Below are positions 1 through 64,000 of a DNA stretch of 64,000 bases, piece after piece. Position 1 is the first letter of the stretch. Every line of letters begins with the position of its first letter. The position numbers and the translations under genes are program-made. Below the pieces are notes generated by a model. That model had not been told where the DNA came from and searched no databases. It was given only the letters and a program-made list of their open reading frames with translations. The stretch lies in contig NZ_JAATJK010000001.1 in assembly GCF_011927785.1 (NCBI RefSeq), forward strand, positions 3,691,001 to 3,755,000. Direction: 5' to 3'. The stretch comes from Micromonospora profundi. GTDB lineage: Bacteria; Actinomycetota; Actinomycetes; Mycobacteriales; Micromonosporaceae.

Positions 1-139
1 CCTCGGCGATCTTGGCCTGCTCGGCGTTGACCACGTCCATGATCACGCCACCCTTGAGCATCTCGGCCATGCCGCGCTTCACGCGGGCCGTGCCGACGAC
101 GGGGGCGCTACCGGTGGTCGAGGCGGTGGTGTCGGACAC
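1..139 (-). CDS. pdxS: Pyridoxal 5'-phosphate synthase PdxS, N-terminal part (runs off the window)
   Basis: PdxS is the synthase subunit of the deoxyxylulose-independent vitamin B6 pathway; with the glutaminase PdxT it builds PLP from ribose 5-phosphate, glyceraldehyde 3-phosphate and glutamine-derived ammonia. Only the first 46 codons are present. After a short variable head they read [20 protein letters not shown], the highly conserved PdxS N-terminus, including the Asp of the first beta strand. The GTG start is at 139, preceded by AAGGAGCG at good spacing. The lysines that form the substrate adducts lie outside the window. The gene sits downstream of the PIM lipid genes on the same strand, as in mycobacteria. 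Confidence 0.93.
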
Positions 140-282
140 GGGTGATCGCTCCTTGGACGGGCTGTGGGAGGTGGCAGCGAAATGCTACGTCCGGTTCAAC
201 GCCGCTCCGACAGCCAATCCGACCCCCGGTGGCCTGCCCTGTGGCCCTCGTCACCGGCCCGGGACGGCGGCTCCGTGGCCGG

Positions 283-786
283 TCAGTTCGCGGGGGCGTC
301 CGCCGGCACCACGAGCGTCGGATCATCGATGTCGAAGTAGCGCGGCCAATCCCGACCCCGCCCCATCCGCAACAACCGCACCAGCGGCCTGCTGCGCGCC
401 GACCGCGCGTCCCGCACCAGATCGGTGTGCACCTGCCGGGACAACGCCAGCCGCCGGCTCGCCGCGATCACCGCCGTGCAGTCCGGGTCCGCCGGGTCCA
501 ACTCCACCGACCGCAACTGCCGGGTCAGGTCGTTCTCCGCGGCCTCCCGCTCCTCGGGCGCCGCGTCCAACGCGATCCGCGCCGCCGCGTACAACTCCAC
601 GCCGAAACGCCGCTCCGCCAGCACGGCGGCCGCCGCCGCCCGCCGCAACAGGTGGGCGTCCAGGGCCCGCGCCGCAAGCTCCGCGCGGCCCTGCAGCCGC
701 TCGACCCGGCCGGCGGTCCAGATGAGGTACGCCGCGACCAGCCCCACGACCACACTCGCGGCCACCACCCACCACATGTGCGGCAT
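283..786 (-). CDS. LemA-like membrane-anchored protein
   Basis: A 167-residue protein with one N-terminal membrane segment (about residues 5-23) followed by a basic, strongly helical, alanine-rich region. The layout (one anchor and then a long helix with repeated Arg/Glu/Ala) resembles LemA-type proteins, but I cannot point to a diagnostic motif, so the function is unknown. It lies between pimA and pdxS on the same strand, 81 bp from the pimA stop, so it may belong to the lipid operon. A second in-frame ATG at 777 is a possible start. Confidence 0.75.
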   Translation of the reverse strand: MPHMWWVVAASVVVGLVAAYLIWTAGRVERLQGRAELAARALDAHLLRRAAAAAVLAERRFGVELYAAARIALDAAPEEREAAENDLTRQLRSVELDPADPDCTAVIAASRRLALSRQVHTDLVRDARSARSRPLVRLLRMGRGRDWPRYFDIDDPTLVVPADAPAN

Positions 787-867
787 CGTAGTGCTGCTCC
801 GTTTCTCCGACTGTGCGCGTCCTCGCCGGTCACCCTGTCACCAGCAGCCGCCGTCCGTCACATCGGC

Positions 868-2028
868 TCAGCCCAGCCCCACCCATTCCTGGTCGATGAC
901 CCGCCCGTCGGTCGCCTCGATCGCCGCTGCGTATACCTCCAGAACACGACGAGCAACCACCGGCCAGTCGAAATTCGCCACCACCTGATCACCGCAGGCG
1001 CTCAGCACGGCCCGCCCGTCCGGATCGTCAAGCAACTCGGCCAGGGCGTCGCGCAGCCCCACCGCGTCCCCCGTCGGAAAGAGCCGCCCCGCCCGCCCAC
1101 CGTCGAGCACCCGGCGGAACGCGTCCAGATCGCTCGCCACCACGGTGGTGCCCGCAGCCAGCGCCTCGGTCAGGATCATCCCGAACGACTCGCCACCCGT
1201 GTTCGGCGCCACATACAGGTGCACACTGCGCAGCATCCGCGCCTTGTCCGACTCCGAGACCAACCCCAGGAAGGTCACCCGGTCATGCAACGCGGCCGGA
1301 AACTGGTCAAACAGGTCATCGGGATCACCCGGGCCGGCGACCAGCAGCCGCAACCCCGGCCGGGACTCGGCCAACGACACGAAAGCGTCCCGCAGCACCG
1401 GGAACCCCTTGCGCGCCTCGGTGAAGCGGCCCAGAAAACCCAACGTGCCCCCGGAGCCCACACCGCACTCCCCCGGCCAGCCGGGCAGCGGCTCGACGTC
1501 GGCGAACTTCGCCACCGCCACCCCGTTGGGAATCTCCACAGCGCCGCCGTCCATGTGCTCCACCTGGACCTTGCGGGCCAACGCGCTCACCGCGATCCGG
1601 GCGGTGATCCGCTCCAACACGATCTGCAACACGCCCTGCGCGGCGGCCAGCACCCGCGAACGTGTCATCGCCGTGTGGAACGTGGCCACCACCGGGCCAC
1701 GGGCGGACAACACCGCCAACAGCGAGAGGCTCAACGTGAGCGGCTCGTGCACGTGCAGCACGTCGAAATCACCGTTGGTGAGCCACCGCCGGACCCGAGC
1801 CGTGGAAACCGGGCCGAACGCGATCCGGGCCACCGACCCGTTGTACGGCAGAGGCACCGCCCGACCGGCCGACACCACGTACTCCGGCAGCGCAGAATCC
1901 TCATCGGCCGGCGCGAGCACACTGACCTCGTGCCCCAGGGCGATCAACGCCTCCGCGAGGTCGACGACGTGGTTCTGCACCCCGCCAGGAACATCGAAGG
2001 AGTACGGGCAGACGATGCCGATCCGCAT
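868..2028 (-). CDS. pimA: Phosphatidylinositol alpha-mannosyltransferase PimA
   Basis: PimA transfers the first mannose from GDP-mannose to the 2-position of phosphatidyl-myo-inositol at the inner face of the membrane, starting PIM/lipomannan synthesis. The 386 residues match the usual length. It is a GT-B, GT4-family enzyme: the N-terminal domain opens with GIVCPYSFDVPGGVQNHV, with the Gly-Gly loop of this family, and the C-terminal domain carries the GGESFGMILTEALAAG nucleotide-sugar site with its E-x7-E pattern. Its neighbours, an acyltransferase and a PI-phosphate synthase, catalyse the flanking steps, which makes the specific assignment strong. No clear Shine-Dalgarno precedes ATG 2028. 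Confidence 0.93.
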   Translation of the reverse strand: MRIGIVCPYSFDVPGGVQNHVVDLAEALIALGHEVSVLAPADEDSALPEYVVSAGRAVPLPYNGSVARIAFGPVSTARVRRWLTNGDFDVLHVHEPLTLSLSLLAVLSARGPVVATFHTAMTRSRVLAAAQGVLQIVLERITARIAVSALARKVQVEHMDGGAVEIPNGVAVAKFADVEPLPGWPGECGVGSGGTLGFLGRFTEARKGFPVLRDAFVSLAESRPGLRLLVAGPGDPDDLFDQFPAALHDRVTFLGLVSESDKARMLRSVHLYVAPNTGGESFGMILTEALAAGTTVVASDLDAFRRVLDGGRAGRLFPTGDAVGLRDALAELLDDPDGRAVLSACGDQVVANFDWPVVARRVLEVYAAAIEATDGRVIDQEWVGLG

Positions 2029-2102
2029 ACGTCAGCGCCCCTCGTCCACGACCGCGGGGCTCCGCTGCGCTGCACTCCTCGCGCGCACCGAGCCCACCCC
2101 CT

Positions 2103-3032
2103 TCAGGACCGACCCGAGGCCGGTGCGGACGTTGCCGCGTCGCCCGACCCTCGCTGGTCCAGCCACATCCGCTGCAACATGTGCCAGTCTTGCGGATTGT
2201 CGGCGATACCCGCCGCCAGACGGTCGGCGATCATCTGGGTCAGCGACCGTACCCGCTGGTCAAGCGGACCCACCTCGGGCCCCGGCACCGGCAGCGGCCC
2301 GGCAAGCGACGCGCACGCGGCGTCCGGTTCGTACCACATCGAGGCCACGTAGAGCGGCGCACCGGTGTGCAGCGCGAGCAGCGCCGGCCCCGCCGGCATG
2401 CGCGTCTTCGCGCCGAAGAAATCCACCTCCACGCCCCGGGCCGACAGGTCACGGTCGGCCAGCAGCGGCACCACGGCACCCGCGCGCACGCGGTCCAGCA
2501 GCACGTCGAACGCCGGACGCGGCCCACCGTGGGTCGGCAGGATCTCCATCCCGAGGCCCTTCCGGAAGGCGATGAACCGCTCGTACACCCCCTCCGGCTT
2601 GAGCCGTTCCATGACGGTGGTGATCGGCCAACCGGTTGCCGCGACCCAGGCGCCCGCCGCGTCCCAGTTGCCGGCGTGCGGCAGGGCCACCACCGCACCC
2701 CGGCCTGCGGCGACGTCCGCGGCCAGCAGCTCCGCACCGTCGAGGCGGAAGCCACCCAGGATCTGCTCCCGGCTCAACGAGGGCAGCCGGAACGCCTCCA
2801 TCCAGTACCTGGCGTACGAGCGCAGACCGCTCTTGACCAGGTCGTCCAGCTCGACCTCGGACATCTCCGGGCCGACCACCCGGCGCAGGTTCGCGCGCAG
2901 TCGGGACGTACCCCCGCCGGCCCTGCGGTACGCGCGGTCCGCGCCCGCCTGGAACGCCGCGGCCACCACCGGCCGGGGCAGCGCGCGGGCCAGCCGCCAG
3001 CCGGCGACGTACCCCAGCTCGGTCAGGTTCAC
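2103..3032 (-). CDS. Phosphatidylinositol mannoside acyltransferase (PatA type)
   Basis: This enzyme acylates the mannose of PIM1/PIM2. It belongs to the LpxL/HtrB family: at about residues 115-125 it has LPHAGNWDAAG, the H-x4-D catalytic motif, and further on the conserved VPLLADRDLS segment. At 309 residues it is close to mycobacterial PatA. The start is GTG 3032. It sits between pgsA and pimA on the same strand with gaps of 64 and 74 bp, so all three are probably co-transcribed. Confidence 0.9.
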   Translation of the reverse strand: MNLTELGYVAGWRLARALPRPVVAAAFQAGADRAYRRAGGGTSRLRANLRRVVGPEMSEVELDDLVKSGLRSYARYWMEAFRLPSLSREQILGGFRLDGAELLAADVAAGRGAVVALPHAGNWDAAGAWVAATGWPITTVMERLKPEGVYERFIAFRKGLGMEILPTHGGPRPAFDVLLDRVRAGAVVPLLADRDLSARGVEVDFFGAKTRMPAGPALLALHTGAPLYVASMWYEPDAACASLAGPLPVPGPEVGPLDQRVRSLTQMIADRLAAGIADNPQDWHMLQRMWLDQRGSGDAATSAPASGRS

Positions 3033-3096
3033 GCGGCCCGGCCGCCGGTCGTGTGGCGCGGCGCAGGCAGCGCGCGACCCGAGCGCGCCACGGCGC

Positions 3097-3726
3097 TCAC
3101 GCCTGGCCGTCCGGCTGGAGCTGCTGGGCCTGCCGGTAGACGTGCGCCACCCGCTGGCCCACCGTGAAGATCGAGACGGCGGCGAGCAGCCAGAGCGCGA
3201 TCTCCAGCGCCGGCTTGACGTTCAGGCCGGTGAGGATGCCGCCGACGCCGACGATGAGCAGCCGTTCGGTGCGCTCGGCGATGCCCACGTTGCAGGTCAT
3301 CCCGAGCCCTTCGGCGCGGGCCTTCACGTAGGAGACCAGAGCGCCGGCGGCCAGGCAGAGCAGCGCGGCGGCCACCCCGGAATGGTTGCCCTGGGTGGCC
3401 AGCCAGTACGCGACAGCGCCGAAGACGGCACTGTCAGCGACCCGGTCCATGCTCGAGTCGAGGAACGCCCCGAACCTGGTGGAACCGCCGCTCATCCGGG
3501 CCATCGTCCCGTCGAGCAGGTCGGTGAGCGCGAAAAAGGTGACGATCAACGCGCCCGCGACCAGGTGGCCGCGGGCACCGAAGCCGAGCGCGCCGACGAG
3601 CACACCAACGGTGCCCGCGACGGTGACGGCATTGGGGGTGACGCCCGCGCGCAGCAGGGCGCGGGCGATCGGCTCTACGACGCGGGTCATCCCCGCGCGG
3701 GCCGACACTTGGAAGATCTTCGCCAT
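3097..3726 (-). CDS. pgsA: CDP-alcohol phosphatidyltransferase, phosphatidylinositol phosphate synthase
   Basis: The enzyme condenses CDP-diacylglycerol with inositol 1-phosphate to phosphatidylinositol phosphate, the precursor of PI and the PIMs. The family signature D-G-x2-A-R-x8-G-x3-D-x3-D is intact as DGTMARMSGGSTRFGAFLD followed by SSMD. About six membrane helices are visible in 209 residues, the usual length. It is the first gene of the pgsA-acyltransferase-pimA run, and EF-G2 is transcribed away from it on the other strand, so their promoters share 3727-3975. The PI-phosphate specificity comes from the gene context. Confidence 0.92.
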   Translation of the reverse strand: MAKIFQVSARAGMTRVVEPIARALLRAGVTPNAVTVAGTVGVLVGALGFGARGHLVAGALIVTFFALTDLLDGTMARMSGGSTRFGAFLDSSMDRVADSAVFGAVAYWLATQGNHSGVAAALLCLAAGALVSYVKARAEGLGMTCNVGIAERTERLLIVGVGGILTGLNVKPALEIALWLLAAVSIFTVGQRVAHVYRQAQQLQPDGQA

Positions 3727-3975
3727 GGCGGTCCCACGATAACGGTCCGTCCATCTCCGGCGATACGGCCCGCCCCTCCGACCCGCCGGGGCAGGCTTGT
3801 GCGTGTCCGGCGACAGGTGTGAGATCGAGCCGGGAGGTGAGCCAGCTCACCCGCCCGCCCGTCCCGTTCCCGCTGTGCAGCAGACCACCGGAGGATATCG
3901 CCGCGCACTCGCCCCGGGCCGCTTCCCGTCGCGCGGCGGTCGCCACCCACCACCGGCTGAGGGAGGTGCGCCCCC

Positions 3976-6132
3976 ATGGCGCAGAAGAGTCACGAGAAGG
4001 GTCCCACCGGCGGCGTGCCGGCGGTGACCGCGCCCGACCGGGTTCGCAACGTGGTGCTCGTCGGGCACTCCGGAGCGGGCAAGACGACACTCGTCGAGGC
4101 CCTGCTCGCAGCGACCGGCACGATCGGCCGGGCCGGCAGCGTGGTCGACGGCACCACCGTCGGCGACCACGATCCGGCAGCCGTACGCCAGCAGCGCTCG
4201 GTGAGCCTGTCCTGCGCGCCGCTGCTGCACAACGGCATCAAGGTCAACCTCCTGGACACCCCCGGGTACGCCGACTTCGTCGGTGAGCTGCGCGCCGGCC
4301 TGCGGGCCGCCGACGCCGCGATCTTCGTCGTCTCGGCGGCCGGCGGGATGGACGCGGCCACGGTGGCGCTGTGGGAGGAGTGCGCGGCGGTCGACATGCC
4401 GCGCGCGGTCGCGGTGGCCCGGCTGGACCAGCCGCGCGCCGACTTCGACGAGGCCGTGGCGCTGTGCCAGCGTCTCTTCGGCGACAACGTGATGCCCCTC
4501 TACCTGCCGATGCTCGGCGACGACGGTGTCTCCACCGAGGGCCTGCTCGGTCTGATCACCCGCCGGGTATTCGACTACACCGCCGGGCTCCCCGCTGACG
4601 TGCGTGACCCGGACCCGCAGCACCAGCCCGCCATCGACGAGTCCCGCAACGAGCTGATCGAAGGGATCATCGCCGAGAGCGAGGACGAGACGCTCATGGA
4701 CCGCTACCTCGACGGCGAGGAGATCGACACCGCGGTACTGATCGACGACCTGGAGAAGGCTGTCGCCCGGGGCCACTTCTACCCGGTGGTGCCCGTCTGC
4801 GCCGCGACCGGCGTCGGCCTCGACGCGCTACTTGAGGTGCTGACCGCCGCGTTTCCGTCGCCCCTGGAGCACGAGCTGCCCGCAGTGACAGGCGTGGACG
4901 GCTCACCCCGCCCGCCGCTGACCTGCGACCCGGACGGGCCGCTCGTCGCCGAGGTGGTCAAGACCACCGTGGACCGGCACGTCGGCCGCGTCTCCCTGGT
5001 CCGGGTCTTCTCCGGAACGCTGCGCCCCGACCTGACGATGCACGTCTCCGGGCACGGCATGGCCGAACGCGGGCACCCCGACCACGACGCCGACGAGCGC
5101 GTCGGACACATCTACACCCCGCTGGGCGCCACCCTGCGGGAGGTGCCGCTCTGCGTCGCCGGTGACCTCTGCGCCATCACCAAGTCGGGAAGCGCCGAAA
5201 CCGGCGACACCATCTCGGCCAAGGACGACCCGCTGCTGATCGCACCCTGGGAGATGCCCGAACCACTGCTGCCGGTGGCGATCGTCGCCCGCAGCCGCGC
5301 CGACGAGGACGCGCTGGCCCGCAACCTGGCCCGGCTCGTCGCCGGCGACCCCACCCTGCGGCTGGAGCGCAACCCGGAAACCCACCAACTGGTGCTGTGG
5401 TGCATGGGCGAGGCGCACGCCGACGTGGTGCTCGACCGGCTGCGCGCCGGTGGCGTCGAACTGGACACCGAACCCGTCAAGGTGTCGCTGCGCGAGACGC
5501 TCACCGTGCCGGCGAAGGGACACGGCCGGCACGTCAAGCAGTCCGGCGGCCACGGCCAGTACGCGGTCTGCGACATCGAGGTCGAGCCGCTGCCGCGCGG
5601 CGCAGGCTTCGAGTTCGTCGACCGGATTGTCGGCGGCGCCGTGCCGCACAACTACATCCCGTCCGTGGAGAAGGGCGTACGCACCCAACTGGAGCGCGGC
5701 CTGGTCGCCGGCCACCCGGTCGTGGACCTGCGGGTGACCCTCGTCGACGGCAAGGCCCACAGCGTCGACTCGTCCGACGCGGCCTTCCAGACCGCCGGCG
5801 CCCTGGCCCTGCGCGACGCCGCCGAACGCGGCCAACCAGCACTGCTCGAACCCATCGACGAGGTACGCATCCGAGTGCCCGACGGTTCCGTGGGCACCGT
5901 CATGGGCGACCTGTCCAGCAGGCGCGGCCGGGTGCTCGGCACCGAACCGGACCCCGAGGTCGAGGGCCGCACCCTGATCAGGGCCGAGGTGCCCGCCACC
6001 GAACTGCTCCGGTACGCCGTCGAGCTGCGCTCCCTGACCGCCGGCACCGGCACGTTCCGCCGCCACTTCGTTCGTCACGACCCCATGCCAACCCACCTGG
6101 CCGACCAAACCCGCAAAGAGCAAACCCCGTAG
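3976..6132 (+). CDS. Elongation factor G-like protein (EF-G2 / FusA2 family)
   Basis: A 718-residue translational GTPase with EF-G domain order. The P-loop is GHSGAGKTTL (about residues 31-40) and G3 is DTPGYADF. The canonical G4 NKxD is replaced by ARLD, as in other actinobacterial EF-G2 paralogues, which suggests altered guanine recognition. The C-terminal half keeps domain IV/V features, including GGHGQYAV and the terminal beta-alpha-beta fold. This family is a second EF-G copy, separate from the fusA of the str operon; its job is not settled. GGGAGGTG lies a good distance before ATG 3976. Nothing downstream for 640 bp suggests a single-gene unit. Confidence 0.88.
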   Translation: MAQKSHEKGPTGGVPAVTAPDRVRNVVLVGHSGAGKTTLVEALLAATGTIGRAGSVVDGTTVGDHDPAAVRQQRSVSLSCAPLLHNGIKVNLLDTPGYADFVGELRAGLRAADAAIFVVSAAGGMDAATVALWEECAAVDMPRAVAVARLDQPRADFDEAVALCQRLFGDNVMPLYLPMLGDDGVSTEGLLGLITRRVFDYTAGLPADVRDPDPQHQPAIDESRNELIEGIIAESEDETLMDRYLDGEEIDTAVLIDDLEKAVARGHFYPVVPVCAATGVGLDALLEVLTAAFPSPLEHELPAVTGVDGSPRPPLTCDPDGPLVAEVVKTTVDRHVGRVSLVRVFSGTLRPDLTMHVSGHGMAERGHPDHDADERVGHIYTPLGATLREVPLCVAGDLCAITKSGSAETGDTISAKDDPLLIAPWEMPEPLLPVAIVARSRADEDALARNLARLVAGDPTLRLERNPETHQLVLWCMGEAHADVVLDRLRAGGVELDTEPVKVSLRETLTVPAKGHGRHVKQSGGHGQYAVCDIEVEPLPRGAGFEFVDRIVGGAVPHNYIPSVEKGVRTQLERGLVAGHPVVDLRVTLVDGKAHSVDSSDAAFQTAGALALRDAAERGQPALLEPIDEVRIRVPDGSVGTVMGDLSSRRGRVLGTEPDPEVEGRTLIRAEVPATELLRYAVELRSLTAGTGTFRRHFVRHDPMPTHLADQTRKEQTP

Positions 6133-6261
6133 TACGCCAGTCCAGCCCTCTGCCGGGCTGGACTCCACCGCGACTGCCCTGACCGGCAGGTCCCACCGAC
6201 TCGGGCCCTGCGGCCTCGCCCTGCCCTGCCCCGCCCCGCCGAGCCCTGCCGAGCCCTGCCC

Positions 6262-6337
6262 CGCCGATCTTGCAGTTGCTGTCGCGGAAATGTCGCTGTT
6301 GCGGGCATTAGTCGCGGCAGGAAGTGCAAGATCGGCG
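6262..6337. repeat. Imperfect palindrome with cgccgatcttgca arms
   Basis: The 13 bp outer arms, 6262-6274 and 6325-6337, are exact reverse complements. Inside them a second, imperfect pairing (ctgtcgcg with cgcggcag around 6279-6320) extends the fold into a long hairpin. There is no T-tract, so it is not a classical terminator, although it could end transcription from EF-G2. It looks like a palindromic repeat element of the REP type. Confidence 0.7.
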
Positions 6338-6386
6338 AGTGCGCCGGCCCGGGAGCGGGGCGCGGGGGTGAAGGCTCGCGTCACCC

Positions 6387-6464
6387 CGTCGATCATGGAG
6401 TTGTGGTGGGCGGAAACAGCTATTTCCACCTGCTTTGTGAGGCACCACAACTCCATGATCGACG
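6387..6464. repeat. Perfect 22 bp inverted repeat with 34 bp loop
   Basis: The arms 6387-6408 and 6443-6464 are exact reverse complements over 22 bp, with core gatcatggagttgtggt. The loop contains a further short pairing, ggaaa with tttcc. The sequence is notably less GC-rich than its surroundings. From familiarity with this genus I suspect a dispersed intergenic repeat, but only one copy is in the window. Confidence 0.8.
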
Positions 6465-6680
6465 CGGGCGGGGAGATGTTGCGCTGAGCGCCAGGCAGCG
6501 TGGCGACACGCGGGGGACGGCGGTGCGAGAACAACGGGGCGAGGACATCGCGCGAGGGCAGCGGGGACGGCTCAGGAGGACAGCGCGCCGGGGCGACACG
6601 CGGGCACCTCAACGCGAGGACAACGGGGCGGGGACGGCAGGCGAGGAGCGCAGCGCGGGGGCAACGGGGCGGGACTGCAG

Positions 6681-6720
6681 CGCGGAGGACAGGCACGGCG
6701 CGCGGAGGACAGGCACGGCG
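6681..6720. repeat. Two perfect tandem copies of a 20 bp unit
   Basis: The unit cgcggaggacaggcacggcg occurs back to back at 6681-6700 and 6701-6720, at the 3' end of the repetitive intergenic region. It has no visible coding role. Confidence 0.85.
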
Positions 6721-6771
6721 CGCGGGGCCGGGCGGAGGGCCGTGACTTGGCGCAGGTGAAGGGCGGGAGCT

Positions 6772-7830
6772 TTACGGGTGGGTGACTGGGTGGGTGGGAC
6801 GGGGCCAGTGGGGGCGGTCGGCGTCCCGGAGGGCGGCGGTGCGTAGGGCGGCGAGCTGCCGTTCCACCTCGACGAACACGTCCGGCGCCAGTGGACCACA
6901 CTGCAACGCGGCGGCGTTCTCCTCGACCTGGGCGACGGTACGGCAGCCAGGGATCGGAATGCTGCGCCCGCTGCGCGCCCAGATCCAGCCCAGCGCGCCC
7001 TGCGCGAGGGTGCGCCCGTCGGCGGTGAGCGCGGCACGGACCGCTCCCACCCGGCGCAGCCACTCCGGCGCGGGGCGTCCCCCACGGAACCACTCCAGCC
7101 AGCCGGGGGCCAGCCCACGTACGTCGTCGCGGGGCAGCGTGGAGGCCGCCGTGTACTTGCCGGTGAGCAGCCCCATCCCCAGTGGCCCCTGGTTGATGCT
7201 GGCCAGGTCGTACTTGTCGCAGACGGCGAGCAGCTCGGGGGCGTCGCGCAGCACCGACAGGTTGTGTTGCACCGCTGTGGCGCCGGGTGCGGTGTGCCCG
7301 AGCGCGGCAGCCCGGTCGGGTCGGTCGGTGCTCCACCCGTACGCCCGGATCAGGCCCTCGGCGACGAGGCTCTCGCAGGTGTCGATGAGCGCCTCCGCGC
7401 GGGGCACCGGAAGGTCGGCCAGGTGCAGCTGGTAGAGGTCGATCCGATCGGTGCCCAGCCGGCGCAGCGACTCGGTCACCGCCCGCCGCAGGTACGTCGG
7501 CGAAGCGTCCTCCCCGGTCGCCTGGCGGGCCGCCTCGTCGAAGGTGTAGCCCCACTTGGTGGCGATCACGGCTTCGTCGCGGCGGCCGGCGAGCGCCCGG
7601 CCGAGGATCCGCTCGCTGTGCCCGGCCCCGTACGTGTCGGCGGTGTCGAAGAGCGTCACGCCCAGGTCGAGGGCCCGGCGTACGGTCCGCACGGACTCGT
7701 CGTCGTCGACCGCGCCCCAGCCCAGCGGCTGGGTGCCCTCCGCCCAGGGGCCGCCGATCGCCCAGCACCCCATGCCGAGGGCGCTGACCTCGATGCCGCT
7801 GCGCCCCAACGTCCGTGTCGTGACTGCCAT
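6772..7830 (-). CDS. Aldo/keto reductase
   Basis: An NADPH-dependent oxidoreductase of the AKR superfamily with a TIM-barrel fold, 352 residues. The N-terminus LGRSGIEVSALGMGCW is typical. The catalytic tetrad can be traced: Asp and Tyr in DTADTYGAGHSE, Lys in ATKWGY, and His in LYQLHLADLP. The cofactor segment IPIPGCRTVAQVEENA is near the C-terminus. The substrate is unknown. It is a single gene, convergent with EF-G2. The ATG at 7830 has only a weak ribosome binding site. The C-terminal tail after the barrel is Pro/Thr/His-rich. Confidence 0.9.
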   Translation of the reverse strand: MAVTTRTLGRSGIEVSALGMGCWAIGGPWAEGTQPLGWGAVDDDESVRTVRRALDLGVTLFDTADTYGAGHSERILGRALAGRRDEAVIATKWGYTFDEAARQATGEDASPTYLRRAVTESLRRLGTDRIDLYQLHLADLPVPRAEALIDTCESLVAEGLIRAYGWSTDRPDRAAALGHTAPGATAVQHNLSVLRDAPELLAVCDKYDLASINQGPLGMGLLTGKYTAASTLPRDDVRGLAPGWLEWFRGGRPAPEWLRRVGAVRAALTADGRTLAQGALGWIWARSGRSIPIPGCRTVAQVEENAAALQCGPLAPDVFVEVERQLAALRTAALRDADRPHWPRPTHPVTHP

Positions 7831-7928
7831 CGACAGATCGTGCCACCTCGGCCGGGTCGAGGCGTAGCGCTCCCCGTGCTACGCCTGCGTGACGGCGGGG
7901 ATCGGCGCGGTACGGCATGATCGGCGGA

Positions 7929-8411
7929 ATGCGACGGCTGGGCGTGGACATCGGCGGCGTACTCATCGAACCGGCCGACGAGGACGCCGACACGTCCTTC
8001 TTCGGCGCGAACTATCTGCGTACGCCCGCTGTGGACGGGGCGTTCGACGCGCTCGCGGCGCTCGGGCCGACGTTCGACGAGGTGCACCTGGTATCCAAGT
8101 GCGGCGCTACCACCGAGCAGCGGACCCGCGATTGGCTGGCCCATCATGGCTTCCCGGCCCGCACCGGGATCCCCGTCGACCGGGTGCACTTCTGCCGGAC
8201 CCGGCCGGCCAAGGCGCCGATCGCGCAGCGGCTCGGGCTCACCCACTTCGTGGACGACCGGTTGGAGGTGCTCGGCTACCTCGAATCGGTGCCGCACCGC
8301 TACCTGTTCCGGCCCCGTCCGGCGGAGGTCGACGCCCACGCGGCGCTGCTCCCCCTCGTACACCAGGTGCGGAGCTGGCCGGAGCTGACCGCCCTGCTGC
8401 GCGCCGACTAG
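7929..8411 (+). CDS. Small HAD-like protein of unknown substrate
   Basis: A 160-residue single-domain protein. It opens with LGVDIGGVLIEP, which aligns with HAD motif I, except that the acid/base Asp two residues after the nucleophile is Gly. LVSKCG fits motif II, the Lys of AKAPIAQR fits motif III, and THFVDDRLEVL fits the motif IV acidic pair. The missing second Asp argues against ordinary phosphatase activity, or for a non-hydrolytic role. ATG 7917, four codons upstream, is an alternative start. It is divergent from the aldo/keto reductase and convergent with the HIT gene. Confidence 0.75.
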   Translation: MRRLGVDIGGVLIEPADEDADTSFFGANYLRTPAVDGAFDALAALGPTFDEVHLVSKCGATTEQRTRDWLAHHGFPARTGIPVDRVHFCRTRPAKAPIAQRLGLTHFVDDRLEVLGYLESVPHRYLFRPRPAEVDAHAALLPLVHQVRSWPELTALLRAD

Positions 8412-8414
8412 CGC

Positions 8415-8439
8415 GACCGGCGCGGACGCCGCGCCGGTC
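8415..8439. terminator. Bidirectional hairpin between convergent genes
   Basis: An 11 bp perfect stem, 8415-8425 with 8429-8439, and a three-base loop lie directly behind the HAD-like stop and in front of the HIT gene stop. There is no T-run, as is usual in high-GC actinomycetes. Confidence 0.65.
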
Positions 8440-8472
8440 TGGCGCGGAACGCCACAACCCGCGCGGGGTACG

Positions 8473-9021
8473 TCAGGACGGCCAGGCGCGGCTGAGCAGC
8501 TCGCGGGTGTCGCTGAGCAGTTGCGGCAGAACCTTCGTGCGGCCGATCACCGGCATGAAGTTCGCGTCGCCGCCCCAGCGGGGCACCACGTGCTGGTGCA
8601 GGTGGGCGGCGATGCCGGCGCCGGCCACGCCGCCCTGGTTCATCCCCAGGTTGAAGCCGTGCGCGTTGCTCACCTTGCGGATCACCCGCATGGCGGTCTG
8701 GGTGTACGACGCCAGCTCGATGGTCTCCGGCACGTCCAGGTCGGTGTAGTCGGCGACGTGCCGGTAGGGGCAGATCAACAGGTGCCCCGGGTTGTACGGG
8801 TAGAGGTTGAGCACCACGAAGACGCGCTCGCCTCGGGCCACCACGAGGCTCTCCTCCGGCGGCAGCCCCGGGGCCAGGCAGAACGGGCAGCCGGTCGGCT
8901 TCTCGTAGCCCTCGGTGGGGCGGTCCTCGCCGGAGATGTAGGTCATCCGGTGCGGCGTCCAGAGCCGCTCCAGGCCGTCCGCCATGCCACCGCTGTCCGT
9001 GTGCCGTTCCGCCCCTGTCAC
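8473..9021 (-). CDS. HIT family nucleotide hydrolase/phosphorylase
   Basis: A histidine-triad protein that acts on dinucleoside polyphosphates or AMP-linked substrates through a covalent His-AMP intermediate. The HIT motif is AHLHQHVVPRW (about residues 140-150). CPFC near residue 45, with downstream histidines, looks like the zinc-binding site of the Ap4A-phosphorylase-like members. Its mycobacterial counterpart lies between pgsA1 and thrS, and here too thrS is close upstream on the same strand, separated by a peptidase gene on the other strand. The GTG at 9021 is preceded by GGATCGG. Confidence 0.9.
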   Translation of the reverse strand: MTGAERHTDSGGMADGLERLWTPHRMTYISGEDRPTEGYEKPTGCPFCLAPGLPPEESLVVARGERVFVVLNLYPYNPGHLLICPYRHVADYTDLDVPETIELASYTQTAMRVIRKVSNAHGFNLGMNQGGVAGAGIAAHLHQHVVPRWGGDANFMPVIGRTKVLPQLLSDTRELLSRAWPS

Positions 9022-9093
9022 GAGCCGATCCTACGGAGCCGTGCGGGCGAGCCGCGACACCCATCGCCAGGAAACCCCACTTGCTGCAAGTTG

Positions 9094-9111
9094 TTGACGG
9101 ATCGACGTCAA
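9094..9111. promoter_or_regulatory. Inverted repeat ttgacg-N6-cgtcaa upstream of the M15 peptidase
   Basis: A perfect 6 bp inverted repeat with a 6 bp spacer, about 55 bp before the peptidase start. The left half also resembles a -35 hexamer, so the repeat could be an operator overlapping the promoter. The region (9060-9150) is distinctly AT-richer than its flanks. Confidence 0.45.
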
Positions 9112-9163
9112 TACCTGAAACTTCCATGCATTCACACAGTTCCATTTAGCGATGGAGGGGTAC

Positions 9164-9892
9164 ATGATCCAAAGGCTCGGCAGGATCCTCGCGGCACTGG
9201 CTCTGACCGCCGCCACCACTGTGGCCGGCGTCACCCTCACCGCCGGTGCCGCACAGGCGGACGGCTGCTACACCTGGGGCCGCGCCCTCTCCCAGGGGAT
9301 GTCCGGCGAAGACGTACGGCAACTCCAGATCCGGGTCGCCGGCTACCCCGGCTACGCCGCGGTGCTCACCATCGACGGCGCGTTCGGCGCCGCCACCCGC
9401 TCCGCGGTGATCCGCTTCCAGCAGGCGTACGGGCTTTCCGCCGACGGGGTGGCCGGAGCGCAGACCTTCAACCGCCTCTACGCCCTCCAGGACGACGACT
9501 GCACGCCTGCCAACTTCAGCTACGCCGAGCTGAACAACTGCAACAGCACCTGGTCCGGCGGCGCGGTCGCGGCGAGCACAGCGCGGTTCAACGCGCTCGT
9601 CTCGATGTGGAAGCTCCAGGCCCTACGGCACGCCCTCGGGGACGTGAACATCGTGATCAGCAGCGGCTTCCGCAGCGCCGCCTGCAACAACGCGGTCGGT
9701 GGGGCATCGAACAGCAGGCACATGTACGGCGACGGAGTGGACCTGGTGGGGTCGCCCTCGTTCTGCCGGCTGGCCCAGCAGGCCCGCTACCACGGGTTCG
9801 GGCAGATCCTCGGCCCCGGCTACCCGGCCCACAACGACCACACCCACGTGGCGGCGGTAGGCGGCTGGTCAGCGCCGAACTGCGGCATCTGA
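9164..9892 (+). CDS. Secreted peptidoglycan-binding M15 family D-Ala-D-Ala carboxypeptidase-like protein
   Basis: The protein starts with a signal peptide (arginine, then a hydrophobic core, cleavage after about AGAAQA). Next comes a PG-binding-1 domain of about 60 residues (MSGEDVRQLQIRV ... IDGAFGAATRSAV). The C-terminal M15 zinc peptidase domain has its ligands in SRHMYGDGVD (His and Asp) and NDHTHV (His). The order matches the Zn D-Ala-D-Ala carboxypeptidase of Streptomyces albus. It probably trims peptide stems outside the cell. I chose ATG 9164 over 9152 because GGAGGGG lies between the two. It is divergent from the HIT gene. Confidence 0.9.
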   Translation: MIQRLGRILAALALTAATTVAGVTLTAGAAQADGCYTWGRALSQGMSGEDVRQLQIRVAGYPGYAAVLTIDGAFGAATRSAVIRFQQAYGLSADGVAGAQTFNRLYALQDDDCTPANFSYAELNNCNSTWSGGAVAASTARFNALVSMWKLQALRHALGDVNIVISSGFRSAACNNAVGGASNSRHMYGDGVDLVGSPSFCRLAQQARYHGFGQILGPGYPAHNDHTHVAAVGGWSAPNCGI

Positions 9893-9923
9893 CAGCCACC
9901 CCGGCCCGCGCCGCCGCGGTGCG

Positions 9924-11933
9924 TTACTCCGCGGCGGCGGACGGGCCGACGTTCGTGCGGGAGCTCACCACGTCCAGGACGTGGGTCACCGCCTCGGCGA
10001 TCGGCACCCCGTTGCGCTGGGAGCCGTCGCGGTAGCGGAACGACACCGTCCCGGCGGCCACGTCGTCGTCACCGGCGATGACCATGAACGGGATCTTCTG
10101 CTGCTGCGCGGTGCGGATCTTCTTCTGCATCCGGTCGTCACCCGCGTCCACCTGCGCCCGGATGCCCTCCGCGCGCAGGGCGGCGACGAAGCCGTGCAGG
10201 TAGTCGGTGTGGTCCTCACGGATCGGGATGCCGACCACCTGCACGGGCGCCAGCCAGGCCGGGAACGCCCCCGCGTAGTGCTCGGTGAGCACACCGAAGA
10301 ACCGCTCGATCGAGCCGAACAGCGCACGGTGGATCATCACGGGCCGCTGCCGGGTGCCGTCGGCGGCCTGGTACTCCAGCCCGAACCGCTCCGGCTGGTT
10401 GAAGTCGACCTGGATCGTGGACATCTGCCACGTCCGGCCGATCGCGTCCCGCGCCTGCACGGAGATCTTCGGCCCGTAGAACGCCGCGCCGCCCGGGTCG
10501 GGCACCAACTCCAGACCGGAGGTCTCGGCGGCGGTCCGCAGCGCCTCGGTCGCCTCCGCCCAGTCCTCGTCGGCGCCGATGAACTTGGGCGAGTCGTCCC
10601 GGGTCGACAGCTCCAGGTAGAAGTCGTCGAGGCCGTAGTCGCGCAGCAGGTCCAGCACGAAGCTGAGCAGCGTGGACAGCTCACCGGCCATCTGCTCGCG
10701 GGTGCAGTAGATGTGCGAGTCGTCCTGGGTCAGGCCACGGACCCGGGTCAGGCCGTGCACGACGCCGGACTTCTCGTACCGGTAGACGGTGCCGAACTCG
10801 AACATGCGCAGCGGCAGCTCACGGTACGAACGCCCACGCGACCTGAAGATCAGGTTGTGCATAGGGCAGTTCATGGCCTTGAGGTAGTAGTCCGCGCCCT
10901 CCAGTTGCATGGGCGGGAACATCGTGTCCGCGTAGTACGGCAGGTGCCCGGAGGTCTGGAACAGCTGCGCCTTGGAGATGTGTGGGGTGTTGACGAACTC
11001 GTACCCCGCCTCCTCGTGCCGCCGCCGCGAGTACTGCTCCATCTCGCGGCGGATGATCCCGCCCTTGGGGTGGAAGACCGCCAGGCCGGACCCGATCTCG
11101 TCGGGGAAGCTGAACAGGTCCAGGTCCGCGCCGAGCTTCCGGTGGTCGCGCCGCGCGGCCTCCTCCAACAGCTTCAGGTACGCCTTCAGCTCGTCGCGGG
11201 TCGGCCACGCGGTGCCGTACACCCGTTGCAGTTGGGGGTTCTTCTCCGAGCCGCGCCAGTACGCGGCGGCGGAGCGCATCAGCTTGAACGCGCCGATCAG
11301 TCGGGTGGTGGGCAGGTGCGGCCCGCGGCACAGGTCCGACCAGCAGACCTTGTCCTCCTTGGCGTCGAGGTTGTCGTAGATGGTCAGCTCGCCGCCGCCG
11401 ACCTCCATCACCTCGGCCGTGTCCAGACCCTCGCCCTTGACGTCGATCAACTCCAGCTTGAACGGCTCCTCGGCCAGCTCGGCGCGAGCCTCGTCGAGGC
11501 TGCCGAAGCGACGACGGCGGAACCGCTGCCCGGACTTGATGATCTCCTGCATGCGCTTTTCGAGCTTGCTGAGGTCGTCGGGCTGGAACGGCTTGTCGAC
11601 GTCGAAGTCGTAGTAGAAGCCGTTCTCGATCGGCGGGCCGATGCCGAGTTTGGCCTCGGGGAAGACGTCCTGCACAGCCTGGGCGAGCACGTGGGCGGTG
11701 GAGTGGCGCAGCACGTTGAGCCCGTCGGGCGAGTCCAGGCTGACCGGCTCGACGACGGTCTCCTCGGCCGGCACCCAGTCCAGGTCACGGAGCTGGCCCT
11801 GCGGGTCGCGGACCACGACGATCGCCTTGGGGCCGTTCGCGGGCAGTCCGGCCGCGGCCACCGCGTCGGCCGCCGTCGTCCCGGCGGCGACGACGACAGG
11901 GTCGGCCACGGCGGGGGTACGGGGTGCGGACAC
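9924..11933 (-). CDS. thrS: Threonine--tRNA ligase
   Basis: A class II aminoacyl-tRNA synthetase charging tRNA-Thr, 669 residues from the chosen start. The order is standard: a TGS domain at the N-terminus, then the editing/second additional domain with [11 protein letters not shown], the catalytic core (zinc Cys in NCPMHN, motif 2 around [12 protein letters not shown], motif 3 [11 protein letters not shown]), and the anticodon-binding domain ([11 protein letters not shown]). The open frame extends upstream, but GTG 11933 is the right start: AAGGAG lies 7 bases before it, and the TGS domain starts directly after. No T-box consensus is visible in the leader. Confidence 0.96.
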
Positions 11934-12120
11934 GGTGACTCCTTCAAGTGGTACGAAACGGGGCCGTCCTCGGCTCCTGCCGATGCTATCGGTCGACCCA
12001 TCCCCGGCAGGGAAGGGCACCGTGTGAACGGCCGGCATTGAACCTTTCGCGCCCGGCAGCCGAACTATCAGGTGTGGCCGGAACCGGTGCCGGTCGCGTC
12101 GACACGGATGGGGGCACGAG

Positions 12121-13128
12121 ATGGCGAGCACGTACGGCGGTGGCCGCCTGCGGCGGATCGCGGCGGTGACCGCGCTGTCCGCCACCGGGCTGCTGCTCTG
12201 GTCCGGCACGGCGGCGTACGCGGCGGATGTGACGACCACTCCGACCCAGGCCCGGCAGGGTGACGCGGTACGGCTGGAGTTCAGCGTGCCCGAGGAGCGG
12301 GCCGGCACCACCACCCGCCAGGTGGAGGTCCGGTTGCCGGCCGACGCACCGGTGGCGGAGGTCTACCCGATGTCGGTCGACGGCTGGGCTCCCAAGATCA
12401 GCTCCCGTACGCTCGACAAGCCGGTCGCCGGCATCCACTCCGGCGGCGTGAGCACCGTGACCTCCGCGGTGACCTGGGTTCGTGTCGGCGCGAGCACGCC
12501 CGGCCCGGCCCGCCTGGCGCTGTCCATGGGCCCGCTGCCGCAGACCGAGCGGCTCACCTTCGAGGTCGTCCAGACGTACGCCGACGGGACGGTGGTCCGC
12601 TGGGCCGGCGCCGACGGCGCGCATCCGGCCCCGGTGCTCACCCTCCTGCCCGCGGCGGCGGGCGCGGCCGGACCCGCCGGGCATGGTGGTCACGGCGCCC
12701 CGGCAGCCGGCGCGGCGGCCGGCCCAGGAGCCGGTGCGGACGACGGCGCTGGCACCAATGGCGGGGCCGGCACCAATGGCGGGGCCGGCGCCGACGGTGC
12801 GGCGGTGGCCGGGACCAACAGCGCGGGCGAGGAGTCCGGCAACGCCGACGCCATGCTGGCCGCCGGCCTGGTGGCAGGGCTGGGCGGCGGCGCGGCGATC
12901 GGCTGGCTGGTCAGCCGGTTGCGCCGCCGCGACCCGGCCGAACGCACGGCGCTGGCCGAGGTGACCGGCGCTACGGAGGCCGAATCGGTGTCGGCAGCTA
13001 CGCCGCCCGACAGCCCGGCAGCATCCACGGAGGCGGCAGTTGCGCTGCCGGAGAGCCCGGCCGCGTCGACGCTGCCGACCGCCGCCGCAGAACTGGCCTC
13101 GGCAGCGACTCCTGCCCGCAGCGGCTGA
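12121..13128 (+). CDS. Secreted, C-terminally anchored YcnI-like (DUF1775) protein
   Basis: The signal peptide covers residues 1-35 (cleavage near AAYA-AD). A beta-rich DUF1775/YcnI domain follows to about residue 175; family members are linked to copper handling and show features such as [18 protein letters not shown] and GWAPKI. Next is an 80-residue Gly/Ala linker with a short internal repeat (GTNGGA twice). One transmembrane helix (about residues 240-258) and a basic stop-transfer RLRRRD precede a low-complexity Ala/Thr/Glu tail. No copper gene is nearby. The ATG follows GATGGGGGCACGAG. Confidence 0.8.
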
Positions 13129-13296
13129 GGCCCACCGCGCCCTCCACCGACGGACCTTTCCCCCTGCCCGAGCGAGGCGCCCTCCGTGCGTGACGTGACC
13201 CACCCCCGGGAGGGCGGGCTGTCGCGCGCAGCCGGTGAGGCCGGGCCGCCACGCGGGCAGGACGCCGGTCAGTAAGAGCACCCCGCGGCCCGGCGG

Positions 13297-14217
13297 TCAG
13301 GGCAGCCAGGATGGCAGCGGCTCGCGGGCCGCCAGCCATGCCTCGGGCACTCCCCCGGGCGTGCCGACGCCGGTGTACGCGGCCACTACCGCGCCGGCGA
13401 TGGCGGCCGTGGTGTCCACGTCCCCGCCGGCCTGAACGCAGACCCGGATCGCCGCCGGGTAGTCGTCGAGGTACGTGGCCGCGACCCAGAGGGTGAACGC
13501 GACGGTGTCCTGGGCGGTCACGCGCGAGCCGTTGCCGAGCGCCGCCACCACCCGGGGCAGCGGCCGGCCGAGCAGCCCGATGGCCCGCTGCACACAGCGG
13601 TGCACCTCGGTGCCCGGGTCGATGGCGGCGGCGATGCCGGCGAGCAGCCGGTCCGGTGCGGGCCGGTGGCCGTCGAGGCGGGCCCGGGCGGCGAGCGCGG
13701 CGGCGACGGCCACGGCGACCGCGCCGGCGATCCCCTCGGAATGCGCGTGGGTCACCTCGGCCGAGGCGCGGGCCTGCGCTGCGGCACGGGCCGTGGAGTC
13801 GGCGAAGTACGCGCCGAGCGGGCCGACCCGCATCGCCGCGCCATTGCCGCAGGAGCCCTGCCCGTCGAAGGCGGACGCGGCGGCCACCGGCCACGGGGTG
13901 CCGGTGCGGATCAGCCGCAGGATCAACATCGCGCCGGGGCCGTAGCCCCGCTGCGCGGCGCAACGCTCGGCGAACGCCAGTGCCAGCCGGTCCCTGTCGA
14001 TGCTGCCGGACGCGGCCAGCTCGGCGACCACCGAGCAGGCCATCTCGGTGTCGTCGGTCCACTCCCAGGGCGGCGGCGGCAGGGTCGCCTCGGTGAGCTG
14101 CTCCGGTGCCGGCCCCGACAGGAAGAACTGCGCGCCGAGCGCGTCGCCGGTGGAGAGGCCGGCGAGGCTGTCCCGGGCGAGCGCCAGGCGGGCGTCGGCA
14201 AACAGGGTGAAGGACAT
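13297..14217 (-). CDS. ADP-ribosylglycohydrolase family protein
   Basis: This is a DraG/ARH-type enzyme that removes ADP-ribose from proteins or small molecules using a binuclear metal centre. Its metal-binding motifs are all present: LSTGDALGAQFF near the N-terminus, WTDDTEM, and the C-terminal GGDVDTTAAIAGAVVAAYTG. The 306 residues match the family. The target is not deducible. No ADP-ribosyltransferase is visible near it. It is transcribed divergently from the two-component system, with a 73 bp gap shared by the promoters. Confidence 0.92.
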   Translation of the reverse strand: MSFTLFADARLALARDSLAGLSTGDALGAQFFLSGPAPEQLTEATLPPPPWEWTDDTEMACSVVAELAASGSIDRDRLALAFAERCAAQRGYGPGAMLILRLIRTGTPWPVAAASAFDGQGSCGNGAAMRVGPLGAYFADSTARAAAQARASAEVTHAHSEGIAGAVAVAVAAALAARARLDGHRPAPDRLLAGIAAAIDPGTEVHRCVQRAIGLLGRPLPRVVAALGNGSRVTAQDTVAFTLWVAATYLDDYPAAIRVCVQAGGDVDTTAAIAGAVVAAYTGVGTPGGVPEAWLAAREPLPSWLP

Positions 14218-14290
14218 CGCTGTACCAGCTTGCCCCGTTCCCAGGTACGTCGCAACGCGATCAACTTGCCAGGCAAAGTACGGTCTTGTC

Positions 14291-14980
14291 GTGGCCTCCG
14301 TGCTCCTGGTCGAAGACGATCACGTCGTACGCGGCGCGATGCTGCGGTCCCTCGCCGACCGGGGGCACGCGGTGCACGCCGTGGGCACAGCGCTGGACGC
14401 GCTGCGCCGGGTCGCCGCGGAGACACCTGACCTGGTCGTCCTGGACCTGGGCCTGCCCGACCTGGACGGCTCGGACGCATTGCGGATGCTGCGTGGCATC
14501 ACCGACATCCCGATCATCATCGCCACCGCTCGCGACGACGAGCAGTCCGTGGTCAAGCTGCTGCGCGCCGGTGCCGACGACTACATGGTGAAGCCGTTCA
14601 CCGGTGCCCACCTGGATGCCCGGATCACCACGGTGCTGCGTCGGGCCGGGCGGGCCAGCCGGACGGTGCAGCCGGCGGTGCACGTCGTGGGCGGGCTGCG
14701 GGTGGACGTCGGTGAGCGCAGCGCGGTCCTCGACGGGGAGCCGCTGGCGCTGACCCGCAAGGAATTCGACCTACTGGCCTATCTCGCCGCACGACCCGGG
14801 CGGGTAGTGTCCCGCCGCGAACTCTTGGAGGAGGTATGGCGGCAGCCATCGGTCGGCGAGGATCAGACCATCGACGTTCACCTGTACTGGCTTCGCCGAA
14901 AGATGGGCGAGTCCGCGGCGAAGCCGCGCTACCTGCGCACCGTGCGGGGGGTCGGGTTCCGGCTGGTGGCACCGGACTGA
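14291..14980 (+). CDS. Two-component response regulator, OmpR/PhoB family
   Basis: The receiver domain (1-115) has the acidic pair EDD at residues 8-10, the phosphoacceptor Asp at residue 52 (VVLDLGLPD), and Lys in YMVKPF. The winged-helix DNA-binding domain (about 135-229) has the typical LTRKEFDLLAYLAARPG and DVHLYWLRRKMG. GTG 14291 was chosen because translation from it begins directly with the first receiver strand. No clear Shine-Dalgarno is visible, so the mRNA may be leaderless. It is coupled to the sensor kinase at 14977, so its partner is evident; the signal is unknown. Confidence 0.93.
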   Translation: MASVLLVEDDHVVRGAMLRSLADRGHAVHAVGTALDALRRVAAETPDLVVLDLGLPDLDGSDALRMLRGITDIPIIIATARDDEQSVVKLLRAGADDYMVKPFTGAHLDARITTVLRRAGRASRTVQPAVHVVGGLRVDVGERSAVLDGEPLALTRKEFDLLAYLAARPGRVVSRRELLEEVWRQPSVGEDQTIDVHLYWLRRKMGESAAKPRYLRTVRGVGFRLVAPD

Positions 14981-16413
14981 GGACAGCGCTGGCCCTTCTC
15001 ACGGCCGGCATGTGCAGCCTCGTCGCGCTCGTCTTCCTGGTTCCACTGGGGTTGAGTCTGCGTGAGCAGACCCGCGAGGAGGCGATCGCCGACGCGGCCC
15101 GCCGCAGCGCGCTGGTGACCGGGGCGCTGGCGGTGAGCACCGACCCGGCGGTGGTCGAGCGGGCCGTGGTGGCCAGCGCCGAGGGCGCCCCGACCCGGCC
15201 GGTGGTGCACGGGCTCGGGTTGGACGAGTCCGCCGGCCGGGCAAGCGACAGCGACCTGGCGCGGGCCCGCGCCGACCTGCGCTCGCTTGTCGCCGACGTC
15301 GACGGCGGGGTGGTCCGACTGGACCCTGTGGTCCTGGGCGACCAGACGGCGGTGGTCGAGGTTTTCGTACCGGACTCGCGGCTGGGCGAGGGCGCCGGCG
15401 GCACGTGGTTGCTGCTGTTCGCCGTCGGCGCGGCGATGGTCGGCGCGGCGGTGATCGTGGTCGACCGGGTCGCCGCCCGCGCGGTGGACTCGACGCGGGG
15501 TCTGGTCAAGGCGGCGCTCTCGATCGGCGACGGCGACCTTGGCGTACGCGTGGAGCCGACCGGCCCCCGCGAGCTGGCCGAGGCCGGGTACGCGTTCAAC
15601 CGGATGGCCGATCGGCTGGACGCCGCCCGCACCGACGAGCGGGAGTTGGTGGCGGACCTGTCACACCGGCTGCGTACCCCGTTGACAGTGCTCCGGCTGG
15701 ACGCTGAGGCGTTGGAGTCCGACGACACGAGCGTGGGTTCGTTCAGTCAGGCGGAGCTGGACCGGCTGCGGGGCATCCGGCGGATCCGGCAGGCGATCGT
15801 CACCCTTGAAGGTGAGATCGACGTGCTGATCAAGACCACCCGCAAGGCGGTGGCGCACGAGGCCGGGCCGGCGATGTGTGACGTCAGCGAGGTGGTGCGG
15901 GACCGGATGGTCTTCTGGGCCGCGCTGGCCGGCGACCAGAACCGGCCGCATCGAGTGATCGGGGCGCAGCTGCGCATCCCCGCTCCGGTGCCGCGTGCCG
16001 AACTGGCCGCCGCGCTCGACGCGGTGATCGGCAACGTCTTCCGCTACACCCCGCAGGGGACGGCGTTCGAGGTGGCCGTGTCCCGCCGCGACGGGTACGT
16101 GGCGATCCGGGTGGACGACGCGGGCCCCGGCATCCCCGACCCGGACCGGGCGCTGCGCCGGGGCACCAGCGACCAGGGCTCGACAGGGCTCGGCCTGGAC
16201 ATCGCCAAGCGGGTGTCGTTGCAGGCCAACGGATCGGTGAGCATCGACCGGGCGCGGCTCGGTGGTGCCAGCGTGGTGATGTTGCTCGCCGACCCGGAGG
16301 CTACGCCCCGTCAGGTCAGCCGGTTCGGCCTGGTCGGTCGGATGGCGCGGGACGCCCGGGACCCGAAGACGAGCGGCCGGCGCTGGCCCCGGCAGCGCCC
16401 CACCGACACCTGA
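14977..16413 (+). CDS. Sensor histidine kinase, partner of the preceding regulator
   Basis: A membrane sensor kinase of about 478 residues. It has a transmembrane helix at 4-26, an extracytoplasmic region of about 110 residues, a second helix near 145-165, a HAMP domain, and the HisKA box LSHRLRTPL with phosphoacceptor His at about residue 230. The N box is in AALDAVIGNVFRYT, G1 is DDAGPGIPD (about 381) and G2 is GSTGLGLDIA (about 401). The start is uncertain: no ATG or GTG lies at the expected place. A CTG at 14977 would overlap the regulator's TGA (CTGA) and give a normal N-terminus; ATG 15010 would cut into the first helix. Confidence 0.9.
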   Translation: MRTALALLTAGMCSLVALVFLVPLGLSLREQTREEAIADAARRSALVTGALAVSTDPAVVERAVVASAEGAPTRPVVHGLGLDESAGRASDSDLARARADLRSLVADVDGGVVRLDPVVLGDQTAVVEVFVPDSRLGEGAGGTWLLLFAVGAAMVGAAVIVVDRVAARAVDSTRGLVKAALSIGDGDLGVRVEPTGPRELAEAGYAFNRMADRLDAARTDERELVADLSHRLRTPLTVLRLDAEALESDDTSVGSFSQAELDRLRGIRRIRQAIVTLEGEIDVLIKTTRKAVAHEAGPAMCDVSEVVRDRMVFWAALAGDQNRPHRVIGAQLRIPAPVPRAELAAALDAVIGNVFRYTPQGTAFEVAVSRRDGYVAIRVDDAGPGIPDPDRALRRGTSDQGSTGLGLDIAKRVSLQANGSVSIDRARLGGASVVMLLADPEATPRQVSRFGLVGRMARDARDPKTSGRRWPRQRPTDT

Positions 16414-16679
16414 TCGGCGCCCTCCCGAGGGCGGCTGACGGGCGCGGGCTGTGCGCTGGCGCAAGTCTTCCTTAGATCGCAATTAACGAGCGTGATGAAG
16501 CGGTCGCGGGCTGCCAGGATCAGTAAACGAACCCACCAGTTCCACCGGTCAGCGCATCGCGCACCCACGGGCCGGTGGAGCCGCGCGCGCGGCGGGAGTC
16601 CAGGTCCCCCCACACCCCACGCTCCCGCCGCGCGCCCTGCTCCCCCGCCACGCGAGCCCGTCCGGCCCGCGCAATGGGC

Positions 16680-17702
16680 TCAGCTCGCGGTGGCGAGGTG
16701 GGCGTCGATCTCGGCGATGATCCGCTGCTTGCCGGCGGGGTCGAGGAACGACGCGGTCACCGCGTTGCGGGCCAGCCCGGCCAGCTCCCGCGGACCTGCC
16801 CCGAGCAGTCGGGCCGCCACCGCGTACTCGTCGTTGAGGGTGGTGCCGAACATCGGCGGGTCGTCGGAGTTGATTGTGACAAGCAGCCCGGCTTCGACGA
16901 GCCGGGGCAGCGGGTGCTCGTCGAGGCTCGCCACGGCCCGGGTCCGTACGTTCGACGTCGGGCAGATCTCCATCCCGATCTGCCGCTCGGCCAGGTACGT
17001 GAGCAGTTCCGGGTCCTGTGCGGCGGAGATGCCGTGCCCGATCCGCTCGGCGCCCAGCTCGCGCAGCGCGTCCCAGACGGTCTGCGGGCCTGTGGTCTCC
17101 CCGGCGTGCGGCACCGAGCGGAGGCCGGCCGCGCGGGCCTGGTCGAAGAAGGGCCGGAACTGCGGCCGGGGTACGCCGATCTCCGGGCCGCCCAGCCCGA
17201 AGCTGATCAGCCCGTCGGGGCGCTCGTCGAGTGCGACGCGCAGCGTCTCCTCGGCCGCCGGCAGGCCTGCCTCACCGGGGATGTCGAAGCACCAGCGCAG
17301 GTCGAGGCCGAAGTCGGCGGCGGCGCGCTTGCGGGCGTCCTCGATCGCCTCGCAGAACGCCGGCGCGGGGATGCCCCTGCTCACGTGCGAGTAGGGGGTG
17401 ATGGTCAGCTCGGCGTAGCGGACGTGCTGGCGGGCCAGTTCCCGGGCCACCTCGTGGGTGAGGATCCAGACGTCCTCCGGGTCACGGATGAGGTCGACGA
17501 CGCTCAGGTAGACCTCGATGAAGTGCGCGAAGTCGCGGAACTCGAAGTAGTCGGCGAGCGCCTCGGGGTCGGCCGGCACCGGCGTGCGTCCCTCGTGCCG
17601 GGCGGCCAGCTCGGCGACGATCCGGGGCGAGGCGGAGCCGACGTGGTGCACGTGCAGCTCCACCTTGGGCAGGCCGGCGATGAAGGTGGACAGGTCGGTC
17701 AC
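16680..17702 (-). CDS. Adenosine deaminase
   Basis: A metal-dependent hydrolase converting adenosine to inosine in purine salvage, 340 residues. Zinc ligands and catalytic residues are seen in order: LPKVELHVHHVG (HxH), the catalytic SVPHAGE His/Glu region, GHGIS, and INSDDPPMFG near the C-terminus. The second position of the usual H-x-H-L-D-G is altered to HVHHVGS, so a related adenine/aminodeoxyfutalosine-type deaminase cannot be excluded. The GTG at 17702 follows AGGAG. Its first four bases overlap the stop of the methyltransferase gene upstream, which indicates translational coupling. Confidence 0.88.
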   Translation of the reverse strand: MTDLSTFIAGLPKVELHVHHVGSASPRIVAELAARHEGRTPVPADPEALADYFEFRDFAHFIEVYLSVVDLIRDPEDVWILTHEVARELARQHVRYAELTITPYSHVSRGIPAPAFCEAIEDARKRAAADFGLDLRWCFDIPGEAGLPAAEETLRVALDERPDGLISFGLGGPEIGVPRPQFRPFFDQARAAGLRSVPHAGETTGPQTVWDALRELGAERIGHGISAAQDPELLTYLAERQIGMEICPTSNVRTRAVASLDEHPLPRLVEAGLLVTINSDDPPMFGTTLNDEYAVAARLLGAGPRELAGLARNAVTASFLDPAGKQRIIAEIDAHLATAS

Positions 17703-18493
17703 GGATTCTCCTGGGCACGGTCGCCGGTGCGGGCGACGACGAAGACACGACGGAACGGGAAGTACACCTGACCCTGCCGCACCGGGTACGCGGCGGCTAG
17801 CCGTACCCCCAACTCGGCCCGGAAGGCCGACCAGCCGGCGGCGTCCAGCGCGGCCCTGACGGGGCGCAGCGCGGTGCCCTCCATCCAGGCCAGCACCGGA
17901 TGGTCGTTGGCGGGCGCGGCCGGCAACAGATGCACATAGGTAGTTTCCCAGGCGTCCACAGAGCAGCCCGCGGCGGTCAGCAGTTGCGCGTAGTCGGCAG
18001 GGTCGTCGACCGGGTCGGCGCGCAGCAGCGGGGCCAGCTCGGCCTGCCACGCCTGCCGGTTGGCGACCTCGCGCAGCGCCCGGTGCGATGGCGCGTCGAA
18101 GTTGCCGGGGACCTGCATGGCGAGCCAGGCGCCGGCCGGCAGGTCGGCGGCCCACCGTCGCAGCAGTTCCTGGTGGCCGGGCACCCACTGCAACGCCGCG
18201 TTGGTGACGACCACGTCCTCGTCGCCTGTCGGCCGCCAGTCGCACAGGTCGGCGACGGCGAACTCGACGGGCGTCGGCAGGGCCCTGGCCTGGTCGATCA
18301 TCTCGGGTGCGGAGTCGAGCCCGAGGACCCGGGCGGCGGGCCACCGCTCGGCGAGGGTCGCGGTGAGCTGGCCGGGGCCGCAGCCGAGGTCCACTACCGC
18401 GCGGGGGCGGGTCGCCCCGACCCGGGCCACCAGGTCGTGGAACGGGCGTGAGCGCTCGTCGCCGTAGCGCAGGTACGTCGTCGGATCCCACAT
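17699..18493 (-). CDS. Class I SAM-dependent methyltransferase, trans-aconitate 2-methyltransferase type
   Basis: 264 residues. The start MWDPTTYLRYGDERSRPFH is diagnostic of the Tam family, which methylates trans-aconitate, a by-product that inhibits the TCA cycle. The SAM-binding motif I is VVDLGCGPGQLT, motif II acid is LGLDSAPEMI, and NAALQWVP corresponds to motif IV. It overlaps the adenosine deaminase gene by four bases, so both form an operon; both could deal with products of SAM-dependent metabolism (inference). The ATG at 18493 lacks a clear ribosome binding site. Confidence 0.9.
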   Translation of the reverse strand: MWDPTTYLRYGDERSRPFHDLVARVGATRPRAVVDLGCGPGQLTATLAERWPAARVLGLDSAPEMIDQARALPTPVEFAVADLCDWRPTGDEDVVVTNAALQWVPGHQELLRRWAADLPAGAWLAMQVPGNFDAPSHRALREVANRQAWQAELAPLLRADPVDDPADYAQLLTAAGCSVDAWETTYVHLLPAAPANDHPVLAWMEGTALRPVRAALDAAGWSAFRAELGVRLAAAYPVRQGQVYFPFRRVFVVARTGDRAQENP

Positions 18494-18577
18494 CGCAGCC
18501 TCCCAAACCGTACGTCCGTCTTGTTTGACAATATGGCTCCCGTGGCAGGCCGGCAACCCGATCACTAGGCTCAGGGC

Positions 18578-19561
18578 ATGGAACAGCGCAGCTTCAACCG
18601 GCTCGGCCGGACCGTCGGAGTGGTCGGCCTGGGTGCCTGGCAACTCGGTGCCGACTGGGGCACCGTCAGCGAGGCCGACGCCATGGCGGTGCTGACGGCC
18701 GCCGTCGACGCCGGGGTCACCTTCCTGGACACCGCCGACGTGTACGGCGACGGCCGCAGCGAGCAGCTCATCGGCCGCTTCCTGCGCTCCCGTCCCGACG
18801 CCGGTCTGACCGTTGCCACCAAGATGGGCCGGCGGGTCGAGCAGCGCCCGGAGGCGTACACCCTTGCCAACTTCCGGCAGTGGACGGACCGGTCCCGGGC
18901 CAACCTCGGCATGGACACCCTGGACCTGGTCCAGCTGCACTGCCCGCCCACCGCCGTCTTCGCCGACGATGCGGTCTTCGACGCCCTGGACACCCTCGTC
19001 GCCGAGAAGGCCATCGCCGGGTACGGCGTCAGCGTGGAGACCTGCGACCAGGCGCTCACGGCCATCGCCCGGCCCGGTGTGGCGAGCGTCCAGATCATCC
19101 TCAACGCGGTCCGGCACAAGCCACTGGAGCAGGTGCTTCCGGCGGCGGCGCAGGCCGGGGTCGGCATCATCGCCCGGGTGCCACTGGCCAGCGGCCTGCT
19201 CTCCGGGCGGTACGACGAGAACACCGAGTTCCCGGCCGACGACCACCGCAACTTCAACAGGCACGGCGCGGCGTTCGACGTCGGCGAGACGTTCTCCGGG
19301 GTCGACTATGAGCAGGGCCTGGCCGCGGTACGTCGGCTCGCGCCACTGGTCGACTCCGACCGCACGATGGCGCAGTTCGCGCTGCGCTGGGTGCTCGACC
19401 AGGCCGGCGTCACAGTCGTCATCCCCGGCGCCCGCGACGCCGAGCAGGCCCGGCGCAACGCTGCCGCCGCCGACCTGCCGCCCCTCACGGCCGCACAACT
19501 GACCGGGGTACGCGAGGTCTACGACGAACTGATCCGCCCGCAGGTGCACGACCGGTGGTGA
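18578..19561 (+). CDS. Aldo/keto reductase
   Basis: A second, distinct AKR enzyme (327 residues). The N-terminal strand is LGRTVGVVGLGAWQLG. The tetrad is visible: DTADVYGDGRSE (Asp, Tyr), ATKMGRR (Lys) and LVQLHCPP (His). The cofactor loop IPGARDAEQARRNA is near the C-terminus. It is divergent from the methyltransferase gene, with an AT-rich patch (18520-18535, containing ttgaca) in between that may hold one or both promoters. The substrate is unknown. Confidence 0.9.
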   Translation: MEQRSFNRLGRTVGVVGLGAWQLGADWGTVSEADAMAVLTAAVDAGVTFLDTADVYGDGRSEQLIGRFLRSRPDAGLTVATKMGRRVEQRPEAYTLANFRQWTDRSRANLGMDTLDLVQLHCPPTAVFADDAVFDALDTLVAEKAIAGYGVSVETCDQALTAIARPGVASVQIILNAVRHKPLEQVLPAAAQAGVGIIARVPLASGLLSGRYDENTEFPADDHRNFNRHGAAFDVGETFSGVDYEQGLAAVRRLAPLVDSDRTMAQFALRWVLDQAGVTVVIPGARDAEQARRNAAAADLPPLTAAQLTGVREVYDELIRPQVHDRW

Positions 19562-19655
19562 CCCGCGCACCGGGGATGCTCGCGCCGTCCGGCTCGAACG
19601 GCCAGGCTGGGGCGTCCCGACCACGTACGGCCGGATCCGGTGTGGAGGGAGCACG

Positions 19656-19847
19656 ATGAGGGGCTGGTTGACGCTCACCCTCGGCCTGCTCGCGCTTGTG
19701 GTCGGTGCCCTGTGGACGGTGCAGGGCCTCGGGTACGTCAGCGGCAGCGTGATGACCGACGAGCCGCTCTGGGCCGTACTCGGCCCGATCGTGGCCGTGC
19801 TCGGGCTGGCGACGCTCTGGTGGGGTCTGCGCTCCCGGCGCCGCTGA
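19656..19847 (+). CDS. Small two-helix membrane protein
   Basis: 63 residues. Two hydrophobic segments (about 5-25 and 38-57) flank a short loop, ending in a basic RSRRR tail that should stay in the cytoplasm. The start is well supported by GGAGGGAGC before ATG 19656. Function unknown; small proteins of this layout are common in actinomycete genomes. It follows the aldo/keto reductase by 94 bp and ends just before a strong hairpin. Confidence 0.75.
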   Translation: MRGWLTLTLGLLALVVGALWTVQGLGYVSGSVMTDEPLWAVLGPIVAVLGLATLWWGLRSRRR

Positions 19848-19912
19848 TTCCGCGCCGCCGTCCACAGTGTCGAGCGTCGCGGCCATCGGTCGACCCGGTC
19901 GCCTCTGGAGTG

Positions 19913-19946
19913 GAAGCCCCGCATCCCGGGCGGGATGCGGGGCTTC
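19913..19946. terminator. Strong bidirectional terminator hairpin
   Basis: A perfect 16 bp stem (19913-19928 with 19931-19946) with a minimal loop lies between the small membrane protein gene and the convergent cold-shock gene. It can serve both. Confidence 0.85.
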
Positions 19947-19999
19947 ACAAGACCCCTGGTCGGATCGTCTTACTGGCCGGTGGGGGCCGGCCAGCTCTG

Positions 20000-20203
20000 T
20001 CAGAGCGGACGGACCTGCTCGGCCTGCGGGCCCTTCTGACCCTGAGCGATCTCGAACTCCACCCGCTGGTTCTCCTCCAGCGTGCGGTACCCGCTGGTCT
20101 GGATGGCCGAGAAGTGGACGAACACGTCAGCACCCCCGCCGTCGACGGTGATGAAGCCGAAGCCCTTGTCAGCGTTGAACCACTTCACGGTTCCCTGCGC
20201 CAT
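20000..20203 (-). CDS. Cold-shock domain protein CspA family
   Basis: A 67-residue single-stranded nucleic-acid-binding OB-fold protein, acting as an RNA chaperone. [18 protein letters not shown] contains RNP1 (KGFGFI), and VFVHFSAI contains RNP2. The usual NQRVEFEI and QAEQVRPL segments complete the family pattern. AAGGAGA lies just before ATG 20203. The 5' region (20204-20437) has no gene and is long enough for a structured leader, as is known for some csp mRNAs, but I see no specific element. Confidence 0.97.
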
Positions 20204-20437
20204 GTGTATCTCCTTCTAAAACTGGCGGCCGTGCACGCCGTGCGGCCGATTGGCCGTTTTCGAGCAGCGGCGTCTGAGGCGGCCCCACGAAGGAGACTTC
20301 TCTCAACCCACGCCATCTCGCAACAGCGTGGAACAGCAAATCACGTACGCAAAAAGTCTGCACGACCTGTCCGACGAATTTCTCCGACATGTGACCTGAC
20401 GGATGCCTGACATCGCTGGGCGGTCCGCCAAGGTATG

Positions 20438-20479
20438 CGAAAGGCCCCCTTCCCGCTGTTGCGGAAAGGGGGCCTTTCG
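20438..20479. terminator. Hairpin terminator downstream of the DUF4235 gene
   Basis: A 19 bp stem with one mismatch (20438-20456 with 20461-20479) and a tgtt loop. It lies 14 bp beyond the stop of the minus-strand DUF4235 gene and upstream of the csp promoter, so it should insulate the two units. Confidence 0.85.
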
Positions 20480-20492
20480 AGTCATGCGCCGA

Positions 20493-20765
20493 TCAGTCCG
20501 GCCAGTGGCCGGTCATCCGGCGGACGCCCACCGCCCCGCCCCGGTCCACTGCGGCCCGGACGACAGCGAAGATGGCCCCCTGCAACGCGGCGGCGGCCAG
20601 GATCTCGCCCCAGCGGCGGTCCTCGTCGGTCGCGTTGGGCGCCTCACCGTCGCCCGCCGTGACCTTCCAGACCTGTCGGAAGATCGCGCCGGCCACCGTT
20701 CCCGCCGCGATTCCCAGTAGCACGCCGACCGGCCGGTACGCGGTCCTGCCGATGCTCTTGCTCAC
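20493..20765 (-). CDS. DUF4235 membrane protein
   Basis: 90 residues with two membrane helices (about 10-28 and 57-73). The sequence around RPVGVLLGIAAGTVAGAIFRQVWK and the later DEDRRWGEILAAAALQGA is characteristic of DUF4235. Its function is unknown. It is the last gene of a three-gene unit: its start overlaps the DUF3618 stop by four bases. Confidence 0.88.
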   Translation of the reverse strand: MSKSIGRTAYRPVGVLLGIAAGTVAGAIFRQVWKVTAGDGEAPNATDEDRRWGEILAAAALQGAIFAVVRAAVDRGGAVGVRRMTGHWPD

Positions 20766-21136
20766 CTACGCCTCCCCCGCACGATCATCAGCACCACCAC
20801 GGTGACCACCGCGCCGGCGGCGATCGCCGCCCACGGCGCCGGGTTGCGTCGAACCAACTCGCCCTTCTCGTGCGCCTGTGCGCGCACCAACTCACCCTTG
20901 TCGTGCGCCTGCGCGCGGGCCACCTCGGCGCCGCGCGCGGCCTGCCCGCGGACCCGGGCCACGGTCTGCGCCGCCTGCTCCCGCATGCGCGCCCGAGCCT
21001 GGTCGGCGGACTCCTTCAGGCGGGCCTTGACGTCCGCCTTGGCGGCCAGCGCCTCCACCGTCTCGCCCAGCTCGACCCGGGTGCGGCGGATCTCCTCACG
21101 GAGCGCCTCCGTGTCACCTGTCCCGTTGCCCGTCAT
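20762..21136 (-). CDS. DUF3618 membrane-anchored coiled-coil protein
   Basis: 124 residues. The N-terminal EALREEIRRTRVELGETVEAL is the DUF3618 signature. A long, charged, alanine-rich helix follows and includes a near-perfect duplicated 11-mer (AQAHDKGELVR / AQAHEKGELVR). A C-terminal membrane helix (about 100-118) ends in RGRRR. It resembles the membrane-associated stress proteins encoded with holin-X-like proteins. It overlaps both neighbours by four bases. Confidence 0.87.
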   Translation of the reverse strand: MTGNGTGDTEALREEIRRTRVELGETVEALAAKADVKARLKESADQARARMREQAAQTVARVRGQAARGAEVARAQAHDKGELVRAQAHEKGELVRRNPAPWAAIAAGAVVTVVVLMIVRGRRR

Positions 21137-21588
21137 GCCCGTCCCCTGTCCCGCACCGCGGCTCGTCCGTCCTTCACGGCGGCGGCGACGGTGTCCACGT
21201 CAGCCCGGAGGCTGCGGACCGTTGCCGCCGGCATCGGCGGGACCGCACGGCTGACCTGCTTCTTGCCCACCAGGGCAAGGATGCCGGCCACCAGGAAGAG
21301 CGCCACCGCCACGATCAGCGCGGCAGCCCAGGCGGGCAGCACCAGGTCGAGCAGCAGGATCGCCGTGACGACCAACGCGCCAAGCCCGTAGAACGCCAGT
21401 GCGCCCCCGCCGCCGAACAGGCCGATCCCGATGCCGGCGTGCTTGCCCTTCTGGGTCAACTCCGCCCGGGCCAGCGCCAGTTCGTCCCGTACCAGGCGGG
21501 AAACCTGCTCGGTGGCCCGCTGCACCAACTCGGCGGTGGAGGGCTCACTCCCATTGCGGGACGTGCGGGAATTCGTCACGTCAGCCAT
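21133..21588 (-). CDS. Phage-holin-like (DUF1469, actinobacterial holin-X) membrane protein
   Basis: 151 residues. The amphipathic N-terminus (STAELVQRATEQVSRLVRDELALARAEL) precedes two membrane helices (about 55-80 and 85-108). The pattern fits the actinobacterial putative holin-X family, despite which no phage genes are present; members usually sit in chromosomal three-gene units like this one. It is the first gene of the operon, with AAAGGAGGA before ATG 21588. A role in envelope stress is a guess from context. Confidence 0.87.
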   Translation of the reverse strand: MADVTNSRTSRNGSEPSTAELVQRATEQVSRLVRDELALARAELTQKGKHAGIGIGLFGGGGALAFYGLGALVVTAILLLDLVLPAWAAALIVAVALFLVAGILALVGKKQVSRAVPPMPAATVRSLRADVDTVAAAVKDGRAAVRDRGRA

Positions 21589-21838
21589 GCTGTCCTCCTT
21601 TCCTCATCACCGCGCTGTATGCCCGGAGTTGCCGCTCGTCAATCCTAGAGCGCACCGAGCGAGTGGCTGTCCGCGTTGTCCGGACGGCGCGCCGCCATTC
21701 CGACGGCAGTCGCCCGAGGGCGCAAGAGACACCCGGCAGCACATCCCCAACCCAAGCCCAACCAAACCTCCCAACCCGGCCCGGCCCTCAGCTCCGGGAG
21801 GAACCGGGGCGGGACGGGCGGGATCGGGTCGCGGGGCT

Positions 21839-23026
21839 TCAGGGGCGGGTCTCCTCTGGGCCGACGAAGGCTTCGCTTCGGGCGTCGCCGTCGTCGCTCC
21901 CGCCGAAGACGCGGGCGTCGTCGGGCACCTCGGCGTCGGTGGTACGGCGGGTCGGGCGGCGCGGCTGCACCCACTGCCAGGGCAGGTTGCTGTCGGCGTC
22001 GCCGAGTTCGGTGCGCATCCGGGGCAGCGCGGTGGGGCGGTTGTCGCGGACCCAGGCCACCATGTGTTCGCGGACCAGGCAGCGCAGGTCCCACAGGCTG
22101 CCCGCGTCGGCGGCGCTGACCAGGGCGCGTAGCCGCACCGTTCCGCCGGTGGCGTCGGTGACCTGAAGGACGCAGACCCGGCCGTCCCACAGCTCGGTGC
22201 CCTCGACCAGGCGACGCAGCTCCTCCCGCATGATCTGCACCGGCACCGCCCAGTCCACGTCGAACTCGGCGGTGCCGAGCACCGCCGCCTCGGTCCGGGT
22301 CCAGTTCTGGAAGGGCTTGCTCGTGAAGTACGAGGTGGGCAGGATCAGCCGCCTGTCGTCCCAGATCTGCACGACGACGTAGCTGAGGGTCAGCTCCTCG
22401 ATCCGCCCCCACTCCCCCTCGACGACCACCACGTCGTCGAGGCGGACCGCGTCGCTGAAGGCGAGTTGCAGGCCGGCGAAGACGTTGCCGAGCAGGCTCT
22501 GCGCGGCAAGCGCGGCGACGACACCGACCACACCTGCGGACGTCAGCACACCGGCGCCGATGCCGCGCACGCTGGGGAAGGTCATCAGCATGACGCCGAC
22601 GGTCAGGATGACGATCACCGCGATGGTCAGCCGGCGCAGCATCACCACCTGGGTACGCACCCGTCGGGCGTGCCGGTTGTCGGGTACGTCGACCCGGAAC
22701 CGGGCCAGCGCGGTGTCCTCCACGACCACCAGCAGCGACGCCACGAGCCAGGCCGCGGTGGCGATGGCGCAGAGCACCAGAAAGTGCAGCAGCACCTTGC
22801 GCCAGGGGGTGCCGATCGCGTACCCGGTGCTGAACCGGACGCCGAGTTGCACGGCCAGGACGGTCACCGCGACCTGGAACGGGCGGTGCGCGTGGTCGGT
22901 CAGCTCGGTCAGCAGCAGCGACCGGCGACCGAACCGCCGGATGAGGCGGTGGGTGATCGCGGCCAGGAAGAGAGCGACCGCCGCCGCGGCGAGCGCGACG
23001 ACGGCCGTAACGAGATAGCTCTGCAC
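21839..23026 (-). CDS. MscS-family mechanosensitive ion channel
   Basis: About 395 residues from GTG 23026. Four to five hydrophobic segments cover the first 190 residues. The pore-lining helix and MscS beta domain follow (GVVGVVAALAAQSLLGNVFAGLQLAFSD; VRLDDVVVVEGEWGRIEE), which identify the family. The polar C-terminal extension is Arg/Asp-rich. It should open on membrane tension at low osmolarity. The frame extends to 23176, but the added residues look non-coding and the helix starts just after residue 23026. A 250 bp region separates it from the downstream operon. Confidence 0.88.
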   Translation of the reverse strand: MQSYLVTAVVALAAAAVALFLAAITHRLIRRFGRRSLLLTELTDHAHRPFQVAVTVLAVQLGVRFSTGYAIGTPWRKVLLHFLVLCAIATAAWLVASLLVVVEDTALARFRVDVPDNRHARRVRTQVVMLRRLTIAVIVILTVGVMLMTFPSVRGIGAGVLTSAGVVGVVAALAAQSLLGNVFAGLQLAFSDAVRLDDVVVVEGEWGRIEELTLSYVVVQIWDDRRLILPTSYFTSKPFQNWTRTEAAVLGTAEFDVDWAVPVQIMREELRRLVEGTELWDGRVCVLQVTDATGGTVRLRALVSAADAGSLWDLRCLVREHMVAWVRDNRPTALPRMRTELGDADSNLPWQWVQPRRPTRRTTDAEVPDDARVFGGSDDGDARSEAFVGPEETRP

Positions 23027-23108
23027 GGGTGTGGTGCTTCCCTTCGACCAGGGGGACGGATCTCGGGCAAAAGCCCAATAGTGCCCGGTTCCCCCGGGAT
23101 CGACCAGT

Positions 23109-23930
23109 TCAGACCTTGCGGTACCGGGACTGCAGGAAGCAGAAGAAGCCGAACGCGGCGATGCCGAGTGCGACAAGGGTCAGCAGGAACGTGCCGTAAG
23201 ACTGCTCGCGCAGCGTGTGCAGCGCAGCGTCCAGTCCGCGGGCCTTCTCCGGGTCGTAGTTGACCGCCGCCACGATGATCAGCAGACCGGAGATCCCGAA
23301 CGCGACGCCCTTGGCGACGTAGCCGGCCATGCCGAGGCGACGGGCCAACTGGCGGGTCTTCGGGCTCATCTCGCCGGTCTTCAGGCGCTTCTCGAACTTC
23401 TTGAGGGCGCCGTAGATCACGAGGCCGACACCGAGCGCGGCGAGCCCCAGCCCGGCGATGCCGACCAGCCAGCGGCCACCGGTGGAGGTCATCAGCTGGC
23501 CGGTGAGCGCCTCCTGCTTGTCGGCGCTGTTCGAGTCGGCGTCGGAGAAGACCTTGAACGCGGTCCAGGCGAAGTAGAGGTAGACGATGGTCCGGCCGGC
23601 CGAGGCGACCCGCTCCATGACCCGTTCCTTGTCCCGCTCGGCGCGGTGCCCGACCGCCGCCTCAAGCCCCTGCCAGATCGCCATGGCGAGCAGACCGACA
23701 GCGATGGCGATGACCAGGAACTTGCCCAGCGGCTGCTCGGAGAGCGTTCGCAGCGCACCGGACTGGTCGCCGTCCTCGGACGGCGAGCCGAACGCGATCT
23801 GCAACGCCAGCCAGGCGAAGAGCAGGTGCACGATGCCGTAGCCGATGAAGCCGGCCCGGGCGAGGAGTTCCAGCCACCTGCTGTCCGCCGTGCGGGAGGC
23901 GGTGGCTTCGGCGTTACGAGTAAGTGACAT
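23109..23930 (-). CDS. DUF1206 multi-pass membrane protein
   Basis: 273 residues from ATG 23930 (an upstream in-frame TTG at 23963 is less likely). Three repeated units of about 80 residues each carry two helices; each starts with a related R-x-G-x-x-G-Y/x-V/I pattern (ARAGFIGYGIVHLLFAW; SAGRTIVYLYFAW; RLGMAGYVAKGVAFG). This is the triple DUF1206 organisation. Function unknown. It lies upstream of the mechanosensitive channel on the same strand. Confidence 0.87.
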   Translation of the reverse strand: MSLTRNAEATASRTADSRWLELLARAGFIGYGIVHLLFAWLALQIAFGSPSEDGDQSGALRTLSEQPLGKFLVIAIAVGLLAMAIWQGLEAAVGHRAERDKERVMERVASAGRTIVYLYFAWTAFKVFSDADSNSADKQEALTGQLMTSTGGRWLVGIAGLGLAALGVGLVIYGALKKFEKRLKTGEMSPKTRQLARRLGMAGYVAKGVAFGISGLLIIVAAVNYDPEKARGLDAALHTLREQSYGTFLLTLVALGIAAFGFFCFLQSRYRKV

Positions 23931-23990
23931 GGCGCCACAATCTCCGATTCCGAAGATTCTCAAACGTCGGCCACCGCCGCCCGCCCCAGG

Positions 23991-24356
23991 TCAGTTGCCC
24001 GGGTTACGCGAAACGCGAATCTTGACCTGCTGGTCGGTGACGCTGTCCAGGGTGACCGCGAAGCCACCGGCCTCGGTGGCCTGCTGGCCGGTGGTGAGGG
24101 TGAGCTGCTCGCCGGCGACCTCGATGGTCACCTGGTCTCCTTCGGCGCCGATCAGTTTGGCCTCGACGCCGAGGATCGTGGCGCTCGCCTCGACACCCCG
24201 CTCGAAGGTGACGGTGCAGGCGTCGAGCCCGCAGTCGGTGGAGGCGCCCTGGGAACTGCAGCCGGCCAGCACGGCGAGGCCGAGCGCCAGACCGGCGAAC
24301 AGGCCGGCGGCGCGGCGGATGGGCGGAATCGGTTTGGTGGCGGCTCTGTTCGTCAC
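23991..24356 (-). CDS. Small putative lipoprotein
   Basis: 121 residues from GTG 24356. A basic N-terminus, a hydrophobic stretch and the lipobox LAVLAGC at about residue 31-34 mark it as exported and lipid-modified. The remaining 85 residues look like a single beta-rich domain (VTFERGVEASATILGVEAKL, VTIEVAGEQLTL). No known domain is recognised. A start at 24392 is possible, but the N-region would be unusually long. Confidence 0.75.
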   Translation of the reverse strand: MTNRAATKPIPPIRRAAGLFAGLALGLAVLAGCSSQGASTDCGLDACTVTFERGVEASATILGVEAKLIGAEGDQVTIEVAGEQLTLTTGQQATEAGGFAVTLDSVTDQQVKIRVSRNPGN

Positions 24357-24451
24357 GCCGCCAAGCGTACGAGACCGCCGCGAGGCCACCACCTCCGTCG
24401 ATCAACACGGTGGCCGACCGGCGACGCGAGGGCACCGGCTAGGGTCCCGGC

Positions 24452-25681
24452 ATGGCCTTCGACATCGCCCGCACCCGGGCCGCATATCCCGCCCTGGCCG
24501 AGGGCTTCGTCCACTTCGATGGCGCCGGAGGCACGCAGACAGCGGCCGGCGTGATCGACGCGGTCACCGACGCCATGCGTACGGCTCTCGGCAACCGCAG
24601 CGCGGCGTTCGTACCGGGCCGCCGTTCCCTGGAGGTGGTGGCCTCCGCCCGCTCGGCGGTGGCCGACCTGCTCGGCGCCGACCCGGCAGGGGTGGTGCTC
24701 GGCCCGAGCGCTACCGCGCTGACGTACACCCTGGCCCGGACGCTCGGCGCGGGCTGGCGGCCGGGTGACGAGGTGGTGGTCTCCCGGCTCGACCACGACG
24801 CGAACGTGCGCCCGTGGGTGCAGGCCGCCGAGGCGGCCGGTGCGACGGTGCGGTGGGCCGAGTTCGACAGGACCACCGGTGAGCTGCCCGTCGGCCAGTA
24901 CGCCGATCTCGTGGGTGAGCGGACGCGGGTGGTGGCGGTGACCGGGGGCAGCAACGCCATCGGCACCGTGCCGGACGTGCCGGCGATCGCCAAGGTGGCG
25001 CACGCGGTCGGCGCGCTTGTCTACGTCGACGGGGTGCACGCGGTGCCGCACGGGCCGACCGACCTGGCGTCGCTCGGCGCCGACGTGCTTGTCACCAGCG
25101 CCTACAAGTGGTCCGGGCCGCACCTGGCGGCGATGGTGGCGGCCGACCCGGCCCGGCTGGCGGCGCTGCGTCCGGCGAAGCTGATCCCGTCGCCCGACGC
25201 GGTGCCGGACCGCTTCGAGTACGGCACTCCGAGCTTCGCGCTGCTGGCCGGCGTGGCCGCAGCGGTGGATCACCTGGCCGGGCTGGACCCGGACGCGGTC
25301 GGTGACCGACGGGCGCGGCTGCGTGCCGGGCTGACCGCCGCGCAGGCACACGAGGCTGCGTTGCTGGACCGCCTGCTGGCCGGGCTCGCCGAACGGCCGG
25401 CCATCACCGTGTACGGCTCACCGGCCCGGCGCTGCCCGACGATCTCCTTCCGGGTCGCCGGGATGTCGCCGCTGGCCATCCAGGAGGCGCTGGGAGCGGC
25501 CGGGTTCTGCCTCTCGTCGGGTGACTACTACGCCTACGAGTACTTCCAGACGATGGGGCTGCGTGACAGCGGTGGCGCGGTGCGGGCCAGCATCTACCAC
25601 TACAACACTGGCGACGAGGTGGACCGGCTGCTCACCGAACTGGACGTGGTGGTCGCCGGCGGGGAGAGAATGGCCAGGTGA
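24452..25681 (+). CDS. Cysteine desulfurase-like PLP-dependent protein (class V aminotransferase fold)
   Basis: 409 residues, with the fold of SufS/NifS-type enzymes. The PLP lysine is in TSAYKWSGPH (about residue 217), and the VYVDGVHAVPHG segment holds the pyridine-stacking Asp/His. HFDGAGGTQ replaces the LDNAA of true desulfurases. The catalytic Cys loop of IscS/SufS is not evident, and the family is annotated as cysteine desulfurase-like, so sulphur transfer is not proven. The stop overlaps the GTG of the GNAT gene (GTGA), so both are coupled. Confidence 0.88.
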   Translation: MAFDIARTRAAYPALAEGFVHFDGAGGTQTAAGVIDAVTDAMRTALGNRSAAFVPGRRSLEVVASARSAVADLLGADPAGVVLGPSATALTYTLARTLGAGWRPGDEVVVSRLDHDANVRPWVQAAEAAGATVRWAEFDRTTGELPVGQYADLVGERTRVVAVTGGSNAIGTVPDVPAIAKVAHAVGALVYVDGVHAVPHGPTDLASLGADVLVTSAYKWSGPHLAAMVAADPARLAALRPAKLIPSPDAVPDRFEYGTPSFALLAGVAAAVDHLAGLDPDAVGDRRARLRAGLTAAQAHEAALLDRLLAGLAERPAITVYGSPARRCPTISFRVAGMSPLAIQEALGAAGFCLSSGDYYAYEYFQTMGLRDSGGAVRASIYHYNTGDEVDRLLTELDVVVAGGERMAR

Positions 25682-25965
25682 GCACCCTCGTCGAGGACAA
25701 CCCCGCCAAGAACCGTTTCGAGATCCTGGTCGACGACGCGCTGGCCGGTTTCACAGCGTACGTACCGCGCGGGGAGGTGCTGGTCTTCACGCACACCCAG
25801 GTGGACCGGGCCTTCCAGGGCAAGGGCGTCGGTGGCGCGCTGATCCGGGGCACCCTGGACCAGGTCCGCGCCCGGGGCGGCCGGTTGGTGCCGCAGTGCC
25901 CGTTCGTGGCCGCGTTCATCGACAAGCACCCCGAGTACGCCGACCTGGTCGCCGAAGCGCCGTGA
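25678..25965 (+). CDS. Small GNAT-type N-acetyltransferase (YjdJ-like)
   Basis: 95 residues, the compact single-domain GNAT version. The acetyl-CoA loop is QGKGVGGALI and VPQCPFVAAFIDKHPEY is the typical C-terminal signature, including the conserved Cys. It is translationally coupled to the preceding PLP enzyme. The substrate is unknown. Confidence 0.9.
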   Translation: MSTLVEDNPAKNRFEILVDDALAGFTAYVPRGEVLVFTHTQVDRAFQGKGVGGALIRGTLDQVRARGGRLVPQCPFVAAFIDKHPEYADLVAEAP

Positions 25966-25966
25966 C

Positions 25967-26001
25967 CCCCGGGCCGTCAGCCGTGAGCTGACGGCCGGGG
26001 G
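25967..26001. terminator. Bidirectional terminator hairpin
   Basis: A 9 bp core stem (ggccgtcag with ctgacggcc) is extended by five G-C pairs after one bulged base. It lies between the convergent GNAT and GH3 genes. Confidence 0.75.
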
Positions 26002-26014
26002 CGCGTGGATGGGG

Positions 26015-27508
26015 TCAGCGGAGGCGGCCGGTCAGTGTCTCTGCGGCGGCCTGCCCGCTGGCCTGGGTGCCGCTGTGGGTGGCCAGGTGCACCGCCCCGG
26101 TGACCAGCTCGGGTACGCCCAGCTCGACAACGATCCCGTCCGGCCGGGCGGCGAGCGCCCGGTGCACGGCGGCGCGCATCCACTCGTGCCGGTGCAGGTC
26201 GCGGACCACGAGGACCAGCGGGCGGTCGCCGGCCGTGACGCCCGGGTCGGCAGGTACGTCGGGCTCGCCGTAGCGGACCGTCGTCGTGCCGGGCAGCAGG
26301 TCGCCGAGCGGCTCGCCGATGCCCCACGGTGTCTCCGCGCCGATGGCGATGTTGCGAGGTGCCTCGAACTCGACAACGTACGCCGCGCGGGTCAGCGGCA
26401 GTGTTTCCCGGCCGGCCGGCGCGGTGGTGAGGCGTACGGCTCGGCGGGCGGCGACCAGCCCGACGTCGCTGCCGCCGCGCGGTGCGCCGGGGCGGGCGTT
26501 GCGGGCGGCGACGGTCCAGGCCGCGAGCTGCCCGACCCGTTTGGCGGCTTCGGCGAGGCGCTCCTCGGGCAGTTCGCCGGAGACGACCGCTGCCACGATG
26601 GCGTCGCGCAACTCGCGGGCGGCCTGCTCGTCGGCCCGTTCACCGCCGATGCAGATCGCGTCGGCCCCGGCGGCGAGTGCCCGGACCGCGGCCCCGGCGA
26701 AGCCATAGCGGTCGGCGACGGCGCGCATCTCCACCGCGTCGGTCACCACCACGCCGGAGAAGCCCAGCTCGTCGCGGAGCAGGCCGCCCAGGATGCGGTG
26801 GCTCAGCGTGGCCGGAAGCTCCTCGTCGAGTGCGGGCACCAGCAGGTGGCCGGTCATCACCGCCTGTACTCCGGCGGCGATGGCGGCCCGGAAGGGTGCC
26901 AGCTCGCAGGCGTCCAGCCGTTCCCGGTCGGCGGTGATGCGGGGCAGGTCGTGGTGGGAGTCGACACGGGTGTCGCCGTGCCCGGGGAAGTGCTTGGCGC
27001 ACCCGGCGACGCCACCGGCCTGGAGGCCGCGAACCCAGGCGGCGGTGTGCCGGGCCACCAACCGCGGGTCGGCCCCGAACGAGCGGACGCCGATCACCGG
27101 ATTTTCCGGGTTGGAGTTGACGTCGGCGTCCGGGGCGTAGTCGAGGGTGATGCCGGCTGCCGCCAGTTCGATGCCGAGGTCCCGGGCGACCGCCTCGGTC
27201 AACTCCGGGTCGTCCACAGCGCCGAGGGCGAAGTTGCCAGGCCGGGAGCTGCCCCGCGCCGACTCGATCCGGGTGACGTCGCCGGCCTCCTCGTCGATCG
27301 CCACGATGACGTCCGGCCGCTCGGCGCGCAGCGTCGCGGTCAGGGCCGCCACCTGGGCGGTGTCCACGACGTTGCGGGCGAACAGCACCACCGAGCCGAG
27401 CCCCTCGCCGAGCCAACGGCACACCCACGGTGGCGGGGTGGTGCCGACGAACCCTGGTTGCAGGACGGCTGCGGCGAGTTCCGACAGGTGCCCGGTCGGC
27501 GCGGTCAC
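26015..27508 (-). CDS. Glycoside hydrolase family 3, beta-N-acetylhexosaminidase (NagZ-like)
   Basis: 497 residues from GTG 27508. The NagZ signature CAKHFPGHGDTRVDSHHDLP is intact, with the His/Asp of the catalytic loop, and the nucleophile Asp is in VVTDAVEM. These identify N-acetylglucosaminidase-type GH3 enzymes that release GlcNAc from muropeptides or related glycans. A C-terminal domain of about 160 residues follows the barrel. No signal peptide is visible, so it should act in the cytoplasm in wall recycling. The open frame upstream of 27508 has an Arg-rich, non-homologous translation and is not included. Confidence 0.9.
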   Translation of the reverse strand: MTAPTGHLSELAAAVLQPGFVGTTPPPWVCRWLGEGLGSVVLFARNVVDTAQVAALTATLRAERPDVIVAIDEEAGDVTRIESARGSSRPGNFALGAVDDPELTEAVARDLGIELAAAGITLDYAPDADVNSNPENPVIGVRSFGADPRLVARHTAAWVRGLQAGGVAGCAKHFPGHGDTRVDSHHDLPRITADRERLDACELAPFRAAIAAGVQAVMTGHLLVPALDEELPATLSHRILGGLLRDELGFSGVVVTDAVEMRAVADRYGFAGAAVRALAAGADAICIGGERADEQAARELRDAIVAAVVSGELPEERLAEAAKRVGQLAAWTVAARNARPGAPRGGSDVGLVAARRAVRLTTAPAGRETLPLTRAAYVVEFEAPRNIAIGAETPWGIGEPLGDLLPGTTTVRYGEPDVPADPGVTAGDRPLVLVVRDLHRHEWMRAAVHRALAARPDGIVVELGVPELVTGAVHLATHSGTQASGQAAAETLTGRLR

Positions 27509-27725
27509 GCCGCCCCCTCGTGGCGGTCGGCGTCGGTCGCCGGTGCCGGCGCGGTTGCGTCGACCCGCTGGTTGCGCTCGCTCATGCGGCCCCGTACCCC
27601 ATCTCTTCGCGCGCCGTCGGCGCACCGCCACGGGCAGGCGGTGCTGCCATGGTCACACCGAGCGATGGAATAGTCAATAAACCTTACAGTTGCCCCGCGG
27701 CAGGTCCCCCGGGGAGAGTGCGGGG

Positions 27726-27851
27726 ATGGAACCCGCTCTCCTGGCCGATGCGACGAGCCCTGCCGACATCCCCGGCGTACGCCTGCTCGGCCTGGTGGTC
27801 GGCGCCCTGCTGCTGCTCGCCGCGATCCGGGCGATGTTCGGTAAGCGCTGA
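27726..27851 (+). CDS. 41-residue single-helix membrane protein
   Basis: Translation from ATG 27726 gives a short polar N-terminus, one hydrophobic helix (about residues 18-35, LLGLVVGALLLLAAIRA), and the end MFGKR. GGGGAGAG lies 6-13 bases before the ATG. Strong third-position G/C fits coding. The AT-rich stretch 27665-27695 upstream may be its promoter. No family is recognised. Confidence 0.6.
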   Translation: MEPALLADATSPADIPGVRLLGLVVGALLLLAAIRAMFGKR

Positions 27852-27937
27852 GCGGCCCGCCGACCACCGCCGGTGTGACCGACCGCGACCGGGGTACGGC
27901 TTTCCCATCAGCAGGCTCGCGTGCCGGAGGGGAAGCC

Positions 27938-28888
27938 ATGAAGATCGGTTACTTTTTGTCCAGTGAGGACTACACGCCTGCCGAGTTGCTGGCGCAGGCG
28001 CGCGGCGCCGAGGAGGCCGGCTTCGAGGCGTTGTGGATTTCCGACCACTACCACCCGTGGGTGGACGCCCAGGGTCAGAGCCCGTTCGTCTGGTCGATGA
28101 TCGGCGCGCTCAGCCAGGTCTGCTCGCTGCCCGTCACCACGGCGGTGACCTGCCCGACGGTGCGGATCCACCCGGCCGTGATCGCCCAGGCGGCGGCGAC
28201 CAGCGCGGTGCTGCACGGCGGGCGGTTCGTGCTCGGCGTCGGCACCGGCGAGGCGCTCAACGAGCACATCTTCGGCGACGCCTGGCCGCAGGCCGACGTC
28301 CGGCTGGAGATGTTGGAGGAGTCCGTCGAGGTACTGCGCAAGCTGTGGGAGGGCGGCTTCGTCAACCACCGCGGCAAGCACTACACCGTCGAGCACGCCC
28401 GCATCTACACGCTGCCCGACACTCCCCCGCCGATCTACATCTCCGGGTTCGGCCCGAAGGCCATCGACCTGGCCGCCCGCATCGGCGACGGCTACGTGAG
28501 CACCATGCCCGACGGCGACATGGTCCGGCGCTTCCGCGAGAACGGCGGCGGCGACAAGCCGTGCCAGGGCGGCTTCAAGGCGGCGTACGCGGCCAGCGAG
28601 GAGGAGGGCCTGCGCATCGCGTACGAGCGGTGGCCCAACGCGGGGGTGCCCGGTGAGCTGTCCCAGGTGCTGCCGTCGCCCCGCCACTTCGAGCAGGCCT
28701 CGGAGCTTGTCACTCCGGAGATGGTCAAGGACGCGTTCGTCTGCGGCAACAAGGCCGAGACGCACCTGGAGATGATCGACCAGTACGCCAAGGCCGGCTT
28801 CGACGAGGTGTACGTGGCAAACACCGGCCCGCACTTCCAGGGGCTGTTCGACCTGTACCAGCGCGAGGTCCTGCCCCGCCTGCGCTGA
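27938..28888 (+). CDS. LLM-class F420-dependent oxidoreductase, glucose-6-phosphate dehydrogenase-like
   Basis: A TIM-barrel, luciferase-like enzyme using coenzyme F420, 316 residues. The start MKIGYFLSSEDYTPAEL and the segments WISDHYHPWVDAQGQSPF (the His/Trp of the F420-G6PDH site), GVGTGEALNEH and YISGFGPKAIDLA place it among Fgd-related proteins of unknown substrate. GGAGGGGAAGCC precedes ATG 27938. It implies F420 production, as expected for actinomycetes. It follows the 41-residue gene by 86 bp. Confidence 0.9.
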   Translation: MKIGYFLSSEDYTPAELLAQARGAEEAGFEALWISDHYHPWVDAQGQSPFVWSMIGALSQVCSLPVTTAVTCPTVRIHPAVIAQAAATSAVLHGGRFVLGVGTGEALNEHIFGDAWPQADVRLEMLEESVEVLRKLWEGGFVNHRGKHYTVEHARIYTLPDTPPPIYISGFGPKAIDLAARIGDGYVSTMPDGDMVRRFRENGGGDKPCQGGFKAAYAASEEEGLRIAYERWPNAGVPGELSQVLPSPRHFEQASELVTPEMVKDAFVCGNKAETHLEMIDQYAKAGFDEVYVANTGPHFQGLFDLYQREVLPRLR

Positions 28889-28902
28889 GTCCCGCACCAG
28901 CA

Positions 28903-28942
28903 AGCCCATGATCGTCGAACAGGGTTTCGGCGGTCATGGGCT
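28903..28942. terminator. Hairpin behind the F420-dependent oxidoreductase
   Basis: A 12 bp stem with one G-U pair (28903-28914 with 28931-28942); the loop can pair further (cgaa with ttcg). It starts 15 bp after the stop codon and lies before the chosen recQ start, so it is read as a terminator. Confidence 0.6.
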
Positions 28943-28961
28943 CGGGTACCTCCGGCCCTCG

Positions 28962-30593
28962 ATGAAACTGTCCACGCACTCGATGACGTTGCGCCGCGCG
29001 GCGCGGAGCCTCTTCGGCTGGACCGCGCTACGGCCCAACCAGTTGGCCGCCATGCGCGCGGTCATGAAGCGACGTGACGCTCTGGTGGTGCTGCCCACCG
29101 GCGCCGGCAAGTCGGCCATCTACCAGATCCCGGCGAGCCTGATCCCCGGGCCGACAGTGGTGATCTCCCCGCTGCTGGCGCTGCAACAGGACCAGATCGC
29201 GGCCCTCAACGAGCGCCAGCGTCCCGAACTGCGGGCGGTGCGGATCAGCTCGAACGAGTCGGCCACCCAGCAGGCCGAGGCGATCACCGAGATCCGCGAG
29301 GGCCGGGCGGAGTTCCTGTTCATCACCCCGGAACAGCTGAGCAACCCGGACCGGATGGCCGAGGTCGCCGCCCTCAAGCCGGCGCTGGTGGCGATCGACG
29401 AGGCACACTGCATCTCGGCGTGGGGGCACGACTTCCGCCCCGACTACCTGGCCCTCGGTCACCTCATCGAGGGCATCGGCCGTCCGCCGGTTGTCGCGTT
29501 GACCGCCACCGCCTCCCCGCCGGTACGCGACGACATCATCGCCCGACTGCGGCTGCGCGAGCCGGAGGTCGTGGTGTCCGGGTTGGACCGGCCCAACCTG
29601 TTCCTGGAGGTGGCGCACTGCCCCACCGAGGACTACCGGTGGCGGCGGTTGATCGCGCTGCTCCAGGACGACGAGCGGCCCGGGATCATCTACGTGCCGA
29701 CGCGCCGCTCGGCCGAGGAGCTGGCCACCCGGTTGACCGACGCCGGCTTCCCGGCGCAGTTCTACCACGGTGGAATGGCGTCCGGCGCCCGCAACGAGCT
29801 GCACGAGGCGTTCCTCGCCGACGAGGTGCCGATCATGGTGGCCACCTCGGCGTTCGGCATGGGCATCGACAAGCCGAACATCGCCTGGGTGGTGCACATG
29901 GCGCTGCCCGACTCACCGGACAGCTACTTCCAGGAGATCGGCCGTGCCGGGCGTGACGGGCAGCCGGCCCGGGTGCTGCTGCTCTGGCAGGCCGAGGACG
30001 TCGGTCTGCAACGGTTCTTCAGCGGCGGCCTGCCGGACGAGAACGAGCTGCGGGACCTGGCCGCGCTGCTGCGCCGCAAGCCGGCCACCAAGACCGAACT
30101 GCGCGAGGTCACCGGCCTCGGGCCGCGCAAGCTAGGCCAGTACGTCTCCCTGTTGGAGCAGGTCGGCGCCGCCGAGCCGCGCGCCCGCCAGCGCATCGGC
30201 GCACCCCGCTACGCCCCCACTCCGGTGGACGCGGCGGCGGCGGCGCTTGCCGAAGCGGAGCGCCAGCAGACCGTCACCCGGTCCCGTACCGACATGATGC
30301 GGGCCTTCGCCGAGACCACCGCCTGCCGGGGACAGACACTGCTCGCCTACTTCGGCGAGCAGATGACCAAGGTCTGTGCGCACTGCGACAACTGCCACAA
30401 CGGCACCAGCACGGCCGACCAGGGCGCGGTGGGGCCCTTCCCTGTGCACAGTCAGGTGCGTCACCCGGAGTGGGGGAACGGCATGGTGCTCTCGTACGAG
30501 GACGACAAGATGACGGTTCTCTTCGACGAGGTCGGGTACAAGACGCTGTCGGTGCGCGTGGTGTCCGAGCAGGGTCTGCTGACGCTGGACTAG
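28962..30593 (+). CDS. recQ: RecQ-family ATP-dependent DNA helicase
   Basis: A superfamily 2, 3'-to-5' helicase acting in recombination and repair, 543 residues. The motifs are ordered: LPTGAGKSAIYQIP (Walker A), AIDEAHCISAWGHDF (DEAH plus the RecQ aromatic loop), TATASPP, TSAFGMGIDKPNI and QEIGRAGRDG. A zinc-binding C-terminus (ACRGQTLL ... CAHCDNCHNG) and an extra domain (HPEWGNGMVLSYEDDKMTVLF), typical of this actinobacterial subgroup, complete it. The start is uncertain: ATG 28908 would place the preceding hairpin inside the gene, and no candidate has a strong ribosome binding site. Confidence 0.92.
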   Translation: MKLSTHSMTLRRAARSLFGWTALRPNQLAAMRAVMKRRDALVVLPTGAGKSAIYQIPASLIPGPTVVISPLLALQQDQIAALNERQRPELRAVRISSNESATQQAEAITEIREGRAEFLFITPEQLSNPDRMAEVAALKPALVAIDEAHCISAWGHDFRPDYLALGHLIEGIGRPPVVALTATASPPVRDDIIARLRLREPEVVVSGLDRPNLFLEVAHCPTEDYRWRRLIALLQDDERPGIIYVPTRRSAEELATRLTDAGFPAQFYHGGMASGARNELHEAFLADEVPIMVATSAFGMGIDKPNIAWVVHMALPDSPDSYFQEIGRAGRDGQPARVLLLWQAEDVGLQRFFSGGLPDENELRDLAALLRRKPATKTELREVTGLGPRKLGQYVSLLEQVGAAEPRARQRIGAPRYAPTPVDAAAAALAEAERQQTVTRSRTDMMRAFAETTACRGQTLLAYFGEQMTKVCAHCDNCHNGTSTADQGAVGPFPVHSQVRHPEWGNGMVLSYEDDKMTVLFDEVGYKTLSVRVVSEQGLLTLD

Positions 30594-30647
30594 CCTGACC
30601 CGGCCAACCGATTGACCAGAGCAGAGCAGGGCGGAAGGGGCGTTGCC

Positions 30648-31151
30648 GTGATCGAGCAGCCGGCGTACACCGGTTTCGGTTTCTCCGACGGGGAGTGGGG
30701 GCTGCTTGTCGGCCTGCCCCAGTCGGTGCTGACCGCGGCGAGCGCCGCCGAGTCCGACGGCACCCGCCGGACCATGGCGGAGAACGCGGCAGGGCTGGAG
30801 ACCATCGCCGCCGGCCGGGAGTCGGCCAGCCCGCTGGTCGCCGCCGTGGCCGGCGAGATCGTGACCCGGGTCGGCGACCCGGAGAGCGGCGAGGAACTGC
30901 CGGTCATCGCGCCCGCCGACCCGCGCGCGATGATCGACGACGTGCTGGCGCGCGCAGGCGAGGCGTCCACGCTGCTGGCCGCCCGGGTCGACGAGGGTGA
31001 GGCCGGTGCGTACAAGCACTGGCTGGTCAAGATCGCCGAGCAGGTGGTGGGCGCCGCGTCCAGCGGCGGGCTGCTCGGCCTCGGCGGCGAGGCGGTGAGC
31101 GACTCGGAGCGGCGCTTCCGCGACCGGCTCGCGCACGTGCTCAACGACTGA
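30648..31151 (+). CDS. Conserved hypothetical protein
   Basis: 167 residues with no membrane segment and no motif I recognise. It is Ala/Glu-rich and mostly helical in appearance, with a glycine-rich loop near the C-terminus (GAASSGGLLGLGGEAVS). GTG 30648 follows GGAAGGGG. It lies 54 bp behind recQ on the same strand and ends in front of a strong hairpin, so it may be co-transcribed with recQ. Confidence 0.75.
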   Translation: MIEQPAYTGFGFSDGEWGLLVGLPQSVLTAASAAESDGTRRTMAENAAGLETIAAGRESASPLVAAVAGEIVTRVGDPESGEELPVIAPADPRAMIDDVLARAGEASTLLAARVDEGEAGAYKHWLVKIAEQVVGAASSGGLLGLGGEAVSDSERRFRDRLAHVLND

Positions 31152-31163
31152 CCGACGACGCAT

Positions 31164-31202
31164 CCGACGACGTGCCGGCCGCGCCGACCGGCACGTCGTC
31201 GG
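31164..31202 (+). terminator. Terminator hairpin behind the hypothetical gene
   Basis: A perfect 15 bp stem (31164-31178 with 31188-31202) and 9-base loop lie 12 bp after the stop codon at 31151. It separates this unit from the AraC-family gene on the same strand. Confidence 0.85.
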
Positions 31203-31263
31203 GCACCGCCTCTGGATCCGCTTCGCGCCGGGCGAGATGATGCCGGGTATGAGGGAGGGCCAG

Positions 31264-32319
31264 ATGCTGCACCGGGACACCGTCGACACCACAGTCCTGC
31301 CGCCGGGCGAGCGGTTCGGGATGTGGCTGGACCTGGTCGCGCGCACATCGGCGCCGCTGCGGATCCAGTCCGCGCACAGCGCCGACTTCGCCGCCCGCGC
31401 CGCCTTCATCGACCTCGGCCCGATCCAACTGATCGACTACGAGTACCCGTCGCTGGACGCCACCCGCACCCGCCGGCTGATCCGGCGCTCCGACCCGGAG
31501 ATGCACATCCTCGCCCTCACCACCGAGGGCGTCGGCACCTCCAGCCAGGACGGTCGCCACAGCGAGATCCGGACCGGTGAGTTCACCTTCTACGACGCGT
31601 CCCGCCCGCACGACGTCTGCCACCACGCGACCGAACCGGAACGGGACCGGGCCAGCTCGACCATCATGCTGATCCCGCACGCCGCGCTGCCGCTGTCGCC
31701 GCAGCGGATGGCCACCCTGTACGGCGGCCGGATGTCCGGCAGCGAGGGCATCGGGGCGCTGCTGGCGCAGTTCCTGCTCCAGATCACCGGGCGTCCCGAG
31801 CAGTACCACGCCGCCGACGCCAACCGGCTCGGCGCTGTGGGCCTGGACCTTGCCACCACAATGCTCGGGCGGCACCTGGTCGCCGAGGACGCGGTGCCCA
31901 CCGAGGTCCGCCGACGCGCTCTCGTCACCCAGGTGCAGGCGTACGTCCACAGGCACCTCGGCAGCCCGGCGCTCACCCCGCAGGTCGTCGCTGACGCCCA
32001 CCACATCTCGCTGCGCTCACTGCACAGGCTCTTCGAGGGTGAGGAATCCACGGTCGCGTCGTACATCAGGGACCTGCGGCTGGCGCGGTGCCGGCGTGAC
32101 CTCGCCGACCCGACGCTGCGCACCCAGCCCGTGCAGGCCATCGCCGCACGCTGGGGGTTCTCCGACAAGGCCCACTTCAGCCGGGTGTTCCGGGCCGCCC
32201 ACGGGCTCAGCCCGCAGGCGTACCGCGAGGCCCACTCCGATCCGGCGCGGATCGTCAATCGGCAGGCATCCACTGACAACGTACCCCTGGCAGACTGGCA
32301 ATCACGGCAGCCGACCTGA
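31264..32319 (+). CDS. AraC-family transcriptional regulator
   Basis: 351 residues. The N-terminal half matches the AraC ligand-binding domain type found in NphR-like regulators (FYDASRPHDV; LIDYEYPSLDATRTRRLIRR). The C-terminal domain (about 220-320) has two helix-turn-helix units, with ISLRSLHRLFEGEE in the first and the signature IAARWGFSDKAHFSRVFRAAHG in the second. GAGGGAGGG before ATG 31264 makes this the best start, although ATGs lie upstream at 31237 and 31249. The target is unknown; no catabolic operon is adjacent. Confidence 0.9.
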   Translation: MLHRDTVDTTVLPPGERFGMWLDLVARTSAPLRIQSAHSADFAARAAFIDLGPIQLIDYEYPSLDATRTRRLIRRSDPEMHILALTTEGVGTSSQDGRHSEIRTGEFTFYDASRPHDVCHHATEPERDRASSTIMLIPHAALPLSPQRMATLYGGRMSGSEGIGALLAQFLLQITGRPEQYHAADANRLGAVGLDLATTMLGRHLVAEDAVPTEVRRRALVTQVQAYVHRHLGSPALTPQVVADAHHISLRSLHRLFEGEESTVASYIRDLRLARCRRDLADPTLRTQPVQAIAARWGFSDKAHFSRVFRAAHGLSPQAYREAHSDPARIVNRQASTDNVPLADWQSRQPT

Positions 32320-32377
32320 CGCCCACACCGCCCAGCGGAGGGCCTACGGTCGACCGCCAACGGGGGCCGCGGCGAGG

Positions 32378-32403
32378 CGCCCGCCGCCAATCGGCGGCGG
32401 GCG
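32378..32403. terminator. Hairpin between convergent AraC and topoisomerase genes
   Basis: An 11 bp perfect GC stem (32378-32388 with 32393-32403) with an aatc loop lies in the 164 bp gap between the two stops. Confidence 0.7.
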
Positions 32404-32483
32404 GCCGCCCGGTGTGGCCCCCGGCGGCACGAACCGGCGCTCCGGCCCTGTCGCCTTCTCCCCAGGATCGCCGGCAGGGCCGG

Positions 32484-33467
32484 TCAAACCTTCTCCAGCA
32501 ACTCCAACACGACCCGTTCGGCCTCCTCACGCGGCGCCCCCGGGTCAAGTGACGCCACCACCCCGTCGTGGTAGAGGTCGACCACCCGGGGGTCCACGTA
32601 GGAGGTCCGTGCCACGGTGGCGGTGTTGCCGAGCAGTTCGGCGACCTCGCGCATCACCGCCACGACGGCCCTGCGCCGGGCGGTCACCGAACGCGCCGGG
32701 CCGACGGTCGCCAGCTCGGTGGCGGCCAGCACCGTGGCGTGCCAGGTGCGGAAGTCCTTGGCCGTCATCTCCCCGCCGCTGGCGTCACGCAGGTAGCCGT
32801 TCACCTCGTCACTGCGCACGTCGCGCCACTCCCTGCCGTCCCAGTAACCGAACAGCCGGTCCGCCTTACGCCGGCGGCGGCGCAGGTTGGTGAGCACCTG
32901 GCACAGCTCCGGGTCCTCGATACGGCGTACCTGCTCGATGCCGCCCTTGGCGGGAAACTCGAAGACCACGCAGCCGCCCCGGGACCGGGCGTGCTCGGGC
33001 CGCAGGGTGGACACACCGAACGTCGGCTCGTCGCCGGCCGCGTACTGGTCGCTGCCGACCCGGAACATCCCCATGTCGAGCAGCCGGGCCACTGTGGCCA
33101 ACACCCGATCGCGTCCGAGCCCTCGACCGTCCAGGTCGCGCCCCACCCGCTCGCGCAGCACCGGCAACCTGCGGGCCACCTCCAGCATGTGGTCGAACTT
33201 CGCCTCGTCCTGCTTCTCCCGCCACTGCGGGTGGTACACGTACTGCTTGCGGCCGGCCGCGTCGACGCCCGTCGCCTGGATGTGCCCGTTCGGGTACGGC
33301 GAGATCCAGACGTCCTGCCAGGCCGGTGGGATGACCAGCTCGCGCAGCCGGGCCAGGACGTCGGCGTCCTTGACCGGAGCGCCGGTCGGATCGACGAAGA
33401 GCCAGCCCTTGCCACGCCGCCGACGGCCGTACCCCGGCCGACCCGGATCGCTACGCCGCAACCGCAC
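32484..33467 (-). CDS. DNA topoisomerase IB (poxvirus-like type)
   Basis: A type IB topoisomerase relaxing DNA through a 3'-phosphotyrosyl intermediate, 327 residues. The catalytic Tyr is at about residue 290 in ARTSYVDPRVV, with the family's KDFRTWH (Lys/Arg/His) before it. The N-terminal domain has the typical IPPAWQDVWISPYPNGHIQATG and RKQYVYH. Small bacterial TopIB enzymes are scattered in actinomycetes. Unusually it is the last gene of the heptose/glycosyltransferase operon and overlaps the GT9 gene by 17 bp, so it is likely translated from the same mRNA. Confidence 0.93.
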   Translation of the reverse strand: MRLRRSDPGRPGYGRRRRGKGWLFVDPTGAPVKDADVLARLRELVIPPAWQDVWISPYPNGHIQATGVDAAGRKQYVYHPQWREKQDEAKFDHMLEVARRLPVLRERVGRDLDGRGLGRDRVLATVARLLDMGMFRVGSDQYAAGDEPTFGVSTLRPEHARSRGGCVVFEFPAKGGIEQVRRIEDPELCQVLTNLRRRRRKADRLFGYWDGREWRDVRSDEVNGYLRDASGGEMTAKDFRTWHATVLAATELATVGPARSVTARRRAVVAVMREVAELLGNTATVARTSYVDPRVVDLYHDGVVASLDPGAPREEAERVVLELLEKV

Positions 33468-34404
33468 CGGAGACCCGCACCACCCGTTCCACCTCAGCCA
33501 CCGCTGCCAGCACCTCGTCGAGGTGCACGGCCGCCAACGTCGGGTGGCTTCCTACCCCGTCCCACCTGGGCCAATCCCGGTCGCCGGCCCAGAGGACACG
33601 GTGCCGGGGCCGGTCCGGCGGCGGACCCCAGCGGGCCGGCGGCACCGGCCCGAACAGCACCACCGACGGTGTGCCGTAGCCGGTGGCCAGATGCGCCACG
33701 CCGGTGTCCCCGCTGACCACCAGCCGGGCATCGGCGACAAGCCCGGCCAGCGCGCCGAGGTCGGTACGGCCGGCAAGCACCGCGTCGGGTGCCAGGCCTG
33801 CCCCGTCGGCCACCCGGGCTGCCAACGCCCCCTCGTCGGCCGACCCGGTGAGCAGCACCCGGTGCCCCCGGTCGGTGAGCGCCCGCGCCAACGCGGCGAA
33901 CCGCTCGGCGGGCCACCGCTTCGCGGGGACGTTGCTGCCGGGATGCAGCACCGTGGCCCCGGCGGGCAGCCCGGTCGGCGCGGGCCGGCGCAGCGCGAGG
34001 TCAGTGCGGTCGGCAGGTATCCCGTACCAGGACAGCAGCCGGCACCACCGGTCCACCTCGTGCTCGTCGTCGACCCAGCGCGGGCCGTCGGCGAACCCGG
34101 CGTCGGCGTTGGCGAAGGCCAGCAGCCGCGCGGGACCTGCGGCGGCCAGCAGCCGGTGCGACTGCGGGCCGCGTCCGTGCAGGTTGACAGCGACCCCGGG
34201 AGCCGGGCCCGGCCGGGCCGGCCCGTCCAGCCCGGACGTGTCCACAAGCCTGTCGACGCCGCCGACCAGGTCGACGAGCGGTGCCAGCGCGGCGGGCGCG
34301 GCGAGCACCACCTCCCGGCCGGGGTACGCCGCCCGCAGCGCGCGCAGCGCGGGCACCGCCGTGACCAGGTCGCCGACGCCGAGGGCGCGCAGCACGAGGA
34401 TCAC
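33451..34404 (-). CDS. Glycosyltransferase family 9 (heptosyltransferase-like)
   Basis: 317 residues from GTG 34404. The N-terminus VILVLRALGVGDLVTAVPALRAL is the GT9 start, and the C-terminal half has TVLHPGSNVPAKRWP and VVSGDTGVAHLATGYGTPSVVLFGP, the nucleotide-sugar site. The family transfers heptose from ADP-heptose in Gram-negatives; here the operon encodes ADP-heptose enzymes, which supports a heptose donor. The start overlaps the SDR stop by four bases, and the frame upstream of 34404 reads through the SDR gene in another register and is not part of it. Confidence 0.9.
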   Translation of the reverse strand: MILVLRALGVGDLVTAVPALRALRAAYPGREVVLAAPAALAPLVDLVGGVDRLVDTSGLDGPARPGPAPGVAVNLHGRGPQSHRLLAAAGPARLLAFANADAGFADGPRWVDDEHEVDRWCRLLSWYGIPADRTDLALRRPAPTGLPAGATVLHPGSNVPAKRWPAERFAALARALTDRGHRVLLTGSADEGALAARVADGAGLAPDAVLAGRTDLGALAGLVADARLVVSGDTGVAHLATGYGTPSVVLFGPVPPARWGPPPDRPRHRVLWAGDRDWPRWDGVGSHPTLAAVHLDEVLAAVAEVERVVRVSGAVAA

Positions 34405-35102
34405 GGGTACGACGTCTCCTGCTCGGCGCAGACCACCAGCTCGCGGACCGCGCAGCCGGGCGGCTGGTTGAGCGCGAACATGATCGCCGCCGCCGTGTCC
34501 ACGGGGTCGTTGAGGTTGGCATCCGGTCCCGGTTTGTACTGCGGGTCGCGCTCGTCGAAGAACGCGGTCCGCATCCCTCCGGGAATGAGCAGGGTGACCC
34601 CGACCTGACCGGCCAGCTCGGCGGCGAGAGCACGGGTGAAGCCGACCACGCCGAACTTCGCCGCGCAGTACGCGGTGGCGTCGCTGACGGCCTTGACACC
34701 CAGGGTGGACGCGACCGTGACGATGCGGCCCCCGGAGGTCTGCAGGAACGGCAGGGCGGCCCGGATCACGGCGGCGGTGGCCAGCAGGTCCACGGCGACG
34801 ATCCGGTCCCAGGTCTCCCCCGGCACGTCGGCGAGGCGACCCGGCACGTCCATGCCGGCTGCGGTGACCACCGCGTCGAGGCCGCCGGCCTGCTCGGCGA
34901 GGTGCCGGGTGGCCTCCTCGGCGGCCCGGGTGTCGGCCAGGTCGCACTCCGTCCAGGACACTCCGTCGGCCGGCGGCCGCCGGTCCAGCACCAGCGGACG
35001 GCCACCGGACGCGGCCACAGCGGCGACCACCGCCGCGCCGAGACCGCTGGACCCGCCGGTGACCAGGACGGTGCGGCCAGCCCCAGGGTTCGTGGCGGTC
35101 AT
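34401..35102 (-). CDS. Classical short-chain dehydrogenase/reductase
   Basis: 233 residues. The cofactor motif is TGGSSGLG, and the catalytic residues are Ser in VTVASTLG and Tyr/Lys in YCAAK. It is a short classical SDR, not the extended HldD epimerase type. In this operon it probably oxidises or reduces a sugar or a sugar-linked intermediate (inference). It overlaps the HldE stop and the GT9 start by four bases each, indicating tight translational coupling. Confidence 0.9.
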   Translation of the reverse strand: MTATNPGAGRTVLVTGGSSGLGAAVVAAVAASGGRPLVLDRRPPADGVSWTECDLADTRAAEEATRHLAEQAGGLDAVVTAAGMDVPGRLADVPGETWDRIVAVDLLATAAVIRAALPFLQTSGGRIVTVASTLGVKAVSDATAYCAAKFGVVGFTRALAAELAGQVGVTLLIPGGMRTAFFDERDPQYKPGPDANLNDPVDTAAAIMFALNQPPGCAVRELVVCAEQETSYP

Positions 35103-36607
35103 CGGGTCCCCTCCCGCGTCATCGACACCGACACCGCGGCCGGCTGCCCGAATGCGGGCGCGGCCTCGGTGGTCTGCCCCGTGGAGCGGGCGATCATGTC
35201 GGTGGTGGACCGACCGTCCAGGTAGGGCACCACCACCGTGTTGCCACCCCAGCGGCGCAGGACCTCCGCCTCGGGCAGCGCTGTGGAGTCCCCGCCGCCG
35301 GTGGCGTAGTCCCCGCCCTTGACCCAGACGTCGGGTCGCACCCAGGACAGCACCGCGTCCGGGGTCGGCTCGTCGAAGATCAGGACGGCGTCCACGCAGC
35401 CCAGTGCGGCCAGCAGCCGCGCTCGGTCACCCTCGGCCATCACCGGCCGGTCCGGGCCCTTGAGCCCGGACACACTGGCGTCGGAGTTCACGCACACGAT
35501 CAAGCAGTCGCCCAACTGCCGGGCGGCCTGGAGGGTGGCCACATGCCCGGCGTGCAGCAGGTCGAAGCACCCTCCGGTGGCCACCACCGTGCCGCCGGCG
35601 GCCCGCACCTCGGCGAGCAGCGCCGCGACCGCCGCGACGCCCACCCGGTCACCGCCGCCGGGCAGGCTCGTTGCCGATCTCGGTGCCCGCGATGCCGTCT
35701 CGCCGGCCGGTCGCACCGGCGGCAGGACGGCCGCCACTCCCCCACCGGCCACGTACGCGGACGCCTCGGCGACAGCCGCCTGCACCGCCTCGGAGACCAG
35801 CGCACCCTCGGCCAGGGCCAGGCTGGCGGCGGCGGCGAACCGGTCGCCGGCCCCGCACGTGTCCCCCTCGGCGCTGCCCGGCGTGGGCACCACAAGCGGC
35901 GTCGAGCCGGCGTGGCAGAGCAGCGCGCCGTCGCCGCCCAGGGTCACCGCCACCGCGCCGGCCCGCCAGCGCCGCCGCAGGCCCTGGGCGCCCCGGGACG
36001 CGGTGGCCAGGCGCGACGCTCCGGGCAGCGCGGGGACCAGGTCGCGTACCTCCGCCTCGTTCGGGGTGGCCAGATGCACACCGGGTACGGCGGCCGGGCC
36101 GCGCGGGTGCGGGTCCCACACCACCGGCGCACGGGTGGCCGCCAGCGCGGCCCGCAGCGCGGGTTGCCGTGCCACACCTCGGCCGTAGTCGCTGACCAGC
36201 ACCGCCGAAGCCGCAGCGATCACCCGCAGCACCTCGTCGGAGGGCTGGCCCGGCTCACCGGAGGCGCCGCCACGGTCGTGGCGCAGCAGCACCCGGCCCC
36301 GCACCCGCAGACGGATCTTCTCCGGTGTCGCGCCGCGCAGCGCCAGCGGATACACCCGTACCCCGGCGGCGGCGAGCAGCGCGCTGAGCCGCGCGCCGCC
36401 GGCGTCGTCGGCGAGCGCTGTCACCAGCACCACGTCGGCGCCCTGCGCGGCGGCGAACACCGCCGCCAGGCCGGCGCCGCCCGGCCTGTCTACAGCCGAG
36501 GTCTCGTCCAGCACCGGCACCGGGGAGTCCGGGCAGAGGCGGTTCACCACCCCTTCCACGTCCCGGTCGAGCAGGGTGTCCCCGACCACCACCACGGGTC
36601 CCCTCAC
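35099..36607 (-). CDS. hldE: Bifunctional heptose 7-phosphate kinase / heptose 1-phosphate adenylyltransferase (HldE-type)
   Basis: 502 residues, two domains. The N-terminal PfkB/ribokinase domain has VVVGDTLLDRDVEG, GGAGLAAVFAA and the catalytic GDTCGAGDRF (about 245-255; canonical GAGDTF has Arg for Thr). The C-terminal cytidylyltransferase-like domain has LLHAGHV at 350-356 (HxGH), VNSDASVSGLKGPDRPV and VWVKGGDY. These match HldE, which makes heptose 1,7-bisphosphate and later ADP-heptose. GAGGAGGAAAGC precedes GTG 36607. It overlaps the SDR gene by four bases. Confidence 0.93.
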   Translation of the reverse strand: MRGPVVVVGDTLLDRDVEGVVNRLCPDSPVPVLDETSAVDRPGGAGLAAVFAAAQGADVVLVTALADDAGGARLSALLAAAGVRVYPLALRGATPEKIRLRVRGRVLLRHDRGGASGEPGQPSDEVLRVIAAASAVLVSDYGRGVARQPALRAALAATRAPVVWDPHPRGPAAVPGVHLATPNEAEVRDLVPALPGASRLATASRGAQGLRRRWRAGAVAVTLGGDGALLCHAGSTPLVVPTPGSAEGDTCGAGDRFAAAASLALAEGALVSEAVQAAVAEASAYVAGGGVAAVLPPVRPAGETASRAPRSATSLPGGGDRVGVAAVAALLAEVRAAGGTVVATGGCFDLLHAGHVATLQAARQLGDCLIVCVNSDASVSGLKGPDRPVMAEGDRARLLAALGCVDAVLIFDEPTPDAVLSWVRPDVWVKGGDYATGGGDSTALPEAEVLRRWGGNTVVVPYLDGRSTTDMIARSTGQTTEAAPAFGQPAAVSVSMTREGTR

Positions 36608-36623
36608 GCTTTCCTCCTCATCC

Positions 36624-37331
36624 TCACGCGTCGACCTGCCGTCTCGTACCGCCGTCGAGTACCACCTCGACACCGGTGCGCACCGGCCCCCCGGACGGAA
36701 GCCGACCGGCCGGCGCGGGCTCGACCGACACCGGACCGGCGGGTACGACGGCGGCGAGCGCGGCCGGCAGCTCCTGTTCGAGGTACTCGCACAGCAGGTG
36801 GCTGGTGACCAGGTGCAGTTCCTGCACGACCTGGGTGTCGGCCGACGGCACGGCGAGCGCCTCGTCGCACACGTCCGCGAGGGGATTGGGCACGGGGCCG
36901 GTGAGCGCCCAGGTGGTGAGGCCGACCTCGCGGGCTGCGCGCGCGGCGGCGAGCAGGTTGGGGCTGGCACCGCTCGTGCTGAGCAGCAGCAGGACGTCGC
37001 CCGGACGGCCGTGGGCGCGCACCTGGCGCGCGTAGACGGCGTCGTAGCCGTAGTCGTTGGCGATGGCGGTCACGGCGCTGGTCTCGGCGTGCAGGGCGAT
37101 GGCCGACAGCGGCTGACGGTCGTCGTGCAGCCTTCCCACCAGCTCGGCGGTGAGGTGCTGGGCCTCGGCGGCGCTGCCACCGTTGCCGGCCACCAGCAAC
37201 CGGCCGCCGCCGGCAAGCCTGTGCGCCAGGTCCGCGCCCCAGCGCGCCAGTTGCGGCTCACACCGCCGGTACGGCGTCAGCGCCGCGGCGAGGTTGTCCA
37301 GGTGGGTGTCGAGCAGACTGCCCGCCGGCAT
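36624..37331 (-). CDS. gmhA: Sedoheptulose 7-phosphate isomerase GmhA-like
   Basis: A SIS-domain enzyme, 235 residues from ATG 37331, that converts sedoheptulose 7-phosphate to D-glycero-D-manno-heptose 7-phosphate, the entry step of the heptose pathway. LLVAGNGGSAAEAQHLTAEL contains the family Ser and the His/Glu metal ligands; STSGASPNL is the second SIS loop; QELHLVTSHLLCEYLE holds the Gln/His ligands. It is longer at the C-terminus than E. coli GmhA (about 192). It overlaps the GT4 stop by one base (TGATG) and is 16 bp from hldE. Confidence 0.92.
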   Translation of the reverse strand: MPAGSLLDTHLDNLAAALTPYRRCEPQLARWGADLAHRLAGGGRLLVAGNGGSAAEAQHLTAELVGRLHDDRQPLSAIALHAETSAVTAIANDYGYDAVYARQVRAHGRPGDVLLLLSTSGASPNLLAAARAAREVGLTTWALTGPVPNPLADVCDEALAVPSADTQVVQELHLVTSHLLCEYLEQELPAALAAVVPAGPVSVEPAPAGRLPSGGPVRTGVEVVLDGGTRRQVDA

Positions 37332-38548
37332 CAGGCCACCACCCTCGTCGGCCGGTGTACCGCCGCCACCTCGCCGTAGATCTCGGCAAGGCGTTCCGCG
37401 GTGGCCGCCCACGCGTACCGCGACCTGGCGCGCTCGCTCGCCGCCGTGGCGTACCGGAAGCGCCGGATCCGATCGTCGAGCAGCCGCTGGATGGCGGTGG
37501 CCAGGGCGTGCGGGTCGCGGGCCGGCACGAGGTCACCTGTCGTCCCGTCGGCCACCGTGTCCCGGATGCCACCCACGGCGGTGCCGACGACAGGTACGCC
37601 GCAGGCCATCGCCTCCAGCGGGGTCAACCCGAACGGCTCGTACCAGGGTGCGGCGACCAGCAGGTCCGCCGAGCGGTACCAACGGCCCATCTCCTCCCGA
37701 GGCACCGCCCCGACGAGGTGGACGCGGTCGGCGACCCCGCACGAGTCGGCGAGCGCCCGCAGCCGCCGGGCGTACGGGTCGGTCTCCAGCAGCCCTTCGG
37801 GCGGCCCGCCGACCACCACGCATTCGGCGTCCGGGACCAGCGCCATGGCGCGTACCACGGTCTGGAAGCCCTTGCGTTCGACAAGCCGGCCCACCGTCAG
37901 GATCCGGGCCCGGCCGGGCTCGCGGTCGGCGGCCGGCCCGAGCGGGGTGAACGAGGTGAGGTTGACCCCGGAGGGGACGACTGTCATCCGCGACCGGGGT
38001 ACGCCCATCCGGACCAGCTCCCCGACCTCGTCGCGGCACTGGGCCACGACCCGGTCCACCGAACGACCCAGCTCCCGTTCGTAGGAGATGCGCCGGGCCG
38101 GGCTGGTGTCCTGCACGCCCTGGTAGCGGCGCTTGACGGTGCCCAGCGCGTGGTACGTCTGCACGACAGGCACCCCGGTCTGGCGGCCGGCCGTCAGTGC
38201 CGCCAGGCCGCTCATCCAGAAGTGGGCGTGGATCACCTCGGGGACCCAGTCGCCACCTCGCCACCGCTCGACGAGCCAGCGGCTGAACTCCCGCATGTGC
38301 GGCAACAGCGCGTCCTTGACGACCGGCTCGGCCGGGCCTGCGGGTACGTGCACCACGTCGTACCCGTCCGGGGTGCGGACGGTCACCGGCAGGTCGGGGG
38401 CGTCGCGGCGGGTGTAGACCCGCACCTCGTGCCCTGCTGCGGCGAGCGCGGCGGACAGTTCCGCGACGTGCGTGTTCTGGCCGCCGGCATCCTCGCCTCC
38501 GAGGATGGCGAGCGGGCTGGCGTGCTCCGAGATCATCGCGATCCGCAT
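37331..38548 (-). CDS. Glycosyltransferase family 4
   Basis: 405 residues, GT-B fold. The N-terminus IAMISEHASPLAILGGEDAGGQNTHV is close to sucrose-synthase/MshA-like GT4 enzymes. The C-terminal domain has ILTVGRLVERKGF and EPFGLTPLEAMACGVPVVGT (E-x7-E). The donor is probably a nucleotide sugar, and mannose or heptose fits the operon. It overlaps the next upstream glycosyltransferase by 16 bp and gmhA by one base. Confidence 0.9.
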   Translation of the reverse strand: MRIAMISEHASPLAILGGEDAGGQNTHVAELSAALAAAGHEVRVYTRRDAPDLPVTVRTPDGYDVVHVPAGPAEPVVKDALLPHMREFSRWLVERWRGGDWVPEVIHAHFWMSGLAALTAGRQTGVPVVQTYHALGTVKRRYQGVQDTSPARRISYERELGRSVDRVVAQCRDEVGELVRMGVPRSRMTVVPSGVNLTSFTPLGPAADREPGRARILTVGRLVERKGFQTVVRAMALVPDAECVVVGGPPEGLLETDPYARRLRALADSCGVADRVHLVGAVPREEMGRWYRSADLLVAAPWYEPFGLTPLEAMACGVPVVGTAVGGIRDTVADGTTGDLVPARDPHALATAIQRLLDDRIRRFRYATAASERARSRYAWAATAERLAEIYGEVAAVHRPTRVVA

Positions 38549-39507
38549 ACTTCCTCCTCCAGCAGCCGGTCCCAGTCAGCGAGGAAACGGTCGAGGCCGT
38601 ACCTGTCGCGCGCGGCGGTCCGCGCCGCCGCGCCCGCCTGACGTGCGGCGGCCGGTTCGGCGATGAACCGGCTGGCGGCGTCGAGCAGGGTGTCCATCCG
38701 GGTGGCGAGGGCCCCCGCCTCCGGGGGCACCGCTGTCACCGCCTCGGTGGTGGCGAGCGCGACGACAGGCATGCCGATCGCCATCGCCTCGATGAGGCTC
38801 AGCCCGAGTGACGTCCAGCGGCACAGGTGCAGGTACGCGCGCCGCTGTGCCAATTCGGCGTGCATCCGGTCCTGGGGCACGTCGTCGTGGCTGGTGATCC
38901 GGTCGGCGGGCAGCCCGAGGTGGTCGGCGAGGCCGGCGACGCCCATGCCGTACACGTCAAGCGGCGCGATCTCGGCGAAGCGGGGCAGCAGGTCGGTGCC
39001 GGTGACCCGTCCCCGCCGTACCGGCTCGTTGATGACCACGGCGAGCCGGTCCAGTTCCCCGGTGTACGACACGGCCGGCGCGACGATGCCGTGGTCCACG
39101 ACGCTGGTGCGGGCGGTGCCGGTGTCCCAGAAGATCTGGTTGAACCCGGTGACGTGGGCGATGAGCAGGTCGGTGCGGTCGGCCATCGGGTGGCGGGTGT
39201 TGGGCACGTCGCCCTTCGGCGTGTTGTGCTCCACGTAGATGGCGGGGACGTCGCGGCCGGGGCGGCGACCGAGCCACTGTTCGGCCAGGTCGACCTCTTC
39301 CGGGCGTTGCAGGATGACAAGGTCGACGTCGGTGTCCGGCAGGTCCTCGGGGGCGACCTCGACGGCGCTGTCCGGCCAGGGATAGGTGCGGGCCCGGCCG
39401 AGGCCGTACGGGCCGCGGTCGGGTGTCGTGGGGATCAGGTAGCGGTGGGCGCCGTGCACGAACGACGTGGTCCAGGAGCCGTGCACGTGCCAGAGCAGGA
39501 TGTTCAT
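38533..39507 (-). CDS. Glycosyltransferase, GT-B type
   Basis: 324 residues from ATG 39507. It begins with NILLWHVHGSWTTSFVHGAH and has AIYVEHNTPKGDVPNTRHP, a pattern seen in a group of actinobacterial glycosyltransferases found with heptose genes. The C-terminal LCRWTSLGLSLIEAMAIGMP is the nucleotide-sugar-binding region with its E-x2-A signature. It overlaps the fused phosphatase/GT9 stop by four bases and the GT4 start by 16 bp. The acceptor is unknown. Confidence 0.87.
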   Translation of the reverse strand: MNILLWHVHGSWTTSFVHGAHRYLIPTTPDRGPYGLGRARTYPWPDSAVEVAPEDLPDTDVDLVILQRPEEVDLAEQWLGRRPGRDVPAIYVEHNTPKGDVPNTRHPMADRTDLLIAHVTGFNQIFWDTGTARTSVVDHGIVAPAVSYTGELDRLAVVINEPVRRGRVTGTDLLPRFAEIAPLDVYGMGVAGLADHLGLPADRITSHDDVPQDRMHAELAQRRAYLHLCRWTSLGLSLIEAMAIGMPVVALATTEAVTAVPPEAGALATRMDTLLDAASRFIAEPAAARQAGAAARTAARDRYGLDRFLADWDRLLEEEVCGSR

Positions 39508-41075
39508 CGGCCGCCACCACCGCTGACGGTGAGCGTCCGGACCGCGTCGACCACCTCGGCCGGGTCGACGCCGCTGAGGCAGGGGTGCCCGGGGACCGGG
39601 CAGGTGGCCGCTCGGGTGTCGCGGCAGGGCGCGCCGGCGTCGCCGAGCCGGACTGTGGGCACCCGGTAGGGCCCCCACTGCCCGAAGGGGACAGTCGGCG
39701 CGAAGAGGCTCACGACCGGCACCCCGGCGGCTGCCGCCAGGTGCGCGGGGCCGGTGTTGCCGACCACCACCGCCCCGGCGTCGGCCACGATCGCGGCCAG
39801 CCCGGCGAGGTCGGTCCGACCGCCCAGGTCGATGCCGCCGGTCGCCGCGACGCGCGCGGTGACGGCCTGCTCGTCGGGGCCGCCGGTGACCAGCACCCGG
39901 TGCCCGGCGGCGGTAAGCGCCCCGGCGATCCGGGTCGCCAGCTCGGTCGGGCACGCCCGGCTCGACGCGGCGGACCCCGGGTGCAGCACCACGTAGCCGG
40001 GTTCGCCGGTGTCGGCCGGGCGTGGTGGCACCGAGTCGGAGCGGAGCCGGAGCACTGGTTCGTCGCCGGCAGGCAGTCGGAATCCGGCGGCGGCGGCGAG
40101 GGAGAGCGCGCGTTCGGGTTCGGGTACGCCCACCGGCACCCGGTGACGGATGTCCACGAGGGATCCCGGGTAGTCGTCGCTGATCGCGGCGATCCGTGCG
40201 ATCCCGGCCATCCGCAGCAGCAGCGCCAGCGGCAGCGCGGACTGGTGGAACGAGGTGAACACCACCGCCTGGTCGGCGCCGACGGCGGCGAGGCGGTCGG
40301 TCAGGGTCCGCATGGCGGCCGGATCTACGGGCCCCGGCGCGGGGTCGATCCACGGCAACGGATGCTCGATGATCTCGTCGACGCCGGGCAGCAGGTCGGC
40401 GGCCGCCCGCCCGCGTGGCCCGCACAGCAGCACCACCCGCTGCGCGCCGGCCGCGACGGCGCGGATCGCCGGCCCGGTCACCAGCACGTCGCCGGCCGAG
40501 TCCGAGCGCACCACGAGCGCCGTGCCCACCCGCTCACCGACCTGGACGGGCCGCACCGCCTCCTGGCGGCGCAGGATCTCCTCCACGGCCGACGGCAGGT
40601 CGCCGGCCACCCACCCGGCGGCAGCGATCTCCTCGGGTCGGGTCACCGGCGTCGGCACCAGCACACCTGCCGCGCCGGCTGCCAGCGCGGCGGCCACGTC
40701 GCGGCCGATGTCGCCCACCAGCACGCACCGCGACGCGCTCGTGCCCAACTCCTGGGCGGCGGCGTGCACCAGACCGGGCGCCGGCTTGCGGCAGTCGCAC
40801 CCGTCCGCGTCGTCGTGCGGGCAGACCAGCCAGGCGTCGAAGCGGCCCAGCAACTCCTCGACGCGGGCGTGCACCGCCCGCATCTGCTCCTCGCTGAAAA
40901 AGCCCCTGGCCAGGCCCGACTGGTTGGTCACCACGGCCAGGCGCAGCCCGGCGGCCCGCAATCGGTCCAGCGCCGCCCGCGCTCCGGGCACCGGCCGCAC
41001 CTTCTCCGGGTCGCCGTTGTACGGCACGTCCTCGATCAGGGTGCCGTCGCGGTCCAGCAGCACCGCGTCGTACAG
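39504..41075 (-). CDS. Fusion: heptose 1,7-bisphosphate phosphatase (GmhB-like HAD-IIIA) + glycosyltransferase family 9
   Basis: About 523 residues. Residues 1-170 form a GmhB/HisB-type HAD-IIIA phosphatase: LLDRDGTLIEDVPYNG (Asp pair), VVTNQSG, a zinc loop CPH-x5-CDCRKPAPG, and LVGDIGRDVAAA. Residues 190-520 form a GT9 domain: SDSAGDVLVTGPAIRA, LHPGSAASSRACP and VVVGNTGPAHLAAAAGVPVV. The two activities would dephosphorylate the heptose and transfer it. The start is uncertain: CTG 41075 gives a normal HAD N-terminus; in-frame GTG 41246, 41198 and 41063 are alternatives, none with a good ribosome binding site. It is the first gene of the operon. Confidence 0.88.
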   Translation of the reverse strand: MYDAVLLDRDGTLIEDVPYNGDPEKVRPVPGARAALDRLRAAGLRLAVVTNQSGLARGFFSEEQMRAVHARVEELLGRFDAWLVCPHDDADGCDCRKPAPGLVHAAAQELGTSASRCVLVGDIGRDVAAALAAGAAGVLVPTPVTRPEEIAAAGWVAGDLPSAVEEILRRQEAVRPVQVGERVGTALVVRSDSAGDVLVTGPAIRAVAAGAQRVVLLCGPRGRAAADLLPGVDEIIEHPLPWIDPAPGPVDPAAMRTLTDRLAAVGADQAVVFTSFHQSALPLALLLRMAGIARIAAISDDYPGSLVDIRHRVPVGVPEPERALSLAAAAGFRLPAGDEPVLRLRSDSVPPRPADTGEPGYVVLHPGSAASSRACPTELATRIAGALTAAGHRVLVTGGPDEQAVTARVAATGGIDLGGRTDLAGLAAIVADAGAVVVGNTGPAHLAAAAGVPVVSLFAPTVPFGQWGPYRVPTVRLGDAGAPCRDTRAATCPVPGHPCLSGVDPAEVVDAVRTLTVSGGGGR

Positions 41076-41354
41076 GACGCCCGGAAAGGACCCGACAGTG
41101 CCTGAGGGGGACCAGACAGACCCGGAAGCGACCCGGCCAGCACCCGCATAAACCCGGGCTGACCTGCGCTGATACGGATCATCCTGGTCCTGTCGCACAG
41201 CCGGCGGGTTCCCGACGCCTTCAGGAGTAAACGTCGTCGCCGGCACGGTGGGGCGGCGACTGCGCGGTGCCCCGCGTCGGCCTTACCCGCAGCCCCGGAG
41301 AAGCTAACCCGACCTGCCCGTTAGCCCCTGTCGCGGCGCGGGTATGGGAATCCA

Positions 41355-41804
41355 GTGGCGATAGTGGAGAAAGTGATCGACGCTCCCCCGCAGCAGGTGT
41401 TCGACGTACTTGCCGACGGGTGGACGTACAGCGACTGGGTGGTCGGGACGGCACACGTCCGCGACGTGGACGACGCCTGGCCGCGGGTGGGCAGCCAACT
41501 GCACCACCGGGCGGGGCCGTGGCCGTTCTCGTTGCAGGACGCCTCGACGGTGCTTGTCTGCGAGCCCCCGCACCGCCTGGTGCTGCGGGCCGGGCTCTGG
41601 CCCGCCGGCGAGGCGATCGTGGCGTTCACCCTGGAACCGGTCGACGGTGGCGCCACCACCCGGGTCCGTCTCGGGGAGGATTTCGCCGCCGGCCCGCTGC
41701 GCTGGGTCCGTACGAAGGTCAACGACCTCGTGCTGCACCTGCGTAACCGGGAGACGCTGGACCGGCTCTCCGACATCGCCACCCGGCAGAAGGGGCCGCA
41801 GTGA
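41355..41804 (+). CDS. SRPBCC/START-fold protein
   Basis: 149 residues. The start VAIVEKVIDAPPQQVFDVLADG and the later HRAGPWPFSLQDASTV, LVLRAGLWPAGEAIVAFTLEPVDGGATTRV pattern fit the SRPBCC superfamily of small hydrophobic-ligand-binding proteins. The ligand is unknown. The start is GTG 41355 (or the in-frame GTG at 41364); a poor ribosome binding site precedes it. It is divergent from the heptose operon. Confidence 0.85.
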   Translation: MAIVEKVIDAPPQQVFDVLADGWTYSDWVVGTAHVRDVDDAWPRVGSQLHHRAGPWPFSLQDASTVLVCEPPHRLVLRAGLWPAGEAIVAFTLEPVDGGATTRVRLGEDFAAGPLRWVRTKVNDLVLHLRNRETLDRLSDIATRQKGPQ

Positions 41805-41937
41805 CGCGGTCGTGGTGACGAGGGGCGTACCCGCGCCACGCCCCGCGGCCAGCGCGACGGTGTCCGGGCGGGGAGCCTTTTCAATCCGGATCGGGTAACT
41901 GGCTACCCTCTGGGGTAGCCGTGTCCGCAAACCGAGG

Positions 41938-42714
41938 ATGTCCGACATGATCGAACCCGTCCAGCTGCCGTCGCCGTGGCGAGACGCACACCTGACCGTC
42001 GTGGTGCCGACCTACAACGAGGCGGGCAACCTCCCGGCGCTGGTCGAGCGGCTGCTCGCACTGCCGCTGCCGGGTCTGCGCATCCTCGTCGCCGACGACA
42101 ACTCCCCCGACGGCACCGGCGACGTGGCCGACAAGCTGGCCATCGAGCACCCGGAGCGGATCGAGGTGATGCACCGGGCCGGCAAGGAGGGCCTGGGCCG
42201 GGCGTACGTGGACGGGATGACCAGGGCGTTGGAGGGCGGCGCGGAGTTCGTGGCGCAGATGGACGCCGACCTGTCGCACCCGCCGGAGGCGCTGCCGGGA
42301 ATGCTCGGCGCGCTGCTCTCCACCCAGGCGGGCGTGGTGATCGGCTCCCGGTACGTGCCCGGTGGCGAACTGGACGAGAACTGGCCGCTGTACCGCCGGG
42401 CGCTCAGCGGTTGGGCGAACCTCTACGTGCACACGCTGCTGCGGGTGCGGATCCGGGACCTCACGGCCGGCTTCAAGATCTGGCGGGCCGACGCGCTCAA
42501 GGACATCGGCCTGCACCGGGTGCAGTCGAACGGCTACAGCTTCCAGGTGGAGATGCACTACCTGGCCACCAAGCTCGGGCACACCATCCTTGAGGTGCCG
42601 ATCCGCTTCGAGGAGCGGCGCGACGGCGTCTCCAAGATGACCACCGCGACAAAGGTCGAGAGCGCGTTGATGCCGTTCCGGCTGCGCAGCAAGCACCGCA
42701 ACATCACCGGCTGA
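41938..42714 (+). CDS. Polyprenol-phosphate mannosyltransferase (GT2, Ppm1/DPM1 catalytic type)
   Basis: 258 residues. It transfers mannose from GDP-mannose to polyprenol phosphate, giving the lipid-linked donor for periplasmic mannosylation. The GT2 motifs are VVVPTYNEAGNL, VADDNSPDGT and QMDADLSHPPE (DxD-like), with DLTAGFKIWRADAL and the later FEERRDGVSKM typical of DPM synthases. No acyltransferase half is fused, as in the two-gene actinomycete version. Together with the PIM genes it suggests mannosylated envelope molecules. ATG 41947 is an alternative start. Confidence 0.93.
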   Translation: MSDMIEPVQLPSPWRDAHLTVVVPTYNEAGNLPALVERLLALPLPGLRILVADDNSPDGTGDVADKLAIEHPERIEVMHRAGKEGLGRAYVDGMTRALEGGAEFVAQMDADLSHPPEALPGMLGALLSTQAGVVIGSRYVPGGELDENWPLYRRALSGWANLYVHTLLRVRIRDLTAGFKIWRADALKDIGLHRVQSNGYSFQVEMHYLATKLGHTILEVPIRFEERRDGVSKMTTATKVESALMPFRLRSKHRNITG

Positions 42715-42716
42715 CC

Positions 42717-42812
42717 CACGCCCGACCGGCACCACGCCCGACCGGCACCACGCCCGACCGGCACCACGCCCGACCGGCACCACGCCCGACCGGCACCACG
42801 CCCGACCGGCAC
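42717..42812. repeat. Six perfect tandem copies of a 16 bp unit
   Basis: The unit cacgcccgaccggcac is repeated without change at 42717, 42733, 42749, 42765, 42781 and 42797. It starts three bases after the mannosyltransferase stop and ends 27 bp before the stop of the convergent FAD oxidoreductase gene. It has no detectable coding role. Confidence 0.95.
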
Positions 42813-42839
42813 CACCGCGAGGCGGGCCGGCCGGGTTGT

Positions 42840-44447
42840 TCAGTCTGCGTAGACGGCGCGATGGGCGGTGGCGATGGCCGCCGCGTACGCCCGCCCGGTG
42901 AGGGCGCGGTCGCGGGCCAGCGCGGCACGGGCCGCGTTCGCGCCCGGAGCGCCGTGCACCCCGCCGCCGGGGTGCGCCGACGCGCTGGCCAGGAAGAGCC
43001 TGTCCACCGGGGTGTCCGCGCGGCCCAGGCCGGGGATCGGGCGCAGGAACAGCTGCTGGTACGCGGCGGCGGTGCCGCCACCGAGCGCGCCGCCGACAAG
43101 GCTCGGGTTGCCCTTCTCCAGGTCGGCGGGCCCGGCCACGTGCCGGCCGACGACGAGCTGCCGGAAGCCCGGCGCCGCCGCCTCCAGCACGTCCTCCATC
43201 CGGCCCACGTGCCCGGCGATGTCCTCGGCCCGCCAGTCCCGCCGGAACGGCAGATGGGTGTACGCCCACAGCGACTCGGTGCCCGGCGGGGAGTGACTGG
43301 GGTCGGCCACCGACATCTGCCCGACCAGCAGGAACGGGTCCCGGGGCAGCTCGCCGCGGGCCAGCTCACCGGCGTAGGAGGTCAACCCGTTCAGGTCCGC
43401 GCCGAGGTGCACGGTGCCCGCGCCGGCGACCTGCCGGTTGGTCCACGGCACCGGCGCGGAGAGCGCCCAGTCCACCTTCAGTGTCGAGCCGTCCCACCGG
43501 AAGTGCGCCAGGTCCTCCACCAGCCGGCTCGGCAGCACTGCCGCCCCGACGAGGTCGAGGTAGAGCGCCGGTGCCGGCACGTCGGCGAGGACGGCCCGGC
43601 GGGCACGCCAGAGCGAGCCGCCGTCGGTGCGTACGCCCATGGCCCGACCCCGGGCGGTGAGAACCCGGTCGACGCGGGCGCCGTAGAGGATGCGGCCGCC
43701 GCGCTCCTGCAACCGGGCCACGAGCGCGTCGGTGATGCGCCGTGCGCCGCCGTCGGGCACCGGCCAGCCGACCTGCTGCCCGAGCATGGCCAGCAGCCAG
43801 CCGTACACGCCGGAGCCGGCCTCCTCGGGCGACAGGTCGGTGTGCAGGGCGCAGCCGGCGAGCAGCGCGGGCCCGCCGGGGCCGTCGAAGAGTTCGTCGC
43901 CGAGCTTGCGGACCGGCACCACAAGGCGCCGGCCCAGCCGCAGGGCGCCCGCGATCCGCAGTTGGCGCAGCAGGCCGAGCCCACCGCGCACGGGCGGGAA
44001 CGGGGTGGTGATGGTCGTGAGCATCGGGTCGGCCACGTCGAGCCAGTCGCCGTACGCGTCGAGCCAGCGCTTGCCGTCGCCGGGGGCGAACTGCTCCAGC
44101 GACGCGGCAGTGACGTCCGGATCCCTGTTGACCACCGCGGCCCGGCCGTCGGGGAGCAGGTGCGCCAGCACGTCGGGGGCGTGACGCCAGCGCAGCCCGT
44201 ACTGGTCCAGGCCGAGCTCGTGCAGCACTGGTGACGCGTACCCGAGGGGGTAGAACGAGCTGTAGAGGTCGCTGAGGTAGCCCGGCGCTGTCACCTCGGC
44301 GGACTGGACCGCGCCGCCGGGCACCGCTGTGGCCTCCAGCACCACCACGTCCCATCCGGCGTCGGCGAGCAGGTTGGCCGCGACGAGACCGTTGTGGCCG
44401 GCCCCGACGACGACGGCGTCCGCGCTCTGCGCGCCGGTGGTGGTCAT
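42840..44447 (-). CDS. Phytoene-desaturase-like FAD-dependent oxidoreductase
   Basis: 535 residues. The N-terminal dinucleotide fold is ADAVVVGAGHNGLVAANLL with VVLEA at the end of strand 2, and the C-terminal FAD motif is HPGGGVHGAPG. The length and the central region (RRITDALVARLQERGGRILY) match the CrtI-related family of uncharacterised NAD(P)/FAD proteins rather than true carotenoid desaturases. No other carotenoid gene is near. It is divergent from an aldehyde dehydrogenase gene with only about 60 bp between starts, so they may be co-regulated. Confidence 0.9.
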   Translation of the reverse strand: MTTTGAQSADAVVVGAGHNGLVAANLLADAGWDVVVLEATAVPGGAVQSAEVTAPGYLSDLYSSFYPLGYASPVLHELGLDQYGLRWRHAPDVLAHLLPDGRAAVVNRDPDVTAASLEQFAPGDGKRWLDAYGDWLDVADPMLTTITTPFPPVRGGLGLLRQLRIAGALRLGRRLVVPVRKLGDELFDGPGGPALLAGCALHTDLSPEEAGSGVYGWLLAMLGQQVGWPVPDGGARRITDALVARLQERGGRILYGARVDRVLTARGRAMGVRTDGGSLWRARRAVLADVPAPALYLDLVGAAVLPSRLVEDLAHFRWDGSTLKVDWALSAPVPWTNRQVAGAGTVHLGADLNGLTSYAGELARGELPRDPFLLVGQMSVADPSHSPPGTESLWAYTHLPFRRDWRAEDIAGHVGRMEDVLEAAAPGFRQLVVGRHVAGPADLEKGNPSLVGGALGGGTAAAYQQLFLRPIPGLGRADTPVDRLFLASASAHPGGGVHGAPGANAARAALARDRALTGRAYAAAIATAHRAVYAD

Positions 44448-44507
44448 CGGATCCGCCTACCCGGCGGGCAACCGGGCGAAACGCGTTTGCCTCCCCCGGG
44501 CCGGGGC

Positions 44508-45953
44508 ATGCAGCGCCGCATGTACACGGTTGCGCAGTTGGTGGGCGGAGTGTGGGGCACCGGCGGTGCGGGCGGCGAACTTGTCGTCCACGATCCGGCG
44601 GACGGCTCCCCGGTCAGCTCGGTGCCGGTGGCCACCGCCGACGAGGTGGGCAAGGCGGCGCAGGCGGCGCGTGAGGCGGCGGCCGAGTGGGCGGCGACCG
44701 CGCCGGCCGAACGGGCGGCGGCGCTGCATCGGGCGGCGGACGCGGTGGCGGCTGCCATCGACGAGCTGGCGGCGGCGGTGACCGCCGAGATGGGCAAGCC
44801 TCTCGCGGACGCGCGGGGCGGGGTCGAGGCGGGCATCGGCACCCTCCGACAGTACGCGGAGCTGGCCCCGCTGCGCGGCGGGCGGACCCTGCACGGCGCG
44901 GTGGACGCGATGGACTTCATGACCCCGCAGCCGCGTGGTGTCGTGGCCGCGATCACCCCGTGGAACGATCCGGTGGCGGTGTCCTGCGGGCTGCTCGGCG
45001 CGGCACTGGTCACCGGCAACGTGGTGCTCTACAAGCCCAGCGAGCGGACGCCCGCCACGGGCTGGCTGCTGGCCCGCGCCCTGGACGAGGCGCTGCCGGC
45101 GGGTGTGCTGTCGCTGCTCACCGGCGGCCCGGAGGTCGGCGCGGCGCTTGCCGCCCAGGACGTCGACGTGGTGGCGCACGTGGGTTCCACAGCTACCGGA
45201 CGGGCGATCGCCGCCGCCGCGGCCCGCACCGGCGCGAAGGTGCTGCTGGAGAACGGTGGCAGTGACCCGTTGATCGTCGACGCGGACGTCGACCCGCTGT
45301 GGGCGGCCGGTCAGGCCGCGCTCGGTGCGTTCGCCAACGCCGGGCAGATCTGCGTGGCGGTGGAGCGGATCTACGTGCACCGGCAGGTGGCCGAGGATTT
45401 CGTGGCAGCGCTCGTGGGGCACGCCGACGCGCTGCGGGTCGGGCCGGGCCGGGATCCGGGCACCGAGCTGGGCCCGCTTGTCGACAGGCGGCACCGCGAC
45501 CACGTGCACGGTCAGGTGACGACGGCGGTTGCCGACGGCGCGCGGATCCTGGTCGGCGGCGAGGTGCCGGACGGGCCGGGCGCGTTCTACCCGGCCACTG
45601 TGGTCACGGACTGCCGCCACGACATGCCGCTGGTACGCGAGGAGACCTTCGGGCCTGTCGCGCCGGTGGTGGTCGTCGACTCGTTCGACGAGGCCCTGCG
45701 CTGTGCGGCGGACTCACCGTACGGCCTGGCCGCCACGGTGCTGACCGGGTCGATGAGTCATGCCCAGCGCGCCTGGCGGGAGCTGCCGGTCGGCACCGTG
45801 AAGGTCAACGCGGTGTTCGGCGGCGCGCCGGGCGGTGCGGCGCACCCACGCCGGGCCAGTGGGCACGGCTTCGGGTACGGCCCGGAGTTGCTCGACGAGT
45901 TCACCGCTACGAAGGCGGTGCACATCGAGGCGCCGGGCGGCGGCCACTGGTGA
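44508..45953 (+). CDS. Aldehyde dehydrogenase family protein
   Basis: 481 residues, an NAD(P)-dependent oxidation of an aldehyde to its acid. Motifs run in order: VVAAITPWNDPVAV, VLYKPSERTPATG, GSTATG, the general base Glu in LLENGGSDP, the catalytic Cys in NAGQICVAVERIY, and EETFGPVAPVV. All catalytic residues are present. ATG 44508 (or 44520) starts it. It is divergent from the FAD oxidoreductase gene. The substrate is unknown. Confidence 0.92.
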   Translation: MQRRMYTVAQLVGGVWGTGGAGGELVVHDPADGSPVSSVPVATADEVGKAAQAAREAAAEWAATAPAERAAALHRAADAVAAAIDELAAAVTAEMGKPLADARGGVEAGIGTLRQYAELAPLRGGRTLHGAVDAMDFMTPQPRGVVAAITPWNDPVAVSCGLLGAALVTGNVVLYKPSERTPATGWLLARALDEALPAGVLSLLTGGPEVGAALAAQDVDVVAHVGSTATGRAIAAAAARTGAKVLLENGGSDPLIVDADVDPLWAAGQAALGAFANAGQICVAVERIYVHRQVAEDFVAALVGHADALRVGPGRDPGTELGPLVDRRHRDHVHGQVTTAVADGARILVGGEVPDGPGAFYPATVVTDCRHDMPLVREETFGPVAPVVVVDSFDEALRCAADSPYGLAATVLTGSMSHAQRAWRELPVGTVKVNAVFGGAPGGAAHPRRASGHGFGYGPELLDEFTATKAVHIEAPGGGHW

Positions 45954-45955
45954 GC

Positions 45956-45992
45956 GTACGGGCGGGGGCAGGGGTGGCACCCCCGCCCGTAC
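45956..45992. terminator. Bidirectional terminator hairpin
   Basis: A perfect 13 bp stem (45956-45968 with 45980-45992) and an 11-base loop start two bases after the aldehyde dehydrogenase stop, facing the convergent ChaB-like gene. Confidence 0.85.
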
Positions 45993-46004
45993 CGGTCGGG
46001 CCAA

Positions 46005-46406
46005 CTAGCCGCCACGCGCCTTGCGGGTGGCGCGGTCGTTGGCCTTCTCGATGGCCTTGACCAGTTCCGGCTTCGTCATGCTGGACCGGCCGGCCACGTC
46101 CAACTCGCGGGCCACCGACAGCAGGTGGTCCTTTGTGGCGTTGGCGTCCACCCCACCTGCTGTGGGTGCCCGTCGCTCCGGGCCACCGCCGGCGGCCTGC
46201 CTGTCGCTCGGGCCCTTGCGGCCCTTTGGCTCCCAGTGGTCGCCGACCTTCTCGAACTGGTGCTTGACAGCGGCGAACGCGGTGCGGTGCGACCGCTCCC
46301 CCTCGCCGTAGGTCTCCACCGCCGAGTCGTGCGTCTTCTCCCAGGTGCGCTGCGCCTTGTCCGGGGAGCGTCGCAGCGTGCTGGGCATGTCCTCGCGCCC
46401 GGGCAT
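46005..46406 (-). CDS. ChaB-family small protein with Rho-N-like C-terminus
   Basis: 133 residues. The N-terminal 60 residues (MPSTLRRSPDKAQRTWEKTHDSAVETYG) match ChaB. The C-terminal part (DANATKDHLLSVARELDVAGRSSMTKPELVKAI) resembles the Rho N-terminal / SAP-like helix-extended-loop motif for nucleic acid binding. The middle is a basic, Gly/Arg-rich linker. GGAGGAGGACG precedes ATG 46406. ChaB proteins are associated with stress response, but the function here is open. Confidence 0.88.
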   Translation of the reverse strand: MPGREDMPSTLRRSPDKAQRTWEKTHDSAVETYGEGERSHRTAFAAVKHQFEKVGDHWEPKGRKGPSDRQAAGGGPERRAPTAGGVDANATKDHLLSVARELDVAGRSSMTKPELVKAIEKANDRATRKARGG

Positions 46407-46574
46407 CTCGTCCTCCTCCGTGTTGGACAGGGTCTCTGTGACCGTTCCCCTACCCCGGGGCGGCAAACCGAGGGCGGCGTCGGCACGGCGGGGTTTGTGG
46501 ATTTCGCCACGCGGGTACCGGCCAGGCCCGACCGGGTGATCGGTCATCCGGCGGCCGGGGCACAGGGAGCGGGC

Positions 46575-47561
46575 ATGACGACCACGGAGCCCGGTACGAC
46601 GCTCGGCGGCTCACTCGGCGCTCGGGTGCCTCGGCGGATCCGGCAGCTGAGCTTGCGGACCTGGCGCGGGGTGCTGGTCCGCAGCGTGCGGAACTTCGTC
46701 ACCGACAACTGCTCGGACTGGGCCGCCGCGCTCACCTACTACGGGGTGTTGGCGCTCTTTCCGTCCACAATCGTGGTGGTGGCCCTTGTCGGCCTGGTGT
46801 CCAGCGGCGAACAGACGGTGGACACGGTGGTGGACCTGGCCCGGCAGGTGGGCGCCGGGTCGGTGGTGGCCGACGACGGCGTGGTCGGGGTGATCCGGGC
46901 CGTGGTGGTCGAGCAGAGCAACGCCAAGGCGCTGTTGAGCTTCGGTCTGCTCGGCGCGCTCTGGTCGGCGTCGGGTTTCATCGGCGCGTTCACCCGCGCC
47001 TCGAACGCGATCTACGGAGTGACCGAGGGCCGGCCGGTGTGGAAGCTGCGGCCGTTGCAGATCGGGCTGGCCGCGATCACGTTGGTGCTGCTCGCGGTGG
47101 TGGCGCTCGGGCTGATCATCAGCGGTCCGGTGACCGACGCGGTCGGCGAGCTGGTCAATGCGGGTGGCCTGGCCCGCACGGTGTGGAGTGTGGCGAAGTG
47201 GCCCGTGCTCGCCATGATCATGATGGCGTTGCTGTCCCTGCTGTTCTGGATCGCCCCCAACGTGCGCCAGCCCCGGTTCCGCTGGCTCACCCCCGGCGGA
47301 GCGGTGGCCCTGGTGTCCTGGGTGGCGGTCTCCTTCGGCTTCGGCCTCTACGTTGCCAACTTCGGCTCGTACGACACGACCTACGGCAGTCTGGGCGCGG
47401 CCATCGCGTTCCTGGTGTGGCTCTACCTGTCCAACTCGGCCCTGATGCTGGGCGTGCAGATCAACGCCGAGGTGCAGCGGGGCCGGCAGTTGCAGGCCGG
47501 CGACCCCGACCCGGAGGAGCCGGTGCTGCCGCCACGCAAGCCGGCCGACGACGACTCCTGA
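46575..47561 (+). CDS. YihY/BrkB-family inner membrane protein
   Basis: 328 residues with six membrane helices, the family's normal layout. DNCSDWAAALTYYGVLALFPSTIVV, GLLGALWSASGFIGAFTRASNAIYG, and NFGSYDTTYGSLGAAIAFLVWLYLSN are the conserved segments. Once mistaken for RNase BN. The function is not established. ATG 46575 lies after GGGAGCGGGC. It is divergent from the ChaB-like gene. Confidence 0.92.
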   Translation: MTTTEPGTTLGGSLGARVPRRIRQLSLRTWRGVLVRSVRNFVTDNCSDWAAALTYYGVLALFPSTIVVVALVGLVSSGEQTVDTVVDLARQVGAGSVVADDGVVGVIRAVVVEQSNAKALLSFGLLGALWSASGFIGAFTRASNAIYGVTEGRPVWKLRPLQIGLAAITLVLLAVVALGLIISGPVTDAVGELVNAGGLARTVWSVAKWPVLAMIMMALLSLLFWIAPNVRQPRFRWLTPGGAVALVSWVAVSFGFGLYVANFGSYDTTYGSLGAAIAFLVWLYLSNSALMLGVQINAEVQRGRQLQAGDPDPEEPVLPPRKPADDDS

Positions 47562-47644
47562 CGTCCGGCCAGGGCCGGCCCCCGGGGGGACGTTCGTGAC
47601 CCGGTGCCGGTTTACCCGCCGGGGCCCCGGGTAGCCCAAAAGGC

Positions 47645-48061
47645 ATGGAGCGTGGCAACAGCAAGCACGGACCGAGGATCGACGAGCAGATGAGCCAGGA
47701 GGTCAGCGGCCTCGTCCAGGGGCCGGGGACCGGTGGTTCTCGGGTCGACGAGTCCCGGGTGCCGGAGCCGGCCGGCGAGGACCAGCCGGAGGCCACCACG
47801 GCCCCGGCCGGTGACCTGCGCACGGGCACCCCGCAGGGGATGAGTTCCGAGGACGTCGAGCAGCGCAGCCGGCTCGGCCGGTTCATCTCGATGAGCGCGC
47901 TGCCGGGCGACCGCCTGGTGCTCATCGCCAGCGCCCGCGAGAACGAGGCGCCTGACGACATCGTGGCGGCGCTGGAACGGCTGCCCGAAGGCACCGAGTA
48001 TCAGACCGTCTCCGAGGTCTGGGCCGCGCTCGGCCACCGCAACGAGACAACCCGCTGGTAA
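47645..48061 (+). CDS. DUF2795 domain protein
   Basis: 138 residues. The first 70 are polar and low in order. The C-terminal 65 form a DUF2795 domain (RLGRFISMSALPGDRLVLIASARENEAPDDIVAALERLP ... YQTVSEVWAALG, split here). The ATG at 47645 lies after a short AT-richer stretch with no strong ribosome binding site. It precedes the SRPBCC gene on the same strand by 53 bp. Confidence 0.8.
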   Translation: MERGNSKHGPRIDEQMSQEVSGLVQGPGTGGSRVDESRVPEPAGEDQPEATTAPAGDLRTGTPQGMSSEDVEQRSRLGRFISMSALPGDRLVLIASARENEAPDDIVAALERLPEGTEYQTVSEVWAALGHRNETTRW

Positions 48062-48114
48062 GAGGGATCGCCCCCCGATCCTGACGACGACCGGCGACTG
48101 AAGGAGGTTTTCTG

Positions 48115-48576
48115 ATGAGTGGCGTTACCGAACACGTTGAGGTTTCCGTACCCGTCCGCACCGCGTACGACCAGTGGACGCAGTTCGAGGAGTTCCCCCA
48201 CTTCATGGAGGGCGTGCAGGAGGTCCGACAGGTCTCCGACACGATGACCCACTGGACGGTGGACATCGCCGGCGTCAAGCGTGAGTTCGACGCCGAGATC
48301 ACCGAACAGCTCCCCGACGAGCGCGTCGCGTGGCGTTCCACAGGGGGCACGCAGCAGGCCGGTGTGGTGACCTTCCACCGGCTCGACGAGAGCAAGACGC
48401 GGGTCACCCTGCAACTCGAGTTCGAGCCGCACGGGGTCGTCGAGCAGGCCGGCGACAAGCTCGGAATCGTCGATCGGCGGGCCAAGGGCGACCTGGAGCG
48501 GTTCAAGACGTACATCGAGCGGCGCGGTCACGAGACCGGCGCCTGGCGCGGCACGGTGGACCGACCGCAGCCGTGA
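48115..48576 (+). CDS. SRPBCC-family protein (polyketide cyclase/dehydrase-like)
   Basis: 153 residues. It starts with VTEHVEVSVPVRTAYDQWTQFEEFPHFM, the common start of small coenzyme-Q-binding/START-like proteins, and continues with WTVDIAGVKREFDAEI. An excellent ribosome binding site GAAGGAGGTTTT precedes ATG 48115. The ligand is unknown. It is the last gene before a strong terminator. Confidence 0.9.
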   Translation: MSGVTEHVEVSVPVRTAYDQWTQFEEFPHFMEGVQEVRQVSDTMTHWTVDIAGVKREFDAEITEQLPDERVAWRSTGGTQQAGVVTFHRLDESKTRVTLQLEFEPHGVVEQAGDKLGIVDRRAKGDLERFKTYIERRGHETGAWRGTVDRPQP

Positions 48577-48593
48577 TGGTGAGACGCATTCGC

Positions 48594-48626
48594 GCGATGG
48601 CCGCCGGGTTTCCCGGCGGCCATCGC
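48594..48626 (+). terminator. Terminator hairpin
   Basis: A perfect 15 bp stem (48594-48608 with 48612-48626) and a ttt loop lie 18 bp after the SRPBCC stop. Confidence 0.88.
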
Positions 48627-48684
48627 CGTCTCTCCGGCCGGGCCGACCAGTTTGCGATCATCACGCCCGGGTACGGCTGATGGC

Positions 48685-48942
48685 ATGACCGACGACAGGG
48701 TGTGGCGGAACGAGGAACGGCTTTCGCTCGAGGAGCTGGAGCGCGCCGTGGCGGGCTCCTCCATCGACGGGCAGGCCGACGACGTGACAGGCAACGACGC
48801 CGGCGAGGAGGCCGCTTTCGGGCACGGGCCGGCGGCAGCGGACCGTGGTGGCCAGGCCGAGGGCGCCGGCCGGGAGCCGACCGACCCGGACCGCGCCTAC
48901 CGCCCGTCGACCACCGGCCGCACCGGCCCCGACGTCGGATAG
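48685..48942 (+). CDS. Small acidic hypothetical protein
   Basis: 85 residues, strongly acidic and hydrophilic, rich in Gly, Asp and Glu, with no membrane segment. The start MTDDRVWRNEERLSLEELERA looks helical, and the rest looks disordered. No family is recognised. Its last 46 bp overlap the 3' end of the convergent MFS gene. The ribosome binding site before ATG 48685 is weak. Confidence 0.6.
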   Translation: MTDDRVWRNEERLSLEELERAVAGSSIDGQADDVTGNDAGEEAAFGHGPAAADRGGQAEGAGREPTDPDRAYRPSTTGRTGPDVG

Positions 48943-50168
48943 TCCCCGGCGGGCGCACCCGCTGCTGTCTGCTTCCCGCCGGCCCGGGGCCCGTGGGCTC
49001 CCAGCTCGTAGAGCACGACGAGAGCCAGCGCGAGCACCACGAGCGCCGGGCCGAGGGCCTGCACCGACGTGTCGCTGATCAACACGCCGAGCCCGGCAGG
49101 GACGAGCGCCGCGCCCAGGCCGGCGGCGCCGATCTGGAGCCCGATGGCCCGGTCCGCGTGCTCCGCGCCGACCCGTTCGGCCGTGGTGAGGGTGAGCAGC
49201 GGAAACACCGGCGCTGCGGCGAAGCCGACAACGACCAGACCGAGGACGGCGAGCGCGGCCGACCCGGGTACGGCGATCAGCGCCGCGCCGACGACCATGC
49301 CGGCCAGGCTGGCCCGCAGGACCAGCCGAGGCCCCGACCGCTCGGCCACCACGCCCTGCACCAGCCGGCCGACGAACAGGCTTCCCCAGTACGCGGAGAC
49401 GCAGCCGCCGGCCACCGCCGCGCTCAGACCGCGTCCCTCGGTCAGCAGCAGGAACGCCCACAGCCCGGCGGACACCTCGATGGCCACGTACAGCGTGAAG
49501 GCGACAGTTCCGGACCACACCGCCGGCAGACGGAGCGTGGCCAGGACCGGAACCCGCACCACCGGCGCGGACGTCTCGTCGCCCGGCGTGGGGGTCGGGG
49601 CGGGGCGCTGCCAGGCCCGCACTGTGAGCGCGAACGCGGTGGCGAGGACGAGTTGGGCGGCCGCCACGATGCCGTACCCCCACCGCCAGCTCAACCCGGC
49701 GCTCAGGACCGCCGTCATGACGAGCGGTCCGATCGCCACGCCCAGGCCGAAGAAGGCGTGCAGCCAGTTCATGTGGCGCGGGCCGAAGGCGCCGGCGGCG
49801 TACGCGTTGAGACCGGAGTCGATCGCGCCGGAGCCCAGCCCGAGCAGCAGCGCGCAGCCCACGATCACGGCCAGGGCGGGGCTCAGCGCGTAACCGGTGA
49901 GCGCCAGGCTGGCCAGCAGGGTGCTGCCGGCCAGCAGCGCGCCCACGCCGAGCCGGGCCAGCGTGAAGCCGGCAAGCACGCTTGAGGTGAGGTAGCCGAC
50001 GGTGCCCGCAGTGAGGATCAGCCCGACGGCTTCGGTCGGGACGTCGAAGTCCGTCCGGATGGACGGCCAGCCGACGCCGAGCAGCCCGTCGGGCAGGCCG
50101 AGGCTGACGAACCCGAGATAGGCCAGCAGGAGCAGCGAGGCGCGGGGCGGTGTGGGCGCGGAAGACAC
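48897..50168 (-). CDS. Major facilitator superfamily transporter
   Basis: 423 residues with 12 hydrophobic helices. YLGFVSLGLPDGLLGVGWPS at the start and NWLHAFFGLGVAIGPLV place it in the FucP/YbjJ-like MFS group that often moves sugars or small metabolites. The cytoplasmic loop between helices 6 and 7 carries a short Pro/Thr-rich insert. The substrate is unknown. The gene stands alone and ends within the convergent small gene. Confidence 0.9.
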   Translation of the reverse strand: MSSAPTPPRASLLLLAYLGFVSLGLPDGLLGVGWPSIRTDFDVPTEAVGLILTAGTVGYLTSSVLAGFTLARLGVGALLAGSTLLASLALTGYALSPALAVIVGCALLLGLGSGAIDSGLNAYAAGAFGPRHMNWLHAFFGLGVAIGPLVMTAVLSAGLSWRWGYGIVAAAQLVLATAFALTVRAWQRPAPTPTPGDETSAPVVRVPVLATLRLPAVWSGTVAFTLYVAIEVSAGLWAFLLLTEGRGLSAAVAGGCVSAYWGSLFVGRLVQGVVAERSGPRLVLRASLAGMVVGAALIAVPGSAALAVLGLVVVGFAAAPVFPLLTLTTAERVGAEHADRAIGLQIGAAGLGAALVPAGLGVLISDTSVQALGPALVVLALALVVLYELGAHGPRAGGKQTAAGAPAGDYPTSGPVRPVVDGR

Positions 50169-50326
50169 GAGGCACCATCCTGCCGCAGCGGCAGTTTACC
50201 GGCGATGGCAGGCGGCCGTCGGGCGCGACGGCAACTGTCGTCCGAACGGTCGAGAAAGCGGACAGCTCATCCAGAATCGGCCGATCGGGTGACGGCAAGC
50301 GGGCGGGTTCGCGTAAGAATTTCGGA

Positions 50327-50539
50327 ATGCATCAAGGCTCCGGAATCCTCTCTCCGCGCCAGCGCCGCTTCGCCTGGCTCGGCTTCCTGCTCGCCGCGTT
50401 GCAGGCGCCCGTGTCGGCCTGGCTCGTCTCCGACGAGTCGTGGCTGTTCAGTGTCTGCGTCGCGCTCATGGTGGCCACCGTGATCATCGCCGATGACGCG
50501 GCCCGCCGCCGGCCGGCCGGCGCCACCACCGGGGACTAG
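50327..50539 (+). CDS. Small two-helix membrane protein
   Basis: 70 residues. Two hydrophobic segments (about 17-33 and 40-56) follow a basic N-terminus (SPRQRRFAWLG), and the tail is basic (DDAARRRPAG). No family is recognised. The ribosome binding site before ATG 50327 is weak, so the start is uncertain; its stop overlaps that of the convergent gene by four bases. Confidence 0.65.
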   Translation: MHQGSGILSPRQRRFAWLGFLLAALQAPVSAWLVSDESWLFSVCVALMVATVIIADDAARRRPAGATTGD

Positions 50540-50985
50540 CCCTCGCCGCCCGGCCGGGCCTCGTGCCCCGGCCGGCCCCGGCTACGGCGGCGCTCCTTCA
50601 TCTCCGCCTCGTACAGGTGACGTCGCCCACCCACCAGCTCGTCACGGGCCTGCCGGTCCAACTCCCGGAACAGCGCGTGGTAGCCGTCGTCGAAGTCCTC
50701 GACGATCTGGAACGTCCACCGTCCGGCGATCACGTTGCGGCCCAGCAGTTCGGTGTCGATGCGCTCGGCGATCTGCTGGTGACCCGCAGCGCGGAACTGC
50801 TCCACAGCGTCGTCGAGCATCAGGTCGGCGTGCCCGATCAGCTGGTGCAGCGAGTACAGGTGCCCCCGGGCCCGCTCCACGCACTCCAGCGCCTCGCTGA
50901 GCTTGCCGAGCGCAGCCACCGTCGCGTCACTCACCCCCGCGGGCCGCCGGTGCTGCTCGTCCGGCCCGTCCGCCTGTCGCGCCAT
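50536..50985 (-). CDS. Conserved hypothetical protein
   Basis: 149 residues, mostly charged helices and no membrane segment. Segments such as ALGKLSEALECVERARGHLYSLHQLIGHADLML suggest a helical bundle. CGGAGGTACCG precedes ATG 50985, giving a clear start. I do not recognise a domain. Its leader contains a 15 bp tandem duplication (51027-51056). Confidence 0.8.
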   Translation of the reverse strand: MARQADGPDEQHRRPAGVSDATVAALGKLSEALECVERARGHLYSLHQLIGHADLMLDDAVEQFRAAGHQQIAERIDTELLGRNVIAGRWTFQIVEDFDDGYHALFRELDRQARDELVGGRRHLYEAEMKERRRSRGRPGHEARPGGEG

Positions 50986-51026
50986 CGGTACCTCCGTGCT
51001 CGTGTCCCTGTTCTCGGCGTCGCCGT

Positions 51027-51056
51027 GCTCGTGTCGCCGTGGCTCGTGTCGCCGTG
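51027..51056. repeat. Two perfect tandem copies of a 15 bp unit
   Basis: gctcgtgtcgccgtg occurs at 51027-51041 and 51042-51056, with further partial copies on both sides (about 50997-51075). It lies in the leader of the minus-strand hypothetical gene. Confidence 0.85.
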
Positions 51057-51218
51057 CTCGGCGTCCGTGCTCTGTGCCCTGGTGCCCGGTGCCTCTCCTG
51101 CTGCCCCGTCTGTGCCGGATCAACCCTCGCGGCCAGCCCCGAGTCGTCCGGTGGCACCAGCCACACGCGCCGGGCGGCCGAGGCCGATCCGCTCACCGAT
51201 CGGTTAGCCTCGGTCACC

Positions 51219-51572
51219 ATGCGTGTGACGTTCAACCGGGTCGCTTCCCGTACCGCCGTCGACTCGGCGCGGTCCAGCCTTGCCGCCCTCACCGTGTCCG
51301 TGGGCACCGCCGGGCTCGCCGCCGCCGCCGCGCGGCCAGGGCTGCTCGCCCTGGTGGACCAGCACGCGGCCGCCGTCCGGGACAGCCTCGACGGGGACCG
51401 CCGGCCGCTGACCGCGGCGGCGCTCGCCGGCTACGCCGAAGGGGTCCGCGCAGCGGCGGTGGAGCACGGGTGGGAGCCGCCGAGCGGCCCGGTGGACTGG
51501 AGCGAGCCGGAGTGGCCTGTCGCCCGGCTGGTCGCTGTGTGCGCACTGGCCCGTTCGCTGCCAGGCGCCTGA
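51219..51572 (+). CDS. Small hypothetical protein, Ala/Val-rich
   Basis: 117 residues. It is alanine-rich, and its acidic C-terminal half ends in a hydrophobic helix (PVARLVAVCALARSLPG). No signal peptide or membrane helix is convincing. No family is assigned. ATG 51219 has no strong ribosome binding site, but translation starts well after an untranslated repeat-rich zone and the composition is coding-like. Confidence 0.7.
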   Translation: MRVTFNRVASRTAVDSARSSLAALTVSVGTAGLAAAAARPGLLALVDQHAAAVRDSLDGDRRPLTAAALAGYAEGVRAAAVEHGWEPPSGPVDWSEPEWPVARLVAVCALARSLPGA

Positions 51573-51586
51573 GGGCGTACGCGCGA

Positions 51587-51618
51587 GAGGGTGCCCGCGC
51601 CACAACGCGGACACCCTC
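51587..51618. terminator. Bidirectional terminator hairpin
   Basis: A 13 bp stem with one mismatch (51587-51599 with 51606-51618) lies between convergent stops at 51572 and 51646. Confidence 0.8.
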
Positions 51619-51645
51619 CCTGCCAAGCCGTACTGGTTCGCCCCG

Positions 51646-52509
51646 CTACGGGCGGTACTGCTGGGTTTCGTCGGCCGCACCTGACTGGTACGTGCCGCGC
51701 CCACCGGACATCGTCGACTGCTCGTCGACCCGGGGCATTGCCTGCGTACGGTCGCCGCCACGGTCGGCCATCTGCCGCTCCATGTCGCCGCGCCCGGCCG
51801 CGTTGGCCCGCCGGTTCTCCTGAACCGCCCGGGCTTCCTCGGCTGCCCGGTGCAGCCAGCCGTCCCAGCGGTTCTGCATGGGCTTCACCAGACCGCCACC
51901 GACACCGACGATCAGGATGCCGGCCACCGTGGCGAGCACCGCGATCAGCACCGGAGTGGTGACTGTTGTGGCGATACCCACCTGGTTCAGCGCGGCGATC
52001 ACGCCGAGCGCGATGATGAAGATCGCCGTCAGGTCGGCAAGCACCTTGCCGTACGAGAGACCGCCCAGCGCCCCGGTGACCAGATCCCGGACGGCGTTGG
52101 CGATCGCAGCCGCCACCACCACGACGATGATCGCGACGAACGCCCGTGGCAGCCAGGCCACGACGCCACTGATCAGGTCACTGATCGCGTTGGGCCCCCA
52201 GACGCCGAAGGCGAACTGCAGGGTGAACAGCAGGACGGCGTAGTACGCCAACCTGGCCAGGATGTCGCTGGCGTCGTACTTCGTTCTCTCCAGTGCCCGT
52301 TTGATGCCTCCCCGTTCGACCGCCTCGTCGAAGCGCAATCGTTCGAGCACCGTGTCCACGATCTTGAGGACCGCTCTGGCGATCAGCCAGCCGACCACGA
52401 GGATGACGATGAAAGCCACTGCCTTCGGGATGAAGAGCAGCACCGATCTCCAGGTGTCGGCGATCGCATCGCCGATGTCGGCCTGCCGAACCGCGAGGGT
52501 TTTCAGCAT
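51646..52509 (-). CDS. MscS-related membrane protein with conserved TM-helix repeats
   Basis: 287 residues with four to five membrane helices in the first 210 residues. Two or three copies of the conserved TM-helix motif of MscS-like proteins are seen (VILVVGWLIARAVLKIVDTVLERL; VVVVAAAIANAVRDLV). The tail of about 75 residues is polar, Arg/Gln/Gly-rich. The MscS beta domain is missing, so it may be a structural relative rather than a full channel. AGGAGGGACATC precedes ATG 52509. It is divergent from the SpoIIE-type gene. Confidence 0.87.
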   Translation of the reverse strand: MLKTLAVRQADIGDAIADTWRSVLLFIPKAVAFIVILVVGWLIARAVLKIVDTVLERLRFDEAVERGGIKRALERTKYDASDILARLAYYAVLLFTLQFAFGVWGPNAISDLISGVVAWLPRAFVAIIVVVVAAAIANAVRDLVTGALGGLSYGKVLADLTAIFIIALGVIAALNQVGIATTVTTPVLIAVLATVAGILIVGVGGGLVKPMQNRWDGWLHRAAEEARAVQENRRANAAGRGDMERQMADRGGDRTQAMPRVDEQSTMSGGRGTYQSGAADETQQYRP

Positions 52510-52707
52510 GATGTCCCTCCTGTCGCATGGACTGCGCCGGGCGCATACCCGGCCACCGGTGCGGCAGTCCGCGCGACTCGCTGCCATTTTTCCGACAAGT
52601 GGATAAACAGTGGCCCTGACCTGCCTTAACAGGCATCGCCGCAGGCCCACTGGCGACCCGCGGCCATGATCGGATGCGACTCTCCGGCGGGCGGCTAGGC
52701 TGCGAAC

Positions 52708-54846
52708 ATGCCAGGAACGGTCGGGCGAGTCCCCACGCCAGCAACCCCGGCCCCGGGCGCCGCCACCGGGCCCGGCGCGACCGCTGCCGTGCTCGCCCAC
52801 GACTGGGCAGCCACTGCGCTCGGCCCTCGGGACAGCTGGGACCCGGCGCTGCGGGCCGTGGTCGAGCTGATCCTCGCCTCGCCGATGCCGATGGCGCTGG
52901 CGTACGGCGACGACCTTGTCCTGCTCTACAACGACGGCTACGCCGAGTTGCTGGGTCTTCGACACCCCTCCGCCCTGGGCCGCCCCGCCGGCGAGGTGCA
53001 CGCCGAGGTCTGGACGCTTCCCGGGTTCGGTGAGGTGGCCGAGCGCGTCTACCGGCAGGGCGTGTCGTTCCTGGAGAAGGAGTCCACGGCTCTCGTGGTC
53101 CGTGGCCAGTCCGGCGTGGCCGAGCAGATGGTTTTCACAAGGGGCCACTCGGCCGTCCGTGACGGCTCTGGCCGGATCATCGGCGTCCTGACCGTCGCCG
53201 CCGAGACCACCCACGTCGCCGAGCAGTTGCAGAGCCTCAGCCAGGTAGCGGCGGCGCTCGCCGGCACCCTCACCCTCGACGACGTGGCCCGGGTCGCCCT
53301 GCGCTACACGATCACCACGTTCGACGCCGACCGGGTCTCGTTCGTGGTCGACGAGGGCGGCGGTGGTTGGCGGATGGTCCGCCGGGTACGCGGCGAACTG
53401 CTGGACGAGGTCGACGAGCGGTTGCCACCGCTGTGGCGGCGGGCGTCGACGGACTGGTCCGGCACGGTGGCGCAGGCCGTCCGCTCCGGCGAGCCGTCGT
53501 TCACCGGCGACGGGCAGCCGCTGCGCGAGACGGCCGCGGACCGCCATGACCAGAAGGTACGCTCGCTGGCCGTGCTGCCGCTGGGCACCTCGGTGGTCCA
53601 GGGCGGGTTGACTGTCGGCTACCAGGTGCCGCACGCCTGGTCGGCCGCCGAGCGGGCACTGCTTGCCGCCTCGGCGGAGTTGATCGGCCAGGCGGCCGAG
53701 CGGGCACGCCGGTTCGAGACCCAGCACGGCACCGCCCAGCTGCTGCAGCGCAGCATGCTGCCGGAGAACCTCCCGGATCTGCCCCGGCTGCGGGTCGCGG
53801 CACGCTACGACCCGGGGGTGGACGGCAACGCGGCCGGCGGCGACTTCTACGACGCCTTCCTACTGCCCACCGGCGACCTCGGGGTGGTGCTCGGCGACGT
53901 CGCCGGGCACGACGTCCAGGCCGCGGCACGGATGGGCCAGGTGCGGGCGGCACTGCGGGCGCTGGCCCTGTCCGACCCGGCTCCGGACGCGGTGCTGGCC
54001 GGGCTGGACCGGCTGGTGACGAGCCTCGGCGCGGAGGCCGGCACGCACGAACTGTTCGTCACTGTGGTGTTCGGCGTCATCGACGCGCAGCGGCGGGAGT
54101 TGACCCTCGCCAGCGCCGGTCACCCCGCTCCGCTGATCCGCCGCTGCACCCCGGACGGACGGTCGTACGCCGAGTACGTGGACGTGCCGGCCGGTCCCCC
54201 GCTGGGGCTGGGCGGTCGACCGGCGACGACGACAGTCGCGTTTCCGCCCGGCGACACGCTGCTGCTGTTCAGCGACGGTGTGGTGGAGCGCCGCCGGCAG
54301 AGCCTCACGGCCGGGCTGGACGCTCTCGGCGATGCCGTGGCCAAGGCCGGCAGCAGTGATCCCCGCGCGCTCTGCGCGGTGGCCACAGCCTCGGTGCCCG
54401 GCGGCACGGAGGACGACGTTGCCGTGCTGGCGGTCGAGCACGCGCTCAAGCCGAGCCGTTCGGCGGCCATGGAGGTGCCTGCGGAGCCGACCGCGCCGAG
54501 CCGGGTCCGGCACTGGATGACAGGTCAGCTCACCGAGTGGCAGGTCGCCGAGTCGGTGATCGGCGCGGCGGTGCTGTGCACGAGCGAGCTGACCACGAAC
54601 GCGTTGCTGCACGCGGGCACCGCCGCCCGCGTCGAGATCGATCTCAGTCCGGAGCGGTTGCTGGTCTCGGTCGCCGACTCCGGCACCCGGGGCACCGTGA
54701 CCCGGGCACGCACCGACACGTTGAGCAGTCGCGGGCGTGGCCTGGGCCTGATCGAGGAGCTCAGCGACGCGTGGGGCACCGATCCTTCGGTACGCGGTAA
54801 CACGGTCTGGTTCGAGATCCTCGTTCCCCCCACCGAGCAGCATTGA
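52708..54846 (+). CDS. PAS-GAF-PP2C (SpoIIE-type) phosphatase with C-terminal anti-sigma-type kinase domain
   Basis: 712 residues, four domains: PAS (about 45-160), GAF (about 165-330), a PP2C/SpoIIE phosphatase domain (about 345-575, LGVVLGDVAGHDVQAAA with metal Asp), and a HATPase of the RsbW type (about 590-710: ELTTNALLHAG N box, ADSGTRG, RGLGLIEEL). Such fusions act on anti-anti-sigma proteins in stress-response partner switching. The sensed signal is unknown, and no anti-sigma antagonist or sigma factor is adjacent. The gene has no good ribosome binding site before ATG 52708. Confidence 0.92.
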   Translation: MPGTVGRVPTPATPAPGAATGPGATAAVLAHDWAATALGPRDSWDPALRAVVELILASPMPMALAYGDDLVLLYNDGYAELLGLRHPSALGRPAGEVHAEVWTLPGFGEVAERVYRQGVSFLEKESTALVVRGQSGVAEQMVFTRGHSAVRDGSGRIIGVLTVAAETTHVAEQLQSLSQVAAALAGTLTLDDVARVALRYTITTFDADRVSFVVDEGGGGWRMVRRVRGELLDEVDERLPPLWRRASTDWSGTVAQAVRSGEPSFTGDGQPLRETAADRHDQKVRSLAVLPLGTSVVQGGLTVGYQVPHAWSAAERALLAASAELIGQAAERARRFETQHGTAQLLQRSMLPENLPDLPRLRVAARYDPGVDGNAAGGDFYDAFLLPTGDLGVVLGDVAGHDVQAAARMGQVRAALRALALSDPAPDAVLAGLDRLVTSLGAEAGTHELFVTVVFGVIDAQRRELTLASAGHPAPLIRRCTPDGRSYAEYVDVPAGPPLGLGGRPATTTVAFPPGDTLLLFSDGVVERRRQSLTAGLDALGDAVAKAGSSDPRALCAVATASVPGGTEDDVAVLAVEHALKPSRSAAMEVPAEPTAPSRVRHWMTGQLTEWQVAESVIGAAVLCTSELTTNALLHAGTAARVEIDLSPERLLVSVADSGTRGTVTRARTDTLSSRGRGLGLIEELSDAWGTDPSVRGNTVWFEILVPPTEQH

Positions 54847-54960
54847 CGGCCATGACCAGCACGACGACCCGAGCCGTACCGACGATCCGAGCCGCACTGA
54901 CGCCGCGCACCGCACGGTTTCGCACGGTTCAGCAGGCCACGAACGGGTAGGAGCGCCCCC

Positions 54961-55638
54961 ATGGCCACCGAACGCCCCACCGGAGTCCTCTTCGACGTCG
55001 ACGGCACCCTTGTCGACACCACGTACCTGCACACTGTGAGCTGGTGGGAGGCGCTGCGGCAGGCCGACCAGCAGGTGCCGATGGCGACCGTCCACCGGGC
55101 GATCGGTATGGGCGCCGACAAGCTTCTCGATCACCTGCTCGGCCCGGAGCGGGACCGCGACGAGGACCCGAAGCTGCGCGACGCGCACGACACCCTGTAC
55201 GGCGAGTACTGGGAACGACTCACGCCGCTGCCGCGGGCGGCGGACCTGCTGCGCGCCTGCGCCGACCGAGGGCTACGGGTGGTGCTCGCGACCTCGGCGG
55301 CGGAGCACGAGGTGGGTGCGCTGCGCCGGGCGCTCAACGCCGACGACGTGATCGACACCGTGACCTCGTCGGCGGACGCGCAGCAGAGCAAACCGGCACC
55401 GGACATCCTGGTGGCGGCCCTGGAGCAGTCCGGGCTGGCCGCCGAGCGGGTCGTTTTCGTCGGCGACTCGGTCTGGGACGTCGCGGCGGCCGGCAAGCTG
55501 GACATCCCCTGCGTGGGGTTGACATGCGGTGGCACCAGCCGGGGTGAGCTGGCGGGCGCGGGCGCTGTGGCCGTGTACGACGACCCCGCCGCGCTGCTTG
55601 CCGAGTTGACCGACTCTCCGCTGACCCGGCCGAGGTGA
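54961..55638 (+). CDS. HAD-superfamily phosphatase (PGMB/Gph-like)
   Basis: 225 residues. The motifs are intact: FDVDGTLVDTTYLH (motif I, DxD), LATSAAEHEVG (motif II), Lys in SKPAPDIL (motif III), and VFVGDSVWDVAAA (motif IV), with the small helical cap of the PGMB subclass. Phosphoglycolate-type or sugar phosphate substrates are likely; the exact one cannot be told. TAGGAGCGCC lies before ATG 54961. Confidence 0.9.
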   Translation: MATERPTGVLFDVDGTLVDTTYLHTVSWWEALRQADQQVPMATVHRAIGMGADKLLDHLLGPERDRDEDPKLRDAHDTLYGEYWERLTPLPRAADLLRACADRGLRVVLATSAAEHEVGALRRALNADDVIDTVTSSADAQQSKPAPDILVAALEQSGLAAERVVFVGDSVWDVAAAGKLDIPCVGLTCGGTSRGELAGAGAVAVYDDPAALLAELTDSPLTRPR

Positions 55639-55746
55639 GGTCTCTTTCGGATCGGGCCATCGCACAGGCATAGCCGTCAATCGTTCGGGGCAAGGTCTGC
55701 GCCACCTGCCCGCATCACGCGGGTGCGCCGAAAAGGTGGTGCTGCC

Positions 55747-57039
55747 GTGGACCCGGTCGACGTCGAGTTCGCGCTTGTGGGTCTGGGAACTCTGCTGGCG
55801 GGCGTCCTGCCCCGGCTGTTGGAGCGCCGCCCCCTGTCCATGCCGATAGCGTTCCTCGCCCTGGGCATGGTGGTGTTCCTGCTGCCGATCAACCTCCCGG
55901 CGCCGGACCCGCTTGCCCATCCGGATCTGGCCACCCACCTGACCGAGATCGGGGTGATCGTCGCCCTGATGGGCGCCGGCCTGAAGATCGACCGTCCGTT
56001 GAGTTGGGCGCGCTGGTCGTCGACCTGGCGGTTGTTGGCCATCGCGATGCCGCTGTGCATCGCGGCGGTGGCGCTGCTCGGGTGGTGGTGGGCGGGCCTG
56101 GTGCCTGCTGCGGCGTTGCTGCTGGCCGCCGCGCTGGCCCCTACCGATCCGGTGCTCGCCGCCGACGTGCAGGTCGGCGAGCCGACCGATGTGGAGGACT
56201 CCGAGGACGAGGTCCGTTTCGCGTTGACCTCGGAGGCCGGCCTGAACGACGGGTTGGCGTTCCCTTTCGTGTACGCGGCCATCGCCATCGCCTCGACGAG
56301 CCTCGCCCCGCGCGAGTGGGTGGCCCACTGGTTCGCCGTCGACGTGCTCTGGAAGGTGGGCGTCGGGGTGGGCGGCGGGCTGCTCATCGGCTGGCTGCTG
56401 GGCAAGCTGTTCTTCCGGGCGCCAAGCGAGTTGCGGCTGGCCCGGCACGCCGAGGGCTTCCTGGCGCTGGCCGCCACGTTCCTGGCGTACGGGGTCGTGG
56501 AGGTGGCCGGCGGGTACGGCTTCCTGGCGGTGTTCGTGGCCGCTCGGGCGATCCGGTCCGCCGAGCGGACCCACGAGTTCCATGCGGTGCTGCACGACTT
56601 CGCCGAGCAGATCGAGCGGTTGCTGACCCTCGTGTTGTTGCTGCTGCTGGGCGGCGCGATCGTGACTGGTTTGCTCGCCCCGCTGACCTGGCAGGCGGCG
56701 ACCGTCGGGCTGCTGCTGGTCTTCCTGATCCGGCCGGTCATCGGCTGGTTGTCGCTGCGCGGCGCGCCGGGCCGGCCGGCCGAGCACGTGGTGATCTCGC
56801 TGTTCGGCATCCGCGGGGTGGGCTCGTTCTACTACCTCGCGTACGCCACCACGCAGGCGGACTTTCCGCAGGCGGAGCTGCTGTGGGCCACTGTCGGGCT
56901 GGTGGTGCTGGTCTCCGTGGTGGTGCACGGGATCGCGGCGACCCCGGTCATGCAGTTGTTGGACCGCGAGGGCGAGCGCACCGCGGATCCGTCCGAACGT
57001 GGCGGCGACGCCCGACCCGTCGGCGCGGGCCACGCCTGA
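55747..57039 (+). CDS. Cation:proton (Na+/H+) antiporter, CPA1/NhaP type
   Basis: 430 residues, 12 to 13 hydrophobic helices. Hallmarks are ALAPTDPVLAADVQVG, the ion-binding SEAGLNDGLAFPF (ND pair), and FGIRGVGSFYYLAYA near the C-terminus. It should exchange Na+ or K+ for H+ in pH and osmotic balance. GTG 55747 with AAAGGTGG before it is the likely start. It ends 15 bp before the convergent FAD protein gene. Confidence 0.92.
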   Translation: MDPVDVEFALVGLGTLLAGVLPRLLERRPLSMPIAFLALGMVVFLLPINLPAPDPLAHPDLATHLTEIGVIVALMGAGLKIDRPLSWARWSSTWRLLAIAMPLCIAAVALLGWWWAGLVPAAALLLAAALAPTDPVLAADVQVGEPTDVEDSEDEVRFALTSEAGLNDGLAFPFVYAAIAIASTSLAPREWVAHWFAVDVLWKVGVGVGGGLLIGWLLGKLFFRAPSELRLARHAEGFLALAATFLAYGVVEVAGGYGFLAVFVAARAIRSAERTHEFHAVLHDFAEQIERLLTLVLLLLLGGAIVTGLLAPLTWQAATVGLLLVFLIRPVIGWLSLRGAPGRPAEHVVISLFGIRGVGSFYYLAYATTQADFPQAELLWATVGLVVLVSVVVHGIAATPVMQLLDREGERTADPSERGGDARPVGAGHA

Positions 57040-57054
57040 GCCCGGGGCGAGCAG

Positions 57055-58011
57055 TCAGCCGAGCCGGGCCGCCAGGGCGCGACCGAGGTCGCGGCCGGAC
57101 CGCCACGCGCTCTGCACCCGGGGCTTGCCGAACGCGTCGCCGGCCAGGCCGATGCCGTCGGCGTCGAGGTGGCAGGTGCCGCCGGTGGTGTCGCCGGCCG
57201 GCTTCGCGTACGTCCAGCGGTGCACGTGCACGTCGGCGGCCTCCTCGTGCAGGCCGAGCAGGTCCCGCACGGCCTGTGCGATCGCCGGGCCGGCCGCGGT
57301 TGGCTGGGCGAGGTGTCGGGCGGCGAACTCCGGCACTGTGTGCGCGACAAGCACTGGCGCGTCGTCACCCCGCCGGTCGCCGTCGTCGCAGACGAGGCTG
57401 AGCACCCGGTGGTCGTTGACGAACGCGCCGTGGAAGGCGGCCCAGTGCCGGGACCGGAACCGCAGCACCGCGGCCAACGACGGCGACCAGGTCTGCGCCT
57501 GCACGACCCTTGTGGCGTCGGCAAGTGCGGGGTCGAGCAGCAGGGCGGCCTGCGGGCCGGGCATGGCCAGGGCCACAGCGCCGACCCGCTCGCCGTCGAC
57601 CGTCGGCCCGGGTCCCACGCTGAGCACCAGCCGGTCGACGGTCACCGGCAGTGGCGCGGCCAGGTGTTCGACGAGCGACCGCAGTCCGCGCGGCGCGGCG
57701 TAGCGCATCGGGCCGGGAACCTCGTGGCGGCCGTTCGTGTCGTACGACTGGAAGGTGTCGGTCCACTCCCGGACCAGGCCGGCGGCGCGCCACGTGTCGA
57801 CCACAGCGGCGAAGTCGGTGTCGCTCACGGTGAAGTACGCGGCGCCGATGTCGGCGGGTCGCCCCGCGAAGCGTTTGCTTGCCATCCGGCCGCCGCAGAC
57901 GTGCCCCCGCTCGCGGACCCGCACCGGCACGCCGGCCCGGACCAGCTCCACCGCGCAGGCCACCCCCGCGACGCCTGCACCGACCACCACCGCACCCCGG
58001 TCCACGCTCAC
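57055..58011 (-). CDS. FAD-dependent amine-oxidase-like oxidoreductase
   Basis: 318 residues from GTG 58011. The dinucleotide fold GAVVVGAGVAGVACAVELVRAG with VRERG follows the start, the central part binds substrate, and the C-terminal FAD motif IGLAGDAFGKPRVQSAWRSG is well conserved. It resembles short renalase-like NAD(P)/FAD proteins of actinomycetes. The substrate is unknown. The start is weakly supported by its ribosome binding site. Confidence 0.88.
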   Translation of the reverse strand: MSVDRGAVVVGAGVAGVACAVELVRAGVPVRVRERGHVCGGRMASKRFAGRPADIGAAYFTVSDTDFAAVVDTWRAAGLVREWTDTFQSYDTNGRHEVPGPMRYAAPRGLRSLVEHLAAPLPVTVDRLVLSVGPGPTVDGERVGAVALAMPGPQAALLLDPALADATRVVQAQTWSPSLAAVLRFRSRHWAAFHGAFVNDHRVLSLVCDDGDRRGDDAPVLVAHTVPEFAARHLAQPTAAGPAIAQAVRDLLGLHEEAADVHVHRWTYAKPAGDTTGGTCHLDADGIGLAGDAFGKPRVQSAWRSGRDLGRALAARLG

Positions 58012-58095
58012 CGGCCGATCGTAGGCGTCCGGTGCGGCATGAAGCGGGACCGATCGGGGTACTGGCACACCTGTTCGAAGAAAGGGTGAGATGAG

Positions 58096-58311
58096 ATGAC
58101 GGACCGCAGCAACGAACAGGCCGACCCACGCGGCGCGATCAAGGACCCGGACGAGTGGGTCACAGGTGACGAGCCGCCCACGGCCGCCCAGGAGTCGTAC
58201 CTGGCGACGCTCGCCCGGGAGGCGGACGCGGCGCTGCCGGACGACCTCACCAAGGCGGAGGCTTCCAAGCGGATCGACGAGCTCCAGGCCGAGACGGGTC
58301 GCGGCCAGTAG
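58096..58311 (+). CDS. DUF3072 small protein
   Basis: 71 residues, hydrophilic. KDPDEWVTGDEPPTAAQESYL and LPDDLTKAEASKRIDELQ are the DUF3072 pattern. Function unknown; it is common in actinomycetes. GAAAGGGTGAGATGAG precedes ATG 58096. Confidence 0.9.
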   Translation: MTDRSNEQADPRGAIKDPDEWVTGDEPPTAAQESYLATLAREADAALPDDLTKAEASKRIDELQAETGRGQ

Positions 58312-58322
58312 TGCCGATGGGC

Positions 58323-58826
58323 TCAGCGGCGGGCGGGCAGCCGGTGCAGCTCGACAGCTGTCAGCCGCGCGTCACGGATCTCGGCGGTGAGGTACGTGGC
58401 GTGCGGCTGGGCGCGGCGGTCGGTGGGTGAGCCGGGGTTGAGCAGACGCAGCCCGCCGGGGGCCACCGTGTCCCACGGGATGTGGGAGTGCCCGAAGACC
58501 AGCAGGTCGGTGTCGGGAAAGCGGGCCGCGCACCGCTGCTCGCGGCCGGTCCGGGGGCCGGTCTCGTGCACCACGGCGACCCGCAGCCCGTCGAGGTCGA
58601 CATGCGCCACCTCCGGCAGTCGGGCGCGCAGCGCCGGGCCGTCGTTGTTGCCGTAGACCCCGACGAGGCGCCGCGACCGCGCGGTCATCGCGTCGAGCAG
58701 CGACTCGTCGACCCAGTCGCCCGCGTGCACGACCACGTCGGCCGCCTCGATGGCGGTCCAGAGCTGCGCGGGCAGGTCCCGGGCACGCTTGGGCAGATGG
58801 GTGTCCGCCGTGAGCACCAGCCGCAT
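58323..58826 (-). CDS. Metallophosphoesterase (YfcE/MJ0936-type)
   Basis: 167 residues. The binuclear metal motifs are LTADTHLP (DxH), VVHAGDWVD (GD), VYGNND (GNHD variant with Asp-to-Asn-Asp spacing) and FGHSHIPW (GHxH). These define small YfcE-like phosphodiesterases. The substrate is unknown; family members cleave model phosphodiesters. It is convergent with DUF3072, 11 bp apart. Confidence 0.93.
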   Translation of the reverse strand: MRLVLTADTHLPKRARDLPAQLWTAIEAADVVVHAGDWVDESLLDAMTARSRRLVGVYGNNDGPALRARLPEVAHVDLDGLRVAVVHETGPRTGREQRCAARFPDTDLLVFGHSHIPWDTVAPGGLRLLNPGSPTDRRAQPHATYLTAEIRDARLTAVELHRLPARR

Positions 58827-59076
58827 ACCGGCATTCTCCCGCCTCGGGGGCGCGTCGGCGAGCCAGGCACCAGTTCACCGAGCCCGAGCGGTCGACAAGC
58901 GCCGCCCAGCGGCCGTCGGCGGGGATGCCCGTGGTCGCTGATCTGTCCGCTCCACACCGGCCACCTACCCGGGATGGTCTGGCGCATGCCCCACCGCGTG
59001 CCGGCATCGCCGCTGCCAGATGGCGTTACCGCTCGACGCTTGCGGGAATTCGGCTCGCTGACGAGGGAGGATGCTC

Positions 59077-59661
59077 ATGACCTCAGCTTCGGGGCCGACC
59101 GCCGCATGGCGGCCCGGCGCACAGAACGGCAACCTGCTTCCGGCCGGTCCGGGAGGACGACTGTCCGCACCGGCCGGTGATGGGCACGGGCCGGAGAGCG
59201 GCCCGCCCACCGTGACGATCGGCTCGTATCCGGACTATCCGGCCGCGCAGCGGGTTGTCGACCATCTGGCCGACAACCGCTTCCCGGTGGAGCACAGCGC
59301 CATCGTCGGCACCAACCTCACGCTCGTGGAGACGGTGCTCGGCCGGATGACCACCGGTCGCGCCGCCCTGCTCGGCGCCGGCACCGGCGCCTGGTTCGGG
59401 CTCTTCATCGGCCTGCTGTTCGGCATCTTCACCGTCGGCAACTGGCTCGCGGTGATCCTTGTCGGCCTGGTCATCGGTGCGATCTGGGGCGCCGTCTTCG
59501 GCGCTGTCGCGCACGCCATGACCGGCGGGCAGCGGGACTTCACCTCGGCAAGCTCACTACGAGCCGGCCAGTACGCGGTGATCGTCGACGCGCAGCTCGC
59601 CGACCAGGCCCGGCAGGTGCTGTCCCGGCTACAGATGCCCCAGCCGGCGCACTCGCACTGA
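59077..59661 (+). CDS. General stress protein 17M-like (YflT-type) membrane protein
   Basis: 194 residues. A low-complexity head of about 45 residues precedes the domain GSYPDYPAAQRVVDHLADNRFPVEHSAIVG, which is a YflT/GSP17M pattern. Two membrane helices lie at about 105-145 (GAWFGLFIGLLFGIF; AVILVGLVIGAIWG), and a short alpha-beta end follows (GQYAVIVDAQLADQARQVL). GAGGGAGG favours ATG 59077 over ATG 59071. A role in stress resistance is a family-level guess. Confidence 0.87.
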   Translation: MTSASGPTAAWRPGAQNGNLLPAGPGGRLSAPAGDGHGPESGPPTVTIGSYPDYPAAQRVVDHLADNRFPVEHSAIVGTNLTLVETVLGRMTTGRAALLGAGTGAWFGLFIGLLFGIFTVGNWLAVILVGLVIGAIWGAVFGAVAHAMTGGQRDFTSASSLRAGQYAVIVDAQLADQARQVLSRLQMPQPAHSH

Positions 59662-59676
59662 TCCACCTGGCCGTCG

Positions 59677-59711
59677 ACCGGCCGTCCCGGCAGCACGCCG
59701 GGGCGGCCGGT
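59677..59711. terminator. Bidirectional terminator hairpin
   Basis: A 15 bp stem with one G-U pair (59677-59691 with 59697-59711) lies 16 bp behind the stress protein stop; its last base is also the end of the convergent DUF1684 gene. Confidence 0.85.
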
Positions 59712-60298
59712 CAGTCGTGGTACGCGAGTTCGCCGGCGCGCAGCGGCACGTCGAGGCGGTTCTCCGGAGGCGCCAGCGGGCAGGCCCACCTGTCGTCGTA
59801 CGCGCAGCTCGGGTTGTAGAGGTAGTTGGCGTCCAGCCGGACCCGGTCGCCGGGCAGCAGCTCGACGCCCCGGCCGAAGGTGCCCTTCACCGTGTCGGTG
59901 AGGTACCGGCCCCCGCCGTAGGTGTCCTGCCCGCAGGTGCCGTCGCGTACGGGCACGAACAGCCCGCCCCCGTACGCCTCGATCCACCACAGGGTCAGTG
60001 GCCCCCACGGCGTCTCGGCCACCGCGACCCGCCGGTAGGCCACGACCCCGTCCGGGCCGGCCGTGTCGACGCGCAGCTCGCCGGTGGCGGGCCGCAGCGG
60101 CGCCTCGACCACCGCCTCGGGGTTGGGCGGGAAGTAGCGCAGCCCTGTGAAGCCGGGCCGGTCGGTCTGCGGGATCGGGCTCTGCGGATGGGTGGCGAAG
60201 AGGTCGTCGCGGCCGGCGCGGAAGCCGGCGAGGTCGACGTCGGACAGGTACAGCCGGGCCACGCGCTCGCGCCAGTCGGCCAACTCCAGATCCCGCAC
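59711..60298 (-). CDS. DUF1684 protein
   Basis: 195 residues. RVARLYLSDVDLAGFRAGRDDLFATHPQSPI, FPPNPEAVVEAPL and the C-terminal LDANYLYNPSCAYDDRWACPLAPPENRL are diagnostic of DUF1684. It is a soluble single domain of unknown function. It starts at GTG 60298. It is 9 bp from the TetR stop on the same strand, so the two may form a unit. Confidence 0.92.
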   Translation of the reverse strand: MRDLELADWRERVARLYLSDVDLAGFRAGRDDLFATHPQSPIPQTDRPGFTGLRYFPPNPEAVVEAPLRPATGELRVDTAGPDGVVAYRRVAVAETPWGPLTLWWIEAYGGGLFVPVRDGTCGQDTYGGGRYLTDTVKGTFGRGVELLPGDRVRLDANYLYNPSCAYDDRWACPLAPPENRLDVPLRAGELAYHD

Positions 60299-60307
60299 CC
60301 CACGAGC

Positions 60308-60901
60308 CTAGGCGGTGGGCGTCGAGGCGTCGGAGCGCGCCGGCCAGTTGCTCAGGACGGTGTGCAGGGCGTCGAGGGTACGCGCCCAGGAGTCGTCCGC
60401 GCTGCGGGGAGTGTGGCGGAAACCGCCGGTCCTCTCCAGGCTCACGAACCCGTGGAAGGTGCTGTGCATCATCCGTACGGCGTCGGTCTGGTCCGGCTCG
60501 GTGAGCTGGTAGCCGCGCAGGATCGCCCGGGTCATCGCGGCGTGCCGGACACCGGCGCTCGCGGCGGCGGTGTCCGGGTCGAGGTCGATCTGCATGGCGG
60601 CGTACCGGCCGGGGTGCTGTGTGGCGTAGGCCCGGTACGCGTTGGCGAAGGCCACGAGCGCGTCCTTGCCGGCGCGGCCGGCGAGCGCGTCGGCGACCCG
60701 GTCGGCCAGCTCCGCGAGTGCCAGCAGCGCCACCCTGACCCGCAGCTCCTGCGCGTTCCTGATGTGGAAGTAGAGGCTCGCGTCCTTGACGCCGAAGTGC
60801 CGGGCGAGCGCCGCGACTGTGACGTTGGGCATGCCCACCTCGTCGGCCAGGTCGGCGGCGGCAAGCGTCAGGCGCTCGGCGGTCATCCCTGCACGTGCCA
60901 C
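60308..60901 (-). CDS. TetR-family transcriptional regulator with WHG-type C-terminus
   Basis: 197 residues. The N-terminal helix-turn-helix is VTVAALARHFGVKDASLYFHIRNAQEL, a TetR signature. The C-terminal 100 residues, with FHGFVSLERTGGF, match the WHG subgroup. It likely represses its own promoter and the divergent FBP gene, since the only gap (60902-60961) contains a palindrome. No ligand can be deduced. Confidence 0.92.
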   Translation of the reverse strand: MARAGMTAERLTLAAADLADEVGMPNVTVAALARHFGVKDASLYFHIRNAQELRVRVALLALAELADRVADALAGRAGKDALVAFANAYRAYATQHPGRYAAMQIDLDPDTAAASAGVRHAAMTRAILRGYQLTEPDQTDAVRMMHSTFHGFVSLERTGGFRHTPRSADDSWARTLDALHTVLSNWPARSDASTPTA

Positions 60902-60936
60902 GCGGCAGCCTCCAAAACTAGCCTTGTTAATCGCTT

Positions 60937-60953
60937 GCCTAGGAGAGCTAGGC
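60937..60953. promoter_or_regulatory. Palindrome gcctag-N5-ctaggc in the tetR/FBP divergent promoter
   Basis: A perfect 6 bp inverted repeat with a 5 bp spacer lies in the 60 bp gap between the TetR and FBP starts. A partial extra half site (ctagcc) lies at 60919. It is the best candidate operator for the TetR regulator. Confidence 0.65.
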
Positions 60954-60961
60954 TACAACCT

Positions 60962-61450
60962 ATGTTAGCCCTTTCCGAGCCCGCCATCCGCGCGTCCTTC
61001 GTCAACTGCACTCAGGGCGAGGCGAAGCGGCTGGCCGTACCCAATGATCTTGATTTTCGACCGTGGGCCGATCTGGACTTCCTCGGTTGGCGGGACCCCG
61101 CCGCGACGCAGCGGGCCTACCTGGTGGCCGAGACCGACGGTGGGCTCGTCGGTGTGGCGCTGCGGGTCGCGGCGCAGCAGACCGGGCGCGCCCGACGGAG
61201 CATGTGCTCGCTGTGCCTCACCACGCACACCGGCGACGGCGTCGCGCTGATGTCCGCCCGCAAGGCCGGGGCGGGCGGCCGGCAGGGCAACTCGGTGGGC
61301 GCGTACATCTGCTCCGACCTGGGCTGTTCGCTGTATCTGCGGGGCAAGAAGGACGCCGGTCGGCGCATCGACGAGACCATCACCCTGGACGAGAAGATCG
61401 AACGCACCACCGGACACCTCGCGGCGTTCCTGCGCAGGGTGACCGAGTGA
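60962..61450 (+). CDS. FBP-type zinc-finger protein (FusB/FusC C-terminal domain family)
   Basis: 162 residues. The C-terminal domain has the four-Cys zinc finger, CSLC and CSDLGC, with the intervening KAGAGGRQGNSVGAYI typical of the FBP domain. In staphylococcal FusB/FusC this domain binds EF-G and gives fusidic acid protection. The N-terminal 60 residues are a short version of that family's helical region. It is divergent from the TetR gene, sharing the palindrome, so regulator and effector form a pair. An EF-G role in this organism is an inference. Confidence 0.9.
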   Translation: MLALSEPAIRASFVNCTQGEAKRLAVPNDLDFRPWADLDFLGWRDPAATQRAYLVAETDGGLVGVALRVAAQQTGRARRSMCSLCLTTHTGDGVALMSARKAGAGGRQGNSVGAYICSDLGCSLYLRGKKDAGRRIDETITLDEKIERTTGHLAAFLRRVTE

Positions 61451-61463
61451 CGCCGGTCGCCGC

Positions 61464-62015
61464 CTAGCGGTCGGTCGCCAGGCGGGCGTGCAGGTGCTCG
61501 TCGTGGCGGCGGCCGTCGCCGTACCGGTACGACTCGCGAAGCGTTCCCTCGGCGAGGTAGCCGGCCCGGTCGGCGACCCGGCAGGAGGCCCTGTTGGCTA
61601 CCGCGTGGCACAACTCCACCCGGTGCAGCCGGAGGTCGGCGAACGCCCATTCGGTGAGCCGGCCGACGGCGCGCCCCGCCACTCCACGGCCCCGCGCCGC
61701 CGGCACCGTCCAGTAGCCGATGGAGGCGTCGCCGTGGCGGATGTGGTGCAGCGAGACCGAGCCCAGCAGTTCACCACCGTTCGCGGCGGTCACCGCCAGG
61801 GAAGCGTGGTCGCCGGCCGACCAGTCGGCCCGTCGCTTGACCCAGAGCAGGGCGGCCCCGTCGTCGATCGGGCCGCCACCCTGCGGGTTCCACTGGACGA
61901 TGGCCGGATCGTTCAGGGCGTCGCGCACCGCCGGGGCGTCCTCGTCCGACCAGGGGCGCAGCAGCAGGTCGGCGACGGTGAGCTCGACGTGTTCCACGAG
62001 GCGGGAGTCTGGCAC
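61464..62015 (-). CDS. GNAT-family N-acetyltransferase (RimJ/RimL-like)
   Basis: 183 residues. LLLRPWSDEDAPAVRDALNDP is the family start, SLHHIRHGDASIGYWTVPAARGRGVAGRAV carries the acetyl-CoA loop (R-G-R-G-V-A), and ANRASCRVADRAGYLAEGTLRE is the typical N-x-x-S/A-x-x-V-x-x-x-x-G-Y/F ending. Substrates are often ribosomal protein N-termini or small amines. It is convergent with the FBP gene, 13 bp apart. The GTG at 62015 has no clear ribosome binding site. Confidence 0.9.
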   Translation of the reverse strand: MPDSRLVEHVELTVADLLLRPWSDEDAPAVRDALNDPAIVQWNPQGGGPIDDGAALLWVKRRADWSAGDHASLAVTAANGGELLGSVSLHHIRHGDASIGYWTVPAARGRGVAGRAVGRLTEWAFADLRLHRVELCHAVANRASCRVADRAGYLAEGTLRESYRYGDGRRHDEHLHARLATDR

Positions 62016-62118
62016 ACCCCGCTTCAGCTCCGCCGCCCCATTTCCGCAGGATTACTTCAAAGCTGCACGACCTCCGCCGCAAACCGGCATCAAGGTGACG
62101 TGGGCGACGTCGAACGAG

Positions 62119-62140
62119 ACTAGTTAAATTTTGAACTAGT
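62119..62140. promoter_or_regulatory. MarR-type operator: actagtt-N8-aactagt
   Basis: A perfect 7 bp inverted repeat with an AT-rich spacer lies 6 bp before the marR start. It overlaps the only AT-rich stretch of the region, so it probably covers the promoter. The geometry and position are typical of autoregulated MarR genes. Confidence 0.75.
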
Positions 62141-62146
62141 GCTATC

Positions 62147-62668
62147 GTGGGCGTCGTGACAGAGAGCCTGGACAGCACCCGAGCGGCCGCCTGGCGTGCC
62201 TACATCGAGGCGAGCCAGCGCCTGGTCACCCAACTGGAAGACGATCTGCGGGCCGACAGCGACCTCAGCTTCGCCGACTACCACGTGCTGGTCCTGCTCT
62301 CCGAGGCGCCGGGGCAGCGGCTCCGGATGGGTGAGCTGGCCAGCCGGCTGGTCTTCTCCCCCAGCCGCCTCACCTACCAGATCTCCTCCATGCAGCGGCG
62401 CGGGCTGGTCAGCAAGGAGGCGTGTCCGGACGACCGGCGCGGCAGCGAGGCGGTGCTCACCGCCGCCGGGCTGCTCGCCCTCGCCGAAGCCGCGCCTCAC
62501 CATCTGGCGTCGGTGCGTACCCATCTGATGGACGACCTCGACGACGCCGAGGTCGCCTGCCTCACCCGGGTCTTCGAACGGCTCGGCCACCGCCTGCGGG
62601 CGGCCCGGTCCACCTCGACCACCCACACCACGAGTCAAGGAGCCACCGATGCCCGCGATCACCGTTGA
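62147..62668 (+). CDS. MarR-family transcriptional regulator
   Basis: 173 residues. The winged helix-turn-helix is RMGELASRLVFSPSRLTYQI with the wing SKEACPDDRRGSEAVLT, the MarR signature. It is probably an autorepressor acting at the palindrome just upstream, and its 3' end overlaps the pirin start by 20 bp. The pair resembles MarR/pirin units where the repressor is relieved by phenolic or oxidative signals, but no ligand site is obvious. GTG 62147 or GTG 62156 is the start. Confidence 0.92.
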   Translation: MGVVTESLDSTRAAAWRAYIEASQRLVTQLEDDLRADSDLSFADYHVLVLLSEAPGQRLRMGELASRLVFSPSRLTYQISSMQRRGLVSKEACPDDRRGSEAVLTAAGLLALAEAAPHHLASVRTHLMDDLDDAEVACLTRVFERLGHRLRAARSTSTTHTTSQGATDARDHR

Positions 62669-63635
62669 CAACGTCCTCGTCCTGCCGCGCCTGCCGCGGC
62701 TCGACGAGACCACCGCCTTCCGCAAGGTCCGTACGGTGACCACCGCACCCAGCGGCTTCGAGGGCGAGGGCTTCCCCGTCCGCCGGGCCTTCGCCGGGGT
62801 GTCGACCACCGACCTGGACCCGTTCATCCACCTCGACCAGATGGGCGAGGTGGACTACGCGCCGGGCGAGCCGAGGGGCACCTCGTGGCACCCACACCGC
62901 GGTTTCGAGACCGTCACCTACATCATCGACGGGGTCTTCGATCACCACGATTCGCACGGTGGCGGCGGCACCATCACCAACGGCGACACCCAGTGGATGA
63001 CAGCCGGTAGTGGCCTGTTGCACATTGAGGCACCGCCGGAGCATCTGGTGCTCAGCGGTGGGCTGTTCCACGGCACCCAACTGTGGGTCAACCTGCCTCG
63101 GGCGGCCAAGATGAACCCGCCCCGCTACCAGGACATCCGGGGGCGGGAGTCGGCGCTGCTCACCACGCCGGACGGCGGCGCGCTGATCCGGGTCATCGCC
63201 GGTGAGGTGGCCGGGCACCAGGGTCCGGGCTCCACCTTCACGCCGATCACCATCACGCACGTCACGGTGCAGCCCGGGGCGCAGGTCGACCTGCCCTGGC
63301 AGCCCGACTTCAACGCCCTGGTGTACGTCCTCGGCGGGCGCGGCACCGTCGGCACCGACCGCCGGCCGATCCGCACCGGTCAGCTCGCCGTGCACGGGCC
63401 GGGTGACGCGCTGCGCTTCGACGCGAACGCCGAGCAGGACAGCAACACCCCGGCGCTGGACCTCTACATCATGGGCGGGCAGCCGATCCGTGAGCCGGTG
63501 GCACAGTACGGCCCGTTCGTCATGAACACCCGGGACGAGCTGATCCAGGCGTTCGAGGACTTCCAGGCCGGCAGGCTCGGCGTTGTCCCCAGCGAGCGGG
63601 TGCCGCACACCGACGGCCAGGGCTCACGGCCCTGA
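62649..63635 (+). CDS. Pirin-family protein
   Basis: 328 residues, a two-cupin fold. The N-terminal cupin carries the metal motif HPHRGFETVTYIIDG (His at residues 81 and 83, with later His and Glu: SGLLHIEAP). The C-terminal cupin lacks the full metal set, as in other pirins. Some bacterial pirins show quercetinase activity. AAGGAGCCACC lies just before ATG 62649 inside the end of the marR gene, which implies coupled expression. Confidence 0.93.
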   Translation: MPAITVDNVLVLPRLPRLDETTAFRKVRTVTTAPSGFEGEGFPVRRAFAGVSTTDLDPFIHLDQMGEVDYAPGEPRGTSWHPHRGFETVTYIIDGVFDHHDSHGGGGTITNGDTQWMTAGSGLLHIEAPPEHLVLSGGLFHGTQLWVNLPRAAKMNPPRYQDIRGRESALLTTPDGGALIRVIAGEVAGHQGPGSTFTPITITHVTVQPGAQVDLPWQPDFNALVYVLGGRGTVGTDRRPIRTGQLAVHGPGDALRFDANAEQDSNTPALDLYIMGGQPIREPVAQYGPFVMNTRDELIQAFEDFQAGRLGVVPSERVPHTDGQGSRP

Positions 63636-63656
63636 CCCCGGTCGGCTCCTGGGTTC

Positions 63657-63693
63657 GGCGCTGGCGCCCCGGGACATACCGGGCGCCGGCGCC
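63657..63693. terminator. Bidirectional terminator hairpin
   Basis: A 13 bp stem with one G-U pair (63657-63669 with 63681-63693) lies between the pirin stop and the stop of the small membrane protein gene on the other strand. Confidence 0.8.
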
Positions 63694-63696
63694 ACC

Positions 63697-63825
63697 TCAG
63701 GAGACCGCGAAGATCCCCGCGACTCCCAGAATCACCATCACCAACACCGCTACCAGCGCACCCCCTTCGCTCTCCACCGCCGGCTCGCGGTGCTCGGTCA
63801 CGGGGCTCGTCGTCTCGCGGGGCAT
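63697..63825 (-). CDS. 42-residue single-helix membrane protein
   Basis: From ATG 63825 the translation is a polar head (MPRETTSPVTEHREPAVES), then a hydrophobic helix (about residues 23-41, GALVAVLVMVILGVAGIFAV) and a stop. GAGGAGGCC lies 6-14 bases before the ATG, one of the best ribosome binding sites of the window. No family is recognised. A terminator lies just behind its stop. Confidence 0.7.
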   Translation of the reverse strand: MPRETTSPVTEHREPAVESEGGALVAVLVMVILGVAGIFAVS

Positions 63826-63957
63826 GGTGTGGCCTCCTCGGTTGTCGCGTCAACGGATAGCGGCGCGGTCCGGTGGACCGGTCCGTCGGCCCGGCGTGCG
63901 TACGCACCGCCGGGGTCCTACCGTGAGGACGTTGTCGACCTCGGGGAGGGCTGGACC

Positions 63958-64000
63958 GTGCCGTTGCAGGACTGGTTCCTCACCGCGCAGGAACGTGCCA
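63958..64000 (+). CDS. Start of a gene cut by the window edge
   Basis: GTG 63958, with GGGGAGGG eight bases before it, opens a frame reading PLQDWFLTAQERA to the end of the window. The DWFLT-x2-ER pattern reminds me of the start of actinomycete phospholipase D-like proteins, but 14 residues do not allow a firm call. Confidence 0.5.
   Translation, partial: MPLQDWFLTAQERA

Follow-up and report, generated by a model that had tools for sequence, protein, structure and literature searches.

What a Gram-positive actinomycete makes with enzymes resembling those of LPS inner-core heptose synthesis is the question raised by an operon of Micromonospora profundi. The operon lies on the minus strand of the window, the whole stretch of 64,000 nucleotides analysed (contig NZ_JAATJK010000001.1, positions 3,691,001 to 3,755,000), where seven co-directional genes run from 41075 to 33451. 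From 5' to 3' these encode a GmhB-like HAD phosphatase fused to a GT9 enzyme, GT9a (39504..41075); a GT4-like GT-B glycosyltransferase of a cluster-specific family, GTx (38533..39507); an MshA-like GT4 glycosyltransferase (37331..38548); the predicted sedoheptulose-7-phosphate isomerase GmhA (36624..37331); the predicted heptose-7-phosphate kinase and heptose-1-phosphate nucleotidyltransferase HldE (35099..36607); a classical short-chain dehydrogenase/reductase (SDR; 34401..35102); and a second heptosyltransferase-family GT9 enzyme, GT9b (33451..34404), with a D-T-G-x-x-H motif. The original prediction had placed GmhA, HldE, a GmhB-like phosphatase and four glycosyltransferase domains together here, and all are present, the four domains being two GT9, one GT4 and one GT4-like GT-B; it had overlooked the SDR, the absence of HldD, a second HldE locus and the promoters. 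Its claim that most gene borders overlap by 1-16 bp holds for five of the six: with the starts given here, the overlaps from 5' to 3' are 4, 16, 1, 4 and 4 bp, and a single 16-bp gap separates GmhA and HldE. The predicted start of the fusion at 41075 is a CTG codon, with GTG at 41063 or a start farther upstream as alternatives. Downstream, the gene for DNA topoisomerase IB (33467-32484) comes next and shares 17 bp with the end of the operon.

The three pathway enzymes and the two GT9 proteins are supported by family and PDB matches as a predicted ADP-heptose-type set with heptosyltransferase-family enzymes. The fusion protein matches PF01075 and PF00702, and its best PDB match is 4pnh (D,D-heptose 1,7-bisphosphate phosphatase), followed by 3l8h, whose deposited title is that of a putative HAD hydrolase. 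The DxD and zinc-loop motifs of GmhB phosphatases are present as LLDRDGT and CPHDDADGCDCRKP, the latter with the C-x-H / C-x-C zinc-type motif. The phosphatase is fused to GT9a in the window, and elsewhere is fused to a GT2 enzyme or free. Residues 37-187 of GmhA align with the phosphoheptose isomerase structures 2xbl and 2x3y (E about 1e-42), and 52 of 55 orthologues carry the motif [QEHD]E.HL...H, which has a catalytic role. HldE matches PF00294 and PF01467 as well as the structures 5x9q and 4e84 (heptose-7-phosphate kinase); GAGD occurs in 57 of 57 rows counted for this HldE type (HldE-A), and HxGH in all eight of the commonest forms listed. GT9b matches PF01075 (100.8 bits) and E. coli heptosyltransferase II (1psw, E 7.7e-16), and all 50 proteins labelled GT9b keep D-T-G-x-x-H; of the 62 labelled GT9a, 61 have N-[ST]-G-x-x-H at this place. 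The GT4 protein matches PF00534 and PF13439, and scores 252.3 bits with TIGR03449 (cut-off 462.5). Fold neighbours of GTx include a methylmannose polysaccharide mannosyltransferase, and also SdgB and GtfA, which glycosylate serine-rich proteins.

Heptose specificity is nevertheless not proven by these matches, since GmhA, HldE, GmhB and GT9 of the window all miss the NCBIfam equivalog cut-offs. GmhA scores 164.6 bits with TIGR00441 (cut-off 209.45) and the GmhB part of the fusion 126.8 with PRK08942 (cut-off 178), and HldE reaches 252.9 of 521 over the whole protein, 128.4 of 345 for domain I and 171.5 of 181.5 for domain II (rfaE_dom_II). The nucleotide used may also be broader than ATP. The arginine motif of STTR5-type heptose nucleotidyltransferases, (F/L)XXGRSTT, has been linked to the use of CTP and UTP as well; the window HldE reads YLDGRSTT, with the arginine at position 5 but Y, not F/L, as the first residue.

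In the LPS inner-core pathway, GmhA, HldE, GmhB and HldD supply the sugar nucleotide that WaaC and WaaF transfer. The window holds three of these four sugar-nucleotide proteins and two GT9 enzymes, but differs in lacking an HldD above cut-off, in its sub-equivalog scores, and in its additional GT4-like enzymes and SDR. No HldD above the profile cut-off was found in the genome of the window, or in any of 296 genomes of the class Actinomycetes (up to seven candidates scored per genome), in a search with 14 controls, E. coli and Caulobacter being positive among them. The genome's best match to the HldD profile (115 bits, cut-off 274.6) was set aside, as by eye it reads as GalE with a galactokinase next to it downstream. 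With no HldD found, D-glycero-D-manno-heptose is predicted as the donor, the D,D form being kept. The SDR was considered as a stand-in for HldD. By its sequence it is not HldD itself, being a classical SDR of 233 aa (PF00106, 124.3 bits) as against an HldD profile of 316 positions. Its catalytic triad, S132-Y145-K149, is invariant in 25 aligned orthologues; its PDB matches are general dehydrogenases, and only general names appear among the 120 homologues listed of 7997 matches. Orthologues with at least 50% identity are found in all 31 Micromonosporaceae regions with HldE-A and in 58 of 80 loci of a named set. The 15 named loci of Streptomycetaceae with HldE have none, so the SDR cannot be essential to any product shared with them.

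As the Micromonospora counterpart of a cluster already known from actinomycetes, the operon is a useful lead and no new kind of system. The cwg ("cell wall glycan") operon of Streptomyces coelicolor, described in 2002, comprises the twelve genes SCO6179-SCO6190, and the published accounts consulted describe its product only as a predicted cell wall glycan. They report that cwg is induced by vancomycin and other wall antibiotics, with partial dependence on sigma-E, that it was one of the two earliest-known in vivo targets of the envelope-stress sigma factor of S. coelicolor, and that cwgA is induced by salt without induction of sigE. The portions retrieved by a literature search contain no statement of what the cwg product is, and no report of ADP-heptose for cwg. 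By gene order and published gene names, the window shares with cwgD-cwgJ the core order HAD-GT9-GTx-GT4-GmhA-HldE-GT9: the fusion corresponds to CwgD and CwgE, GTx by position to CwgF, the GT4 enzyme to CwgG, GmhA to CwgH, HldE to CwgI and GT9b to CwgJ. The core order is also shared by four Streptomyces loci (L209, L215, L230 and L237, among them those of Streptomyces carminius and S. megasporus). The window order differs in the SDR placed before the last GT9. The full set of twelve cwg genes is not found at the window locus: unlike cwg, the Micromonospora form is without five of them (epimerase/dehydratase, carbamoyltransferase and three GT2-type genes), and it has the SDR and the HAD-GT9 fusion. 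The one carbamoyltransferase found in the genome was rejected as the missing cwgB: its identity to enzymes of the cwg type does not exceed 39%, and members of that type share 58.7% or more with one another.

The cluster is also widespread. Its marker glycosyltransferase is present in 72 of 296 Actinomycetes genomes, from which 30 class regions were drawn. In Micromonosporaceae, 40 regions were hand-picked, nine of them for a separate type of HldE (HldE-B), from matches in 81 of 121 genomes, a count that includes HldE-B and weak single-domain matches. The window-type HldE is held by 31 of the 40 regions, and 29 of these 31 hold all seven gene types, which indicates a grouping beyond chance. The named set comprises 80 loci kept of 585 confirmed stretches and ranked by identity, so that Micromonospora is over-represented, and short contigs cut some of its loci. 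In a tree, Micromonosporaceae group together and families are largely followed; the label "carbamoyltransferase-less" on this tree includes loci cut by contig ends (e.g., L165, L178, L195, L197 and L217). Because the cluster is so widespread in Actinomycetes, heptose enzymes in a Gram-positive are no surprise, and the view that they are unexpected in this lineage is not supported. Heptose chemistry is already in print for actinomycetes (septacidin, hygromycin B), tridomain NDP-heptose synthetases are reported from actinobacteria, and so is a Rhodococcus gmhD mutant.

Regulation appears to differ between the two forms, with predicted SigB-family-type sites in Micromonospora as opposed to the sigma-E promoter of S. 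coelicolor cwg. Two such sites on the minus strand, P1 (GTTAGC-N14-GGGTAA, 41283..41308) and P2 (GTTTAC-N13-GGGAAC, 41208..41232), are conserved in 31 and 32, respectively, of the 33 Micromonosporaceae operons, the window included, that are without the carbamoyltransferase and have sequence upstream; eight of 81 loci had no usable upstream stretch in these scans. P2 is the sole match to GTTTAC-N12..15-GGGAAC on either strand of the window. The sigma-E pattern GNAAC-N15..18-CGTC does not occur within 400 bp upstream of the operon, either in the window or in the Micromonosporaceae relatives scanned. Of 62 stretches searched upstream with the strict form, two match (L214 and L223, both outside Micromonosporaceae), a looser form matches L180 and L188, and a sigma-E-type site precedes the epimerase gene in only three of 19 regions. 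The conserved upstream block reads better as a SigB-family-type promoter than as an RNA leader. For a leader or riboswitch, Rfam gives no gathering-level match in the window (two leader hits, E 1.1 and 9.1), the single-sequence fold is less stable than the mean of shuffles, and 13 of 60 column shuffles do as well as the alignment fold or better. The upstream 28-nt pattern (up to three mismatches) occurs once in the genome, without dispersed copies. A divergent P1-like site (GTTAGC-N14-GGGTAT, 41320..41345, plus strand), the sole plus-strand P1 match in the window, faces an SRPBCC-like gene at 41355.

We consider it probable that the operon, as the Micromonospora form of cwg, builds a D,D-heptose oligosaccharide, with an envelope glycan or its lipid carrier as the likeliest acceptor. 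We infer the substrates, the order of transfer and the acceptor as follows. The enzymes would make an activated seven-carbon sugar, which would stay in the D,D form because HldD is absent; the two GT9 and two GT4-like enzymes would assemble a short heptose-containing oligosaccharide on the acceptor; and the SDR may carry out one oxidation or reduction on the sugar or the acceptor. Stress sigma factors of the SigB family would drive expression. Among the heptosylated products that the original prediction names, an envelope glycan is the likeliest, its sugar being provisional given the scores below the equivalog cut-offs. As no flippase, polymerase or ligase gene is seen inside the operon, it is the work on S. 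coelicolor that points to the envelope. No exporter is seen in the operon either, which would suit a small molecule, intracellular or secreted, or a storage glycan such as the mycobacterial methylated polysaccharides. Septacidin and hygromycin B of Streptomyces also derive their heptose from sedoheptulose-7-phosphate in an actinomycete, and one fold neighbour of GTx is the methylmannose polysaccharide mannosyltransferase. Those two compounds are, however, small-molecule antibiotics, whereas the window cluster is class-wide and has four glycosyltransferase domains; its spread, with a tree largely following families, is unlike that of a specialised-metabolite cluster, and the reported place of cwg within the envelope-stress regulon also argues against such a product, which we regard as unlikely. 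Among the partly annotated flanking genes called from 28 to 48 kb, none was recognised as an antibiotic gene.

The LPS-type names might also mislead: the true substrate might be a different sugar phosphate, of a heptulose or a hexulose, with the corresponding sugar nucleotide going to the GT9 proteins. The sub-equivalog scores, the asparagine in the GT9a motif and the kinase motif of HldE-A, mostly GGAGLA as against mostly GGAANT in HldE-B, are consistent with this. It is quite unlikely, since three proteins of the pathway occur together with two GT9 enzymes, catalytic motifs kept, and GmhA aligns closely with solved phosphoheptose isomerases. Very unlikely, in our estimate, is a role in modifying proteins, in which the GT-B enzymes would extend a glycan begun by O-heptosylation of the autotransporter type: the 45 largest families recurring beside the operon include no conspicuous gene for an acceptor protein, even though SdgB and GtfA are among the fold neighbours of GTx. 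In E. coli, NDP-heptose feeds protein glycosylation through a heptosyltransferase.

Reading cwg as a D,D-heptose pathway, of which Micromonospora would have a reduced set of genes, gives a loosely annotated operon a definite question of chemistry and, if correct, would add a large Gram-positive group to the expected makers of NDP-heptoses. NDP-heptoses are sensed by vertebrate ALPK1. A bolder proposal, which we hold to be doubtful as a whole, is that about a quarter of the Actinomycetes sampled carry a GT9-built D,D-heptose oligosaccharide, O-carbamoylated in most lineages, on their envelope as a Gram-positive counterpart of the LPS inner core; the Micromonospora version would be uncarbamoylated and under SigB-type stress control, and its STTR5-like HldE would make CDP- and UDP-heptose too. 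CDP- and UDP-heptose from Micromonospora would in that case be potent ALPK1 agonists.

A second locus, HldE-GT2-GT9 (L017, contig 5512600-5516530), lies 1.8 Mb from the window operon in the same genome. Its HldE-B belongs to a separate type (41% identity over residues 147-493) whose kinase domain contains a long insertion, and its nucleotidyltransferase domain is the only one to pass the NCBIfam cut-off (202.2 vs 181.5). B-type genes lie within 20 kb of main-cluster genes at L086, L131, L136, L145, L154 and L224.

The window operon is a differing form within the known cwg ("cell wall glycan") kind of Streptomyces coelicolor, and that form is what is new, since NDP-heptose enzymes in Gram-positives are already published. 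Its seven genes lie on the minus strand (41075 to 33451) and were assigned with Pfam and NCBIfam: a HAD phosphatase and a GT9 (GT9a) in one protein, with a putative start at a CTG codon at 41075; a cluster-specific GT-B glycosyltransferase (GTx); an MshA-like GT4; a GmhA-type SIS isomerase; HldE, a PfkB kinase joined to a cytidylyltransferase; a classical SDR (35102-34401); and a last GT9 (GT9b). The enzyme genes named in the original prediction are present, but the SDR was missing from its account; most gene borders do overlap by 1-16 bp, as it held (5 of 6). The topoisomerase IB gene that follows (32484-33467, minus strand) overlaps the last operon gene by 17 bp and keeps its place beside the cluster in many Micromonospora loci, and so may be co-transcribed with it.

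According to excerpts of published work, S. coelicolor cwgB-E and cwgG-J include a putative phosphoheptose isomerase (SCO6186) and a bifunctional synthase/transferase (SCO6187; PMC5839063), cwgE is a putative heptosyl transferase in a vancomycin-induced operon (PMC5882110), and SCO6179-6190 form a 12-gene sigma-E target operon with cell wall glycan as predicted product (PMC6767563). Excerpts from the literature searched yielded no statement on the product of a cwg-type operon. Comparing gene order and families with the published S. coelicolor names, we infer that the window genes are probably the counterparts of cwgD-J. Four loci (L209, L215, L230, and L237) have exactly twelve genes each, in an order consistent with the cwg names.

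The original prediction called the presence of ADP-heptose here noteworthy. Published Gram-positive precedents include, going by reference titles, septacidin, hygromycin B, and tridomain NDP-heptose synthetases in actinobacteria (the subject of a paper), and, from an excerpt, a Rhodococcus gmhD mutant without capsule material (PMC12298843). The Rhodococcus sugar is GDP-heptose, as the enzyme is a guanosyltransferase.

GmhA aligns to solved phosphoheptose isomerases with E about 1e-42. The structures nearest to the HldE kinase and the phosphatase, which retains a zinc-type motif, are heptose-7-phosphate kinase (4e84) and D,D-heptose 1,7-bisphosphate phosphatase (4pnh). The HldE nucleotidyltransferase domain is nearest to 5x9q, deposited as a putative cytidylyltransferase, which we take to be a HldC. 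The last GT9 matches E. coli heptosyltransferase II; D-T-G-x-x-H is kept in 50/50 proteins labelled GT9b, and N stands at its first position in 61 of 62 labelled GT9a. The window isomerase, HldE, phosphatase, and GT9 all score below the NCBIfam equivalog cut-offs, and this counts against assigning them firmly to heptose. HldD did not exceed its cut-off in the source genome (a single contig of 6.93 Mb) or in 296 class genomes (0/296, with at most 7 candidates per genome scored); among 14 controls, E. coli and Caulobacter were positive. Because no HldD exceeded the cut-off, the predicted sugar donor is NDP-D-glycero-D-manno-heptose. The motif (F/L)XXGRSTT is described, in two commentaries on the work of Tang et al. 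(2024), as characteristic of enzymes able to accept CTP and UTP as well (PMC11461863, PMC11573728). The window HldE has YLDGRSTT, with Y rather than F/L at the first residue, so the motif is no more than suggestive of CTP/UTP use.

Two upstream blocks conserved in Micromonospora contain the minus-strand sites P1 (GTTAGC-N14-GGGTAA, 41308-41283) and P2 (GTTTAC-N13-GGGAAC, 41232-41208), whose spacers vary among relatives and whose boxes are nearly invariant. For comparison, GTTAGA-N13-GGGTAC and GTGTAG-N14-GGGAAC are among the SigB-family promoters of S. coelicolor, and the consensus for B. subtilis reads GTTTAA-N12-14-GGG(A/T)A(A/T) (excerpt of PMC8346170). Among the Micromonosporaceae operons that lack the carbamoyltransferase, 33 have upstream sequence, counting that of the window; both sites occur in 30 of them, P2 only in 2, and P1 only in 1, counts that are not independent because the species are kin. 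In the promoter-scanned loci, matches to a general SigB-type pattern number 0.05 per 450 nt. P1 is found in 4 of 23 carbamoyltransferase-first operons, and neither site in 15 epimerase-first (0/15) or 2 other operons (0/2). Of 62 upstream stretches, those of L214 and L223 match a strict sigma-E-type pattern, and neither is from Micromonosporaceae. Salt raises cwgA in S. coelicolor, though not sigE (excerpt of PMC13011467). A divergent P1-like SigB-type site (41320-41345, plus strand) faces a small gene at 41355-41804 (plus strand), SRPBCC-family-like by eye, so this gene and the operon may share stress control.

Of 121 family genomes, 81 have a relative of HldE, a count that takes in HldE-B, the separate type at a second locus, and weak single-domain matches. 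The neighbourhood survey proposed with the original prediction covered 40 hand-picked family regions, 31 with HldE-A (the window type) and 9 picked for HldE-B: all seven core gene types are present in 29/31 HldE-A regions, and an SDR at 50% identity or more in 31/31. An aldehyde dehydrogenase gene (44520-45953, plus strand) recurs next to the cluster in 17 of these 31, and a CrtO-like FAD oxidoreductase gene (42840-44447, minus strand) also recurs there. GTx is found in 72 of 296 class genomes. Thirty class regions around it contain HldE-A (26), carbamoyltransferase (21), and epimerase/dehydratase (19); the SDR is in 20 of the 26 with HldE-A, one of the six without it (L144) being cut by the region's end. 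The 80 named-genome loci kept, the best by identity of 585 and with Micromonospora lupini closest, contain GT4 (80), GmhA (79), GT9a (78), HldE kinase (77), HAD (74), GT9b (68), SDR at 50% or more (58), and carbamoyltransferase (39). A second family of the same taxonomic order (L142, L143, L144, L149, and L150) has another layout: epimerase and carbamoyltransferase separate the GTx-GT4 pair from the other genes, which follow about 4-5 kb downstream of it.

The second locus of the source genome (L017, contig 5512600-5516530) has HldE-B, then GT2, with a convergent GT9. HldE-B has a long insertion within the kinase domain, and its nucleotidyltransferase domain exceeds the NCBIfam cut-off (202.2 vs 181.5). 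B-type genes lie less than 20 kb from main-cluster genes in six loci (L086, L131, L136, L145, L154, and L224), which suggests that both belong to one system.

In the GTx+GT4 tree (81 rows) the Micromonosporaceae group with one another and not with Streptomyces or Streptosporangiaceae, a pattern that fits mostly vertical descent. In Micromonospora, Salinispora, and Plantactinospora, lack of the carbamoyltransferase looks like a derived state. Micromonospora mirobrigensis has one locus with it and one without (L192, L193); these closely similar cluster copies lie about 180 kb apart, and the pair looks recent or converted.
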